Origin: Jaminaea rosea
Lineage: Eukaryota > Basidiomycota > Exobasidiomycetes > Microstromatales
Direction: 5' to 3'
Assembly (NCBI RefSeq): GCF_003144245.1
Contig: NW_020289975.1
Location: 2,313,496 to 2,377,495 of the forward strand
Length of the DNA stretch: 64,000 bases
Below, one piece after another: positions 1-64,000 of the stretch (position 1 is the stretch's first letter; every line of letters starts with the position of its first letter). The notes beneath the pieces were generated by a model that was not told where the DNA came from, made no database searches, and worked only from the letters and a program-made list of their open reading frames with translations. The position numbers and the translations under genes were made by a program.

Positions 1-972
1 CGTAGTGTGTGTGGTCGGAGAGCTCTCGAGTGACGGAGCCTGCAACGAGACCGAGCAGCAGGATGTCAGCTCATGGCTCAGCTGTCAAGCAGCACCTGGT
101 CCTCCGCACTCACCGTCATGCGCGTTTACGATCCTAGCCACAAAGTCAGTCCCTCCAACAATGAGCGACTCGCCGTTGGGCGACCAAGCCATATCGTAAA
201 TCTCCTGTGGAGAGACTCGAATCATCCTGATGAGGCGCCAATGCTCCTTTTCGAAGCTGGCCTCGCCGTCGTCGGGCTGCTCGCCGAAGGTTGCGGCAAC
301 TGGGCGATCCGTCAGGCCCCAGAGCATCACGGTACCATCGTCACCTGCACTTGCGAGCATGTCCCCCGAGGGCGAGAAGCGGACACAGTTGACCACGCCG
401 GAGTGGCGTGTGAGGGTTGCGAGGTACTCGACCCGAGGAGGATGAGGGCTCGTGGAAGGGAGGCCGGCAGCCGCTGCGTTGGCCATTGCTGCGGGTGAAG
501 GGATGCTGGGCTTGACCAGCCAGATCTGCGAGTGAGGGAGACGAAGAGTTGTCAGTCTCTTTTGACAGGGCATCAATCTGGTTTAATGTCTTGTGGGTCG
601 CTACTCACCCGGACATTATTGTCACCACCCGCAGTAGCTAGGCGCCAGTTCTGTCCACCGGCGACATCAATAGGTGCAGCAATGCGCTGGCTCGTCCTCG
701 TCGACGGCCCAGCAGGGGAGCCAGAGCTATCGAGGGTGCGATCAGGCGTGAGGCCAGCGGCTGTGTGCACGAAGTAATGAGGCGAGAGGTAAGGCAAGAT
801 GGTCTTATCAGCGGCTTCTCCATCTCACGAGTGGTGTGATTTGCGGCTCACCTTGTCCAGTGTTGTAATCCAGCACCCTCCTCAGCTGCCCGGCATTCAT
901 GGGCTGGAAGGAGCAGCTGTAGATGGGCTGCGTGTCGTGCCATCGGATCTCGAAGGTCACCGAGCGCACCAT
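1..972 (-). CDS. CAC2: CAF-1 chromatin assembly factor, p60/Cac2 WD40 subunit (partial)
   Basis: N-terminal part of a WD40-repeat protein; the gene leaves the window at base 1. Proposed exons (minus strand): 972-852, 760-609, 525-114, 39-1, with introns of 91, 83 and 74 nt whose phases agree. The start reads MVRSVTFEIRWHDTQPIYSC, the typical opening of Cac2/CHAF1B proteins. WD repeats follow: WRLATAGGDNNVR, HSGVVNCVRFSPSGDMLASA and YDMAWSPNGESLIVGGTD. Exon 4 continues in frame as SVTRELSDHTHYV, as expected for this family. The known role is in the three-subunit CAF-1 complex that deposits H3-H4 on replicating DNA in the nucleus. An in-frame Ala/Pro-rich insert lies at the start of exon 3. Other WD40 proteins are possible, but the N-terminus favours Cac2. 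Confidence 0.85.
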
Positions 973-1558
973 GGCGAGCAGTGGTGCGACGGCAGCGAGA
1001 AGGCGAGGACGATGAAGAAGACGAGGTGAGAAAGGAAGAGGGGAGCAGTTGCAGAGTAGAGGGGCAGGCAGGAGGAAGCAGCGGCTCGCGATCGACTGTA
1101 CTTGGCGCTTGCTGAAGTGTGTGATGCGAAGTCAAGAGCTGCTAGCGGCCTCGATGCCGTATGCCAAAGCAAGGGAGTGAAAGCCAAGTGATCACGATGC
1201 GCTTCATTGGTCGCTGCCCGACGCCTCCTCGTTCTCTCGTAGCACCCTCCCCTCCCCGTGCCGCTTGCCTTGCGCTTGCGCTTGTTGGATCCACTCCAAG
1301 AATCGGACCGCGACTGACAACTCGAGCGCGGGCCATCTTGAAAGACACGAGAGCGAGCAAGCGGACGGATGGAGCACACGCGATCCTCCCCTCCGAGGTT
1401 CACGGGAGAATGCGAGGCGTGAGAAACGAGACCGAGCAGACCAGCACAAGGCGGTTGGACCTCTCTTCAAGTAACGTTCTCTCGACCTGGGTAGTTCTTG
1501 CACAGTGGTACACATTGACGATGTCTCAGACCCAGAATCACATTCGCATCCCATTGCC
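973..1558. other. Intergenic, CAC2 upstream region and MTG1 3' flank
   Basis: This stretch separates two minus-strand genes and must hold the CAC2 promoter. It has short open frames on both strands but none with a recognisable domain or a credible start. I see no RNA gene or repeat in it. Confidence 0.6.
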
Positions 1559-3490
1559 TCATCCCCTCACGCCAGCTCTAGCCGCCCTCCCCGACCGAGC
1601 ACCGTGCACCTTCAACTTGCCCATCCGAATCAACCAGCGCTTATGCTTCTCACTCTCCCTCTTGAGCGGATCACGGTCGTCCTTGAGAACTCCGCGGGCG
1701 CGCAGCTTGTCTCGGCGCTCACGCTCGGCCGTGATGCGCTGCCTGAGCTTGCTCTGGTGGTGAGAGAGGAGGGATTGCGATGGCGAGTCTGGGGAGGTTC
1801 GAGATCGCGAAGGTGAAGAGCGAGGAGGGCGATCCCGCTCATGACGAGCTGACCTCGCTGCTGTGATACCTTCGCCCTTCCCGTCTTCGGGATCGTCTCG
1901 AGGCACACGTTTCCAGGCAGCCCGATCCACTCCTGCCCTCCTCGACGCTTCCACTCCATCGAAATGCTCTCTGACAATCCGTTCGACTCTTTCTGCTGTG
2001 CTCTCTCCATCATCCATCTCCTCCAGTCGCCTTCCCAGCTCTACATTTTCCTCTTCGCCCTCGTGGGCAGGAGGCGCGAGCGGCTCCGTTGCCCCACCCT
2101 GAGTCTCCTCGAGGCCGAGGTCGAGCTCCCCGTTCCCCAGCTTCCCATCCCGCCACCGCTGAAGTATGAAATCAGCCGTAGCTTCCAAGTCGCGCTCACC
2201 GCCCTTAAGCATGCTGCCTGGAGCTCGCATGGCCGCCCACTCGAGTAGCTGCTCGATTTTGTTCGTCGGGCGAACGGACACATCGGCAGGATAAGGAAGC
2301 TTGGCTAGATAATGGGGCATTGGAGGCTGCTCTCCCTTGGCCTCGCCTCGAGACGCCCATCGTCTCCTCGCCCAATCAAATCGCAGGTTCAGCCTGTAGA
2401 GCAGATAGTCTGCTAGCCCTTGCGTGTCGAAGAGGGACGACTTGATGCCTGCGGCCACCGCCAGTTTCACTCCTCGCTCGGAGCCTGTGCGACCCCGCCC
2501 GAGAAAGGGAACCATCACACCGGGCGTATCGTATACGTAGACGGGGGGCGTGGCTGATGAAGAAGCGGAGGTGTTGCTGTCGCTGCCGTAGAGCTGGAAT
2601 GTGTCCTGCAGCTGCTCTTGATTCTCTTCACTGCGAGACGCTCTGCGATCCCGCCTTCCCTCTTCTCTCTCCTTGACCACATCCTTCGTGATCCGTACCG
2701 TGCCCGTAAGCTTGCGCGTATGACCTGGCGTAGGAGCAGTAGAGGCAGCTTTGCCTTTGCCTGCTCCTACTCGACGCAATGCATTGAGAAGCGAGCTCTT
2801 TCCTACGTTGGGCATGCCGACGATGACCAGACGCACGCCGTCTTCTGGTGTAGGCGTGTGCTTGAAGGCGCCCGAGAGACGATGTTGCGTGCGGGCCAGC
2901 TCGCGGGTCATGCGCGCTGGTGGAGGCGGGTTGGCGATGAGCTCTTTGGCTTGCTTGTTGATCCACCTGATGACCCTGCGCACATCACCATCGCTACGGG
3001 TGTCAACAAACATCACTTGCTGTCCTCGCCCGTGCTCTTGAAAGGCCCGCACTAGCGGCTTCTCGATGCTTGGATCGACTAAATCCCTGTGCGTGTAGAC
3101 GACTAGCCGACGACTCTCCCACGTATTGGCCTCTGTGTCCACTTGCCTTGCCTTGCCCTTGTCCGGAGACGAGGAGCCAAACGTCTCTTCCATGACACGC
3201 TCGAAGGCCGGATTGATGCTGGTGATTGGCAACCTGGCATCTCTAGCCTCGATGATGAGCGGCGGAGGATTGCGAGCTAGCAAGGCAGGCAACGAGCGCA
3301 TAGCTCTGTACATATGGCCTGCATACCATGATGGGACCGTCGAGGGCAGAGGAAAGGTCGTGCGAGGCTCAAAGTCATCGACCGATGACGACGTGGTGGC
3401 TGCATTCGCGCCAACTTGAGCCTTGGAGCTCTGTTGACGAGTCAGACTGCGACGACATGCCGAGATGGCATCGACAGCTCGACGTCGCAT
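1559..3490 (-). CDS. MTG1: Mitochondrial ribosome-associated GTPase 1 (circularly permuted, YlqF/RbgA family)
   Basis: Single-exon protein of 643 residues from the ATG at 3490. The frame stays open upstream, but only a GTG is available there. The N-terminus is Arg-rich with almost no acidic residues, as in a mitochondrial presequence. G motifs are in permuted order: G4-like THRD (about residues 133-136), then G1 GMPNVGKSS (about 225-233), then G3 DTPG (about 321-324). This order defines the YlqF/MTG1 group, which acts in assembly of the large mitoribosomal subunit on the matrix side of the inner membrane. The G4 box is unusual because the canonical NKxD Lys is His. The C-terminal roughly 250 residues are charged and low-complexity, longer than usual for the family. 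It is divergent from MET2. Confidence 0.9.
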   Translation of the reverse strand: MRRRAVDAISACRRSLTRQQSSKAQVGANAATTSSSVDDFEPRTTFPLPSTVPSWYAGHMYRAMRSLPALLARNPPPLIIEARDARLPITSINPAFERVMEETFGSSSPDKGKARQVDTEANTWESRRLVVYTHRDLVDPSIEKPLVRAFQEHGRGQQVMFVDTRSDGDVRRVIRWINKQAKELIANPPPPARMTRELARTQHRLSGAFKHTPTPEDGVRLVIVGMPNVGKSSLLNALRRVGAGKGKAASTAPTPGHTRKLTGTVRITKDVVKEREEGRRDRRASRSEENQEQLQDTFQLYGSDSNTSASSSATPPVYVYDTPGVMVPFLGRGRTGSERGVKLAVAAGIKSSLFDTQGLADYLLYRLNLRFDWARRRWASRGEAKGEQPPMPHYLAKLPYPADVSVRPTNKIEQLLEWAAMRAPGSMLKGGERDLEATADFILQRWRDGKLGNGELDLGLEETQGGATEPLAPPAHEGEEENVELGRRLEEMDDGESTAERVERIVREHFDGVEASRRAGVDRAAWKRVPRDDPEDGKGEGITAARSARHERDRPPRSSPSRSRTSPDSPSQSLLSHHQSKLRQRITAERERRDKLRARGVLKDDRDPLKRESEKHKRWLIRMGKLKVHGARSGRAARAGVRG

Positions 3491-3799
3491 TGCCAAGCTT
3501 CTCCGTAGCTCGGAACAGCTGCCTGCTTGATGATGATGGCGAGCGAGTGCTGCGCCAAAAAGTCGACGTGCGCCCACGGAACAAACGGAGAGACTTGACG
3601 AGACGGAAACGGGAAACGGCCTTTCAGAGGGCCGGCGGGCGGCTCATCACGCAAGAGCTGCGTCGAGTTGACTGGAGGCGACGTTGCTCCGCCTGGCAGT
3701 CAGCTTCCGGGCTTGGCTTTGCTCTTGAACCAATCAATCTAACTTACTTCACAGCGTCACAACTCGTACCGCTCCCTTCTCAGCCACTGGTCAGCAAAA
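3491..3799. promoter_or_regulatory. Shared MTG1/MET2 divergent promoter
   Basis: The 309-bp gap between the ATG of MTG1 (minus) and the ATG of MET2 (plus) must serve both genes. No certain TATA box or operator could be picked out by eye. Confidence 0.6.
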
Positions 3800-5641
3800 A
3801 TGCACTCGTCGGCGGCAGTAGCCCCCGGCCTGGCCAATGGCCACGCCCCTTTTGGGCCGCAATCGACTCCCTTCCCCATCGAGGGACCCACATCCCCTCA
3901 GTCTTCGATGATTGCTACGGGCCAGAACTACCTCGTCTTCCCACATTTCACACTCGAGAGCGGTATCACTCTCAAGAATGTGCCCATCGCATACAAGACG
4001 TGGGGAAAGCTTGACCCCGTTCGCAAGGACAATGTCCTCGTCGTTGCCCACGCTCTCACGGGCAGTGCAGACGTGGAGGATTGGTGGGGACCCCTTCTTG
4101 GCCCTGGCAAACTCTTCGACCCTACTCGATTCTTCATCTTCTGCGCCAATGTTCTGGGCTCTCCTTACGGTTCAGGTAGCCCCTGCACCCGTAAGGACGG
4201 CGAAGACTGCGATGCTACCACGGGTCGCTTTAGCCGCGAGGCCGAGTGGAGCGGCGAGGGCTGGTGGGGACCAGAGTTCCCCGCTACCACCGTCCGAGAC
4301 GATGTCGCCATTCAAAAGCTCGTCCTCGACTACTTGGGCGTCGAAGCCATCTTTGCCTGCATCGGAGGCTCCATGGGCGGCATGTCCGTACTTGAGTGGC
4401 CACTCTGCTTCCCTGTACGCTTTCCCAAGGTGGAGCAGATTGGTCAGCTCGACGATGGCCACAAGAGCAGCAGCAGCGACGATGCCAATGGCGATGAGAA
4501 GAAGCAGGGCGCCGGTGAAGCGGTCAATCAGCGTCCTTATATCTCCGCCATCATACCCATCGCTACTGCTGCCCGCCATGGCGCATGGTGCATCTCCTGG
4601 GCAGAAGCTCAGCGTCAGAGCATCTACTCTGACCCCCTCTACTTACATGGCTACTACCCTCCTAACCAGACGCCTCGCGCTGGTCTCGCGGCGGCACGCA
4701 TGGCTGCCCTCTTGACTTACCGTAGTCGGGACAGCTTCGAGAGTCGATTCGGGCGTCGCACGGGTTCCAACAAGGCCGCTGCCAGCCCAGCAATTGAGAA
4801 TGGCTCCACTCCCGCCGTACACGAGCGTCGCGCCTCCGTCAATGAGGAATCGGCGATGGCTCACAACGAAGGCAACAAGACGCCTCGCGCCTCTACTTCG
4901 CCCCCAAGTAAGGCCACCACCACACCCTCCACAGCAGTCTTCAGCGCCCAGTCCTACCTTCGTTACCAAGGCGACAAGTTCGTCAAGCGCTTCGACGCCA
5001 ACTGCTACGTCCATCTGACCCGCAAGATGGACACTCACGATCTCGCTCGTGGTCGTGCCCACTGGGGTGTACGAGACCCAACGCAGGCCCGTCTGACTGC
5101 GCAAGCGGCAGAGCAAGCCGCGCGCGACCAGCACAAGGGAGAGCAGGAGGTCCTGCCCGGCGAGAAGCGCCTGCCCCATGGAGGGGAGGAGGACGATGAA
5201 GCCCTTTCTCGTGTTCTGGGCTTCCTGGGACAGGGCAAAACCCGATGTGGTGGGGTTGAGCCCCCATTCGTGCACGTCGTCTCCATCTCGTCCGACGGCC
5301 TCTTCCAGACTCCGGAGCAGCGTTTGATTCACCAGCTCATCCCTGGATCTACCTTCCAGGAGGTAGGCTCGCCCGAGGGGCACGACGGCTTCTTGCTCGA
5401 GTTTGAGGCCATCGGCACGCGATGCACTAATGTGCTGCGCTCTGTCAACTCGAAGTGGTACGAGGGCGACGGAGCGGGCTACGACGAGTGGAAGAACTGG
5501 ACAGGCGCCACCATGGGCGGTATCGGCGTCGGTGGGGAGCCTACGGCCAACGCGGGGCAGAATGGCGCTACGGGCGGTGGACATCTGGGACAGGTCAAGG
5601 AGAGCGTATTTGGTGAGGTAGAGGATCTTACGAGGTGGTGA
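3800..5641 (+). CDS. MET2: Homoserine O-acetyltransferase
   Basis: Single-exon alpha/beta-hydrolase of 613 residues. It makes O-acetylhomoserine from homoserine and acetyl-CoA, the entry point to methionine and homocysteine synthesis in fungi. Visible family motifs are YLVFPHFTLESG near the start, VLVVAHALTGSADV, the nucleophile elbow GGSMGGM with Ser191, and the catalytic pair Asp499 (SISSDGLF) and His528 (SPEGHDGF). The spacing between Ser191 and Asp499 is about 150 residues longer than in bacterial MetX. The extra length is two low-complexity inserts, one at about residues 215-245 and one at about 310-380. The start follows the reading frame and lies close to the family's conserved N-terminus. 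Confidence 0.95.
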   Translation: MHSSAAVAPGLANGHAPFGPQSTPFPIEGPTSPQSSMIATGQNYLVFPHFTLESGITLKNVPIAYKTWGKLDPVRKDNVLVVAHALTGSADVEDWWGPLLGPGKLFDPTRFFIFCANVLGSPYGSGSPCTRKDGEDCDATTGRFSREAEWSGEGWWGPEFPATTVRDDVAIQKLVLDYLGVEAIFACIGGSMGGMSVLEWPLCFPVRFPKVEQIGQLDDGHKSSSSDDANGDEKKQGAGEAVNQRPYISAIIPIATAARHGAWCISWAEAQRQSIYSDPLYLHGYYPPNQTPRAGLAAARMAALLTYRSRDSFESRFGRRTGSNKAAASPAIENGSTPAVHERRASVNEESAMAHNEGNKTPRASTSPPSKATTTPSTAVFSAQSYLRYQGDKFVKRFDANCYVHLTRKMDTHDLARGRAHWGVRDPTQARLTAQAAEQAARDQHKGEQEVLPGEKRLPHGGEEDDEALSRVLGFLGQGKTRCGGVEPPFVHVVSISSDGLFQTPEQRLIHQLIPGSTFQEVGSPEGHDGFLLEFEAIGTRCTNVLRSVNSKWYEGDGAGYDEWKNWTGATMGGIGVGGEPTANAGQNGATGGGHLGQVKESVFGEVEDLTRW

Positions 5642-5845
5642 GGCGGCAAACGAAACACAGCGTGAAGTGACGTCAAGGAAAACGAGGAAAGCTTGAAGCG
5701 TGAAATGGTTCCATGATTGGATGATCCGTGATAATGAATCTCTAGAAGTACAGTGAGCAGGCACAGAGGCCCTGCAGCGTAGCGTGATTATGTGGTGTGA
5801 TACAACGATCGAGTCTAGGTTTCCGCTCCTTCCTCCCTTCTTCCC

Positions 5846-8423
5846 TCAGACTCCCCCGCTGGGTCGCCTAAAATCCAAATCCTCCTCCTTGCTACGCTCC
5901 CTCGCCGCCGTCCCTCCCTGGAGCATCCTCTTTGCTCCGTGTATCGTCCACGTCCACGCCTTCTGCGTCGACGTAGTGCCCGGGTCCTCACCCCGAGCCC
6001 TAGCCCTCTTCCTCTTCATCCTAGCACGGAACTGCTGCTCAATCAGCTTGAAGATGATGCAGTCCAACGCACCCTGCGCCAAGATGAGCCAGCGAGCCAC
6101 ATTGTTAAGCGTGTCCTGGGAGGTGGTACGGTGCTCCGTCGAGACCAAGTCACGAATGAGGCGGGCGAGGGAGATGGAAAAGAGGATGATGTAGGCCAGC
6201 GGGTAGAGGAGGAGAAGGGCGCTCGCTTGACGATTGAGCGTCGAGCCCATGTTCTCTACACCGTGCTCGTCTGTGCTGCTCGAGGCGTGGCTGCTCAGTC
6301 CTACCGCGTTGGCATTGGAAGGAGACCGTGACGCAACACCTGCAGCAGCGCCACCTGCACCACCAGTCTTGAGCGTCGATCGACGATCCTTGCTGCTAGT
6401 CCTCAGCTGAGAGGGGAGCATGCTGCCGCGGCGCCCTCCTCCACCGCTGCCGCCGCCCGCACGCGTGACGTCCATACCCCACGTCCAGTCGTCGCCCATC
6501 GCCGTCTCGTACGCGGCTGCGGTTCCACGGGAGGGAGGAGCCTGTGCGTGCTCCGCAGGGATAGCGATGGCCACCTCACTAGGCGCACTCGGCCTCCTGC
6601 TGCTGGATGGCGAGTTCGTCTGCCCACCAACAACAGCCAGCGGTGCGTGCTCGGGCGTCAGGCTCAAGGTGGGCGTCGTAGGCGTGCTCGGCGCCCGCTG
6701 CAGAGTGGGTGCCGTCGAAGGGCGCCTGCCAGCAGCCTTGCTCGCTCCTCCCTTGATGGCGTAGTGACGGAGGTGCTCGCGCGGCGCTGTCACCATGTTG
6801 AAGTCGCGCGTGTCTCTGCGTGGCTTCATCGGTGAGAGGCCGGCCCAGGTATTGTAGTTGGGGATCTCATCCTCTTCTTCATCCGCATCAGAAGAGATTC
6901 TCTCGTCCTTGCAAAGAGGATCTCTGGAACCACTCGTTCCCGTGTTTGTACGCTGAAGCGACGCCACGGATGGTGTGGAAGGCTCCACGGCTGCCGTCGT
7001 GCTTTCGGCGCCGCCGTCACTGCGTCTCCTGTGAACCTCAGAGAGGGACCGTGATCTCCTGGGCGGCGCAGTCGAGTCGCTGCCAACACCAGCAGTCAGG
7101 TAGGGGGCAGGCATCCGATCAAAGGGATCGCCCTGTGGCTGCCCAGCTGGTCCCGTGCTCTTTGGCGAGAGCGGCGGCTCGATCGAAGGAGTGCCAACAT
7201 CGCGCGGCGATCGGCCTGAAGGCAAGGGCGCGCTCAGAGGTGCAGGGCCCGTCATGGCGTAGTTGCTCATCTCAATTGGCAGCAGCGTAGGTGACGGCCC
7301 GCTGTGCTTGCGTGACTTGAAGGGGCTGGTCGGCGAGCGGCCGTGGCTGGTGTCTGACCCTGCGCGAGTCGAGGCAGCGCCATTCAAGCGCAGAAAGGGA
7401 AGGTAGAACTTGTTCCTATGCGACTCTGAAGATGAGTTGTCCTCCCTCTTCGTCTCGTCGGAGCCCTTGTACTCGCCGATCCGAGGAGGCGTATCGCGTC
7501 GCTCGGATGCGATGGAACGCGCAATTGACCCTGATCTTGTCGATCCCGTCTTGTTTAGAAGATTGGTTCGCCTGAGAAAGAAGAAGAGGCGAGTGTAGAG
7601 AACCAATGTGATGGCGACGACGATGCATCGAGGCACGAGGGGAAACAGGTAGACAAAGTCCATGCCTGCTCCCTTACCCAGGTAGCAGTACCCTCCTGAG
7701 TATCCGAAACCTGCAAACCCCCACGCGAAGCCATTGATGGCAAAGGCGAGGATCCAGATGATTGGCCAGAGCCACAGTACTCTGCGCTCAATGGTCATGG
7801 TGAAGCCGGATAGCGGATGGACGAGAATCATGTAGGTGATGACTAGGATGCAGAGGTTCCAGAAGTGTTGCGTGTACGTCGCTGAGGAAAGGGCAAAGCC
7901 CAGAAAAGTGCAGAATCTCGATGCTTCGATGAGATTGCCGCCATTGAGGAGGTAAGACGTCGATGCAATGATGGTGAGACTGTACGTGCGGGGAGGAAGG
8001 TGAGCATGGGGACATTGACGTAGCTCAGCTCTGCTATACTCACGCTGAGATGAGGTCCGAAGTTGCCAGTCCGACGATGAGAGCGTGTCGCAGCTTACGA
8101 CTCTGCTTCTTCAGAAGATATGGGGCGATGATGATGATGCATCCGAGTAACGAGGCGAGCGCAATGGAGATGTCGACGATGTTGGCGTGGCTGCCCAATG
8201 ACTTCTCGCTGCCGGTCCCCTCTACGCCCCTTCCTGGCGTTGGGGACGGGGAAGCCACTGAAGTGGCGTCCTGGCCGACAACATTAGCCGCAAAGAGGGC
8301 GAGAGTGAGGAAGAAAAGGATACGCGTGCCATGGAGCGTCGCAGAGAGCGTCGACCGCCGTGACGGCGACCACCTTCTGGCGGTGGCCTTCGTGGCGGCA
8401 GCTCTCATCTCAGCCCGCGACAT
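5846..8423 (-). CDS. Seven-transmembrane receptor, Git3/cAMP-receptor-like GPCR
   Basis: Two exons, 8423-8044 and 7979-5846, joined across a 64-nt intron (phase 2), give about 837 residues. The N-terminus has a hydrophobic, signal-like stretch. Helices 1-5 lie between about residues 80 and 265; examples are LRHALIVGLATSDLISA, GFALSSATYTQHFWNLCILV and YLFPLVPRCIVVAITLVLY. A third cytoplasmic loop of about 445 Ser/Pro-rich residues follows (about 267-711). Helices 6 and 7 and a basic tail (FRARMKRKRARAR) finish the protein. This layout matches fungal Git3/Gpr1 and Dictyostelium cAMP-receptor-like proteins, which couple to a G-alpha subunit to sense carbon source or other signals. The ligand cannot be inferred. 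A different fungal GPCR class remains possible. Confidence 0.8.
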
Positions 8424-11400
8424 CGGGCGGGCGTAGATGAGGTGAACTCTATTGATTGAGTGGTTGATGAGGTGAGGGATCCGGCGATGATGCTCTCAAA
8501 AGCGAGTCGAGCAGGTATTTGACATTGATCCTTGACAACGTGGATGAAGGAATGGATGATGAGAGTGAATGATGAATGGATGAGGACGATGAATGAATGT
8601 GAAGATGTCGTGAATACACAAGTCGACACACCAAGCCGAGCCTTGTTCCTCTGAGTCGGCGGCGTCGAGAGGCTCGTGCTAATGAGGACGGCCTACTCCG
8701 TATCGTCGAGCAGATGATGATGAGAAGACAAGGGTAAAACGATGATGAACAGGGGAACCCTGCGACTGCTGCTTAACCGTAGCGAAGGGACAAACGAGGT
8801 AAGGCGAGGCGAGGTGACATTGGCTCACGGCGGCAGGTCATCGAAGTCATCCGAGTCCAGCTAGCGTCACACCAGCTACTCTAGCTCGAACGGCGAGAGC
8901 TTGGCCCATCGTCGTCGCTTGCCGCCGCGGCCCGGTCGTCGAAGCCAAGTCGGCGGGCGGCGAATGGTTGAGCGGGTCTCAAGCACCAAAGGCAGAATCG
9001 CAGCAGCTGCAACGCGACAAGATGCAGGAAGCTCGCAGCGACAGAGCAAAGAGCGCGTGCAGGGTGATCAGACGTACAAAGAGAGAGGAGAGCTCAGCAC
9101 CATGGCACTGCTGCACCGCAACCGCACCATGCCTAGCCTTAGTGGCCCGCCCCGGCGAGCCTTTTTCCTCCGTATTTCTTGCTCCGCCCGTCCTCCTCAT
9201 CACCTGTTGCCGCCGTCTCCGCCGCCGCCGCCGATGAGAATGACCCTTGAACGTGATCGAAGGCGAGGCGGCGCAAAGGCTCAAAGTAGGCAGCCAGCGC
9301 AATGATCACCAGGCATGCACACGCACGCACCGCAAGCCATGAGAGCGACGAGGGCGGGCGTCAGTGTCGGATGTGCCCAGTACAATGCAAGCAAGGGGGC
9401 GAGGAGGGAGATGGCAGTGAAGCTTGTCTTGTCTGGAGCCTGCTCTGCGTTCGTCCGTCGCCCGATCTCCCGCGGACTTGACTTCTCGGACAAGCCGGAG
9501 AGTTGATATCACGCGTCGCACTGCCCGCCTTTGCCTCGAGCTTGATGGGCAAGCAGCAGCTTTGAAGTACTCAAGGTAAGCAATACCCAGCAACTTCTTT
9601 CGTGACCAACGAAGCCTAAGTCTGCGTGAGGCCGCCCAGAAAGCAAAATACAACGTACTAGTCAGGCATGCCAGCGAGACAGAAGGATTGAGCTACCACT
9701 GCGCAGCTGCTTCCTTTCACAAACATAGCACGGCTGAAGGAGGACGATGACGGTTCCCCGAACGAGGAAACAACGACGAAGCGGGATCGTCGGCAGGCTT
9801 GACTATTGGGCCGAAGACGGGAAGCACTGGGATTGTGACGAGTCTCTTCTCGCGAGGGTGGTCATCTCGCTCGTTCGACTGAAATTGCGGAGCACGTTGC
9901 GGCGGCAGCGGGAATCATGCCTAGAAGCAAAACGAGCAACGAGCTACAATAGCGGGTGGGCTGCACCACCAGCAAGCACTAAAAGAAACGGGCAGCGAGC
10001 AGCAGCGTGTGAACGATGACCGATTTGCTGACAAACAATGTAATCACCCTCGCTCGACCATGGGATGTGGGACATTGCTGACAGGGCGGACCGAAGCCGG
10101 ACGTACGGGCCTTTTTCTTCTCACGGACCCTCATTCCAGGGAAAAGTACGATGCATCGGGCAATCGCAGCCACGATGAGACAGGGGAATCGATGCGATCA
10201 GAGCGATTGCGATTGCGGCCGAATGGCTGCGTCGTAGTCGCGGATCCCAGCCAAGACCCTTGAGACATCTGTAACCCACCCCTCTTTGATTCGATTGCAG
10301 ACCTGCACTTCGCAGGTGCTCTGTGCCTAGCGTCGTCTCACTCCATCGAGGGACTCATGTTGCCGGGCCATCGTGTGCTCCTTGAGCTCACGCTCACGCT
10401 CCATTTTAGTGCGCTTGGCTAGCCCAACATCGTCGTCGTCGTCGTTAGCGTGGGATTCAACTTGACAGGATGCAGGGGGTTCTACTGCAATGAATAGGCC
10501 GACAATCAAGATCTCCGCAGGCACCCGGTCCATTATCACCACGCTCCTCCGTGTGGCAGCCCAACTCCTACACCCCCTTGCACAACGCGTCAAAGCGCGA
10601 CAGCCAGGTCCGACCGAGACCGAGCGATGCGGGAAATTGTTTGGTCAGGGCGCAAAAGGTCATCAACGATCGAGCGTTGCGCATTGTCACGAAGAGCACT
10701 CGACAATGCTGTGAGAGTGGCAAGTGGTCGAGCGATGAGCAGCGGGCCAAGCAGTCTCATCTGCGAGAGACTGGAAGGCACAGCACGCTGAAGGCTGACA
10801 TGCGTCTAGAGTGGTATTGCTGCACGGAGAACACCGCCTGGTCGTGTCAGCCTCGTGACAAGGACGATTGCGTGCTGTCATCCGCATCCCGTCATATCCA
10901 TCGCCTTGATCGTTAGCGTTGCACAGCTGTTGTTGCTCCATCGTTGCCGTCGTCTTGAATCGGTCGCCGCTGCAATGCGTTCCTGGGCGGAAGCTGAATC
11001 GGATCATAGGGTCGTGAAGCAGGCGTGGCTGCCAGCCCCTCTCCCGCTGCGTGCCAGAGAGGCGGCCCGCAGCGCACGACGTCGAGAGACACTGGTAGGG
11101 ATCAGTGATCACATTGAACCAAATGGTCATTTGGCCGATTTGTCGGCCTTTCTGGAGGAATCGATCGAAACGTCGAGGAGCGCATCGATGAGTGAGCATC
11201 GAGGCAAGGGGTCGGCCGGCCACGATGGTCAATGACGATGATGATGATGACCAGAGGGGCCCAGTGATCAGGGGCAAGGCATCATCGTGACCGCCACGGA
11301 TGGTGCTTGAGTCCGCCTCTCCAGGGCCGGAAGGCGATGGTCGTCGACGACTTGATGACCGAATGACATGGCCGAGGCATCAGGGGACATGGTTGCCCGT

Positions 11401-11809
11401 TGACCGTGGCGACCACGTGGCGCCAAAAATTCCCTTTCTCCCTCCCTGATCGCAAGATGATCGAAGTCATTACTACTATGAGCACACAATGATCAACATG
11501 TCCCGTCCTCAAGCACAAAGCAATTCAGCAATGCCGATAGCTTCTTGTGAACGACGCAATCGCGTCGTGACGCGAAGTGGTAAATCCTGAATCACTCGGT
11601 CCCGCAGCTCGCGCAACTCGGCCCCGGTGCCGACCGCCCCGGAACAGAAAACGTGGCAACGCAGCCTCCCGTCGAGGTTTGAGCGGGGCGGCTCTCAGGC
11701 GGCGGGCGGGTCAGCCGTGGGTGGGCGGGCTCAGCTCAACTCGAGCTGCGAACGATTGCGAGGAGCGACTTCTGTTCTCGTTAACCACCAACCCCAGTGA
11801 TCAGCAAAG
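8424..11809. other. Large intergenic region without a supportable gene
   Basis: About 3.4 kb up to the proposed RPL12 leader. Open frames exist on both strands, the longest about 196 codons, but none shows a domain, good codon pattern or plausible splice set. ATGA-rich and ATG-triplet runs occur near 8530-8620 and 11230-11255. A pair of short hydrophobic frames near 9280-9490 (minus) could be chance. No tRNA-like A/B box pair was seen. The region must contain the promoter of the GPCR gene at its left end. Confidence 0.5.
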
Positions 11810-12224
11810 GTGAGCATCGTCGTTGGCGCAAACCAATCGACATGGAAGGCAGAGCATCATCGTCGCTACTATCATCATCATCATCGCGACTTCGAGGGGA
11901 GGAGAGGAGGAGCTTTGAAGCAGATCGCAGAGAAGAGAGGGAGAGACAGAAGGGCCGTCACCTCTCAGAGGCAGGCAGGATGTACGCTACTTTGGACATT
12001 GGTGTAGTCGGACATCGATCAGATTCGAGCTCGATCAGAATTCTGGTCTTGCTAGACAAAGATCTCAGGAGGGAAGGAGAGGGAAGCTGCGCAGGTCTCG
12101 TGGACCTGGCAGCGACGAGGCAACGATGAAGGATCGATGATGCTCTGCCCTTCAGCTTGCGCCGCTCAGCAGCAACACCTCGAAGAGAGTGCTTACACAT
12201 CTCTTCATCCTCTCGCTCGCTCAG
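11810..12224 (+). other. Probable 5'-UTR intron of RPL12
   Basis: A donor AAAG|GTGAGC at 11810 and a pyrimidine-rich acceptor ending in CAG directly before the RPL12 ATG at 12225 suggest a 415-nt leader intron. Leader introns are common in fungal ribosomal-protein genes. This is inferred from splice signals only. Confidence 0.45.
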
Positions 12225-12894
12225 ATGGCCCCTAAGATCGACCCCAACGAGGTTAAGATTATCACCCTCAGGGCCACCGGTGGTGAGGTCGGAGCTTCGT
12301 CAGCTCTTGCCCCCAAGATCGGTCCCCTCGGTCTCGTGAGTAGACGTTGCGAGGAGTGAAATGGGTGCAGCTATGAGATGAGATGGTCGACCTGCTGGCC
12401 ATGGGCGCAAGAGGAATCGACGGACACGAGCTGGATGAGCCGACGTACGCCAACATCGGGCGAACAGTTAGACTGACGAACACCCTCCTCCCACTCGCAC
12501 TTCGCAGTCTCCCAAGAAGGTAGGAGAAGACATCGCCAAGGCCTCGGCCGACTGGAAGGGACTCCGTGTCACCATTCAGCTGACCGTCCAGAACCGTCAA
12601 GCTGCCGTCGCCGTCGTCCCCTCCGCCTCCGCCCTCGTCATCAAGGCCCTCAAGGAGCCCGTCCGCGACCGCAAGAAGGAGAAGGGACGTGTCCACAACG
12701 GCTCCTTCTCCCTCGACGAGGCAATCGAGATCGCTCGTATCCTCCGTCACAAGTCCTTCGCCAAGACCCTCGCCGGTACCGTCAAGGAGGTCCTCGGCAC
12801 TGCGCAGAGCATCGGTGCAAGGATCGATGGTCGCCCGGCGCACGATGTCATTGAGGGCATCGACGACGGCACCGTCGAGATCCCGGAGGAGTAA
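12225..12894 (+). CDS. RPL12: 60S ribosomal protein L12 (uL11)
   Basis: Two exons, 12225-12335 and 12508-12894, with a 172-nt intron in phase 0, give 165 residues, the usual length of eukaryotic uL11. The protein starts [20 protein letters not shown] and contains [16 protein letters not shown] across the splice junction, plus the rRNA-binding C-terminal domain with [20 protein letters not shown]. It forms the base of the ribosomal P-stalk with rRNA and P0, at the GTPase-associated centre of the large subunit. The codon choice is strongly C/G-ending, as expected for a highly expressed gene. Confidence 0.98.
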
Positions 12895-13093
12895 TTGCAG
12901 TCGAAGCATCACGCCTCATCGCCAAATCTCCGACTCCTGCGTACTGCAATTGCGCACCTCTCTGACCTCATGTACTAGCTAGCCGCGGCCATCACATCAC
13001 ATGACTCTCAGCAGTCGATTTACACAGACAAGATTGCATGCAGGGTTGGGTATTGAATGTGTGAATGCGGAGCAGAGCGGGTCCCGGGGCAGC

Positions 13094-16000
13094 TCAGCCC
13101 TTCCCGCCGTAGCTGTCTTGCATCATTGCCTCCGTCGCTTCGTCGCTTCCTTCGTGATCTGACCCGCCTTTCCCCGTCGATCGAGCACCACCCACCTCAC
13201 CGCCCAGCAGCCCTGCCTTCTCCCATCTCACGACTCGTCTTCTGTCCCCACCAGCTCCGTCCCCGGCCAACCCACAAAGGCCGACTGCACTCCTCCTCCC
13301 ATGCGCACAAATCAGAGGCAGGTCCGTAGACGTCCACTGCCCCACGAGCCGTTCACACTGCTCCTTGGTGAGCACGTCATTGAACATGATCGCGCCACGA
13401 CAGCTGCGACTCTTGAAGAGATCGAGGAGACGTGCTGGTAGATGACGGAGGGTTGACATCCAAGAGGTCGACGTAGCGGACGGAGGTACAGTGCTAGAAT
13501 GGTCAGAGTCTCCACCGATGAGGCCGCTGGCTTGCTCCTCAGTCTGCGAGGTAAAGGAGCGGACGACAGCCGTGAGTGTTGCGACTTCTCTGCGGAGCCG
13601 GTCGGACACGGCGAGCGGGACGTGTGTGACCAAGATGGGGAGGGAAGGTTCGCTGCTCTTGCTTTGCGAGTCATCGCCGTCTGTGTCGCCACAGCGAGAA
13701 AAGGCGAAGCCCCAGTAGCGCAGCCTTTGGGCAAGTGGGCTAAGCTGCTCTACATGGCCTGAGGCTGTACTTTCCGCAGTGGTGATGCCCGAGGGGGGTA
13801 GACCCTGTAGGACCTCCTTTGCCTCGGCCTCTGGCAGCCAGATACGCAGTGGAGCCTTGAGTTGGTGAGAAGGCCCCTCCTCCTCTCCTGTCCCCAGCTC
13901 ACCCGTCTCCTCCCCACCTCGTCTTCTTCTCTCTTCTCTCTCACACGCAGCAGCATAGTCCCCCAACATGCCTTCCAATCTTCTTCTCTCATCCGCAGCA
14001 TGCTGATCGACGCAGATGATCCCACGGCGTCCAGCACCATCATCGACGATACAGACAATGAACTTCTTTGCGGCTTGCCCTATGACACTTACAAGGCCAG
14101 AGAGCTGCTCTTTGCGCACAGTGAAGGGGCGCGCGTCGCACGGCAGGGTTGCACGACCACAGCTGTTGCCACGGGCGTGAGGCACGGAGCTCGTGAAGTA
14201 GCCGCTCTTCATCTGCATGTGTGGGAGGGGCAGCTTGCGCTCCTGTCGCGTTTGCTGGGAAGCGCTCAGACTGGCTGGATGACTGTTGGTTTCACCGGAA
14301 CAGCAGTCACAACCTGTGTGACCAGAGGTGGCGGCGGCGCCCTCCCATGTGTTGTCAGTGAGCAGCGGCAAAAGGCTGGGCAGACTCGCAATGGGCGGGT
14401 CGATCCCCGAGTCGATAGCGTTGCCTTCTGGTGCGGTCGGGCGTTGAAGCGGCAAGGCGGGGTTGTGCCATTCAGCCAGTGTCTCTTCAAGCCAGCGAGG
14501 CGGCGTCTTCTCGCTTGCTTCTGCTCCATCTGTGTCCCATGCGCGACGAAGCGTCTTTCGACTTGCTCCTACAAGAGCTGAGGGCGTTTGAGCCATGGGT
14601 GGGATCCCTCGCTCCTCCAGATGCGTTGAGGGCGACGTGGTGACTTCTTCTGTCATGCCGGGAGGTGGCCGGTCTGCTGGGTATGAGTTGCCCGTGCGCT
14701 CATCGATGAAGAAGGTGCGCTTTGTTATCGAGTCGATGTACTTGACGTATCCGGGTGGGACTGACGCATCTTTGGCGGTGTATGCGGCATCATCGTCGCC
14801 GCGTTGCCTGTCGACGTCTGGGGTGTCGTCATTCGACGAGATAGCACCAGCAGTGCTCGATGGTCTCACGCCTTCCTTGCCTTCTGCCTTTGCTTGCTTC
14901 ATCGCAGGGAACGCCTTGGGCAGCAGCTGTTTTCCCCAATCAGCAGCAAAAGCCGTCGTCTTCGGTCTCTTCATCGCCGCCAGCCTCTCCTCTTCCCTCC
15001 CAGCCAAAATCTCACAAGCGGTAGAAGGCCTCTTTCTCGCTTTGCTCACCAGCCCGTGCACCCTCTGGACGTCCCTCACTTCTTCACAAAGCGCAGTCAC
15101 AATTCTGCCTTCGTCCAGCACGACACGGCCGTCACCGCCAGTGGCGCTCATGTCGGGCACCTGCACCCAGAGTTCGAACACGTAGGCAGGACATGATCCG
15201 CGCTGTGCGGCGCCTCCTCCTTTCCTGTCATAGCGCTTGGGACCGTCCTTTCCGACGAGGTTGGTCGCATTGTCATCGTTCGATTTGAAGCCTCGAGCTA
15301 TCGTGCTGGAGAGGACGTGGTGGACGTTGCCCTCCTCTGATGGAGTGGGGGCGGGGCGTCTTTGCCAATGGATGCCGCCGGTTGACGAAGCATGCCCGTG
15401 TTGAGCAGAAATTGCACCTCCTTGCCTATCAGGGCTGTCCTGCCACTGATGAGCCCTGCGCTGATCAGCTCCAATCTGCGCCCAAAAGTCGCTGAGCTCC
15501 ATGCCCGCAGGCAAGCGATGACCTTGCAGGTAGATGTGCTGATCTCCTCGAGACTCTTGCCCTTCAAACAGGAAGAAACCTTTGATGACTACTCTAGGAG
15601 CTGAAGCTTCTTGCTGCTTGCTACCCGCCACCAATCGTCGCTTTGCGTAAACAGTCCCGCACAAAGCTGGCGAGACAGGGAAGCGCACCTGCGCAAATCG
15701 CTCCAGCATGGAATCGCAGCGTGGCGCCTTCAAGTGGACGATCGTCCGGCCAGCGGAGGCTGAGGCCACCTCGAGTAGGAAGGAAACACGATGCTCCCTC
15801 AGGCTGACTTGGGTAAGTGCCTGTGCGCAGGCCTTGACTTCTCGTGCTAGGGAGTCGCGAGAGGAGAGGAGGGGCCGACGAAGAGGGAGGGCGGAGAAGA
15901 TGTCCCGCACTGTGACTGTCGTACCTTTTCTTGAAGGTGCCATGGTGAGGTATTCGGCGGATGCGGAGGCAGACGGTAGTGAGGCTGCCTGGTCTGCTGG

Positions 16001-16486
16001 GCCTGAGTAGAGGAGCCGGTCACCGCGCTTGAGAAGCGTCCAGCGGGTGCCGTCGAGGTACGAACCGCTCCCGTGGAGTGTCGTTTCGATATGAAGGATA
16101 CCAATGGCCGCCATACTAGCCAGAGCCTCGCCCTTATTGCCATACGTCATCGAGGAATGCGCCTTCGTGGTCACGTAGCGATCGAGGGCTTCGGCTTCTT
16201 TGCCCTGCGGGGCGGGGACGAGCAAGGCAGCTTCGAAGCCCTGTCCATCATCCCAGCATGAGATCCCGCATGACTCAGGGTGGATGGCAATGCGGACTTG
16301 CGTGGCGCCGGCGTCGATGGCATTGTGCGCTAGTTGTATGACAAGGGAGGAGAGTGAGGGAAGCTGAGCTGTTGAACGAAGGAGGGAGCCGACGGACGAT
16401 GACAGGCGCAGGATTGGCGGTAAAGATTGTTGCTGGCCATGAGACGATGTTGAAAGCCCTGTTGCCCTCTCCTTGGCCGTTGTCAT
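13094..16486 (-). CDS. MLH3: DNA mismatch repair / meiotic endonuclease subunit MLH3
   Basis: Single-exon MutL homolog of 1130 residues from the ATG at 16486; the frame is open further up but this start precedes the conserved N-terminus. The N-terminal GHKL ATPase domain has HNAIDAGATQ (motif I), DDGQGF (motif II) and YGNKGEAL (motif III). The C-terminal domain has the endonuclease metal site DQHAADERRRLE, exactly DQHA-x2-E-x4-E, plus CRGAIMFND and CAHGR. An MLH3-type block (GYVKYIDSITKR, then a Phe-rich segment) lies between them. The known role is as partner of MLH1 in crossover formation and repair. Two oddities: the ATPase general-base Glu is Gln51, and the CxHGRP proline is Arg. Details are under findings. 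Confidence 0.9.
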   Translation of the reverse strand: MTTAKERATGLSTSSHGQQQSLPPILRLSSSVGSLLRSTAQLPSLSSLVIQLAHNAIDAGATQVRIAIHPESCGISCWDDGQGFEAALLVPAPQGKEAEALDRYVTTKAHSSMTYGNKGEALASMAAIGILHIETTLHGSGSYLDGTRWTLLKRGDRLLYSGPADQAASLPSASASAEYLTMAPSRKGTTVTVRDIFSALPLRRPLLSSRDSLAREVKACAQALTQVSLREHRVSFLLEVASASAGRTIVHLKAPRCDSMLERFAQVRFPVSPALCGTVYAKRRLVAGSKQQEASAPRVVIKGFFLFEGQESRGDQHIYLQGHRLPAGMELSDFWAQIGADQRRAHQWQDSPDRQGGAISAQHGHASSTGGIHWQRRPAPTPSEEGNVHHVLSSTIARGFKSNDDNATNLVGKDGPKRYDRKGGGAAQRGSCPAYVFELWVQVPDMSATGGDGRVVLDEGRIVTALCEEVRDVQRVHGLVSKARKRPSTACEILAGREEERLAAMKRPKTTAFAADWGKQLLPKAFPAMKQAKAEGKEGVRPSSTAGAISSNDDTPDVDRQRGDDDAAYTAKDASVPPGYVKYIDSITKRTFFIDERTGNSYPADRPPPGMTEEVTTSPSTHLEERGIPPMAQTPSALVGASRKTLRRAWDTDGAEASEKTPPRWLEETLAEWHNPALPLQRPTAPEGNAIDSGIDPPIASLPSLLPLLTDNTWEGAAATSGHTGCDCCSGETNSHPASLSASQQTRQERKLPLPHMQMKSGYFTSSVPHARGNSCGRATLPCDARPFTVRKEQLSGLVSVIGQAAKKFIVCIVDDGAGRRGIICVDQHAADERRRLEGMLGDYAAACEREERRRRGGEETGELGTGEEEGPSHQLKAPLRIWLPEAEAKEVLQGLPPSGITTAESTASGHVEQLSPLAQRLRYWGFAFSRCGDTDGDDSQSKSSEPSLPILVTHVPLAVSDRLRREVATLTAVVRSFTSQTEEQASGLIGGDSDHSSTVPPSATSTSWMSTLRHLPARLLDLFKSRSCRGAIMFNDVLTKEQCERLVGQWTSTDLPLICAHGRRSAVGLCGLAGDGAGGDRRRVVRWEKAGLLGGEVGGARSTGKGGSDHEGSDEATEAMMQDSYGGKG

Positions 16487-16709
16487 CGTTGCGGGTGATG
16501 TTGCTGATCCATTGAAATGATGAGTGGGAGAGGATTTGATGGTGTGGAGCAGCAACACGGAAGTGGCAAGGGCAGGCTCCCAACGTTGACGCGACCCTTT
16601 GGCTTCGAGTCGCGGGACGGGAGACGAGCAACTTGGCAAGGAGCTTTCCAGCTTTGCAACTCTACCCCATCACCAATCATCGACGACGACAAAGCATCTC
16701 AGCTTAAAC
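16487..16709. promoter_or_regulatory. Shared MLH3/IES2 divergent promoter
   Basis: A 223-bp gap between two divergent start codons. Both genes have in-frame upstream extensions that would overlap each other, which supports the internal starts chosen here. No specific binding site was identified. Confidence 0.5.
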
Positions 16710-18068
16710 ATGTCATCGTTCAAGCCCATGGCATCCACCTCAGGGGCAGGTCCATCGCCAAAGCGTCCCGCACACAATCGCCAATACTCGGACAACTCGG
16801 ACCTCTCATCTGCGCTCAGCTCTGCCTCAGAAGGGAGAGGAGGCAACCAGGACGCTGAGGGCGAGATTGACCAAGATGAAGTTGATGATGATGATGACGA
16901 CTCGGTAGACCAGGTGGATGACGACGAAGATGAGGATGAGGAAGGGTACACCGCACAGCCATCCAAGTCACGCGGCGGCAAGGGCGCCTCTTCCTCCTCC
17001 TCTCGACTGGCAGCAGCCAAGCAGCAGCAACAACAACAGCAGCAGAAGCGACCTACCAAGCTCAAAATCACACTCAACAGGCGCGACTCGTCAGGTGGAG
17101 CAAGTAAGGGCAAATCAGCCACCAGCAAGAAGGCCAGCAGCTCCAAGGCCTCGTCGTCCTCAAAGAAGGTCACCATCCAGAACAGGCGGGGCAGTCGCGC
17201 TGTTGTCGAATCAGACGAGGACGACGAGGACGACGAGATGGATATCCTGCGCGGGGATAACGAGCAAAACGAGGACGAAGAGGAAGAGGAGGAAGAAGAA
17301 GAGGACGAGCTTGACATCCCGGCCCCAGCGGCGGGTACGGACGACTTCGATTCCGACTCATGGGACGAAGACGACGATGGTGAGACCACTCTAGCCAACA
17401 TGCCCAAGACTGCTCGTCAACTTGCCCGCGAATGCGCTGCTGCTGGCGGTGATGACGGTGGAGAGGACACCTCTCGTGCCGGTAGCGAGCTCCTCGAGCT
17501 ACCCATGACCGACGATAGCCGCAAAGTAAAACGCACCGAAGCCGAAGTGGCCCTTAAGCGCAGTGAGATGGCCAGGAGACGCAGGTATCAGTCGGACAAG
17601 AAGTTGGAAGATGAGAAGACGGAGACGATCAATCGGCTCTTGAAGAAGCAGGTCGGCCGCAAGTCTACTCGGGAGCAGGCTAGGGATAAGGAATTGGGTG
17701 CAGACGAGGAGGAGGATGAGGACGATCGAGATGCGGATGCCGGCGAGGCTGCGGCTGAGAGGAAACGTGCCAGGTTGGAGAGGAGCGCGGTTGCGAGCAG
17801 AGAGGAGTTGAAGAGGAGGCCAAGAGACATGTTCAGGACGATCGTCAGGAGGGAGGGGACAACTGTCAGCATTCCACTCGTAGCGGAGGTGCCCGCTGTG
17901 GCTGGTGCGGATGACGATGGAGCTGCAGCGGCAGCCGTAGCAGCCAGCAATGCTGTCGCAGCGCCGTACGTGGCCAAATGGGCGACCGTGTTTGGAGAGA
18001 CAGCTCGATACGCTGATGATGAGCAGCAGCAGCAGGCTGCTCAACAGCAGGCCATCATGTCGAGCTGA
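16710..18068 (+). CDS. IES2: INO80 chromatin-remodelling complex subunit, PAPA-1 domain (Ies2/INO80B-like)
   Basis: Single exon, 452 residues from MSSFKPMASTS. The first half is disordered, with acidic runs, a Gln run near residues 105-112 and Lys/Ser-rich stretches. The conserved part (about residues 275-400) reads LKRSEMARRRRYQSDKKLED and TINRLLKKQVGRK, the PAPA-1-like region of Ies2/INO80B. A C-terminal block FRTIVRREGTTVSIPL fits the same family. The subunit contacts the Ino80 ATPase and stimulates nucleosome sliding in the nucleus. A frame extension to 16599 exists but would run into the MLH3 start region. It is convergent with QCR2. Confidence 0.8.
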   Translation: MSSFKPMASTSGAGPSPKRPAHNRQYSDNSDLSSALSSASEGRGGNQDAEGEIDQDEVDDDDDDSVDQVDDDEDEDEEGYTAQPSKSRGGKGASSSSSRLAAAKQQQQQQQQKRPTKLKITLNRRDSSGGASKGKSATSKKASSSKASSSSKKVTIQNRRGSRAVVESDEDDEDDEMDILRGDNEQNEDEEEEEEEEEDELDIPAPAAGTDDFDSDSWDEDDDGETTLANMPKTARQLARECAAAGGDDGGEDTSRAGSELLELPMTDDSRKVKRTEAEVALKRSEMARRRRYQSDKKLEDEKTETINRLLKKQVGRKSTREQARDKELGADEEEDEDDRDADAGEAAAERKRARLERSAVASREELKRRPRDMFRTIVRREGTTVSIPLVAEVPAVAGADDDGAAAAAVAASNAVAAPYVAKWATVFGETARYADDEQQQQAAQQQAIMSS

Positions 18069-18223
18069 GCACAACGTTGGCGCATCTGGTCCGAAGAGAA
18101 TCGATATTGCTTTTATATCCCAGTCGAAACAATCGTGCCGACAAGTGAGCCCCTGCTCCCTCCTCTCCTGCTCTCACATCTATCCTCTGCATCCTTCTCT
18201 CCCCTCCTCTCCCTCTCATCGCT

Positions 18224-19910
18224 CTACGCCAGCACATCGTCAGCGTAGGGCAACGCGTGCACATCTCCAATGGCGACCGTCGTAGCCTTGCCCTTGAGCG
18301 CCTTCTCCGCCGCAGCGCTCACAGCGCTCGCCTTGACACCCTCCAGCTGCTTGAACACGTCCTCCGTCGACTTGACCCCCGCGCCACCCTGCAGGAGCGC
18401 CGACCCCACAACGTCACGAACAGTCTCTCGGCTCTCAAGCGCAGCCGCGGCCTCAAATTTGGCCTTGGCCTTGGCACGCTGCAGGTCCTCCGAGCTGACA
18501 CCGCCCGCCGCCGACTTGAAGGCGTTGCCGACCTCCCTCGCGACGGTCGAAAGGGTTGCGTGCGGGCCCGTCACGTAGGCGCCAACGAGGCCGGAGTCGG
18601 AGAAGGCCAGGTTGAATGCTTCGGCGCTGGCGCCACGCGATTGGCTCGTAATCGACGAGAGAGGGGAGAGGCCCTTGGACCACTTGACGCTCGATTGACC
18701 GCCAAGGAGAGAGCGGAGCACGGCGTACTCAGGGCCCGGACCACCTTGGAAGCCAAGGAAGAAGTGGCCGTGGTGGGCGTGCGAGGAGTCCGAGTGGGCG
18801 GGGACAAAGGCAACGCGCTGTGAAGGGACGAGCAGTGAAGAAGAAGGGTCGTTAGTCTTTGTGCAATGATGAAGATTTTGCTGTTTCGCGGGCGCGGCTC
18901 ACCTGCTCTCCACCGTGGTACGTGCTAGGTCCAGCCTTGAGGCCCTGCGACGAAGCGGGCACGTTTGCGAAGCTCTTGGAGACGAGCGATGCCAGCTTGC
19001 CAGCGTCAACGCCGGTACCGAGGACGGCGAGGTTCGACTTGGCGAAAGCGGCACGGCCGTACGAAGCTGCATCTTTGGCTGTGATGGGCGAGGCGGGGCT
19101 GGCGAAGAGAGAGGCGCCAAGACCGCGTTGCCTGTATGCCGTTTGGGTGAGGACGTCGAAGCCCTGGTGAGAGCAGGGGCGGGGAGAGTAAGTCAGCACG
19201 ATGATCGTACGTGGACAGGAGCAGGCAGGCTGTGGAGCGGCATCGTGGTACTCACAAAGACCTGGGGAATGCTAGACACCTGCTCGTACTCTCCGCGAAT
19301 GGCGGGGAGTACCTCCTCGTTGAATTCGTGCGCCGCAAACTTGGACGAGGCGAGCACATCGCCGAGGATCTCGACGAAGTAGTCCCTGCGAAACGTAACC
19401 AACAGCACAGCGAAGAGGGAGTCAGCTACGAGGCTCAGTTCTCAGCCCTCCTCCAATGCTCGCACGCACTCATCCCCGCGCAGGAACTCTGCAGTGATGT
19501 AGAGGTTCTCCTTGGAGATCGATGAAGAGAGGAGACCGCCATAGAGCTCCGACTCGCGAACGAGGCGGAGAGCTGAACGCTTCTCGTTGGACTTGAAGAG
19601 GAAGTGCTTGAGAGCGTTGGCTACACCAGGGATGGACTCGTATCGAGGGCCGGCGCGGAGGGCTACTGTGACTGATGAGGTGGGGGAGCCATCGTCCTGA
19701 CAGAGCGAAGGGGGCAGAAAGAACGCAGGTCAGCAGCTTGTCATCAATTGATAGAGCACGATGTCGGCTCCTCGGGCTCGCACTCACCACTGCCGCTACG
19801 GGGATGCCGTTTGCCTGCTGCGTGGTAAATGCCCTTCGTGCAGGCGCAGCCGCAGAGGCGGCACGCAAGACGGACGACCTGGATGGTGCTGCTACCCTTG
19901 CGAGAGACAT
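18224..19910 (-). CDS. QCR2: Cytochrome bc1 complex core subunit 2 (M16 peptidase-like)
   Basis: Five exons, 19910-19788, 19696-19470, 19385-19256, 19163-18903 and 18817-18224, with consistent phases, give 444 residues. The N-terminus is a mitochondrial presequence (SRSSVLRAASAAAPARRAF). The M16 fold is recognisable in VTVALRAGPRYES, LKHFLFKSN, LVRESELYGG, FVEILGDVLASSKF and YTGP-type segments of the second half. The HxxEH zinc site of active processing peptidases is absent, as expected of core 2. The protein sits on the matrix side of complex III and is needed for its assembly. It is divergent from SKI8 with a 334-bp gap. Confidence 0.93.
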
Positions 19911-20244
19911 GGGCGGCGAGTTGTCAAGGCGGAGAAGGAGTTGATGGGTACTGATGGTGAGGAGGAAGATCGGTCGGCGCCGTCGGGAGTGACTTGGAGT
20001 CGACGTCGATGGCCTGGTGTGTGGCCTGGCTCGCCTCTTGCTCGCAAATCAGGCTGCCCTCCCCTCCCTCCTGGCTGGAGAGCGAGCGGGCAACGCCGGC
20101 TGAGAGTGCGGCGCGGGATTGGACTACCCAACACGTGGCGACGCTCCCATCGCTCCACTCAATCGAGGCGGCGCACGGACAAGAAGATGGCAAAATCCAG
20201 TGAGGGACGAGCCTCTTGGAAAACTCAGCAACATTACCACCACT
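19911..20244. promoter_or_regulatory. Shared QCR2/SKI8 divergent promoter
   Basis: A 334-bp region between divergent start codons. The SKI8 frame is open to 20119, but the start at 20245 matches the family length better. No operator could be named. Confidence 0.5.
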
Positions 20245-21522
20245 ATGTCCCTCCAATTCATAGCCGACTTCGACTCGCAAGGCGGTCAGACATCGCCTGT
20301 CCTCGTAACACAGTGGGTCACCCCCACTCTGGTACTCACTGGCCACTTGGACGGCTACCTTAGGGCATGGGACGCAGCTAATGGTCGACTGCTCGCAGCC
20401 GTTGCGGCTCATGGGCAGAGCCTTAATTCGCTCAGCTCCAATCGCGCTGGCGACTTGGTCCTCACAGGGTCAATAGACGGCACAGTGGCGCTAAGGAGTA
20501 CCTCAAAGTTGGCAGCTGGCAGCTCAGGTGGTGACCTCGAGCCGGTAGCCTCGTGCGCCTCGTTGCGGGATCATCATAGTACCGTCAGCCCAGCATTTGC
20601 AGTCGCTCTACACCCGTATCGACCCATCTTTGCATCAACAGGGCTTGGGGGTGAATGCTCGCTGCATAGTGCAGAGGCATCACCTGATGGCATCTTTGGC
20701 TCTCATCTCTCCACAGCATCATCCAACCCCTCTTCGTCCTCCTCAGCCTCGCCCACTTTCGGTCTCACCCTCCGCTTCTCCCCGTCCGGTTCCCTCCTCG
20801 CCCTCGGTACAACAGAAGGGCACGTCCATCTTCATCGGCTAGCCTTCGACAGTTCCAATGACCTCAAAGAGGAGCGCCCAATTCTCGTCCACGTGATGAC
20901 AATAACATCTCACGCCTTGCCTATCCGCTCCCTCGCCTTCTCGTCGGAGACGGATCGCAAGGGTCAACTGCACGACGACCTCCTAATTGTCGGAGGAGAC
21001 GATGCAATCATCACAGCGTACGATGTACGGAATGCCGTCCCGGTCGAGGGGAAGCACAGGCCGTCTGTTGCCTCCAAGAATCCCGTAGCCGTGCTAAAGG
21101 GACATCGTGGCCCCATTTCGTCATTGTGCGCCGTTCCAACTCTCAACAGCAATACAGCGGGCAGTGTCATCGGGGGTGGGTCGCGGCTACTCTCCTCCAT
21201 CTCGACGGCAGATAGGACAGTGCGCATCTGGGACCTCTCTGCGCGACCAAAGGCGGCAGTCTTCGTGACAACGGTGGATGTGGGGCCTAGTGGGGGTCTC
21301 GATTGGCGCAAGCCTCCCCCTGTGACGGTAAAGAACGGTGAGGAAGAGGCGGCAAAGACTGCGGGTTTAGGTGCGGCATTTGTCGTATCGGGCAAGGACG
21401 GCAAGGTCAAGTGGTACAGGCTGGCAGGGACTGGCTTGGACGCTGCAGAGGAGCGCGATGCTGCTCTTGTTGCCAATGGGGAGGCGACCGGTGATGCAGT
21501 GGGAGTCAACGGTCAGGCCTGA
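20245..21522 (+). CDS. SKI8: WD40 protein, Ski8/WDR61-like
   Basis: Single exon, 425 residues beginning MSLQFIADF. WD blocks include LVLTGHLDGYLRAWDAANG, LTLRFSPSGSLLALGTTEGH, HALPIRSLAF, LIVGGDDAIITAYDVR, LKGHRGPISSL and STADRTVRIWDL. The PIRSLAF block followed by DD..I..YDV and the order of repeats match Ski8/WDR61 closely. Ski8 is part of the cytoplasmic Ski complex that feeds mRNA to the exosome; in some fungi it also helps meiotic recombination. The N-terminal blade is less typical, so another WD40 family cannot be excluded. Confidence 0.7.
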   Translation: MSLQFIADFDSQGGQTSPVLVTQWVTPTLVLTGHLDGYLRAWDAANGRLLAAVAAHGQSLNSLSSNRAGDLVLTGSIDGTVALRSTSKLAAGSSGGDLEPVASCASLRDHHSTVSPAFAVALHPYRPIFASTGLGGECSLHSAEASPDGIFGSHLSTASSNPSSSSSASPTFGLTLRFSPSGSLLALGTTEGHVHLHRLAFDSSNDLKEERPILVHVMTITSHALPIRSLAFSSETDRKGQLHDDLLIVGGDDAIITAYDVRNAVPVEGKHRPSVASKNPVAVLKGHRGPISSLCAVPTLNSNTAGSVIGGGSRLLSSISTADRTVRIWDLSARPKAAVFVTTVDVGPSGGLDWRKPPPVTVKNGEEEAAKTAGLGAAFVVSGKDGKVKWYRLAGTGLDAAEERDAALVANGEATGDAVGVNGQA

Positions 21523-21853
21523 AAGAGCTCGGCTCGACTCGATAGCATTCAATCGACGAATTGCATTATCGTTGACAAGATTATTTCAATGGTCGAATGC
21601 TCTCAAGCGGTCATGCCGCTTACGATGTGTCTCTTCCCTGCCTGTGCCGTACCGTCGTCCTATGCCAGCTCTTCACCCGTCCTCTATCATGTCAAAGCTC
21701 TACCCATCATCCGCCAAATTGTGCCTCCACAGCAGCAAGAATCCTCTGCTCGCGACGTCCCCTCTCCCTCGTCGCAGCTGCTACGGCTTCGGTACATCCT
21801 TCAAGTACCCATCCAATGGCGAACCCTCCTGAATCCTGCGCTTCTCCGCCTGC
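21523..21853. other. Convergent 3' intergenic gap (SKI8/CBR1)
   Basis: A 331-bp gap between two convergent stop codons. It holds only short frames with no recognisable product; the 3' UTRs and poly(A) signals of both genes must lie here. Confidence 0.5.
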
Positions 21854-22914
21854 TTAGAAACAGAAGACCTGGTCCTCCAACTTGCTAACAGGTCTCGGCT
21901 TCTGGTAGCCCAGCTCCTCCAAATGCTTCTGGCAAGCCTTCATCATCGGCGGGGGCCCGCACATCATGATCTTGATACCCTCCTCCTTCGGGCCAGGCAG
22001 CTTCTCTTGAATTGCCTCCTTGCTCACGAAGCCCGTCTCTCCCTTCCATCCCTCAGGCGGGTTGTTGAGGAAGTAGATGACACGGAACCTGTCTGCGTGC
22101 TGGAGGGCGAGACGGTCCAGCTCTTCCTTGAGGAGGATGTCCTCCTCGTTGACATTTGCGTAGATGAAGTCGATTTGAGTCTTATCGTTGGGGTCCTTGA
22201 GGGCTGCACGAATGATCTGGAGGCAAGGTGTGAAGCCCGTCCCGCCGGCGATCATGCCGATCTTCTTGGCCAGGTCCGGGGAGTACTTCATCTGACCTTT
22301 GGGCCCTCGCACCTGAATGGGCTCTCCAATTCTGAGCTCATCGAGCACCTTGGAGATGTTGCCATTCGGGTACGTCTTGACGATCAAATCGAAAAAGCCC
22401 AGGTCATCGTCGGACGAGGTGGGCGTGTAGGATCGCATGACGTTCTTGCCGTCGATCTCGGCCTGGAGGGAGATGTGCTGGCCAATGGGGAGACCGAGAA
22501 TGTTGTCGGTACGAGGCAGGCGGAAGCGATACAGCGAAGTGTTGCTTGAGATGCGCTTGCGCTCCATGAGGTTGAAGTTCTGCCACTCCTTGGGGTTGAG
22601 GATGGGGCGGGCCTCTGGCAGAGGTGAAACCGTTGCGGTCAGCGACTGGGGCAGGATGGACTGGAGCATGCTCACAAGCGCGCATACTACTCACTGTTCC
22701 CAGCAAAAGAGAAGTAAAGCACAATCAGCGACCCGATGAGCCCAGCAACAAAGGATGCGGCGAATTGCGGGTCGTGGAAGTTGGTAGCTGCATCAAAGTC
22801 GCGAAGCACGGGCATCTTCGTGCCGTAGTTCTTGCCCACGATTTTGAAGCCGCTGAAGAGGCAGCCAAACCCGATGGCTGCTCCCACGATGAGAGCTCCC
22901 TGCGACTTGGACAT
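21854..22914 (-). CDS. CBR1: NADH-cytochrome b5 reductase
   Basis: Two exons, 22914-22695 and 22614-21854, joined in phase 1 across an 80-nt intron, give 326 residues. Exon 1 encodes MSKSQGALIVGAAIGFGCLF and a second hydrophobic stretch FVAGLIGSLIVLYFSFAG, which anchors the enzyme in the ER or outer mitochondrial membrane. Exon 2 carries the reductase: FAD motif RSYTPTS, the NADH-side GGTGFTP, CGPPPM, and the family C-terminus EDQVFCF. It passes electrons from NADH to cytochrome b5 for sterol and fatty-acid modification. The N-terminal membrane region is longer than in budding yeast because it has two hydrophobic segments. Confidence 0.93.
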
Positions 22915-23289
22915 GGTGTATGCGCGAGAGGCGGGTTGGAGAGGATGAGATGAGGTGAGGTGAGGTTTGGTTAGGAAAGAAGGAAGCGGCAACGCGGGGC
23001 AGTTGGTGGGGCGGAGACAGACGTGGCCACAGTACCCAGTCTTGATTCATCTGAGTCCAGCCGAGCCAACAGAGTCGAGTCCGACCGCGATCGTGGAAAT
23101 CGGACCTGGGCGGCGCGTGTGAGAGCGGCAGACGAGGGCGCCACCGTTGGGCGCGGCTTAGGCTAAGCTTGCCAGAAAAGCATGATCAGCCAAGCTCATC
23201 GCGAGGTCACAAGGACGCCGAGGTAGTCATTGCGCAAGGGACAAGCAAAGAGATCAGATCAATTTCATTTCCACGCCACATGCAATGCT
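22915..23289. other. Intergenic, CBR1 upstream region
   Basis: A 375-bp gap between two minus-strand genes that must carry the CBR1 promoter. No open frame in it shows a recognisable product. Confidence 0.5.
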
Positions 23290-24674
23290 TCAGAATCCCC
23301 ACACGGCCAGTCTCTGGCGCAATGGCTGCCACAGCGAGGCGCCAAGGGTGAAGAGCCAACTCTCCGTCTTCCCACCAATCCGGGATGCCTGCTGCGCCTC
23401 AGCAGCCTGAGCTTCCTCCAGGAGCAGCGTGTTCAGGATGGCAGCTAGACGTACTCCAGCCTTGGCCAATTGCTTCTGTATCACCTTGTCAGCATCGATG
23501 CGCTCGAGGTACTCGTCTGCGAGTTCCGGCAGCTGCGGATGGTCGGGCGGGGGTGTCGAAGGATTGCCAGGACTACCGGGGCGACGACCACTACCCCTCC
23601 TTCCTCGACGACGTCGACGCTTCGCTTCACCCCACGATACAGGGAAAGCACTGTCATCGTACTCGCCGTTGTGCATGCCGAGCTGTTCAGCCTCCTCGGC
23701 CCCGCTCGGTGCAGGAACAGGCGATGCGAAGGCGTATTTGCAGACGAGCGGGTGCATCGGCTTCGTCCATGCCATGGGGCAGAGCGGCAGGTCGGTTTCG
23801 TCGATGTCGTTGGTCGGCCCGCCGGATGTCGCCTGCTGCTCAATGTGGTCGCCGTCAGAGCAGCTCGACCAACTCTCCCACTCGTCGGCCCACCAGCCGC
23901 CCAACCCTTCGTTCAGTATCCAGCGCGTGTACGCATCGTACGCTCGTCCTTGAAGCGCTGACTCGATGCGGAGCGACGGTAGGGGAGTCGTGTAGTTGGC
24001 GAGGTTGCGCATGTGTACGTTGATAACTGCAGGTGCGATGCGGACGATAAGTCAGCTTCGTGGGCCAATTCTCGGCCTCGCATCGCCCACCTGCACTCAC
24101 TTTGACTGTCCCAAACGCTATGAAGCCTCGCTTGCCTCCCTTCGAACCGCACGATCACATCGTTGCCTCCCCTCGCACGTCCTGTTAAATGCAGCGGCTG
24201 ATGCGCATCGCCCACCAAATGGGTCACGAACCTAAGTGCGGCGTCCCTCTCGAACCCTCCCTTGCTTTCCTTCAACTGCCTCGTGTAGTTCACCATTGCA
24301 GTGAGTACATTCTCCTCACTCGTCCACCCGTACTCCCCGTAAGCGCAGCTCGAGGGCGGATCATCGTGCAAGGGATTGACATAGTGCAGGTGACCGGACC
24401 ATGGCATACGCCATTTAGCTGTATCTGGCCATGAGGCTAGTGTGGCGAGGTGACAGTGTGTATGCGGTGCGCCTTTGAGCGGATAAGGAGATGAGTAGGA
24501 GGTGAAAGAGGGGAGGATTGTGCAGAGATGAGAGCGAATGGAGGGGTGCAAAAGTGATTGGGCTATCGTTGCGACTATGGCGTGGCCTGCTGCACCCCAT
24601 GCAGAGGCTTGCTGCGCGAGGATCACGAGCACGATGAGAGTGAATGGGATGCTTGAATGAGTGAGGCGTCTCAT
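23290..24674 (-). CDS. Secreted S1/P1-type nuclease
   Basis: Two exons, 24674-24101 and 24026-23290, with a 74-nt intron in phase 1, give 436 residues. A signal peptide (FTLIVLVILAQQASA) is followed at once by WGAAGH, the mature N-terminus whose Trp and His bind zinc in this family. Other zinc-site segments are HLHYVNP, FVTHLVGDAHQPLH and the GGND block. These enzymes cleave single-stranded DNA and RNA outside the cell or in the vacuole and release 5' nucleotides. The C-terminal half is longer than the usual roughly 300-residue family and contains an Arg-rich stretch (KRRRRRGRRGSGRR), which is unusual. Confidence 0.88.
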
Positions 24675-24976
24675 GAATGCGTTCGAGTGGGAGTAGAGAA
24701 GCGAAAGATAAGGGGACAAGATGGTGGAGTTGGCGGACAAGCTTTGTTGACCCCCCCTGCCGCATCTTGACGAGCGCACGGGCCACCGGCGCCTTCAATG
24801 GTTCAGCTTGCTCCCGACAGTACCGCAAACGCTACCCAAGCCTAGCCGACAAGCATCTCTCACGCCATCTCTACCCACCCACGCTCGCACACTCTGTTTG
24901 TGTGATGCACAAAGGATTCGATTTGTCTCGGCGCGCAGCTAGAGAGCAGGCCGAATTAGCGATTTCTGTCCTTTCT

Positions 24977-25930
24977 TTACTTTGCCTCCTCAATCTTTGC
25001 CTCAGCCGGAGCAGCGGCATCAGCGGGCACAGCCTCTTCAGCCTCGTCTCCCTCTTCGCCATCAGAGTCGTCTCCACCGAGGTCAGGCATACCCTCACCA
25101 CCAGCGCCGCCACCCATCTGGGCAAGCATGCTCTGCAGGTCCATCCCGCCCATGCCACCAGCGCCACCCATGCCACCCATTCCTCCCATTCCTCCCATAC
25201 CGCCCATCCCACCCATGCCCTGCATCTGCGCAAGCATCGACGGGTCCATGCCGCCCATGCCGCCGTCGCCAGCTCCACCGCTCAGGTCCTCGAGGTCATC
25301 CTGCTCGTCCTCGTCGCGCCACTTGCCAAAGTCCGTCTTGACGTTGTGCATGCGGACCTTGTCCTTGGAAAGGCGCGGCCAGTACTCGGAAGAGGCCTCC
25401 TTCTTGCGCAGAACGAGGTAAATGTTCTTCGATGACGGGTGGATCTTGCTCTCCTGCGAGACAGGTGCCGCGGGGGGAGGGGGGTGGGAGGACGATCAGA
25501 GGGATGTGCGAGGGAGAGGAGATATCACAAGGGGGTCACTACACGTACCTTGGGGTCAATGGGAGCGAAGAAGTCGAGGTGGAAGGCGTACTCCTTCTCC
25601 GGGATGCCCTTTGCCGGGTTTCCAGCCTTGGCATGGAAGTCGAAGCCGTTCTCCTGCAGGTCCAGCTTCGTCTCCGGGATGGGCGGGAGGTTGGGGACGT
25701 TGATCGTGAGCATGATGACGTTCTGTGAGAGATACGAGGGGACGTGCGTAAGGATTGACTGGTCAGCAATCATGCGACGTCTCGAATGCCATCCTCGCCG
25801 GCTGTATGCGCACCTTCTCTGCCTCGGTCTCGTTGCAGCGCTGAGCCCAGAGGAGCTCAGGCGCAACAGTACCTGACCCAGCCAGCGGGGTCGTCTTTCC
25901 AGCCGGAGCCGATGCGGTCGTTCCAGACAT
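24977..25930 (-). CDS. SBA1: Hsp90 co-chaperone p23
   Basis: Three exons, 25930-25814, 25722-25549 and 25453-24977, all in phase 0, give 255 residues. The CS domain (about residues 22-125) contains PELLWAQRCNETEAEK, VIMLTINVPNLP, FDFHAKAG, FHLDFFAPIDP and EYWPRL, the p23/Sba1 pattern. A KTDFGKWRDEDE acidic link follows. The tail is rich in Gly-Gly-Met repeats and ends acidic. Sba1 binds ATP-bound Hsp90 dimers in cytosol and nucleus and slows ATP hydrolysis. It is divergent from NOP15. Confidence 0.93.
25167..25228 (-). repeat. Tandem Met-Gly-Gly codon repeat in SBA1
   Basis: Nine-base units coding Gly-Gly-Met repeat about seven times in the SBA1 tail. Met/Gly-rich tails are known in fungal p23 proteins. 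The array is short and imperfect at DNA level. Confidence 0.7.
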
Positions 25931-26227
25931 TCTGTGGTAGGTGGGCTGGTATACGTTGATTGGGGTGTTGTTGGTGAGAGAAGAAGGCCGGAGAAGGACT
26001 ACTCTGATCCTGACCCAAAGTCGAAGATCTCGAGCGGAGGGGCGGGCTGGTCCCGTCGACCATCTCCGTTCCGAGATGAGCTTCAGGCCATGTGGTGAGT
26101 GGGCGGAGAGAGACGAGAGGCGGCTTGGAATTTTGGCTCTCTGAGCGGCAGGAGACTGCAGCAGCCGCGAAGCCGAAACTTCCTCGCCGTCACCACCACT
26201 ACCATCACCACGCCTACACACGCAGAC

Positions 26228-27319
26228 ATGGCCGCAAGGAAGTCGTCAGCATCAGCATCTTCATCTTCATCGTCGACCGCTGCTACAAAGGGTGCCGCAA
26301 AGCGCAGCGCTGCTCCAACCAAGGCAGCTGCTCCCGCTAAGAAGGCAAAGAGCTCAGCAGAGGACAAGACGGCTGCTCCCAAGAGCATACTCAAGAAGGC
26401 GCCCGCTGCGGCACCCGTGGCTTCATCGTCGTCCAAGGGCAAGGCCAAGGCTAAAGCGCCGGCAACGAGCGCCAAGTCGATGCCTACTAGAAAGACCAAG
26501 TCACCCCTCGTCTCTAGCAAACCCATCCAGTCAGACGACGAGGACGAAAGCGACGACGAAGACTTCGAGGAGGGTAGCGATGATGACGAGGAGGAGGACG
26601 ACTCCTCCGCGGCAAGCGCTCTTGATTCAGACGAGGAAGGAGACATGATCAAGGGCATGACCTCGGCAGACGAGTCAGACGAGGACGAGGACGAGGACAA
26701 CTCATCGGATGAGTCTGACTCCGAGGGGATTAAGCGCTTCTCGGACATTGCAACAATGAAGCTCCCCTCCAGCAAAGACGATGCAGCGGTTCGCGCCCGC
26801 CTTTCCAAGCTCGAAGCCCGTCGAAAGGCCCAACCCGCAGCCCAGAAGATCGATCGCGCAGTCCTGTACGTCGGTCACCTCCCCAAGCACTTCACCGAAA
26901 CGCCCCTTCGCTCCTACCTGTCCCAGTTCGGAACTATCACCAGGCTGAGGCTCTCACGCAACAAGAAGACGGGCGCATCAAAGCACTACGCCTTTGTCGA
27001 GTTCGCAGACGAGGAGGTCGCGCGCATTGTGCAGGAGACGATGGACAATTACCTGATCATGGGTCAGCTCTTGCGAGTTAAGCCGCTCAGTCGGGATCAG
27101 ATTCATCCCAAGATGTGGGTTGGAGCCAACAGGACGTTCAGGAAGATCCCGGCAGGGAGGAGGGCGAGGGAGCAGCATGACGGTGCAAAGAGTGTTGAGG
27201 GGAAGCAGAGGGCGGAGACGAAGCTGTTGGAGAGGCAAGAGAGGAAGAGAGCAGCACTCAAGGAGGCAGGCATCGACTACGACTTCGACGGCTATCAAGC
27301 CAAGCCGGTGGCTGCGTAG
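26228..27319 (+). CDS. NOP15: Nucleolar RNA-binding protein Nop15 (MKI67-interacting NIFK-like)
   Basis: Single exon, 363 residues from MAARKSSAS. The N-terminal 210 residues are disordered, Lys/Ala-rich, then strongly acidic. One RRM (about residues 212-288) has RNP2 VLYVGHLP and RNP1 KHYAFVEF. The tail WVGANRTFRKIP and a basic helix rich in Arg/Lys/Glu match Nop15/NIFK. The protein acts in the nucleolus in 60S pre-ribosome assembly at the ITS2 foot. The frame is open to 26099, but the downstream ATG fits the acceptable 5' leader and divergent spacing from SBA1 (297 bp). Confidence 0.88.
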   Translation: MAARKSSASASSSSSSTAATKGAAKRSAAPTKAAAPAKKAKSSAEDKTAAPKSILKKAPAAAPVASSSSKGKAKAKAPATSAKSMPTRKTKSPLVSSKPIQSDDEDESDDEDFEEGSDDDEEEDDSSAASALDSDEEGDMIKGMTSADESDEDEDEDNSSDESDSEGIKRFSDIATMKLPSSKDDAAVRARLSKLEARRKAQPAAQKIDRAVLYVGHLPKHFTETPLRSYLSQFGTITRLRLSRNKKTGASKHYAFVEFADEEVARIVQETMDNYLIMGQLLRVKPLSRDQIHPKMWVGANRTFRKIPAGRRAREQHDGAKSVEGKQRAETKLLERQERKRAALKEAGIDYDFDGYQAKPVAA

Positions 27320-27388
27320 CTCTGATGCTGTATCAATGAGATTAAAGAGTCCTCGTGTATATGAATGTACGCGTCCGTCTACGGGTAC

Positions 27389-28888
27389 TCAAAGGCCAGC
27401 GCCAGCTTCGGCCCCAACCATATCCTCCTCACGCAACGCATGCCTCAGCAGCAGCCCGCCTCTCGTCTCCCTCTTCAGCTTCACATCCTTTCCCTCCCAC
27501 CTCACCCTCAGCCCATCATCCCTATTGCCATCTAGCAGCACCCTGAGCGACAAAGCCTCAAAGACGTCCATGTATCCCGACGTCTTTGAAACGGCTGACG
27601 GCTGCGGAAGAGCTTCCACAAGATCTTTTGCTCCCTCTCCTTCCTCCGTGTCATTTTCCTGCTCCTTCTTCGTCTTGGCAAAGAAGCGTGGCAGCAGGAA
27701 AGGGAAGTCAGAAAAGTCCGTATGCTGCGTGCCGGTCAGAGTCGTTAGCCAGCCTTTCCTGCCGTCAGGAGTAACAGCGCACGCCGAGGCAAAGGTGGAG
27801 CAGAGCTTCTTGACGCGAGCGAACTCTGCGCTCCAGAGGGTGAAGCCTTGTGAATTGACCACGAAGATTGGGGGTGGTTTGGAAGGCGAGGCGGGAAGGG
27901 GAACGTCTTCCGCCAGTGGCTGTACCCAGGGGTCGAGGAGCATGCCAACTGAGAAGTCGGGGAGCGATTCACTGCTTGGCTCCTGGGGCTCGAGCTCGGG
28001 CACGGGGGCAAGGGCTGGATTGATGCAAGAGAGGATCGTCGCAGCGCCGAAGGAATGGCCAACACCGAGCAGGCGCGATGTTGCTTTACCGTCTGTGCTC
28101 GTCAGGTCTAGCCGCCCTTTCCAGAGTGGCAGCTGGGCGTCTTGAATGTCCTTGACTGTATCTTTGCGGGTCGAAGCCTCCAGAATTGCAGCCCCCTCGC
28201 CGGCATTGAGTCGCTGCAGGAGGAGTGATGCCTCGTAAACCTCTGCTCTGCGGAAGGCCAGCTGGGTCCGTCTGTAAAGCCATTGTGGGCCTGCCTGCTC
28301 GTCTTCAGTCAGATCGGTCTCTTTGGTGTATACGACTTCCTCCATCTTTCCTCCTCGCGACGAGTGCACAAAGCTCGCCGGACTTGTCATATCGCGATGG
28401 TCTAGCGCAGCGACTACGATGCCATGCGAGGCCAGGCGCGAGCAGTACACAGAGTATGTAGACGGTGTGCCTGCCAAACCGGGCGAGAAGATCGCGGTGG
28501 GTAGCGGAACAGATGACGTATTTGTTGCTAGCGGTCCGGGCTGGCGAGTAGGAAGCTTTGTTCTCCAGAGACCGAGGGCCCATGCAGGGAGAATGGCTGC
28601 ATAGCTCCAAGCGCCATGGTTGAAGCCGGCGTACCTCAGGAGTCCGGCGAGTGACGAACTTCTCGGCGCAGGCAGCCAAGTGTGCTTGGAAGTCGAAGGC
28701 AGCGGGTCCTTTGACGTTGGATAATAAAGCGTCACGGAGACGGTCTCGAGTCGAAAGGCCGGGCGTGGCGGCGAGCCTGAGCGTCTATGCGCGTATCTCT
28801 CTGGGAGGAAGGTGCGAGGCCGAGTCACAGGGATCTCGATTGTCAGCGTCGAGACAGCCGCGTCTCCTGTTGGCTGCGGGAGTGTCAT
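27389..28888 (-). CDS. Platelet-activating-factor acetylhydrolase-like lipase
   Basis: Single exon, 499 residues from the ATG at 28888; the longer frame only offers TTG. The alpha/beta-hydrolase core shows AGFNHGAW, FSPGLAGTPSTYS (oxyanion region), HGIVVAALDHRD, nucleophile elbow GVGHSFGAAT with Ser279, LLDPW with Asp319, and GTQHTDFSDF with His389. The last motif, His followed by DF-x-DF, is characteristic of plasma/type II PAF-acetylhydrolases. Such enzymes cut short or oxidised acyl chains from phospholipids. No clear signal peptide is visible, so a cytosolic or lipid-droplet place is likely. It is divergent from the Zn2Cys6 gene with a 239-bp gap. Confidence 0.85.
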   Translation of the reverse strand: MTLPQPTGDAAVSTLTIEIPVTRPRTFLPERYAHRRSGSPPRPAFRLETVSVTLYYPTSKDPLPSTSKHTWLPAPRSSSLAGLLRYAGFNHGAWSYAAILPAWALGLWRTKLPTRQPGPLATNTSSVPLPTAIFSPGLAGTPSTYSVYCSRLASHGIVVAALDHRDMTSPASFVHSSRGGKMEEVVYTKETDLTEDEQAGPQWLYRRTQLAFRRAEVYEASLLLQRLNAGEGAAILEASTRKDTVKDIQDAQLPLWKGRLDLTSTDGKATSRLLGVGHSFGAATILSCINPALAPVPELEPQEPSSESLPDFSVGMLLDPWVQPLAEDVPLPASPSKPPPIFVVNSQGFTLWSAEFARVKKLCSTFASACAVTPDGRKGWLTTLTGTQHTDFSDFPFLLPRFFAKTKKEQENDTEEGEGAKDLVEALPQPSAVSKTSGYMDVFEALSLRVLLDGNRDDGLRVRWEGKDVKLKRETRGGLLLRHALREEDMVGAEAGAGL

Positions 28889-29127
28889 TGTGCGGGCGAG
28901 CGGCTCAATATTGATGCTTGGAAGAGGAGAAGAAAGCAAAAAGGCGCCGATGGCTTCTCCACCTGGACCCCTGCGTGAATTCCTTGGACTCTGTTGCGTT
29001 GCTCAGCACAAGTCGCCTTCGCCTCGCCTCGGACCAGACCGACGAGAGCCGAAAGCGGACCAGACGAGCGTCTTGGTTGACCTCCATTTCATCACTTCTC
29101 TCAAACGCAGTCGATCAATTTCTCATC

Positions 29128-32100
29128 ATGGCCCGCAAGCCATCGACACCCTCAGTGTCGGCGGGCAATCCATCTTCAACATCTTCCGCGCCCGCTCCCA
29201 CATCGGCATCATCGTCATCTCGCATTCACCCATCCTACCACCAGTATTCGTATCCACCGCCGCCGCCAACGACGACGGGCGACTACAACAATGCCTCTGC
29301 CGCCTCGTCGCCTTCCTCATGGCAGCCTTCTTACCCGCCACATTCTCGAGCCACTGGCACTTCGATCGGTGCGACCAAGCCGACACAAGCGTATCCGGGA
29401 ATGCATGACTATCCGGCTTCATCTCCGGCCTCGACCTCATACAATGCCTCGTACAGCAAAGGCAATTCGCCCTCGCAGGCCAGCGAGGATGAAGACGACC
29501 CTGACGGCGGCTACAATGACGAGGGAACAAGTCCAGCCAGCGCCAAGGGCAAGGACAAAGCAACGAAAAGGGCTGCGACCTCGACCTCGACCTCAACCTC
29601 AGCCTCCGCATCAACGTCGCAAGGCTCCAAGCGGCAGCGCGTCCACTTCTCGTGCACAGAATGCCATCGGCGTAAGCAGAAGTGCAATCGTCAGACGCCA
29701 TGCCAACATTGCATTGCTCGCAAGGTGCCAGAGCGCTGCAAAACATTCAAGCCTGGTCATGAAGAGGGGATGGATCTGACTGCGCGGGTGGCCAAGCTGG
29801 AGAAGTCTCTCGAGGAGGGATTCGATAGGTTGGCCGCGATGATGGCTGAGCACGCTGCGAATCAGCAGAGAGTACAAACCGCGGCAGGGGCAAACACATC
29901 ATACCAGATGCCCAGCTCCGCCCAGCCTCGTGGACCCGCGACAACGCTTCCACCTCCTGCGCAACCCTCGTCGCAACTACAGAGCGAGCGCCGCGTCAGC
30001 TTTGCTCCATCTGCACCTGGCACAGTCACGAATGAAGGTAGCGACGCAGGGGACGAGGCGAATAATGGCGCTGTACTCAACGATGCGGGAAACTTCCATG
30101 GCAGCGGAGCTACCATTTCAATGCGTATCGACTCTCTGCTCTCAGACGTCGGCGGCGGCGAACAATCCTCTAGCGGCGAAGCATCTCAGTCTGCTACAGG
30201 GCAGCGCAAGGGCATCTTGTCAATGCCCACTCGCTCCGACGCCGGGAGCGACAAGGACGACGATCTCGACTCGAAGATGGCAGAGTACGGAGCAGTCGAC
30301 AAGATGTCGGGTGCTTTCGCTTCGAGCGTGCCCAGCCGGGGGATTTGCAGGCAGCTTACGGACCATTACTTTGACGACGTCAACTGGCTTCGACACCCCC
30401 TGCCAGAGCGACTCTTGCGCCCCCAGATCAACGCATACATCGACGCACCTGGCGCCTTTCCAGCTCCCTTGACGACATCCAACGTCAATGTCTTTGCGTG
30501 CATGATGCTACTCATGTCCGTGGCCGCCCTCAGCGCTGAGATTGAAGCCTTTCCCAAGGACGGCAAAGCGAGGAGAATGGCAGCGCGCCGCTTCGAATGG
30601 ACAGGGCGGCGCACATTGCTCCTCAGCCAGGTCCTGGGCAAAGACGACATCCTCCAAGTCATGGGCTTCAACCTGGCCTGGCGCTTCCTCATGCTCGATC
30701 GCCGCATGAGCGAAGGTTGGCGCTGTGTCTCTAACTCCATCACGGCAGGATACGCCATTGGTCTGCACAGAGACGGCTCGAAGCTCGGTCTCCCTCCCCT
30801 CGAGACGGACTTACGCCGAGGAGCCTGGCAGACGATTACCTTTGCCGACTTGATGCTCTCGATGACTTTTGGTCGCCCACCAATCTCAGACCTCGATCGA
30901 TCCTTCTCAGACACAGCGCTGCCTACTCTGGAGGGCTTCAAGCACTGGTGGCCGAATGAGGAGCGCACTTCTCATCCGCGCGCGAAAGAGGGTAAGCCGC
31001 TTCCCACGATCTACCAGCACACGCTCAACCGCGTCAAGATCATGCGCATCTGTGGACGCATTGTCGAATGCTACCAGAAGCTTGAGCCACATCATTACAG
31101 CGATATCCTAGCCATAGACGCCGAGTTGCTCAAGGTGCGCGAAGAGCTGCCGTACTACTACCAAGCGACCGTTAAGCGCGAAGATGGCCGCAACTCCGTA
31201 GAGTGCGATCGCACGCTGGATGACGACTTCCCCTTTTTGATGATCCACCGCTTTCTCTGCCACACCGAAGTCTTCTTCTGCCGGATCTCTCTGCATCGTT
31301 CCTACCTTTTGCGCTCAGGAGCAAAGGGCTCCTCTGGCAATCGCTATGCTCAATCGCGTCGCGCATGCATCGAGGCAGCGATGGACGACCTGGCCATGCG
31401 GACGGAATTTGTCCAGAAGCTGGTGAAGCGCTACGGCGGCCTGGGGAAGATTCCGCTCTGGGTCTACATCCATATCGGGACATATTCGTGGTTCAACAGC
31501 CTGCTAGTCGCTTCGATCGCCGCATTGCTCGACCCGTCAGATATGCCTGAGCTCCCTGCGCTCAGGGCACAGCTTAATCACTTCTTAAGGCATGCTGACA
31601 GGAAGCAGGCTGGCCTGCCGCCAGAGGATGTGACTCCGGATGATAGCAGTGCTACGACTGGGAGCGCGACAAGTCCTGACGAGACTGGCAACAGTCGCGC
31701 CCATCTCGAGATCAAGGACGAGATGAGGGAGAAAGAGGAGACAATCTTGAGCATGTTTAGGAGCGCCATTGACCGCGCGCAGGCCAACCTGGCGGCGAAA
31801 GGAGCAGCGGAGCCGGCGCGTACGGCTGGCAGCAAGCGGGCGATGGATGAACCAGCCCCAAGCAGCCGCTCTGCAAAGGCGAGCAAGGGGCAAGAGACGG
31901 CGGCATCTCGGGAGGAGGCTACGGCGGATGTGTTGCTTGACTTGGGCAAGGGAGCCAAGGGCGGGAATGCTGTGGGAGACGTCAAGACTGCAGAGGGGCC
32001 CGGCTCTGGATCTGGCTATTCTTCGCCAAAGCAGGGTGGCAGCCAACAAGCGCAAGGGAAGGTGACGCCATCGTCACATAGGGCAACGCCGCCAACCCCA

Positions 32101-33081
32101 CGCACAGCAGCAGGAAGCAGCAACAACGCTCAGCAGCAGCAGCCGCTCTCCCATCACCTCCGCAATGACTCTTCCGCAGCACTCGATGCGCAAACGCCCA
32201 GCGCAGCAAGCACAAGCTCGGCTTCCACACCATTTCCGTCGAGCGGCATGCTTGGCGCGGGAGTTGCGCCATTCCCGGCTTCTTCCTCTGTCGATTCTCC
32301 CAGCGGCAATCACGCCTTCAGTGGACACCCGCAGCAGCAACGTCCTCCACACGCCCAGCAACAGCAGCAGCGCTCAGTCGACTCGGCCCAAGCTGACTTC
32401 AATGCTTGGTTTGCGAACGAGTTCTCTATGGGGATGGCAATGAACCTCGGTGGGGCTGGGCCTGACGCGCTCGTCTCGCCGGCTTCAGCTGGACATGTTG
32501 GAGGGGGAATGGCTGGATATTCGGTCAATGGTACCAGCCCAGGTGGCGGGCCGAATGCGGGATGGGCCGGTGCTGCTACGTTCGACGGCGCGAATGGTCA
32601 GCCCTCCTCTTCCGCTGGCCCAGTTCAATGGTCCACTCTTCCTCGCCCAAATTGGGACGCGACGCCTTCCTCCAGCGTTCCGTCTGGATCGCAGGCAGCA
32701 CCAGCGTTCGACGCTCAAGGCTTCTTCATGAACAATGTCCACCCCGGCGGGGCAAGCACCAGAACGGCTGGGGACCCATACGCCGTAGCAGCTGCGAACG
32801 CCGCGGCGGCACGAGGAGGGCAGGGGCTCCGGCAGCAGCAGCAGCAGCAGCAGCAGAGAGCACCAGATCAAAGTGGCGCCCCCGGCTTTTTGGACCCTCA
32901 GCTCCAACAGCAGCAAAGAGGCATGCCTCCCGGCAGCTGGGCGCCACTTGGCCCGCAACCGCAGGCGGGTACGCAGCAGGGTGGGATGGAAGGGGCTCCT
33001 GGTGGAGGCGGAGGAGGAGGAGGTGGAGATTTCGACACTGCGTTTTGGAAAGACTTGATCAGCAAGATCTCGACGACGTAG
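29128..33081 (+). CDS. Zn(II)2Cys6 fungal transcription factor
   Basis: Single exon, 1317 residues from MARKPSTPS; an upstream in-frame extension lacks an ATG. The binuclear zinc cluster starts at Cys176 with spacing C-x2-C-x6-C-x5-C-x2-C-x8-C (SCTECHRRKQKC, then CQHC). A short coiled-coil (TARVAKLEKSLEEGFDRL) follows and probably dimerises the protein. The middle homology region (about residues 410-800) reads YFDDVNWLRHPLPERLL, GWRCVSNSITAGYAIGLHRD and RGAWQTITFADLM, typical of the fungal-specific transcription factor domain. The last 450 residues are Gln/Gly/Ser-rich, with a CAG run near 32832-32856, and likely activate transcription. Target genes are unknown. The last eight codons recur inverted at 36.7 kb. 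Confidence 0.93.
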   Translation: MARKPSTPSVSAGNPSSTSSAPAPTSASSSSRIHPSYHQYSYPPPPPTTTGDYNNASAASSPSSWQPSYPPHSRATGTSIGATKPTQAYPGMHDYPASSPASTSYNASYSKGNSPSQASEDEDDPDGGYNDEGTSPASAKGKDKATKRAATSTSTSTSASASTSQGSKRQRVHFSCTECHRRKQKCNRQTPCQHCIARKVPERCKTFKPGHEEGMDLTARVAKLEKSLEEGFDRLAAMMAEHAANQQRVQTAAGANTSYQMPSSAQPRGPATTLPPPAQPSSQLQSERRVSFAPSAPGTVTNEGSDAGDEANNGAVLNDAGNFHGSGATISMRIDSLLSDVGGGEQSSSGEASQSATGQRKGILSMPTRSDAGSDKDDDLDSKMAEYGAVDKMSGAFASSVPSRGICRQLTDHYFDDVNWLRHPLPERLLRPQINAYIDAPGAFPAPLTTSNVNVFACMMLLMSVAALSAEIEAFPKDGKARRMAARRFEWTGRRTLLLSQVLGKDDILQVMGFNLAWRFLMLDRRMSEGWRCVSNSITAGYAIGLHRDGSKLGLPPLETDLRRGAWQTITFADLMLSMTFGRPPISDLDRSFSDTALPTLEGFKHWWPNEERTSHPRAKEGKPLPTIYQHTLNRVKIMRICGRIVECYQKLEPHHYSDILAIDAELLKVREELPYYYQATVKREDGRNSVECDRTLDDDFPFLMIHRFLCHTEVFFCRISLHRSYLLRSGAKGSSGNRYAQSRRACIEAAMDDLAMRTEFVQKLVKRYGGLGKIPLWVYIHIGTYSWFNSLLVASIAALLDPSDMPELPALRAQLNHFLRHADRKQAGLPPEDVTPDDSSATTGSATSPDETGNSRAHLEIKDEMREKEETILSMFRSAIDRAQANLAAKGAAEPARTAGSKRAMDEPAPSSRSAKASKGQETAASREEATADVLLDLGKGAKGGNAVGDVKTAEGPGSGSGYSSPKQGGSQQAQGKVTPSSHRATPPTPRTAAGSSNNAQQQQPLSHHLRNDSSAALDAQTPSAASTSSASTPFPSSGMLGAGVAPFPASSSVDSPSGNHAFSGHPQQQRPPHAQQQQQRSVDSAQADFNAWFANEFSMGMAMNLGGAGPDALVSPASAGHVGGGMAGYSVNGTSPGGGPNAGWAGAATFDGANGQPSSSAGPVQWSTLPRPNWDATPSSSVPSGSQAAPAFDAQGFFMNNVHPGGASTRTAGDPYAVAAANAAAARGGQGLRQQQQQQQQRAPDQSGAPGFLDPQLQQQQRGMPPGSWAPLGPQPQAGTQQGGMEGAPGGGGGGGGGDFDTAFWKDLISKISTT

Positions 33082-33692
33082 AGCAGGAGGAGGCCATTGC
33101 TCTTTCTCTGCTTGCTGCTTGCTTCCAAATTCGACTCACGCGCCACGCGATGGCAGCTGTTTGACAATGGATTGCTCTCTGTGCCTGTCTGCTTTGCTTG
33201 CCTTCGGAGGATGGACGTCCGGGCGGCAGGCGGCTGTGTTGGTTGCATGCAGCTCCGCCGCGAGAATGACACCAGGCCCGCATGGCGGTGCGACTGGAGA
33301 TTGGGTGGGCCCCTGAAGCACACGCTAGTTTGCAGCATCGTCCGCCTGCTCTTAGTCTAGCGCCTCCATCTCTTGCTCTTGCTCCCCATCGCCGACCGTT
33401 GAGCAGATCTTTGCTTCAGCAGCGGCACCATCGAGGATCCGGCCACTAGCGATTATCCTTAGATTTCATCTTCTTCTTCGTCCTCATTAGGCCCTGATCA
33501 TCTTCCTCTTGCCCTGGAATCTGCTTGGACCGCCCGCATCCTCCTGCCCGCCCTGTCTTCATTCTCATCCCCACTTCCCCATGGCGTACACCAAGTAATT
33601 CAATCACACGCACTCCACCCTGATACCGCAGCCCCAGCATTAGCATCCCAGCGAGACGGCAGCAGCGGAAGCAAGAGAAGCTCCTGCCCAGC
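33082..33692. other. Intergenic, 3' of the Zn2Cys6 gene and 5' of the NIPA gene
   Basis: A 611-bp gap between two plus-strand genes. Frames here are short and show no domain. The right half is CT-rich, like a fungal promoter and leader. Confidence 0.5.
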
Positions 33693-36339
33693 ATGTCCTC
33701 CCTCACGTCAGCGGCCTCCTCGGCCTCCTCAGCCGCTGCCACCATGAACTCCTCGGAATCTCAAGCTTCGGCCTCCCAGGCCATGTCCTCCCTCTCCTCT
33801 GTCCTCTCCTCGGCCTCAGCAGCTCTGCAAACTCAGTCTGGGATAGCGAGTGGTGAAGGCGTCGACACGAATCCTTCCTACTTCAAGTACATCGGTATCG
33901 CCCTCGCAGTCATGTCCGGCGTTCTGATTGGGAGCTCCTTTGTCTTCAAGAAGAAGGGCCTTCTCGCCAGTCAAAGGAAGTACGAGACGGTTGCCGGGGA
34001 GGGATATCAGTATCTGAAGAGCCCAATGTGGTGGTCAGGAATGACGTTGATGATACTGGGGGAGGGTGAGTGCGAGCGGCACAATAAGGATTGCTTCGTG
34101 AGTGTATGCAGCTGACACCTCCTCGTCAATCGCGTTTCTCAGGCCTCAACTTTGGCGCATACGCCTTTGCACCAGCCATCCTTGTCACACCGTTCGGCGC
34201 CCTCTCTGTAGTTCTTTGCGCGATTCTGTCCAGCATCTTCCTCAAGGAGGCGCTGACCTTGTTTGGCAAGATCGGCTGCTTCCTCTGCGTCATTGGATCG
34301 GTCATTATTGCACTTAACGGGCCTAGTGGGCATAATGGCGGCAGCATCGTTGAGTTCCGCAAGCTCTTCCTCTCAGTCGGCTTCCTCGTGTGGGCAGGGG
34401 TTTGTATTGCTGCTTCGCTGTTTCTGATCTTCTTTGTGTCCCCGAAGAAAGGTGAGTGGACGCGGGAAGGCGGACGCTGGAAGGCGGAGCGAGCTGCGGC
34501 ACGCGTTCATGCTGATGCAATCCCCTATACTGCATAGGTCAGCAATGGATGATGGTCGACATCACTATCTGCTCTCTTTTGGGCGGTCTCTCCGTCTCAA
34601 CGACATCTGGAATTGGCAGCGCCATCGTCCTCACCATCCGCGGTTCCAATCAGCTCAAGAATTGGTTCTTCTACGTCCTCCTCGCCTTCGTCGCCATAAC
34701 TCTCGTAGCAGAGATCGTCTTCTTAAATCGTGCTCTGGCTAGGCACAACACAGCTCTTGTAACGCCTTCGTACTTCGTCGTATTCACTTCGGCCAGCATC
34801 ATCTCCACCATCATCCTCTTCAAGGGACTCGATGCCGACGCGTCCACAATCATCACGTTGGTGCTGGGCTTCCTGACCACGTGTACTGGCGTCGTGCTCC
34901 TCCAACTCAGCAAGGTAGACCCCGAGGAGCTTGAGGCCAAGGAAGGCTCAGTACCAGGGCTGGACCGCTCCACTACCCTCCTCATGCGCGCATCGCGTTC
35001 CATGGTATCCACGCGTTCAGAGAAGGATGGCCTGCAACGCGGAGCCTCCTCTACCGCTATCGAGGACCCAGGAATTGACACAATTCGTGGCGGGGCAGGT
35101 CTCATTGGTTCAATCATTCGCGCGAGGTCATCACGCCGCATACGAGCGAGTGCGGACGAGTACAACAGGCTGGGCACCGTAAGCGGGGATGCAAGCTTCA
35201 GTCGGGACGCGGGGATGGGAATGCATCAGCTCAATTCCGGAAGACGAGGAGATTTGCAGCGCTATGAGCTCAGCGATGGGCCTATTCTCGAAGACGAGTC
35301 AGCAACCTCGATACCGCGGAAGCGTGGGTCTGGTAGCGACGCGAAACAGGGTAGGCTCAACGGGATGCTCAGCCCGCCACCCTCGGCCACATCGGGCAAC
35401 TTCCCCAAGCGAGGGGAATCCATGATCAGCTTCACGTCAGAGAGCTTAGAGCCACACGGGCACCACGCTGCCGGTGTTACCTCGCCTACTTCGGACTCCT
35501 TCCATCCTACGTCGAAGGCGCCGACTGGAGGTATTTTGGCTCACTCGTCGCCCACGACAGCGCAGCCAGCCGCGCCCTTCCTCAATCCTCACCACGCCTC
35601 ACCGGGAGGACGTGCCCTCTCCAACATCAGCGAGGCAAGATCGAGCCACCAGCCGTATCCGCCGAGCGTTTTGGACGCTTACGATGAGGAGAAGGTGCTC
35701 GACTACGATGAGGGCGACGACATCAAAGCGCACAACAAGGCTCATGACAGCTTTGCCTCCACCACCTCGACGACTGCAGGGCTGTACGAGGACCCCTTTG
35801 CAAAGGGCATCCCGACGCACCTGCTGCTCAATGATGATGGCGCTCAGGGTGGAGCCGAAGGGCAACAGCAAAAGAAGCCTCGCAACCTCCGACATATGTT
35901 CGATCCATCGTCAGGCTTCTCTCAGCAGCAGCAGCAGAAGCAGTACACTGCTAAGCAGTTCCCTGGCGGCAGCGGCTCGGCTAGTCGCGAGAGCAAGGCG
36001 AGCTCTATCCTGAATAAAGCGAAGAGGAAGAAGGGCAGCAAGTCGGAAGCAGAAGGCGGAGGCGGCACGTCAGGTTTGCCATCTCGCAGATCAGAGGAGG
36101 AGCTGCTTAGTCCTCAACTAGTAAACGAGCGCTGGGGCCAGGATAGCGATGAGGACGATGATGGCAAGGCGGAGGGCAGCGATGACGACGAGAGGCGGCC
36201 GAGCATTCGCATCGTGACAGACGATGACGAAAGTACAGGGCAGCTTGGTCTATCGAGCTCGCCTGGGAAGATGGATGTCAGCTTGCCAACCGCGGATGGG
36301 CAGGAGGAGAAGGGAGGTGGAAGGGGACGCTGGTTCTAG
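33693..36339 (+). CDS. NIPA-type magnesium transporter
   Basis: Three exons, 33693-34065, 34143-34451 and 34538-36339, with 77- and 86-nt introns in phase 1, give 827 residues. After a Ser/Ala-rich start come nine hydrophobic segments between about residues 70 and 352. Family blocks include GVLIGSSFVFKKKGL, LNFGAYAFAPAILVTPFGAL, LSSIFLKEALTLFGKIGC, and PSYFVVFTSASIISTIILFK. These match the DUF803/NIPA family of Mg2+ transporters in plasma or endosomal membranes. The remaining about 475 residues form a cytosolic, low-complexity, partly acidic tail, much longer than in animal NIPA proteins. Confidence 0.9.
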
Positions 36340-36903
36340 GAGTGAGGTGCTGGTCACCACAAACTGACACGGACGATCAATCCGGGATGCTCTAGTAGGA
36401 TAGAGGTCGACGGATTGGTATAGCTGGATCTAGATAAGACAAGAGGGCCGACACGCCTAGACTCGCTATACAGCGGAGCGCAGAACCTTCTCAACCTCCC
36501 TTCTTCCTGGTGGTCAGCTCCGCTCAATTTTGTTTCATCGTCACCCGCTGCTTCCTTTTCTGCTCTCTTGCTTCTCGTTGGCGCAGATTACCCTGTCAAT
36601 AGATGCCAATGGTCGATGACGTTTCTTTCAACTCTCTCATGGGGGTTGCCTTCATCCCTTCTGCCGACTCTATGTCGTTGAGATCTTGCTGATCAAGCTG
36701 GAGCCTGAAGGATTGAAGCAGTGCGTGAGAAGCTTGACTAAATTGGGCTGCAGCAGCCTTGGGCCCTTATGATGATAGAGCTCGAGTTGCATGGACCAGG
36801 CATCGCCCCAGTTCGCGCGGCCGTTTGAGGAGACGAGAGGCCTTGTGAAGATGAAAGATTGACCCCCTCCACGATCCCCGCGCCCACTCTGCAAACGTCT
36901 GCA
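36340..36903. other. Intergenic with a short duplicated gene end
   Basis: A 564-bp gap between the NIPA gene and the stop of the unidentified minus-strand gene. A 30-bp segment at 36668-36697 is nearly identical, in inverted orientation, to the end of the Zn2Cys6 coding region. A minus-strand open frame (36894-36670) ends in the same eight residues. Nothing else is recognisable. Confidence 0.55.
36668..36697 (-). repeat. Inverted copy of the Zn2Cys6 gene's 3' end
   Basis: Matches bases 33054-33083 at 28 of 30 positions on the opposite strand. In both places the segment encodes LISKISTT followed by a TAG stop, and both differences are at third codon positions. Confidence 0.8.
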
Positions 36904-39224
36904 TCACGGACATGTGACTGCTTGACCGGTGATCAGCGAAGTTGAGCGGCTCAGCACAGGCGAAATCAGGCGCCCAAGAAGGCAAGCCACGGACGCTGTG
37001 CGCGAGAATGGTGACTGTGAGTCGGCCTCGCGCAGGGCTATGCCTAGGAGATGGCACGACTCCAGCTGACGACGCACGAACATCATGAGGAGCGCGCCGA
37101 AGAGATTGGCTGGCGTCAGGCCCACGTGCCAGCTCCTCTTGGCGTGCTCACTCTCTGCACTTGCAGACCAATTGTCATCTCCCAGCAGGCCAGCAGGAGG
37201 GACCACCCACGGCCAGAGCTGCTCGCACTTCTCCTCCATGAATGCGATGCCGGATACGAGCCTCTCCCGGAGCGCCGTCTCGCTTGTGTCCTGCGGAAAG
37301 ATGCCGAGCGTCGGGAGTCCATTTGGCATCGTCCCCACGTCTTTGAGGCGGTCAGAGAGATCGGCGGGGAGCGATTTGATGAGCTCGTGGATGCAGGTGA
37401 AGCTCGTAGAGCCGGCCGCCACTCGAGCCACCCACGCAGGCGAAACCTTCTTGCCTATAGACGACCAGAGCTGCGCCGCAGTGCCGCCGACGGAGGTCAG
37501 CTTCCTCGCTGCGCCGTGACTCCTGCTCTCTCCTTCCTCGTCGGAGTCGCTGTCCTCGCCGTAGTCGCTGTCGCCGCCGATGTCGACCTCGTCGTCTTCA
37601 CTCTGGCTGTCTGCATCATTCTGGGCGACGTCGGCATTGCTGCCAAAGCAGAAGCTGGTCAGAGTTGCGCTCGAGGTTGGCTCCGCCAATCGCTCACCCA
37701 GCGACTTCTAGCTACCGCGTCGGTAGAGCTCGACAAGATCGTCGAGACCACTGCGGTATGAGGGCGCGTTGCCTGCCGAAAGCCTCGCGGGGTCTACGCA
37801 CTGATGGAGGAGCAACAGTGCGAGCGAGCTCTCAGCCCTCAGCGGCGAATTGCTGACCTTCATGCGGTTGTAAGCCCATGACGCCCACTGCACGTTGCCG
37901 GCCGAGTGAGGGGTCATCTGACCATCCTCCGCGCGCGAGACGATTCTGTCCAGCGACGGTATGCCGGCGTGCCAAGCCTCGTCCACCCTGGCACAACGCA
38001 CCGTCGCGGGATCTATGACTCCCTCAAAGTCGAACAGCGCCGGGATCCTACCCTTTACGAGCTGATCATATTCGATGATCATAGGGAGAGCAAGATTGAG
38101 CTGGTTGACTTCGATGGAGGAAGCCGTGGCTACGCCGTCCGCAGCGAGCATGGCCTCGAGCCATCTGTTGCCGCGGTCGGGCAGAGGACTCATCGCGAGG
38201 CCCATGTGCGGCAGAGGGAGGGACAGGAGGTCTTGAGCCTTGAGGCTGCCGGGTCGGCCGCTGTCGAAGAGGTTTCGAGCGATCTCAGCCGCCTTGTTCT
38301 TCGGCTTCGCTCGGCGGTTCGCGCGCAGGAGCACCGTCTCCATCAGGTCGTTGCCCTGCAGAAACCGTGCGCATGGTACAAGCTCCAGCCTGGCGGCCAG
38401 GATCGGCAGCGTCGCAGTTCTGCCGTCGCCCCGCTTGACGACGTGGATCCTTGGCTTCATCTGACTCGGCACTGGAAGGTGCGACCCACGGTAACAGCCG
38501 CGCGACAGGCCTGGGGTCCTGCAGGCTTTCTCTATGGCTTGCCTCTCCATCCTCTGGACTGCGCAGCCGGCGGGCGAGACGAGGTCCGTCTTATAGAGCG
38601 TAAATGAGGTGATTGCCCCGAGCCCGATGCGATCGTCGATCGAGCTTATGACGGACTGCATGTCCGTGGGCTCTGCGTGGCGCAGAAGATGGAAGAACTC
38701 TCGCACGACCAGCCAGGTGGCGAAGAGCAGACCGCAGTCGTTGAGGCGCGACCACCAGCGAGGATCCGCCGCGAGCTGGTTGTACAGCCTCTTGAACTCC
38801 TCGAAGCTAGACGCGATCGTCTTGCCAGGAAGAAGTGTCGTTGAGGAGCCGAAGAAGTCGCTCCCGGTGTTGGCCGCCCAATCCCAAACACGGTCGCTGT
38901 ACTTGCGCTCCGAGATCACGAGTTCGTGGAAGCCAGCTGCAACGCTCGTGACCTCCCGTGTTGCTAGCTCCTAAAGTTGCTCGGCGCTGCGACCGACTTC
39001 TTTGGCAGGACGTCTAGGCCGCGACCAACCGTCTTCGTTAGGCTGCGGAAAGGCACACTTTTTCCGCTCGAGCTGCTGGTGGCTTGAACATGGCTCGAGC
39101 CGAGTCGACCGCTACCGGCTTGCTGCTGAGTGGGGGCGACAGCGGCAGCGAGGTGACTTGGCCCAGCTTGGGCTTGCGGGTGGGCAGCGATGCTAGAATG
39201 AGGGTTTCCGCGAAGGGCATCCAT
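36904..39224 (-). CDS. Unidentified protein, multi-exon or disrupted gene
   Basis: I do not recognise this protein. Three pieces make the case for a gene: an ATG-started frame at 39224-38964, a long frame from about 38946 to 37708 with an acceptor-like TTTAG before it, and a same-frame stretch from 37707 to 36904 after a TAG. Codon use is C/G-ending as in neighbouring genes, and the third piece has an acidic run (SEDDEVDIGGDSDYGEDSDS). The TAG could be removed by a 105-nt intron (GTAGCT at 37718 to an AG near 37614), which keeps frame, or it may be a real stop. The long frame contains DPRWWSRLNDCGLLF and FLQGNDLMETVLLRANRR. No domain is visible. Exon limits and the start are uncertain. Confidence 0.4.
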
Positions 39225-39583
39225 ACGCTTGGGCAGGAGCGATTACAGTGTTGGCCCGGACTTGAGTGCCAGCGGCGGTCGAGGTGGGGGCGAGAGGAGG
39301 CGACAAGCTGTCCTTGGAGTAGCTGAGTTGCGTGACACGACGCACGAGCTTCCTGCTGGTGGGCTGTTGTCGCGAGTCCTGTGATTCCCTCGTGCTATCG
39401 CGGGCAAGCGAGCTGCCGTGCTCTTCGAAGCAGGGCAGGCAGATGCGATAATGCCTTGCGAGAGTTGCCATCGTCTTGCCGCTGAGTCGTTTCGATGAGG
39501 CGCGATGAGCTTGCCGCCACGGTGCTCCAGATGAAGATGAAATGCCGCATAGTTCTTGTCGTCTTTTCGTCGTTGCTTGACTC

Positions 39584-39616
<33 letters not shown>

Positions 39617-40409
39617 CGTCAACACCATTTTCTGGCCGTCTGTCTGAGGGACGCGTAACGGAGAGTACAGGTGGTTGTCGTTGAGCCGAGGTTGGGAGGT
39701 TGAGATGCTTGTTTCTTGCGCCGTTGGGCGATGGAAGAGCGATGCGTGCTGCTTGGGGAGCAGGCGGATGGCTTGGCACGAGCAGGAAGGGATGAAGCGT
39801 TGTCGCTACCGTCTGCTGAGTCGCAACTGTCAGCTTGTTGGAGAGGAGGGACGAAATGAGAGGCGGGTGGAAGGGAGGCCGCACGCTGTATGCGCGGGCC
39901 CCCAACGTACAGGACGATGATGGCACCGACTGGCTTTTAGACGATGAATGGGGGTGGGGAACTTGGGGGGGAAAGAGGCGAGGATGGTGGGATGCTTGAA
40001 GGTGTCAAGGTGTGCGTCAGGGCAAAAGCGATTGTGCTCGCCTCTCTCGCGCGCTGTGCAGCTCGGCCGACGTTACGCATCGGATGCCGCCGCCAACGAG
40101 GGCGAGACAATCTCGGGCACTCATCTTGCGTCCAAATTTGGTTGCTAGACCATGACCACTGCTTGCGCTCCTCTTCAGTTGACAAGCGATGGGCCCTCGG
40201 GAAATCACGAACTTCCGAACTGGTAACATGGCCACGCTTACCCATCTCATTACGGTAGAGTGTGCACAGAGCTATTGAGAGGGAGAGATGAGTGAAGACA
40301 AGGAGGACGCAGGACGGCACTTAAGATGGTTAGACCGATGTGACGAGAGTGAGTGAAAGTGCGGACGGCGATGATCGTGTGGTAGTGATCTCGACGTTCG
40401 TGTTGCGCT
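39225..40409. other. Intergenic between the unidentified gene and YRA1
   Basis: About 1.2 kb holding only short frames. The longest, on the minus strand near 39609-39926, is Pro/Ala-rich and has no recognisable domain. It includes upstream sequence of the unidentified gene and the YRA1 3' flank. Confidence 0.5.
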
Positions 40410-41478
40410 TTAGCTGCTCGTAGCAGGGGCAGCAGCAGCACCATCGGTCTTGCCAGAAGCGTAGTCTACACGAAGCCAAGGAGACGCAGGGTCAGCTGGT
40501 GGTCATCTATGACAAAAGAGCTGAGTCCCTTGTGCGCAACTTACCCTCCATCTCGGCGTCCAGGTCCTCGGCGCTCTTCTTGGGACGAGCGCCAGAGCCA
40601 CCGGCGCCACGGCCACCTCGAGCACCGCGCCCGCCACGACCACGAGATGCACCACGGCCACCACGACCAGGGGCAGCGGCGGCGGCAGCAGCACCAGCAC
40701 GAGCACCAGCAGCGGCTGCGGGACCAGCGATGGCAGCTTGGGCAGCAGCGGCACGGGCAGGGTCAACGACCGTCTCGACGCGGAGGGCGCGCTCTGAGTG
40801 CGGACAAGGGAAGAAGACGAGGCATCACATCAGTCATGACATCCTAGCGTCCTCTGTAGTGCGGCGCACTCACTACCATCGATGAGGCGGTTGTTGTACT
40901 GCTGGTAGGCACGAGCAGCGTCGTCAGGTCGCTGGAATTCAATGGTGACTTGGCCAGTGGAGGAGCCATTGGCGCGGTAGCTCATGGAGACGCGCTTCAG
41001 AGGACCAATGGTGGTGGAGAAGAGCTCCTGGAAGGCAGCGGGGATGAGGATGCCCGGAGGTCAGTAAGAAGATGAGGTAGCCTCCCTATCGTTAGGCTGC
41101 GCACCTTGACTTGAGCCTCCGTAACGTCGGTGGGCAGGTTGCTGACGATGATCTTGCTGCCTTGACCACCGGGAGCACGGCCAGGGATGACGAGGGGCTT
41201 GTTGCGGTTCGCAGCTACGGCGGCAGCGGCAGCGGCTGCGTTGGCCTTGTTGCCTCCGAGGGCAGCAGCCTTGGCTCCACCGCCGCTGCGATGCCCGCCA
41301 CGACCACGGCCGCGACCGCCACCCTGCCTCTTGGAAGAGATCAGGTCGTCCAGGGCTGTCGCAAGGGATAAAGAAGGGCGAGGGGATTGAAGCGATGTCG
41401 CGAGATGAGCGGTCCTTCTTGTCATGCAGCCAGTCGTCTCCGCGTCGATGGGCGATGCTTACGCTTGTCAAGGTTCAT
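40410..41478 (-). CDS. YRA1: mRNA export adaptor ALY/REF
   Basis: Five exons, 41478-41463, 41355-41105, 41027-40874, 40793-40545 and 40465-40410, with matching phases, give 241 residues. The start MNLDKPLDDLISSKR is the conserved N-terminal Sub2/UAP56-binding motif. A Gly/Arg-rich segment and a single RRM follow (KIIVSNLPTDVTEAQVKELF, TGQVTIEF, DAARAYQQYNNRLIDGK). An Ala-rich and RGG-rich part and the C-terminal PKKSAEDLDAEMEDYASGK, a second Sub2-binding motif, complete the ALY layout. It links the TREX complex to the export receptor in the nucleus. The tiny 16-nt first exon is typical of fungal YRA1-like genes, which are often intron-rich. Confidence 0.92.
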
Positions 41479-42725
41479 GGACTACGAGTAGTGTTGAACG
41501 GAGGTTGCATGTATGCGATGAGGAAGGTAAGATGAAGGAGGGAAGAAGGCGCGTTGTCAGGATCGTTCATTTGCGTCGAAAGCTCGGCGAAGAAGAGGAA
41601 GAGGAGGAGGCGAGCTTGGCGCCGATGATCATCGCTTTGCCTGCCAGCGTCGTCGCTCGCAGTCGAAGCTGCTTTCGCTCAAATCAGCAGCTCGTTGTCG
41701 ATGCCAGACTGTGTCTGTTCAGCGGTGCTGCTTGCACTCTTGTTTGGGAGGCTATGCCCACGCGTCCGCGTGTACGCGAGCGCGATAGGTGATCATCCTC
41801 ATACCGCATGAGGAGCACCTGAGACGCTGACGTAGCCACCGAAGCTGCTGCCGCTGCTACTAAGCTCGTCCACGACTGCGTAGCGATAGAAGCTTGCTTC
41901 CTGCCATCGACTTGTCAGTCATGATTAGGCAGAGGGCAATGCATCTCAATGTCGCACGAGCACGGCTCGAGTGCGCTGCGAGGCGTTGCTGCGAGTGCCT
42001 TTCTCTGCTGAGAAGAAGGCCTGACCTCTTTTGACTGCCTGCTTGGCTGTAGATGCTGTGGCTTCGATGGCTGACGGCTGCCGATCATTCCCAAGCCTGG
42101 AGCTGGGTCTGCTGCGCAGTTAATGACCTACTCTCGACCGGCGAGGTGGCTATGCGAGCGAGGAGCGCGACGACGCTGGAAGTATGAGGCTACACTGATG
42201 CTGAGCACATGGCTGAGCGCTTGATCTAGACTGCCTGATGCTCGACTCGATTTGGAAGTGGATGGATGGCCATCGTGGGGCGCGGTGAACGGGCTCGGAT
42301 GCTAACCATTTTCGTGAAAGTTGTGTATGCGTATGCGGCGGGTGATGAAGAGGAAGAGAGGTGACTGTGGGCTGGACTCGGGTGTGACGTGGGCTGTTTG
42401 TGGCGATGATGGCTGTGCTATCCCAGAGGAGGATGAGAGTAGCAGGTAGTGGTGGTGATGCGAACAAAGAGGGAGGAAGCGACGACGCGGATGGCGGATG
42501 GCTGGCAGATGAGACGAGCGGGCGGCAGGGCGGAGTGCGCGCCACGAGTCGTGCTCTCAGCAGTCCGGGGGGCCACTGTCATCACGACCACGGCGATCAA
42601 ACGCGGCTGGCTCGGTGCATGAACGTGTTTGAATGGCAGTGACGAAACCGAGACGTAAAACTATACACTTCCACAGCAGAGAGGGGGGAGAGAGAGAGAG
42701 AGAGTCTGTCCATGAGGAAACGCGG
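41479..42725. other. Intergenic, YRA1 upstream region and GH5 3' flank
   Basis: A 1.25-kb gap between two minus-strand genes. Open frames are short and show no domain. A GA-dinucleotide run lies at 42689-42704, just past the GH5 stop. The YRA1 promoter must be at the left end. Confidence 0.5.
42689..42704. repeat. (GA)n microsatellite
   Basis: Eight uninterrupted GA units within the 3' flank of the GH5 gene. Confidence 0.85.
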
Positions 42726-45305
42726 TCATGCCAATCGCGGCGCGGCTGTGGGCTCGCTGCGTCTGGCATTGTTGCCTCCGCAGGGAAAGCCAGAGGGCAG
42801 CGTCCCGTTATAGTATGGGTCGGTAGGGTAGGGGCAATTAGCGATGGCCGTGTACATCGGCGCCGTATCGCTCGGGTTGAACCATGCGCCCACGCTGGGC
42901 AAGGCTTGCTTAGCGACTGTCGCAGAGTACGTCGGGCTGGGCACGGTGAGGATGGGACCCGTAGCCGTATATGAGGGCAAGTTGGAAACGGGGTCCGTCA
43001 TCGAAGCGGTTGCCTGACCGTTGGTCGTCTGCAGCGTCGCGGGCGGCCATGCGTAGCTGCCCGTGCTGATGCTGTAGCCCTGAGCTTTGCCGGTCTGCCA
43101 CGCCTGGAAGCTACCAGACCAGGACGTCGAGGAGCTTGAGATGGTCAGCGATTTGGCCTCGTTCTGGCACGCGCCAGCGACGATGTCGTTGATGTTCGTG
43201 GGCATCCAGCCCTGCTGCAGCCCCAGCTTGTAGTTCCACATCGGATTGACCGTATCGCCTGTGTCAATCGAGTTTCCAATGTGCCACGTCCAGAAGAAGA
43301 AGTTGCGCAAGCTGGACATCTGAGCAATGGCGAAACGCTTCAGGTTGGCCTTGCGAGTGTCATCAAAGCTCTGCCAGTTGTCCCAACCCTCGCACGAGCC
43401 ATAGCGCTGAGTCGAGCCAGGGTAGGTGCCCTCGTAACGAGTGCCCTGGTTGACATTATTGAGATAGAGACCGCAGTCATTGAGCGCGAGCGACCACTCG
43501 CCAGCCATGTAGGCTCCATTGCTAGCCAGAGCCGAGTCGGTGTTGTGCGCAAAGTTCGAGCAGACGTTGCTGATGCCGGCATCGTACGAGTCACCAAAGG
43601 GCGGCGTGAAGCAAATGTACGGATGCGTGTCGTAGGCCACTCGGTCAGCGTTGGTCAGGAAACCATTGTACGAATTGACGCCCATGAAGCCATCGTGGAG
43701 GCCGATGAATGGACCATTGCCTTCACCAGTGCCGGTGATGTTACGAATCATGGTGTAGGCCTCGACGTAGAAGGACTTGAGCTGGTCTAAACCGATACCA
43801 CGGGGGATGTTGGGCTCGTTGAGGATCGAGACGAGGGGAACGACTTTGCGGATCTCGGGCTGCGAAGTGAACTCGATCATGGTGCGGATGTAGTTGAGGG
43901 TGCGCTGAGCATTGGCAATGCCCATGACACCGTTGAGCCAGGCGAAGGAGTTGAGGCGACCAGAGTGGTTGTACGTGTTCTGTCCACCAGGCACAGCGTG
44001 GAGGTCGAGGTTGATGCGGAGACCGTACTTGCGGGCCCACTTGATGGCTTTAAGCACGTACTCCCAAGAAACCTTTGCCAAGTACGGCTCGCCACTGATT
44101 GTCTCAAAGGCCCAGAAACCAATCGGAAGCCGCACCCAGTTCAGACCAGCTCCAGCAATCATGGCAAAGTCTTGCTCGGTGATGAAGTTATCGTAGTGGT
44201 CTCGCATCTTCTTTTCAAGGTTTGCCTGGCCGCCCTCGCTGAGCCATTGGTTCGAGAGAGTGTATTCGTCGACGGCAGGGCTCGAAGTGTTGGCGTAGGG
44301 CTGGTAGAGGGAAGGGGCGATGAAGGGTTCGGTGATGAGCCATCCTCCGAGGTTGACGCCAAACATGCGGTCGTTGGCCCAGTCCCAATCTTGGCTCAGA
44401 GGCTTGGTATAGCTCTGAGCTCGAGCAGAATCGTTGAGGAAGTCTGAAACCCAGAAGCCGCCATACTGATTAATGTACGTAAAGCTGGAGCCATTGCCCA
44501 AGTCGATGACGGTGCCGTTGCCACCTGTAGTGAGCAGCTCGCCGTTCTTGCCATGGCCATGCCCGTCCGTCTCCGTTGTGCCCTTGGCTTTGCCGCTGCC
44601 GCCATCGCCGCCGTAAATGATGGCGACTGGTACCGCGACTGCAATGACGACGATGGCGACAATGACCGCAAGGATAGTGATGATGATGCACTTTTTGCGC
44701 TTCGAGGCCCCGGCGCCGATGCCATACCGCGAGAGGTGAGCTGCACGAGGATGACCGTCGCCACTCCCACCGCCTGGCTCTTTTGAGCGGTCCCAGCTGC
44801 CGCCCTCGTACTTGTCCATGGCCACAGCATTGAGACCCGCTACAGAATCGTAGTCGCGGCCAAGCATGGCAGTGCTGCTGAAAGAGTGTGTGCGCGACTT
44901 GTCTCTTGGCATCCCGGCCTCGTTGAAGTTGGCATACGAGGCCGCCGACGAGAAGGCGCCGCTACGTCGGTCTGTGTTGAGCCATGCTGGCGTCGATCGG
45001 CCGCTTTGAGGAAAGTGGCCTGCATCCTCGCTGACCGGAACTGCCGAATAGCGCGAGTTGCGAACAGACGACATCGGTGGAGATCGCAGCGAGCCAACGC
45101 CTGGCTCTTCGAGGCCCGGGCTACCAAGAGGTGAGGTGGCCCTGTCGCTGCTGCCATCGTGGTAGGACTGTCCAGCCCATGACGGCATACGAGAGCCCGA
45201 CTCGAGGTGGGGCGAGTAAGGCGTGCGCAGATTCGGGCTTTCACCTCCGGCAATTTCGCTGCGTCGGCGAGATGACGAGTCACCTGATGCTGGTGGCGCA
45301 ACCAT
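42726..45305 (-). CDS. Membrane-anchored GH5 exo-beta-1,3-glucanase
   Basis: Single exon, 859 residues. A disordered cytosolic N-terminus (about 200 residues) precedes a single transmembrane anchor at about residues 206-230 (type II, preceded by SKRKK). The outer part is a glycoside hydrolase family 5 catalytic domain with FGVNLGGWLITEPFI, LNWVRLPIGFWAFE, LDLHAVPGGQN, acid/base Glu in SILNEPNIP, YDTHPYICF and nucleophile Glu in MAGEWSLALNDC. These match fungal EXG-type exo-1,3-beta-glucanases that trim or remodel cell-wall glucan. A Ser/Thr-rich C-terminus follows. The membrane-anchored form resembles ExgD/EXG3-like enzymes in other fungi. Confidence 0.93.
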   Translation of the reverse strand: MVAPPASGDSSSRRRSEIAGGESPNLRTPYSPHLESGSRMPSWAGQSYHDGSSDRATSPLGSPGLEEPGVGSLRSPPMSSVRNSRYSAVPVSEDAGHFPQSGRSTPAWLNTDRRSGAFSSAASYANFNEAGMPRDKSRTHSFSSTAMLGRDYDSVAGLNAVAMDKYEGGSWDRSKEPGGGSGDGHPRAAHLSRYGIGAGASKRKKCIIITILAVIVAIVVIAVAVPVAIIYGGDGGSGKAKGTTETDGHGHGKNGELLTTGGNGTVIDLGNGSSFTYINQYGGFWVSDFLNDSARAQSYTKPLSQDWDWANDRMFGVNLGGWLITEPFIAPSLYQPYANTSSPAVDEYTLSNQWLSEGGQANLEKKMRDHYDNFITEQDFAMIAGAGLNWVRLPIGFWAFETISGEPYLAKVSWEYVLKAIKWARKYGLRINLDLHAVPGGQNTYNHSGRLNSFAWLNGVMGIANAQRTLNYIRTMIEFTSQPEIRKVVPLVSILNEPNIPRGIGLDQLKSFYVEAYTMIRNITGTGEGNGPFIGLHDGFMGVNSYNGFLTNADRVAYDTHPYICFTPPFGDSYDAGISNVCSNFAHNTDSALASNGAYMAGEWSLALNDCGLYLNNVNQGTRYEGTYPGSTQRYGSCEGWDNWQSFDDTRKANLKRFAIAQMSSLRNFFFWTWHIGNSIDTGDTVNPMWNYKLGLQQGWMPTNINDIVAGACQNEAKSLTISSSSTSWSGSFQAWQTGKAQGYSISTGSYAWPPATLQTTNGQATASMTDPVSNLPSYTATGPILTVPSPTYSATVAKQALPSVGAWFNPSDTAPMYTAIANCPYPTDPYYNGTLPSGFPCGGNNARRSEPTAAPRLA

Positions 45306-46606
45306 GGTCGCCGCGAAGACTTCGAATGGGTGGGAAGGACCTTATGCGCGAGTGTGAGTGCGAGTGGCAGTGCAAATTCACCAAAGATCGAAGGTGAGGG
45401 GAAGAGGAGTGAGGTGGATACGACGACGACGAGGAGGAGGAGGATGACGAGGAGGACTGTGCTGGATGACAAGGAGAAGAGATGGAGTCGTTATCGTCGA
45501 AACGTGCTGCTGTGACCCGCTCCGAGATGGTGAAAGGGAGAGCAGTCTCCGCCAGAATAGAAAGAGAGTAGGAAGAGAGTCGAGAGCGACGAGGTTGGTG
45601 ATGAAGGAGGACAACAGAAAGCGACGATGCCACGAGATGACCGAGGTTCACAGGGTCTCAACCGCGAAATCCAATCGTCGTCGCTCCCCCCTCGCCCGCC
45701 GCTGCCGCCGCCTCTGTCCGCCGGCTGCTGCCCCGGGCCGCCTTGGCTCGCAGGTTCGCGCAGCAACAGCAGCTAGCATCTCCCTCTCAATATTCAACAA
45801 TCATTAGCCCCCGAATCCGCGTTCCATTAGCTTCATTTCTCGTCTCGTGGTGCTTAAAATGCGTGCGTGAGATTTCAGAGCACAATTGGCTGGCACTTTC
45901 TGCCAAGCAGTGGCAGCGGCTAAGCATGGTGATAGTCAAGGGCGTGCGGCGGCGTCGATTGTGTGACCGGAGCTGAGTCGATCGCTTCGTAGAGATGCGC
46001 GGAAACCTGGCCACGCCACCTCGACCTCAGGGCTCTTTTTCCAATCGCCGACGATAGGGAGCCTGCCACGGGACCTTGAGGGAGGAACAGGCAGACGAAC
46101 AGGCAGTCAGGCAAGGGAGATGACGGATATCGCAGCGCACCCCGAGCGTTGCAGGGTGCGATGCCTGACGACGACGGAGGCCCGGCGACACCCTTCTCTC
46201 GAGCATCACGAGAAGGCAGTTGCTTGCTTGCTTGCTTGCCATGAGGCAGGCAGACACTGGAGGCTTATGTAAGCGCGCAAAGACACGGCGACAACAGCAA
46301 CTTCGGATCACCTTCGCCGTCGTTTTTTGCTTTTCATCGATACACCCCCGTTCAAAAGACAATCTCTTCATCGATTCACCTTGCATTTAGCGACATAATC
46401 TAGCTGAAGAGCACAGTCACAGACACACCAGGCGTCTGGTCTTTCACTTACCAGTGACACGGGGCCATAGCTACAGCGAAGCGACCCACAGTACATGCTC
46501 TGACCAAGATGCGCGTCCTCGACCTCACAATGCACACCATGCACGCGCACCTGTCGCCTTTGCCGAATGCCTGGAGCAGCTGAATTTGCAGTCCATTCGA
46601 CAATCT
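45306..46606. other. Intergenic, GH5 upstream region
   Basis: About 1.3 kb between GH5 and the first HODM-like gene. It holds the GH5 promoter and a TGCT microsatellite at 46220-46239. Frames here are short, with no domain or clear start. Confidence 0.5.
46220..46239. repeat. (TGCT)n microsatellite
   Basis: Five tetranucleotide units, the last one altered. Confidence 0.8.
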
Positions 46607-48274
46607 TCAGAAGGGATACGCTCGTTTAGCAGCCAGGATCTCCTCGGCGCTGCCGGTAAAGATACCAGAGGCGACCTGCTCCTCGTGGGCAGCGTCCAGG
46701 TACGGCAGGCAGACGTCTCTGAAGCGCCTAACTCCCTTGTACCACTGAACGTCCTCTGGCCAACTTCGCATGGCACTGGCAAGGCGACCGGGCACACCGG
46801 GCTCCTTGGCCATGGTCGGGATCGGGGTCAAATGCGTACGAATAGTAAAGAGTACGGCTCCAGACTTGGGCAGCTTGCGCAGTGTCTGCCGCTCGGACCG
46901 CATCGCGATTTCTTCCGGGCGTGTTGCTGCGGGCGGAGCCTGGCGCTCGTAATGGATGCCGTCCTCAGGCTTGACGACACTGCGCTTGACGGTGTGGTCA
47001 AAGAGCGCCTCTGGACCATTGGAGCTGTGGGACCAAGAGAGCTCGACAGGATCGTGCAAAGCTCCTTGTCCTCGCTTGCCCCTCAGAGACAGAGCCGCGG
47101 CATCTTCTGCACCGACTTTTGTTGGATGCAGCGTGCCACGGTGAAACTCGTCGAGAAGGGCAAGAGGGTCTGTGACCTCAGGGCTAAAGACTTGGAAGAA
47201 GTACTAGTGGGCGGGCAAAGGTGCGTCAGCGCTGTCGGCTCGCAGCTTCGTGGGGTCGCCTCGACACGGTGGTACCCACATTGTTGCGCTCGGCCAGCGT
47301 CGTTGGCTTAAGCTTTGTAAACCAGCGATCCATTGGCCCCATGAGACGCTCCTCATACTGCGCAACTTTGCCAGTGAGGTGGATCTGCCGCAGAGTTAGA
47401 CCTAAAGAACGGAATGACGTGGGGTTAGTCTGCATCGCCGCTGGCTTCTCTTGCGCACGCTGCTCACCGATCTTCTCATCAAGGCGCCAGAACCCCGCTG
47501 CACAGATGCTCCCGCCGATAAAACGATATTGCCCCTCGGCTTCGCCCTCGAGGTCGGGTAGGAGCAGGGCGAGATCATCGGGCACGAGTTCTCCCGCCAC
47601 CCGCCAGGCGTTGTCGCCGCCGAGTTCTTCCTCGTACAGCTTCCATTCCTTGGCCGGCAGACCTAGTTGAGGATGGGCGAGGCGTCGAACGCCGGTGATC
47701 TGGGCGCCGTCGTCGGGCGAAAGGTGAGAGCCTTCTGGTACCGTCACAAAGAATTGCGGGTACTTTTGAGCTAGGAATGAGGCAATTGCTCGTGCGGCTT
47801 CCAGCGAGGCTGCCTCGTGCCGTTTGAAGGAGGGCCCTCCGACGATCTGGTAGCTCGAGCTACCATACAGCTCGTGTCTAGCCTCGCGAATGCGTATGTA
47901 GGACGGGTAGGAGGCGAAGAGACTCAGCCAGTCGTGCGTCGCAATGGTCCGTAGGCCCATGGTGACCTGTAACAAAGACGTGTCAGGCGGCACTCGCGAA
48001 ACGAACAGCCGACGGAGAGACTCGCCTGATAGCTCGACCATCTAAATGGCCTATACATCGCCTCCTTCTCAGCGGTCAAGTCGAACGAGTCGGGAACCGG
48101 ATCCGTGCGAAACGCTTTGTACTCGTGCGCGCCCTCGCCGCCGCCGCCGTCGCGACCTCGCGCAGCCGTCTTCTCGTCGAGGGCAACGGCATCTTGCTTA
48201 AGGCAAAGGTAGAGGTGTCGGAGGCCGATGATGCCTGACAGCGCGGCAAGGATGATGATCCAGTAGCTATCCAT
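46607..48274 (-). CDS. HODM-like (DUF3445, heme-dependent oxidative N-demethylase alpha-type) protein 1
   Basis: Four exons, 48274-48026, 47966-47468, 47401-47280 and 47203-46607, give 488 residues. Intron 1 is 59 nt with a GC donor (CAG|GCGAGT). Residues 4-22 (YWIIILAALSGIIGLRH) form a membrane anchor. The remainder fits the fungal DUF3445/HODM family: YRPFRWSSYQVTMGLR across the first splice, VPDDLALLLP, GSICAAGFWRLDEKIG, LKPTTLAERNN, RSERQTLRKLPKSGAVLFTI and PGRLASAMRSW. The bacterial family member oxidatively demethylates dimethylamine using heme; the fungal substrate is unknown. It is paralogous to the next gene upstream, 348 bp away on the same strand. Confidence 0.85.
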
Positions 48275-48622
48275 TCTGCCAGTAAGGAGTGAAGTTCAAC
48301 ACAGAGGTTGCGAGCGCAACAAGATCGTCGTCCTCTTCAGATCAAGCGCAACGATGTCGTCCTCTTCAATCAAAGACACTCCAATGCGTGGTCACGCGAT
48401 AAGGGAGACTGGACCGGCGCGATAACGGAGGCCCGTGCGAGTCAGGCACCTGGCCCGTGCGACGCAGTGCAGCCAGACCCAGGAGCTAAAGCAGGGTCAC
48501 ACTTGGATTCATAATTGAGGCTAAATGAGCGCGAGCGGAGAATAACAAGCGGGGGCGAGATACGACATCTGGCGCTCGGGTGCCAAGGGAAGTCCTCCCA
48601 TCAGAGCGTCGCCGTCCGACGC
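48275..48622. other. Intergenic between the two HODM-like genes
   Basis: A 348-bp gap that must include the promoter of HODM-like gene 1. No frame or motif of note is visible. Confidence 0.5.
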
Positions 48623-49967
48623 TCAGGTGTCAAGAGCAGCTTCATCATTGAAGCGTCGGAATGACGCAGGGTCAGCCGCGTCTTCCTCCGTGATGACCCC
48701 GCTTTCCAACTGCTTGCGATGAAGCGACTCGAGATACGGCAAGACCGAATTCTGATAGGACGGGGCGTCTTTGTACTTGAGAAAACGGTCGGCGGAGTCC
48801 TGGTGTATTTTGAGCAGCAATTGAGGTAGCAGCGGGCTGTGCTCGAGCGCCGACAAGGGGCGACGCATAGGATGAACGCCAAAGAAGATTACGCCAGTGC
48901 GAGGCATCTTGACAAACGTCTGGTGGTCGAGGCGCAAGAGTAGCTTAGAGGCGTCTTCGGTCTGCGCTGCTTCAGGGGCGCGGCCTTGAAGATGGCAAGG
49001 TCGCACGGGCTGAGCGCGAGCGCCGTTCTTGCCGACATGTAGGGGAAGAGGTCCTGCGAGTGGCGTCCAGAAGAGATCGTCGTCGGGCTCGGTGAAGCCC
49101 CAGCTCGTCCGCTCAAAGGGCTTATCTGCGGCCATCCGCGTAAAGGATCGCTCGACGCTCTTGAGCAGCTTCTCGTTGAAATCGGGCACGGGCGAGTGGG
49201 TATCGTGTAGCGAGAGGCCAATCTTGTCGGAGAGGAGATAGAAGCCCGGGAAAGCTACCAAGCCGCCAGCGCAAATCCAAGAGCCGTCTTGAAGAGGGGC
49301 AGCGATGAGGAAATCGTCCTGTACGAGACCGGAGACGACTCGCAATGCCGATGTACCGGATTTGAGCTGACCGTTCGGGTTGTACAGATCCAAGCGCTCC
49401 TCCGTGACGAGATTGTGAATGATTCTTCCTGGTTCAATCCACTGAAAGAGGCGCGGGTATCGCGTGACGAGCCATTGCGAAAGCAGCTCAAGCAGCTCGC
49501 CGCATGCTTCATCGACGCACGGCAGAGTGTCGCACACGACAGCTCCCTGCGTCTCCACGAGCTGTTTCTTGTAAGCCAAATCGGCGCGGTAGAAGTGGTC
49601 CGGCTCGATCCAATGCTCTGGCAGCATTGGCTGATGGGCCATCGTCTGAAAGTAGGGGTAGCGAATCGTCTTGTTTGCAAAGATGTGGTCGCGCGCCGAG
49701 TGGCCGTCCAGCGTCTCCGGCGTCAGCGTCGTGTCAGGTCGAGGAGGCGGCATTCGAGGTTGCTCTGCTGCAGCGGTATAATACGAGGTCAGAGAGGGCT
49801 TTGTGAAGATGAGGGGGCTGGAACGCACCTTTGGACAAGCCTTCTTTGTCTGCACTGCTTGCGCCAGTCCCCTTGCCTCCCTGGGCGAGATACCATCGCG
49901 ATATGGCATATGCAGCGTAGCAGACCAGGGCGGTCGCGGCCAGGAATACATCGAGTTGATACGACAT
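48623..49967 (-). CDS. HODM-like (DUF3445) protein 2
   Basis: Two exons, 49967-49829 and 49767-48623, with a 61-nt intron in phase 1, give 427 residues. Residues about 7-24 (VFLAATALVCYAAYAIS) are an N-terminal membrane anchor. The body shares the order of motifs of HODM-like protein 1: ELLELLSQWLVTRYPRLF, SGLVQDDFLIAAP, GGLVAFPGFYLLSDKIGLSL, RLDHQTFVKMPRTGVIFFG, and a C-terminal helix with ESLHRKQLESGVIT. It is more divergent than protein 1: the RSERQTLR box of the family is RLDHQTFV here. Function is inferred from family only. It is divergent from the 2OG oxygenase across a 622-bp promoter region. Confidence 0.82.
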
Positions 49968-50589
49968 GTTGCTCAAAGGCGATGTTGTCGTTGATGAGGA
50001 GAGGTGAAAAGGAAGTTGCGACAACGACACGTCCCCTTCGGTCGTGGAGAAAGCCCCGCACCATTTTAAGCGCACAGGGTCATGGGCCCCGGATGTCGCG
50101 ACGCTCCGTGTGCGGATTGGACCCAGGAAGCGAGCGCCCTGGAACGTCACGCCGCGTCGCAATTAGCGCTCTCCCACACGACAACAACTGATCGACGCTC
50201 GAGATAGTCAGCAATCCAGTCGCCTTCGTCGCGCTGCCTTTCCAGAATGCTTATGATTTAGCTCGTTCATCTTGTTTCATGCCGCACGAATCGCGCGTGA
50301 CCATGTCATGCAGGGGCTCAGCATTGCGGGGAAGGTCATGAGATCTCGAGCCGCTTGGCGTATCCCACCGTGGCAATCTCTAGCCTATCTCTTGCCAGTC
50401 CAGACAAGGATATAAAACAACGATAGAGCGACGAGTCGACGATACGCTATCGTCAAGTCGCTATCTAGCATACCTTGCTCGACACCTTGCGCCGCCAAGA
50501 TAACGAGCCACGTCTTTGACTACCTCATACGCCACACATCTCCTCTCCCTCACACGACAACACCTCCCAGACTACCAGTCACACACATT
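49968..50589. promoter_or_regulatory. Divergent promoter of HODM-like gene 2 and the 2OG oxygenase
   Basis: A 622-bp region between divergent start codons. A clear TATAAAA lies at 50411-50417, 173 bp before the oxygenase ATG. This is one of the few obvious TATA boxes in the window and suggests regulated rather than constitutive expression. Confidence 0.6.
50411..50417 (+). promoter_or_regulatory. TATA box of the 2OG oxygenase gene
   Basis: Perfect TATAAAA upstream of the start codon at 50590. The distance allows a leader of roughly 100-140 nt. Confidence 0.55.
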
Positions 50590-51868
50590 ATGCAAACTAT
50601 CGAAGAGCCTCACACTACCGCCGCTGGACATCATGACGTCGCCTTTGACCCTGCGCGTCACCTTGCCTTTGAGCCTCCCAAGGAGCGACTGACCATGTCT
50701 CAGCTTGGTCTGGGCGACACGCCGGCGCCAGTGAGTACCTACGATACTGCGACGCGTGACGCCGCCTGACGCTCACGACTCTGCTTCATCCTTTAGTCTG
50801 GCGTTGCAGTCACCTCTCCATTCTCTCTGGCCTCGCCGACTGGAGTTCGTGAACTTCGTGCCTCGCTTTTGCAGCCAAAGTGCATCGCCAAGCACCTTGT
50901 CTGGAACGATCTAAACGGTCCTCACGCTCAGCTTCGCGGAATGGCGCCTCACACCGCCAAGTTCATCTACGACTTCTGGACGCACCCCGAGACGATGCGC
51001 GCCCTCTGCGAGGCTGCCAATGAGGAATTGGTTCCGTTCTACGACTACGAGATCGGTTCCACTAACGTGAGTGATACGCTGAGCTCTACAGTCGTTTCGC
51101 CACGCGTCAAGCTAACCAGCAGTCCTTCACGATCGCCAGTTCCAAGTCCCTGCCGGCAAGGAGCGAGGCCAGTACATCAAGTCCCTCTCCGCGGACCCCT
51201 TCGCGAACGCTGGACGCGCTAGCGCGGGCAATGCACAGTCGTCTGCCTCATCTGAGGACACCGACGATGCTCCCCCTGTGGTCGGTTTCCACCGTGACGC
51301 GTATCCATGGGTCTGCGTGCTCATGCTGTCCGACGTCTCGGGCATGAAGGGCGGGGAGACGGCTCTGCGAATGGGGTCGGGCGAACTCTTCAAGGCTCGA
51401 GGACCGGCCCTTGGGTCCGCTGTCATGATGCAAGGCGGCTACATCACGCACGCCGCACTGCCAGCTCAGGCAGTACCCGGTGCTAGCAGCGAACGCATCA
51501 CCATGGTTACGGCCTTCCGCAAGCGCGACGCCTTTGGATGGAAGGACATCTCAAACTTGGGCAACATTCGCACGGCCTCCAACTGGAACGAGATCTACGC
51601 ACAGTGGGTCGTCTCCCGACTCGAGGGTATCCAAGAGAAGGCCGCCGGCTTCCAGCGAGTCCTTGAGGCGAGGCGACGCTACGTTCAGCAGCGTTACAAC
51701 GACGGATTTTTGCAGGCGCCCATCATCACTCATGACGAGGTGCTGCGCTTCAAGGAGGAGCTCGATGAACACCTCCAGCGCGCCCTCGATGAGATGAAGC
51801 CCTACGGAGACCCCACTGATCTCTGGACGCCGCGCTTGCCCGGTGTTAACAGTAACGCCAGCCTCTAA
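50590..51868 (+). CDS. 2-oxoglutarate/Fe(II)-dependent oxygenase of a fungal family
   Basis: Three exons, 50590-50730, 50797-51066 and 51140-51868, all phase 0, with 66- and 73-nt introns, give 379 residues. The double-stranded beta-helix core holds the metal triad: His188 and Asp190 in FHRDAYPW and His241 in GGYITHAALP, plus Arg256 (ERITMVTAFR) for 2-oxoglutarate. Between them lie VCVLMLSDVSGMKGGETALR and RGPALGSAVMMQGG, which recur in a fungal 2OG-oxygenase family. A C-terminal helical part follows. Such enzymes hydroxylate or demethylate small molecules; the substrate is unknown. Exon 3 was placed by the only acceptor that keeps the family frame. Confidence 0.85.
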
Positions 51869-52008
51869 GCCACTCATCACCGGCGGCTCACTCGTGCGCT
51901 TGACGCGCCCATCATCAGCTCTATACCTTCTCTGTCAATGTTTCTTTCTCAATCTCTTGACGCTATTCGAATTCTATCATGCTTGTGACAATATCTCGCT
52001 GGACGCGC

Positions 52009-53758
52009 CTACAGATTCTCTTCTGGGGGACCGCGGTAGACCTTCCTCGCGTGAACAGCGTACCATATACCTGCAAGCCCGCAAAGCCCCACAAGCACCA
52101 CTGACGCATAGTTCATCGCAACACTCGTGGTGGGCAGCGAGGTTGGCATGCAGAAGAGGACGAGCTCGAATAGGATCCACGCAAGGCTGACGACGTTGTT
52201 GACCCAGCCCAGAATGGTTCCGGGGCACCTGAAGCGAGCCTTGGAGACCTGAGCCCGTCCGTTGGCCATGGACAAGACAATGGGCACACCGTAGCTGAGA
52301 GACAGGGCAACGACGCCCACGGACACAAAGGCTGTGAACGCGCTGGTGCTCCCTAGATTGATGAGGCCCAAGAGCATTTGCACAACCGTCAGAACGACCA
52401 ATGACTCGATCGGGACTCCAAAGTGCGGGTGGATGCGCGACAGCATCGACCCCATTGGCGTCCCAGCATCTCGCGCAAATGCCCAAAGACACCGCGATGC
52501 CGCTACGGTGATGCTCAGCGAGCAAAAGAGCGTGATGACGAGGACGAGGAAGGTCAGCGCGAGGCCTCCACCAGGCGAGTCCATGACGGTGGCGTAGATG
52601 TAGGGCAGCGCTTGCGAGCCGGCATTGGCAACAATGTCGGCGGGTGAGGGCATTGTGAAGCAAATGGGCATCACGAAGAAGAGGCCAGCAATGCCGCCGA
52701 CAGGAATGCACAGAGCAATGGCCTGAGGCAGCTTCACCGCCGCGTCTCGGCATTCTTCTGCCATGCTCGTGATCATGCCAATTCCTGAGAACGTGTACGC
52801 GGCCTAACGTACGTGGTGTGGCGCGGGTGAGCTGGCGCCATGGTGAATCTCATGCACATGCGTACTCACGGGCAGCAGTCCGATGAAAAAGGTGAAGCCT
52901 CCCCAGCCCGCCAGCGACTTGTCGTAGTTGCCCAAAGCTTGCGATATTGAGCTTCTGCCAACGCCCGCCTTTACAGAGAGGGCGATGAGCGTGACGACTA
53001 TGGTCACTGCTGTAAAAGCTGCGCTGGCGGTATCGACGTACGGCAGGATCTTATTGGCAAAGACGCACAAGACCAGGCTGAAGAGACACACGGCGTAGAA
53101 GATTAACAGCAGCTGCCATGCTTCTGCCGTAAAGTCGGCATCGTTAAGGGTGATGCAGGCGCTGATGAGCGACGCGAACCCGAAGTTGACCGAAAGCGTG
53201 ATTGTGAGGTTGCCGATCAGCCAGATCCATCCTGTCTGGCCGCAAGCAGCATAGAGAGAGAGCGGTGGAGTGAGCGGTGGAGTGAAACGTGAGCGTGCGG
53301 GGTCATCGCGCGGCGGGGTCACGCGCCTCGTCGGACTGACCGGTGGCATAAGCAGCTAGCGCACGGTGTTCCTTGGCCAACTGAAAGCTCCAATAGTGTG
53401 GTCCAGCGGACGTCGGCCAACGCGAGGCCAGTTCCGCAAGAGAGATGGCCACGCACTCGTTGAGGATGCATACAACGATCCAGCCCACGAAGATGGAGAG
53501 CTGGCCTCCGCCGTAGACAGCAGAGAGGATGGTGCTGCCTTGGCCATATGGGATAGCAGCGATCGCAAGACTCTGAAAGAGGAGGGTGAAAAGACTGCGA
53601 TTGCGCCGAAGATTGTGCTCAGGCTCATAGCCAAGCTGATGATGCAGGACGACGTTGTCGGTGTCTGAAGCGTCTTCCGGGGCGCGGTACGATGTCAAAC
53701 TGGCGCGAGGCTTGTCCTCGACGCTGCTAGAGGGTGTCTTTTCCTTGAAGTCGGGCAT
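52009..53758 (-). CDS. Amino-acid/choline-type permease (APC superfamily)
   Basis: Three exons, 53758-53341, 53231-52870 and 52803-52009, with 109- and 66-nt introns, give 524 residues. About twelve hydrophobic segments are visible. Family blocks include LFQSLAIAAIPYGQGSTIL, SLAELASRWPTSAGPHYW, ATGWIWLIGNLTITLSVNFG across the first splice, AAYTFSGIGMITSMAEECRD and CLWAFARDAGTPMGSML. This is the amino acid/choline transporter branch (Hnm1/Uga4/GabA-like), which imports choline, GABA, polyamine or similar amines at the plasma membrane. The substrate cannot be told from sequence. It is convergent with the 2OG oxygenase, 140 bp apart. Confidence 0.9.
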
Positions 53759-54511
53759 GATGTGGTGCGCATAACGCGGCTGCGACTCTGACAATGGTCG
53801 CAACCGGCGATGCTTTTGAATGATGGTGCCCCAGACGCCTTATCGCGTGGCCTCGGCAAAGGAGCCGCGCTTATCTCGACCCGTCGCACTATGCGCCCGC
53901 GCTAGCCGTCCCGGTGTCCGATTCAGGAGCTCACGAGTTCCCGCATATCAATCGAGATAAGTGTGAAGACGGGACCAAGACGTCTCTTTCCTTTAGTAAA
54001 GCCTTTGCGGGATGACTAACCGTTTCGCGCCACGCGCTATCGACGCGAGTGTCCGCCGCAGTCTCCCGCGACCCAGCAAAAGCCGCGCCCATTGATGGGG
54101 ATCATCATGAGGATCATCGTCATCGATCCCTTCGTGGGCAAGCATTCCCCAATGACTGGAAATACTCAGCGCAGCGCCATCGTTTGCGTCGCAGTATGCG
54201 TTTGCGACCAAGCTCCCCTCTAGACAACGCATCTCACTCAGGGCCAGCGAGCAGACACGCGTAGAGAAAGGATCAATTGCTTTCAGACATGCTGAGAAAA
54301 TCTGAGCAAGGGGAAAGCTCTGCGCATAAGCATGGCTATGGCATGAATGGCCGCGGTGCCAGGACGAGAGTTCTGCCCTTGACGATGGGCCGGCGTTGCA
54401 GCGTTCTACGCAAAGATGATACCGCCTTGGAAACGCGCCGGCGAAGATGAGAAGACAGGATGCCGCTGACGGTCAGCGAGCGAGAAAGGGCAATATGACC
54501 AGCTCGCCCTC
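53759..54511. other. Intergenic, permease upstream region
   Basis: About 750 bp without a credible gene. The permease promoter lies at the left end. The longest frame (minus, near 53993-54232) codes 79 residues with no recognisable feature. Confidence 0.5.
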
Positions 54512-54819
54512 TCACTCGCCGATGAAGCTGTTGTCCTTGAATCCGACACACGTTTCCCCCTTACTCTTCCTGTCACTGGACATCAGGAATCCTGTGTCGA
54601 GGCGCAGCTTGGACGTAGGGTAGAGCGTATGAAAACAGGTACACTCAAAAGGGATGCTGATCTTCGCACTACGGGGCCCAGTGACAGTAATGTCGTTTCC
54701 ATAACAGTCGCTGGTTTCGCGCGCCGTCATGTTCAGAAAAATTGGGGATCAGCCCGCTGCTCAACCTTCCGCTTACTCTCGCGCCTCGCTCCCTCAAGGG
54801 AGACGCCCTCTCACTCACG
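54512..54819 (-). CDS. Possible exons of a small cysteine-containing secreted protein
   Basis: Two joined pieces, ending at 54819 and running 54710-54512 across a 108-nt intron with good donor (GTGAGT) and acceptor, read TLGYCGCFIIGNP then DCYGNDITVTGP, FECTCF and GETCVGFKDNSFIGE before the stop. A hydrophobic ATG-started stretch at 54958 (TAFVAATTLALILLATA) could be its signal peptide, but I found no splice that joins it in frame. The case for a gene is weak and the 5' end is missing. Confidence 0.25.
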
Positions 54820-54958
54820 GGTTTCCGATGATGAAACAGCCGCAGTACCCCAGCGTCACATCCTCGGCTCAAGCTGTAGGCAGGTCAGCTGTGGCGAGCA
54901 GGATCAGGGCGAGCGTGGTGGCCGCCACGAAGGCGGTGTCGAGCAAGTCGAAGTACAT

Positions 54959-55754
54959 AGAGCGTTGTCGTCGGAGGGAATGGTTGGCTGCAAGGGGAGG
55001 AGGGTGTGGTGGAGGGAAAGAGGGAAATCGAAGTAAGGGGCGACGAGGCCCCGAAGGGGGCCGATCGACAAGTCAGCGCCGCCCATCATGCCCCGTGCCC
55101 TGGCTGCTGCCTTGTGATGGCGCCAAGCAAGGATGTCATGCCGGTAGAGAGGCGACTGATGGAATGGCGGCTTATTGGAACCACCGTCGCTGTGATCAGC
55201 GAGTGCAACGACAGGGTTGCAGGGTATTTGACAGATCTTTGGTGTGCGCGAGTAGTAAAGCACTCGCTGAGGTGGGGATCGAGCACGACGACTCAGAGGC
55301 AGCTGCCAATTGCGTCGGTCCACTCAGGTATGCAAGGAAGGAGACACGTCTTCGCATTTGAGTCGTGTATCTCGACGAGAGCTGTCGAACAGTCTTCGCG
55401 AGGCTGCGAGGCGTAGGAAGAAGAAGGAAGAAGAGGCAGGCGACATCGTAGCGCGAACAGGCGGGAAAGCGGAGGTTGTAGAGGTTCGAGCCTAGAGAGA
55501 CGAGATTCGTCAGCTCGCGACCGTCCTCTTTATCCTCTTTGCGCCCTCTGTGCTGGAGGTGTGAAGTCGAGAGATGTAAGGCAGGAGCAAAGCGAGAAGC
55601 TGATAACAGAATGATCGCAATGTAACGAGGCAATCAGCGCCTCGTCCCCTTTCCGAGCCACGTCCCACGTGCGGTCGACGCGGCGGACAGGGCGCTACTG
55701 GTGGCCGTCGAGCTGCGCAGCGAGGAGACGGGACGATCACAGTCAAGATTGCCG
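54959..55754. other. Intergenic, 3' of the cysteine-module gene
   Basis: About 800 bp with only short frames, none with a domain. No repeat or RNA gene was seen. Confidence 0.5.
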
Positions 55755-57794
55755 TCAATGACGCTGCAGCGAGGGCCCATCGACAGCGGCACGCTCGACA
55801 ACGACACTCACTTCAGAGAGCTCGCCGGACACTAGGGCAGCTCGATGGACAGGCTCATCGTCGCGTTCCTCAGGCTCAAAGGCTCCTTCGATGGCGCGCT
55901 GTGGCAGACAATGTAAGGGAACTGTCAGACAATGCAGTCTCGGCACCGCGCTCACGCTCTCGCGCCCACTCACAGCAGTGGCATCGCTCTCGTCGTCGGC
56001 CTGTCCCCTGACGGCGGGAGGCCACTTGCACTGGCAAGAAGCGGTCACGCCAGGCTGGTAGCAGATCCACTGGCACCCGCGGGGATCAAGGCCGACGAAT
56101 CGCCCAGCGACGGACGCGTCTTCGCCGAGCTTTGTGGGCACCGTAAAGCCACGCTCCTCAGCCTTGCTGGACTGTTCGGTGGTGAGCTATGCGGTCATGA
56201 AACGAGTATTGCGGTCAGCGAGAGTCTGTCCGTTGCTTCGCTCACGGCGCGCTCGCCACCACGACGCCGTGTCCACTCACGCCATAGCGGGCAAGGGCAG
56301 CCTTTTGCTTCTCAAGTCCTCTAGCGCCGGGGATCTGCTTGCATTGGCAGAGCCCTTTAGCATTGGAATCTCCGCACATTGCATGGCACGCGTGACTCAC
56401 GTGGGCAACCTCGTCCTTGTCGAAAGCATCCCCACGGCCAGCAGCATTGACACTCTCCTTGACGGCGCGCTCACTTGTCTCGAGCAACTCTTCAAGATTT
56501 CGCTGTGCGGAAACGGGCAGGTGAGGCAGAAAGGTCCTCGATCAGGTGACGTCGCAATGCTCGCGCCTCGTACGGCGCTCGCACCGACTTACAGCAAGGT
56601 TCTGCAGATCCTCGTCTCGCTTGGCACCGTCTCGTCGAACGGGAGGGTCGGCGCAGTAGCATTTCCGGCCGATGCCTTTGCCCATGCACTTGAGCCTCTT
56701 GCACGAATTCTTAGGGGGCGTCTCATCGCGAGCGTGCCAGAGAGAGCTGGCCGAGACGCCGGACGCTTGTTCACCCCGCGCCACGCCCTCATCTCGAGAC
56801 ATGGTCGCCGTGATGGTGTGGGGAGGTGGGTCGAGGCAGAAGCATGTCGGCTTGCGGCCGTCGGAGTCGCATTTTAGGTTGTCGCATCGTTTTTCTAAGA
56901 GAGCGGGTAGAAGGTCCCTCGCCCTAATCAGGGGCTTCGTGACGTCGCGCGCAGAAGGAGGCTTGTGAGGAAGAGGGCCAGGACCGGGGCCAGGGCGAGG
57001 CTGCATGTACGACCTGGGGCAGGAGCAGTGGATCCCTTTGCTGGCGGTGACACACGTCGGCTTTGGGCAGGCCAAGGCGTCAGGCTTGCTGCGAACAATC
57101 TGCGCAGGACGACGACGTGGTCCATGATCAGCTGGGGCCGGCTCACTCGCTCTCGTATCGACTCACGGCGGCGTCGGCTGAAGCGCACGTGCAAGAGGTC
57201 CATCCCGTCTTGCTCTTGGAGCATGAAGGCTTCGCGCAGGACTTGACGTCGATGTTGTCGCGTTCGAAGGGCATGAAGACGTCGAAGCTCTCCTCGATGG
57301 CACGCTGCGAATGAGTGGTCGCACAACTTTAGCGGTGCTCGGGCTTGCAGATTGACCTACTGGCTCACGATGTCGACGTCACCGGGGTCCTGGCAGCCAC
57401 ACTTGATGCCAGTGGGTATCGGCGTGCATACGTGCTTCTTGCAAGGCTTGGTCGGCTTGACGGGCTTGGCTGGAATCGGTTTGGTATGGTTGATGACGAG
57501 CTCGCGCACGAAGAAGGCTGCAAGGACGGGAGGGTCATCGCGCGGGGCGAGATGGTTGCCAACGCTGAGCATCCCTCGCTCGAGAGCAGGAGGGATCTGC
57601 GGGATGTCAATGCCATGAGGCACCGTCGTCTGGGTGTTCTGACAAGGGGAAACAGGCGCAGATTAGGGCAGCCAGTCACGGCGCGAGGCCTGGCGAGCAA
57701 CACTCACTAGGTCAGGGGTAGGCAGAGCATTACCCTTGCCGATGAGGAGAGAGACGGCCGCGAGGCCAGCGAGTGCAGCGAATGTAGAGCGCAT
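55755..57794 (-). CDS. Secreted protein with seven tandem four-cysteine modules
   Basis: Seven exons, 57794-57708, 57638-57369, 57304-57167, 57099-56593, 56502-56281, 56186-55974 and 55898-55755, all in phase 0, give about 526 residues. A signal peptide (AALAGLAAVSLLIG) opens it. Seven modules of C-x(3-4)-C-x(8-9)-C-x-C follow, for example CKKHVCTPIPTGIKCGC, CPKPTCVTASKGIHCSC, CKRLKCMGKGIGRKCYC and CQWICYQPGVTASCQC, often followed by DP or PP. Exons 3 and 7 both begin RAIE. Linkers hold dibasic sites. I do not recognise the family; an extracellular or effector-like role is only inference. A possible last 48-nt intron would shorten the C-terminus. Confidence 0.75.
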
Positions 57795-57853
57795 GGGAAG
57801 CTTTGGTAGTTCTGGTGGATGGCTGTGGTGGGGAGGACAGTGGCAGCGATGCT

Positions 57854-57859
57854 CTTATA
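57854..57859 (-). promoter_or_regulatory. TATA box of the cysteine-module gene
   Basis: TATAAG on the minus strand about 60 bp before the start codon, which implies a short leader of roughly 30 nt. Confidence 0.45.
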
Positions 57860-59160
57860 GGGCGCTGCACGTTGCCAACTTCCTTTCTTTCGTCGTGGAC
57901 ATCGCATTGCATTGCCTCCGCGCCCTTGACCCGCTCATCGCCACCGGCTGCGCACTCTGCCGCGCGGCTATATGGTAGTGGGCTGCGAGGTCAGGAGTTG
58001 GGTTGATGTTGCGCAAATGGAGCGGCGCGGCAGTGGCAGTGACCGAAAGCTGTCGATGGGAGCTTTGCTTCGATTCGTCGCTCGCAAGGGGACATATCGT
58101 CGATGTCCGTGTGTGTGCGCATGTGAATCCGGCACCTGGTTGAGGCGCATCTACGGCACAAACGCGTCACGGACTACCGTGCTGGCTTGCCTACGTCACC
58201 TTTTCACGTCCGGCCGCGCCTGTTTTGCTCTACCATTCAAACTCGTGCCTGTTGCTCTTGTGGGAGACTTGCTCCCACGGCGTGCGAGTCGAAATGGGGG
58301 AGAGGAAGAGGGCACCGGGTGTCGCCCGACCAGAGGAGCCAGCATCGAGCCCAAGTGGTATGTCTCTGGTCACGGCGTAGCTGGCAGTGCCGTGGTGCGA
58401 GGCAGAGAAGAAGCTGTTAGACTCCTCGAGAGCCAGAGCCTCTAGGCGGCGAGAGGCGGCAGCACGAGGAGCTACCGCGACCGCGCCGCAGCTAGCAACA
58501 CGAGAACGGCCGCGAATCCGCAACCTCATGACTGGCGCAAAGAGGTAGATCAGCGATAGAGACACCAAATTAGACGCAGCATCATACCGAGAGACGCCCA
58601 CAGGCAGGGAGACGCGAAGTATTCGAGGCAGTGAACTGCTCAGCTTGGCCGCTCAGAAGAGGCGCGTCAATACGGCTCAGGCCGTGCATTTGCTCGCGCC
58701 AAACCAAGGGGAGGACCAAACAAGTGAAGGCTAAGGCCCTCTCGCCGCGACTAGGTGTGACGCCATTGAATGCCGCGACGATAACGCGTCACGCTTGGAG
58801 GTCCCCATATCAAGAGAGCGACCATTCTTGCCAAGAGACTCCATCACAGGTCTGAGAAGGTGAAGAGCACGAGGGCACGGCGGCCAAAGGTGATAGATGG
58901 TTCAGGGCCCAGGGAAGCGGAGGCTCCAGTGGACGTCGCTGAAGCAATGATGGCGTGAAAACAGTGTGGGCTTGTTGTTACGCATCGATCGCTGCCTCCG
59001 TCTGTGATTGTGCGGTGAAAGACAGAAGAAAGGCTTGCTCATTCTGTTGACGCTTCACGCTCGTCTGAGTTTCAATGGGCTGGGCGCGCTTCGACGCCCA
59101 CGGGCAGCCAAGGCGGGCGGGCAGTCTTTTGGCCGCCGAGGGCGGCAAGAGGAGAGAGCG

Positions 59161-59202
59161 GCGACGGCGACGACGACGAACACGACGACGACGACGACGA
59201 CG
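59161..59202. repeat. CGA-triplet-rich run
   Basis: Imperfect CGA/ACG repeats upstream of SHO1, in non-coding DNA. Confidence 0.75.
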
Positions 59203-59533
59203 TTTCCCCTTTCGTTGACTCCTTCACCACCACCACCAGCCATCCACGCCCTCGGGACCGCTCCCTATCATCGTCATCACCACGCGGTCTTCTTGACGAC
59301 ACTTTCACGCCGCAGAGATCGCTACTTGACGATCACCAAAAGGCTGAGCGAAACTCGATCGCCCTTGCCAAGGTTACCTAGGACAACGCCGAATCAGCAA
59401 CCCTCATACCCACTGCCCCCTCCTCGCTCGCTCTGCTGAGCAAACAAGCCACACTCTTTTCCGTGCCTTTCCCTCTTCACCGCATCACTTTCGCTGCCTC
59501 GTTCGCTAGCTATTCCATTCCCTATACGACAAG

Positions 59534-60600
59534 ATGTTCGACACCAGGTGAGTCCGCCAGATACCCGCCTGAAGACATCGCGCCATTCCCTCCTCTGACT
59601 CATCCTTCTCACTTGCCCCGCACACAGCCTCCTCTTCGCCAACAAGATCCTCTTTGTCACTCTCATTCTCGCCGTAGCATCATGGCTCGTAGCCTTCATT
59701 GGTCAAGCAGCAGCTGAGGCGCATGACACGCTGCACCTGGGTACAGTCTGGTTCGGCATCTTCGTTCAACTCTTCCTCATTCTCGGCGTCGTAGCCACCT
59801 TGGCTACCGACTCCATCGGGCTCGTCCGCCTACAGGTATCTGCATGGACCATCGTTGCCCTCGTCTTTGCGGTACAGGGCATCAATTTGGGCATCTACGA
59901 AGATGTTGGAAGCTACAGGGCAATGGCTGCGGGCTACTTTGTCCTAACCATCGTACTGGTGCTCTGGCTCTTCTTCTTTACCGCAGAGGAAGGTTCTCCC
60001 ATCTTCAACTTCTTCTACTCCGTCGGCGGCGGCTTCCCGATGAGCAGCAGCGGCCGTCGTCAAGGCGGTGGAGGCATGGGCGGCGCAGGGTCGAGCGCGG
60101 CATCTAGGAGTCAGATGAGGATGGCCAGCGGTGGAGTTGGGTCAGGCGTTGGCAATGGCTATGCAAATGGCCTCGGCGGCGGTGCTGGCGGCTACCAGCA
60201 GGCATATGGCCATAGCCCATCGACGGCTGATGTCACCTCGGGCGCAGAGATGGGCAAGCCGTACGGTACTACCATGGGTGCTGCGGGATCAGAGCTCGGC
60301 GGACACAGCCTCAACGACCATCGCGGCATGGGTGGCGGCGTGAGCTCGCCCAAGGTTGGCGGCCCTGCCGGTACAGTGGACGGTCACTCGACGACTGGCG
60401 GTGGTGACCCTGTGCCTGGCTACGGGTACAAGGCGAGGGCCCTCTACGCCTATCAGGCCAATGCGGATGACCCGACGGAGATTTCATTTACCAAGGGCGA
60501 GATCCTCGACATCGTGGACAACTCGGGCAAGTGGTGGCAAGCGAGGAAGGCCAGCGGCGAGACTGGTATCGTTCCTAGCAACTATATGCAGCTGCTCTGA
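59534..60600 (+). CDS. SHO1: Osmosensor adaptor Sho1
   Basis: Two exons, 59534-59547 and 59628-60600, joined in phase 2 across an 80-nt intron, give 328 residues. The first exon is only 14 nt. Four transmembrane helices lie within about residues 10-130 ([79 protein letters not shown]). A Gly/Ser-rich linker precedes a C-terminal SH3 domain: [37 protein letters not shown] and [11 protein letters not shown]. Sho1 sits in the plasma membrane and links osmotic and filamentation signals to the HOG and related MAPK pathways through Pbs2 and Ste11. Confidence 0.96.
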
Positions 60601-61428
60601 GCGAAGAAGCACCTGCCGAGGCAAACCATCTGGACCGCCATCGAGGCTGGCGCTGGTCTGGCTAGACGACTTTGAACGAAGTGATGAAGATCGATACCAA
60701 AGCTGGGTGTGGGGAGAAGCAGGCGCAGCAGGTGCTGGCAAGACGACGTACAGACTCAGTGAAAAGTGAGGGTCGAGGCTGGGCTTCGCAACACAAATAT
60801 CTGGTCTCGACGGGCACACCACTGGCATTTCATCCTCATACGATACTCTCTCCATCAACGTCACACATTCTCTTACTTTCTTTTCCATCCCTCCGTGCCC
60901 CTCTCATCCTCGACGCTTTCATAGCTATTGTACTTATCCAGCCAAGAAATTCTCTTGCGATTGCGAACCTCTTTGATCCACCTCATGCCATGCCATGCTA
61001 TCCTCTCACTCGAGGACACGACCCCGCTTTTTTCTTCCCTTGCTTGCGTGCGTCTATTCGCGGTCGCCATTCATGGGCTGCCGATGTTCGCGGTGACGTC
61101 CGACTCGACTCCCGGCCGGCCGCTGCTCAACTCAATTCGAAAGTGCACCAGAAGCGAGCGGCGGCGCAGGCCAAGAAGCTTCGCAGATGCGCAGGATGCC
61201 TGTCAGACATTGGCGAGTGGAGAGAGGACGATGCACTTCTTCTTGCTCATCGAAAAAAGGACTTTCAGGTCTCGAGAAGGTGTGTGAGACGAAGAAGCCG
61301 ACGCAGCTTCGCTCTTCACCCTTTCCTGCATCTTGCCTCTACTCTTTCTTCTTCTCTACGGTCTCCTCACTCGACCCATCCATTCGTTTATCTTATCTTA
61401 TCTAGCCGTCGTGTACCTCAAGCACATC
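60601..61428. other. Intergenic, upstream of the acyltransferase
   Basis: About 830 bp between two plus-strand genes. The right half is rich in C and T like a fungal promoter. A frame continuous with the acyltransferase is open far upstream but lacks conserved sequence, so I do not count it. Confidence 0.5.
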
Positions 61429-62957
61429 ATGGTCGCACCTCCCGCTGCAGCCACTCTGCGGACGATGCCGAGGGGAACGGCTTCTCTCGCAGCATTGACC
61501 AGACGCGGTGCTGGCATCGCTCCATCTATAGCGAGGTCTACACCCTCAGCATTACCATCATCGTCGCAGCGCTCCCTACACTCAACAGCTTTGCGCTCCT
61601 CCGACCCTTACCCGAAGGACCCTCGACAGCGCTTCACACCTCCTTCGCCCTACGTCCCGCTAGAAGCGCGACCGCTGAACATGCCATTCATCCTGCCGGA
61701 CGGTTCGCCTGCTCGAGTAGTCGAGAACGACTCACACGACATCCTGTCCGTCTATGCTGCCATTGGCGGCGGATCGAAAGACGAAATCATCGCGAGCTTT
61801 GAGAGGCAAAAGGGTCACAAGGCTCGGGTGAGCTTGCATGGCGTGGTGCAGGATTCGCGTGCCCAGAGCGAGGACATATGGAAGCTGCGTGTGGGACCGA
61901 AGGCGGGAGGAGATGAGGTCAGGGCAGCTTGGATCGCTGTGTATGCCTGTGAGTATCCGCCGGTACGAGGTGGGCTTGATGTGTCCCCGATACCTGAGTA
62001 TTGACTTGCCCTCATGCTACTCGTCCCGTAGTCTGGCTGCGCCGAGACCCTTACGAGCGTTTGCCGATCTCCATCGTCGACTCTCCCCGTCTTCGCAGCT
62101 ACATGATCGCAACGGGTCTCGGCTTCCAACCACCCGACAGCAGCACAGAGGGCCACCTCCTTCTAGACCGCAGCGCCTTCTATCAAGGAGCGGGAGCCCC
62201 TCTCGACCTCTCTTTCCTCCGCACTCCCGAGCCGCAAGGTCATCAAGACTTCGGCGTCCCTCTAGCCTCTCCCTCGTTCCCCTCCATCCTCTCCTTCACC
62301 TCCAGCCAGTCCCCAGCATACTGCACTACTCACCCTCTTCGTCCACCGAAGCCCCCTGTTGGATCACTCCTTTATGCGCGATACCAACCTAGCGTCTCAA
62401 GCCTGTTCCAGCTTTACCACCTAAATGCGGAGGACCCCGCTCACTTCGAGGCGTACGCCCGCTGGCAGAACTCGGATCGTGTCAACGTTGGGTGGAAGGA
62501 GAGAGGGTCGGATGAGCATCACCTCAAAACGTTGAAGGGGGTAGAGGAAGACCCGCACAAGATGAGCTTCATGTTCGCCTGGGATGGAAAGGTAGCGGGA
62601 TACGCTGAGGCATCCTGGAACATGGAAGACCCAATGGCTCCCTTCGTCAGGAGCGGCGGTGGCAACTACATTGGGCCTTGGGACCAGGGAGTTCACATGC
62701 TAACTGGAGAAGAGTGGGCAAGAGGTCGCCACCGATTCGTAGCTACCACTGTCAACTTGAGGCACTTCTGCTTCCTCAGAGAGCCGCGAACAGACGTTGT
62801 AGTGAGCGAACCGCGCTACGATCTAGGGATTGTCAGCCTCCATCGAGCGTACTCGCCTGTAGAGAATATGGGCGAGGCCGAGCTCCCACACAAACGCACC
62901 AATTGGCTCCGTCAGCATAAGGAGAGGTTCTACAAGGAGGCCGGCTTCTGGTGCTAA
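61429..62957 (+). CDS. Siderophore-type (SidF/IucB-like) acyltransferase with a mitochondrial-like N-terminus
   Basis: Two exons, 61429-61948 and 62032-62957, with an 83-nt intron in phase 1, give 481 residues. The C-terminal half is the GNAT-like Acetyltransf_8 domain of N5-hydroxyornithine or N6-hydroxylysine acyltransferases: SLFQLYHLN, FEAYARWQNSDRVNVGWKE, WDGKVAGYAEASWN, EEWARGRHRFVATT, REPRTDVVVSEPR and AELPHKRTNWLRQHKERFY. These enzymes make the hydroxamate groups of siderophores. The N-terminus (TLRTMPRGTASLAALTRR, later RSLHSTAL) looks like a mitochondrial presequence. The C-terminus GFWC has no SKL-type peroxisomal signal, unlike SidF. No siderophore synthetase or ornithine oxygenase is in the window. 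Confidence 0.82.
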
Positions 62958-63441
62958 GGAGGCGGAGTGAGAGAGGAACGTTCAATGCGGCTACGAGTAG
63001 GAATGTCATTCGGTTGCGTAAAGTCTATTGGTTGGCATGTCATACACACATACTACGCAATGGAATCGCACGACACTGCCTCTCATCGACCCTTGAGCAG
63101 ATGAAACTGTGCATTGGTAGATGAATAGATGCGACGTATAAGGAGGCCAATTGAGCTACAGCTGGAGAGCGGCAAAAACGCGATGGACGAAGAGAGTGTA
63201 GGTAACGATGAGACAGACTAGGAAAACAGTGTGATGATGCTGAAGAGTGTGCCGAGTAGCCGAACGCAGAGATGAGGTAAAGTCTCGAATGGACCGGCGA
63301 TACAGGATGAGCGGAAAGGAAAGAGCAAGGAGGAGAATGGAGGTGGAAGGAATGCAAAGGAGCGATCGTGTTGTTGCCGCAGTCCATCCGGGAGGGTCGC
63401 TCGCCCCCTCAGGTCTCATCGTCGCTGCTACCCGCCTCCTC
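62958..63441. other. Convergent intergenic gap
   Basis: A 484-bp gap between convergent stops. It shows no recognisable gene or repeat. Confidence 0.5.
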
Positions 63442-64000
63442 TCACAAGTTGAGAATCGACTTAGCATCCAACGGCAGCTCTGCCATCTTGCAGCCCAGAT
63501 GCGCCTCCAGCGTCTTCAACATCTCTACATCTCCGCCCGCAGCACCGCGCACCGTAGCAGCTGTGACCACGTTGATGCAGACAGAGGGACGCGCCATGCT
63601 CCCAGCTCCGGCGCCGCAGGAGAGCTTCTCCTTGTACTCCTCGACTGAGCGTGGCAGGTCGTAGAAGAGGAGAAGAGGCACTTGATGCACCTCACGCGGG
63701 AGGACGGGGGTGTCAAAGGAGATGAGGGCTTTGCGCTGTTGCTTGCCTCCTGCTCCAGCTCGGTGCAAAGCACTGCCCGCCTGGCTACCTCTCTGCGGAC
63801 CGAAGGAGCTCATCGGGCTGCGGAAGTTGGCCAAGATCTGCTGGCGAGTAGCTTGCGCCATATCGCGATGCAGGGCCAGGGCTTCAATACCGCGCGTGGC
63901 CAGCTTGTACGTCACTGCCTCGAGCGCGCCGGGTGAGCCGACGTAGAGCACGCATTGCTGGAATTCCATGTCCTCTAGTAGGTCGGCAATGACATCGAGC
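63442..64000 (-). CDS. Divergent DEAD-box RNA helicase-like protein, C-terminal end (partial)
   Basis: The open frame enters from the window edge and ends at 63442, giving 186 residues. It resembles the RecA2 domain of Sub2/DDX39 or DDX20 helicases: IADLLEDMEFQQCVLYVGSP, then IEALALHRDMAQATRQQILA, then LLLFYDLPRSVEEYKEKL and a C-terminal part LEAHLGCKMAELPLD. The blocks that normally carry motif V (ATN..GRGMD) and motif VI (HRxGRxGR) are replaced by a Gly/Ser/Gln-rich insert, and no Arg finger is seen. Whether it is a degenerate helicase or a separate family cannot be told without the missing N-terminal half. Confidence 0.55.
   Translation of the reverse strand, partial: LDVIADLLEDMEFQQCVLYVGSPGALEAVTYKLATRGIEALALHRDMAQATRQQILANFRSPMSSFGPQRGSQAGSALHRAGAGGKQQRKALISFDTPVLPREVHQVPLLLFYDLPRSVEEYKEKLSCGAGAGSMARPSVCINVVTAATVRGAAGGDVEMLKTLEAHLGCKMAELPLDAKSILNL

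Follow-up and report, generated by a model that had tools for sequence, protein, structure and literature searches.

The window analysed here, a 64,000-nucleotide stretch of a 3,091,552-base contig within the 16.6-Mb assembly of Jaminaea rosea (Microstromatales, Exobasidiomycetes), carries four neighbouring spliced genes at 46607..53758, designated A (-), B (-), C (+) and D (-) in that order. Its boundaries are exactly the position where A stops (46607) and the one where D starts (53758). Gene A (46607..48274, minus strand) encodes an HODM-alpha-like protein of 510 aa in three exons (48274..48026, 47966..47280 and 47203..46607), the first intron being GC-AG with 59 nt (47967-48025) and the second GT-AG with 76 nt. 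Gene B (48623..49967, minus strand) encodes a second HODM-alpha-like protein, of 427 aa, in two exons (49967..49829 and 49767..48623), and diverges across 622 bp from gene C (50590..51868, plus strand), a 2OG/Fe(II) oxygenase of 379 aa in three exons (50590..50730, 50797..51066 and 51140..51868). Gene D (52009..53758, minus strand), an APC permease of 524 aa in three exons (53758..53341, 53231..52870 and 52803..52009), converges on gene C with 140 bp between them. The gene order and identities that the first-pass annotation had claimed for this interval stood, as all checked coordinates, strands and identities hold.

The public protein of gene B is BDZ90DRAFT_229882 (hypothetical, partial, Jaminaea rosea), which showed 100% identity over the alignment and whose 426-aa model has one Ala fewer than our 427-aa splice model. 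No protein of full identity to A or C was found in the public set (best 54% for A and 50% for C), so the evidence for both models is the DNA together with homologs, whose sequences match the exon joins by reading; the GC-AG first intron may be why A lacks such a match. The exon joins of gene D are predicted from the DNA. On the flanks, the GH5 gene named in the first-pass annotation was confirmed by a PF00150 match. Next to the cluster on the D side lies a Cys-rich frame (56542-57162, minus strand) that has three spaced C..C...C.C units and matches nothing in Pfam. A further frame (59599-60600, plus strand) combines hydrophobic stretches with an SH3 domain at its C-terminus (PF00018) and so resembles the osmosensor Sho1. 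Close to the right-hand end of the window there is a match to Acetyltransf_8 (PF13523, E 2.1e-25; 61998-62957, plus strand), the family of siderophore-type N-acyltransferases.

Both A and B matched PF11927 (HODM_asu-like; cut-off 25) strongly, A with 187.7 bits (E 3.6e-55) and B with 217.1 bits (E 3.8e-64), and a sequence search of the PDB linked A to 5lte (E 7.9e-8). The predicted model of B showed the HODM PAS fold, and seven columns were invariant over 25 aligned rows that included A, B and the printed parts of 5lte. Judged by these comparisons, A and B share the conserved core of bacterial HODM alpha. That A, B or both are membrane-bound PAS sensors of heme, gas or an amine instead of enzymes seems to us very improbable. 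Each protein starts with a hydrophobic segment: in A it covers residues 6-24 (48203..48259, minus strand), the best 19-residue window, with the KD19 maximum of 1.95 at residue 6, and in B a predicted helix spans residues 3-29 (49881..49961, minus strand; KD19 1.73). As annotated, 28 of 64 B homologs and 34 of the 118 listed A homologs failed the same test for a hydrophobic N-terminus, many of them being short gene models. The earlier description of two membrane-anchored HODM paralogs is thus borne out in part, by the family core, the hydrophobic N-terminus of both proteins and the HODM fold of B.

A PF11927 profile search of the Jaminaea rosea genome matched only A and B, which are adjacent, and revealed no third paralog. 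Homologs were taken from the matches listed (120 of 649 for A, all 65 for B and all 95 for C), and a tree was built from 58 rows picked from the 185 A and B matches together with window A. A and B fell into two clades (split support 100) parted by a very long branch, of 2.29 + 1.11 changes per column across the midpoint root, and window A and window B each grouped with their own Ustilaginomycotina orthologs. Because of these two fully supported clades with separate orthologs, a recent tandem duplication was rejected, and on this phylogeny A and B are old paralogs sitting side by side. Among the 58 tree rows, the A-type clade comprised Ascomycota, Basidiomycota and rotifers; the B-type clade held Basidiomycota only among the rows used, the B search having scored the 7,998 best candidates. 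Searching viral contigs with B yielded three stretches that fit a pattern and no true relative.

Several side features of the family were observed. Of the 12 A-type rows, which range from a rotifer to basidiomycetes, ten have YPF, YPY or YPL as their last residues and the two from Ceraceosorus have FPFA; the B-type rows have no such C-terminal ending. HODM-like proteins carry misleading public names (records P0012, P0039 and several of P0144-P0183), including 'Cytochrome P450', 'actin-related protein 10' and 'alpha-1,2-mannosyltransferase'. The name HRQ protein is also used in public records of the family; Scheffersomyces stipitis presumably has a protein named HRQ. Record P0175 also contains PF03901 and is perhaps a merged gene model.

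Gene C itself had no Pfam or NCBIfam match, and PDB sequence searches with C or its alignment returned nothing useful. Several of its public homologs carry the name Fe2OG dioxygenase, however, and the HxD...H...R motif was fully conserved across 70 aligned homologs (H190, D192, H243 and R254 in P0186 numbering), with the same letters present in C by reading. The predicted structure of the homolog P0186 showed a double-stranded beta-helix that is BesD/HalB-like and lysyl-hydroxylase-like, its fold neighbours including free-amino-acid halogenases and hydroxylases as well as AsqJ. These three lines of evidence uphold the earlier identification of C as a 2OG/Fe(II) oxygenase. The resemblance is one of fold, as identity to the BesD/HalB-type free-amino-acid enzymes and lysyl hydroxylases was 12-17% in those rows. 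In BesD-type 2OG halogenases the iron-binding Asp is replaced by Gly or Ala; C, by contrast, retains this Asp, invariant in the 70 homologs, which rules out a BesD-type halogenase and speaks for hydroxylation. Querying the Jaminaea rosea genome with C recovered only C itself, with no second copy.

These fold neighbours bear on the possibility that the locus is a small biosynthetic or tailoring cluster, in which heme and 2OG oxygenases would modify a nitrogen-containing natural product and D would export it or import a precursor. Besides AsqJ and the free-amino-acid enzymes, this reading can draw on an HODM-domain gene of Sphaerulina musiva that, following an inversion, is reported next to an NRPS/PKS cluster in an annotation or expression row (PMC12778737). 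We nevertheless regard it as quite improbable: no backbone synthase occurred among the nine neighbouring frames scanned, which make up part of the flanks, the HxD Asp of C favours hydroxylation over halogenation, and orthologs of A and B are widespread across Basidiomycota, those of A-type beyond.

Gene D matched AA_permease_2 (PF13520) with 140 bits (E 1.4e-40, cut-off 27). Its best NCBIfam match was TIGR00907, the amino acid/choline transporter branch of APC; this match ran over the full length, yet at 324.6 bits it stayed under the curated cut-off of 598.3. The earlier assignment to the choline/GABA branch of APC permeases holds for APC, by PF13520, with the branch a putative one. The identity of D is given at family level only; a PDB sequence search with D found nothing at E 0.001, and a TIGR00907 search of the genome found D, two strong places and one weak place.

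Linkage among A, B and C in other genomes was judged from locus tags and contig sizes in the listed matches. A and B were near each other in one of the ten other species having both listed, Bondarzewia mesenterica (EW146_g507 and EW146_g509, two tags apart, both on 138908-base contigs). They were apart in Ceraceosorus bombacis, C. guamensis, Violaceomyces palustris, Testicularia cyperi, Rhodotorula glutinis, Ramaria rubella and Phenoliferia sp. Uapishka_3, and 893 tags apart in Exobasidium rhododendri, where the contigs are equal in size; in Rhodotorula graminis they were apart by tag in JCM3775, and in WP1 the contigs are equal in size with the spacing unproven. B and C were near each other in one of three species, being consecutive in Ceraceosorus bombacis (CBOM_03270 and CBOM_03271, both on 1514893-base contigs) and apart in Violaceomyces palustris and Rhodosporidiobolus poonsookiae. 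A and C were near in none of six (C. bombacis, V. palustris, Rhodosporidiobolus ruineniae, Penicillium herquei, Exophiala xenobiotica LTS15 and Arachnomyces sp. PD_36). Where an assembly consists of short scaffolds, as some of these do, 'apart' carries little weight. Assuming 10,000 genes, the chance of a given pair lying within two genes is about 4 in 10,000, which gives about 0.008 close pairs expected in 19 comparisons; two were observed, and partial linkage among A, B and C therefore looks real. The conserved neighbourhood by which the first-pass annotation proposed to check its cluster was thus recovered as single pairs, B-C in Ceraceosorus bombacis and A-B in Bondarzewia mesenterica, with A-C at zero of six and with A, B and C together in no other genome compared. 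The lack of linkage that would have refuted the proposal is thus contradicted for these two pairs.

The same data can be read as neighbours without a shared pathway, A and B being old separate enzymes beside which C and D lie by accident, with roles elsewhere. We consider this possible, if somewhat doubtful. The links do not appear in most of the genomes compared (A-B apart or unproven in nine of ten, B-C in two of three, A-C in six of six), the species with B are mostly missing from the C list, itself incomplete given that the A and C of Jaminaea rosea are missing too, and D is identified at family level only. Set against this are the two distant genomes that keep different close pairs at a frequency well above the expectation, the adjacency of the two PF11927 genes of this genome, and upstream regions that are GATA-rich in all three cases.

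The last observation came from counting HGATAR, the AreA/Nit2-type GATA site, because a nitrogen role predicts such sites. Six sites (50202, 50385, 50421, 50447, 50461 and 50498) were found in the shared B/C divergent promoter (49968..50589, 622 bp), two upstream of A up to the B stop (48275..48622, 348 bp) and four upstream of D (53759..54358, 600 bp). The total is 12 in 1,570 bp, where 20 control stretches, each of 10 kb, predict 1.69; of the 11 other letter permutations of the motif, the most frequent occurred 7 times, with an expectation of 3.26. Of 1,234 overlapping windows matched for GC content, none had as many sites as the B/C promoter, and 1.6% of 2,243 reached the count of D; the count of A was reached by 5.2% of 2,491, so that A alone is not remarkable. 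Among 57 ORF-upstream segments, a crude, ORF-based set of control promoters, none was as dense as the B/C region, two were as dense as that of A and two as that of D. The gene bodies showed no enrichment. For comparison, the region upstream of the amine oxidase gene has two sites in 471 bp, those of the SFA1-like and FGH1-like genes one each in 600 bp, and those of the two other TIGR00907 genes two and none in 600 bp. Iron- and light-responsive GATA factors recognise such sites as well; the enrichment suits amine-nitrogen use, and iron- or light-type GATA control is also conceivable.

Bacterial HODM demethylates dimethylamine with heme, and the genome was searched for genes that such an activity might feed or depend on. 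A copper amine oxidase was found at one place, and SFA1-like and FGH1-like genes are present, matched exon by exon with each stretch below the model cut-off. PF00667 matched at three places, one within a 672-aa frame of P450-reductase size, and P450s gave 15 matching stretches. The amine oxidase and the SFA1/FGH1-like genes suit amine-nitrogen use, SFA1, FGH1 and P450 reductase being general genes. The Rieske-type choline mono-oxygenase (PF00848) had no match in the genome, in a search that matched four of 14 controls, which makes choline entry by the Rieske route less likely.

In the bacterial systems (Pseudomonas; DmmABCD in Ruegeria), HODM alpha keeps different company. A Pseudomonas locus (L048, 3372-10196) encodes a DmmA-like protein, a Fer2 reductase, HODM alpha, GCV_T, two frames that are folate-type by reading only, and an FMO-like protein; none of the DmmA-like, Fer2 reductase, GCV_T or FMO-like partners adjoins A or B. 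The DmmA-like PF22289 was found twice in that Pseudomonas genome and not in the Jaminaea rosea genome, where introns could hide a short domain, and the Pseudomonas Fer2-type reductase protein, a query without a positive control, had no match there. A and B start with a hydrophobic segment, whereas the HODM alpha of L048 has none by reading.

Searches of the open-licence PMC library turned up no passage assigning a function to fungal PF11927 proteins. DUF3445 is named in a figure legend on gene gains (PMC10406608), and a table row labels the Aspergillus niger DUF3445 protein An08g07010 'Mito' (PMC6320622), an annotation or expression entry that counts against an ER location of A and B. In yeasts, the demethylation of di- and trimethylamine takes place at the ER and is inhibited by CO and by cyanide (Green and Large 1983, 1984, and Fattakhova, as cited in PMC5816127). 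In that paper Linder reports no candidate gene for the yeast amine mono-oxygenase: Scheffersomyces stipitis was unaffected when two candidate P450 genes were deleted. A non-CYP heme enzyme is named there as one possibility and redundant P450s as another. The statement in the first-pass annotation that no such fungal pathway is known needs amending to this extent: the gene was unassigned as of PMC5816127, but the ER-bound, CO-sensitive di-/trimethylamine mono-oxygenase activity is known in yeasts. A membrane-anchored HODM would be consistent with the ER location and with the heme-type inhibition, although the microsomal mono-oxygenases are known as activities in budding yeasts and A and B from basidiomycete genes. 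We thus propose A and B as candidate genes for the yeast-membrane methylated-amine mono-oxygenase activity. HODM-type heme proteins with an anchor would match the reported heme-type inhibition, the non-involvement of those P450s and, if the anchor is ER-type, the ER.

Collectively, these findings lead us to favour, tentatively and at a little short of an even chance, a nitrogen-scavenging cluster built on two membrane-anchored heme N-demethylases, with C, D and GATA control. A and B would act as HODM-alpha-type PAS-heme mono-oxygenases, held by the N-terminal helix most likely at the ER, and would hydroxylate the carbon of an N-methyl (or other N-alkyl) group with loss of formaldehyde, converting a tertiary amine stepwise to a secondary and then a primary one. 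In place of the reductase and folate subunits of HODM, a general reductase of the ER, either P450 reductase or the b5 system, may supply the electrons, and the glutathione route (SFA1/FGH1) would take up the formaldehyde; the methylamine or amino acid product would pass to the amine oxidase or to general metabolism. C may hydroxylate or demethylate one form of the substrate of A and B, or of a related one that is amino-acid-like, D may take up the amine or N-methyl amino acid, and nitrogen-control-type GATA factors would switch the cluster genes on. The pathway idea of the first-pass annotation, import of an amine followed by its stepwise oxidation, is plausible for A, B and C and better supported than was apparent from the sequence alone, with D a putative member. 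The wide spread of A-type proteins across fungi and rotifers could point to a different substrate or to a housekeeping function. Also weighing against the cluster reading are the very long branch between A-type and B-type, the many homologs that, as annotated, fail the test for a hydrophobic N-terminus, and the TIGR00907 score of D below its cut-off.

A more specific version assigns one oxygenase to each methyl group: D would import a trimethylated, quaternary amine or amino acid, C would demethylate it first, performing the quaternary-nitrogen step done elsewhere by Rieske enzymes, and ER-anchored B and A would take off the two methyl groups that are left. We think this version unlikely; were it true, the fungal microsomal tertiary- and secondary-amine mono-oxygenases would find their missing genes in the A-type and B-type HODM proteins. 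If the nitrogen-scavenging reading is correct, a bacterial multi-subunit enzyme would have turned into one membrane protein that draws on general reductases, and a function would be gained for a large family that is publicly named HRQ protein, mannosyltransferase or actin-related protein.
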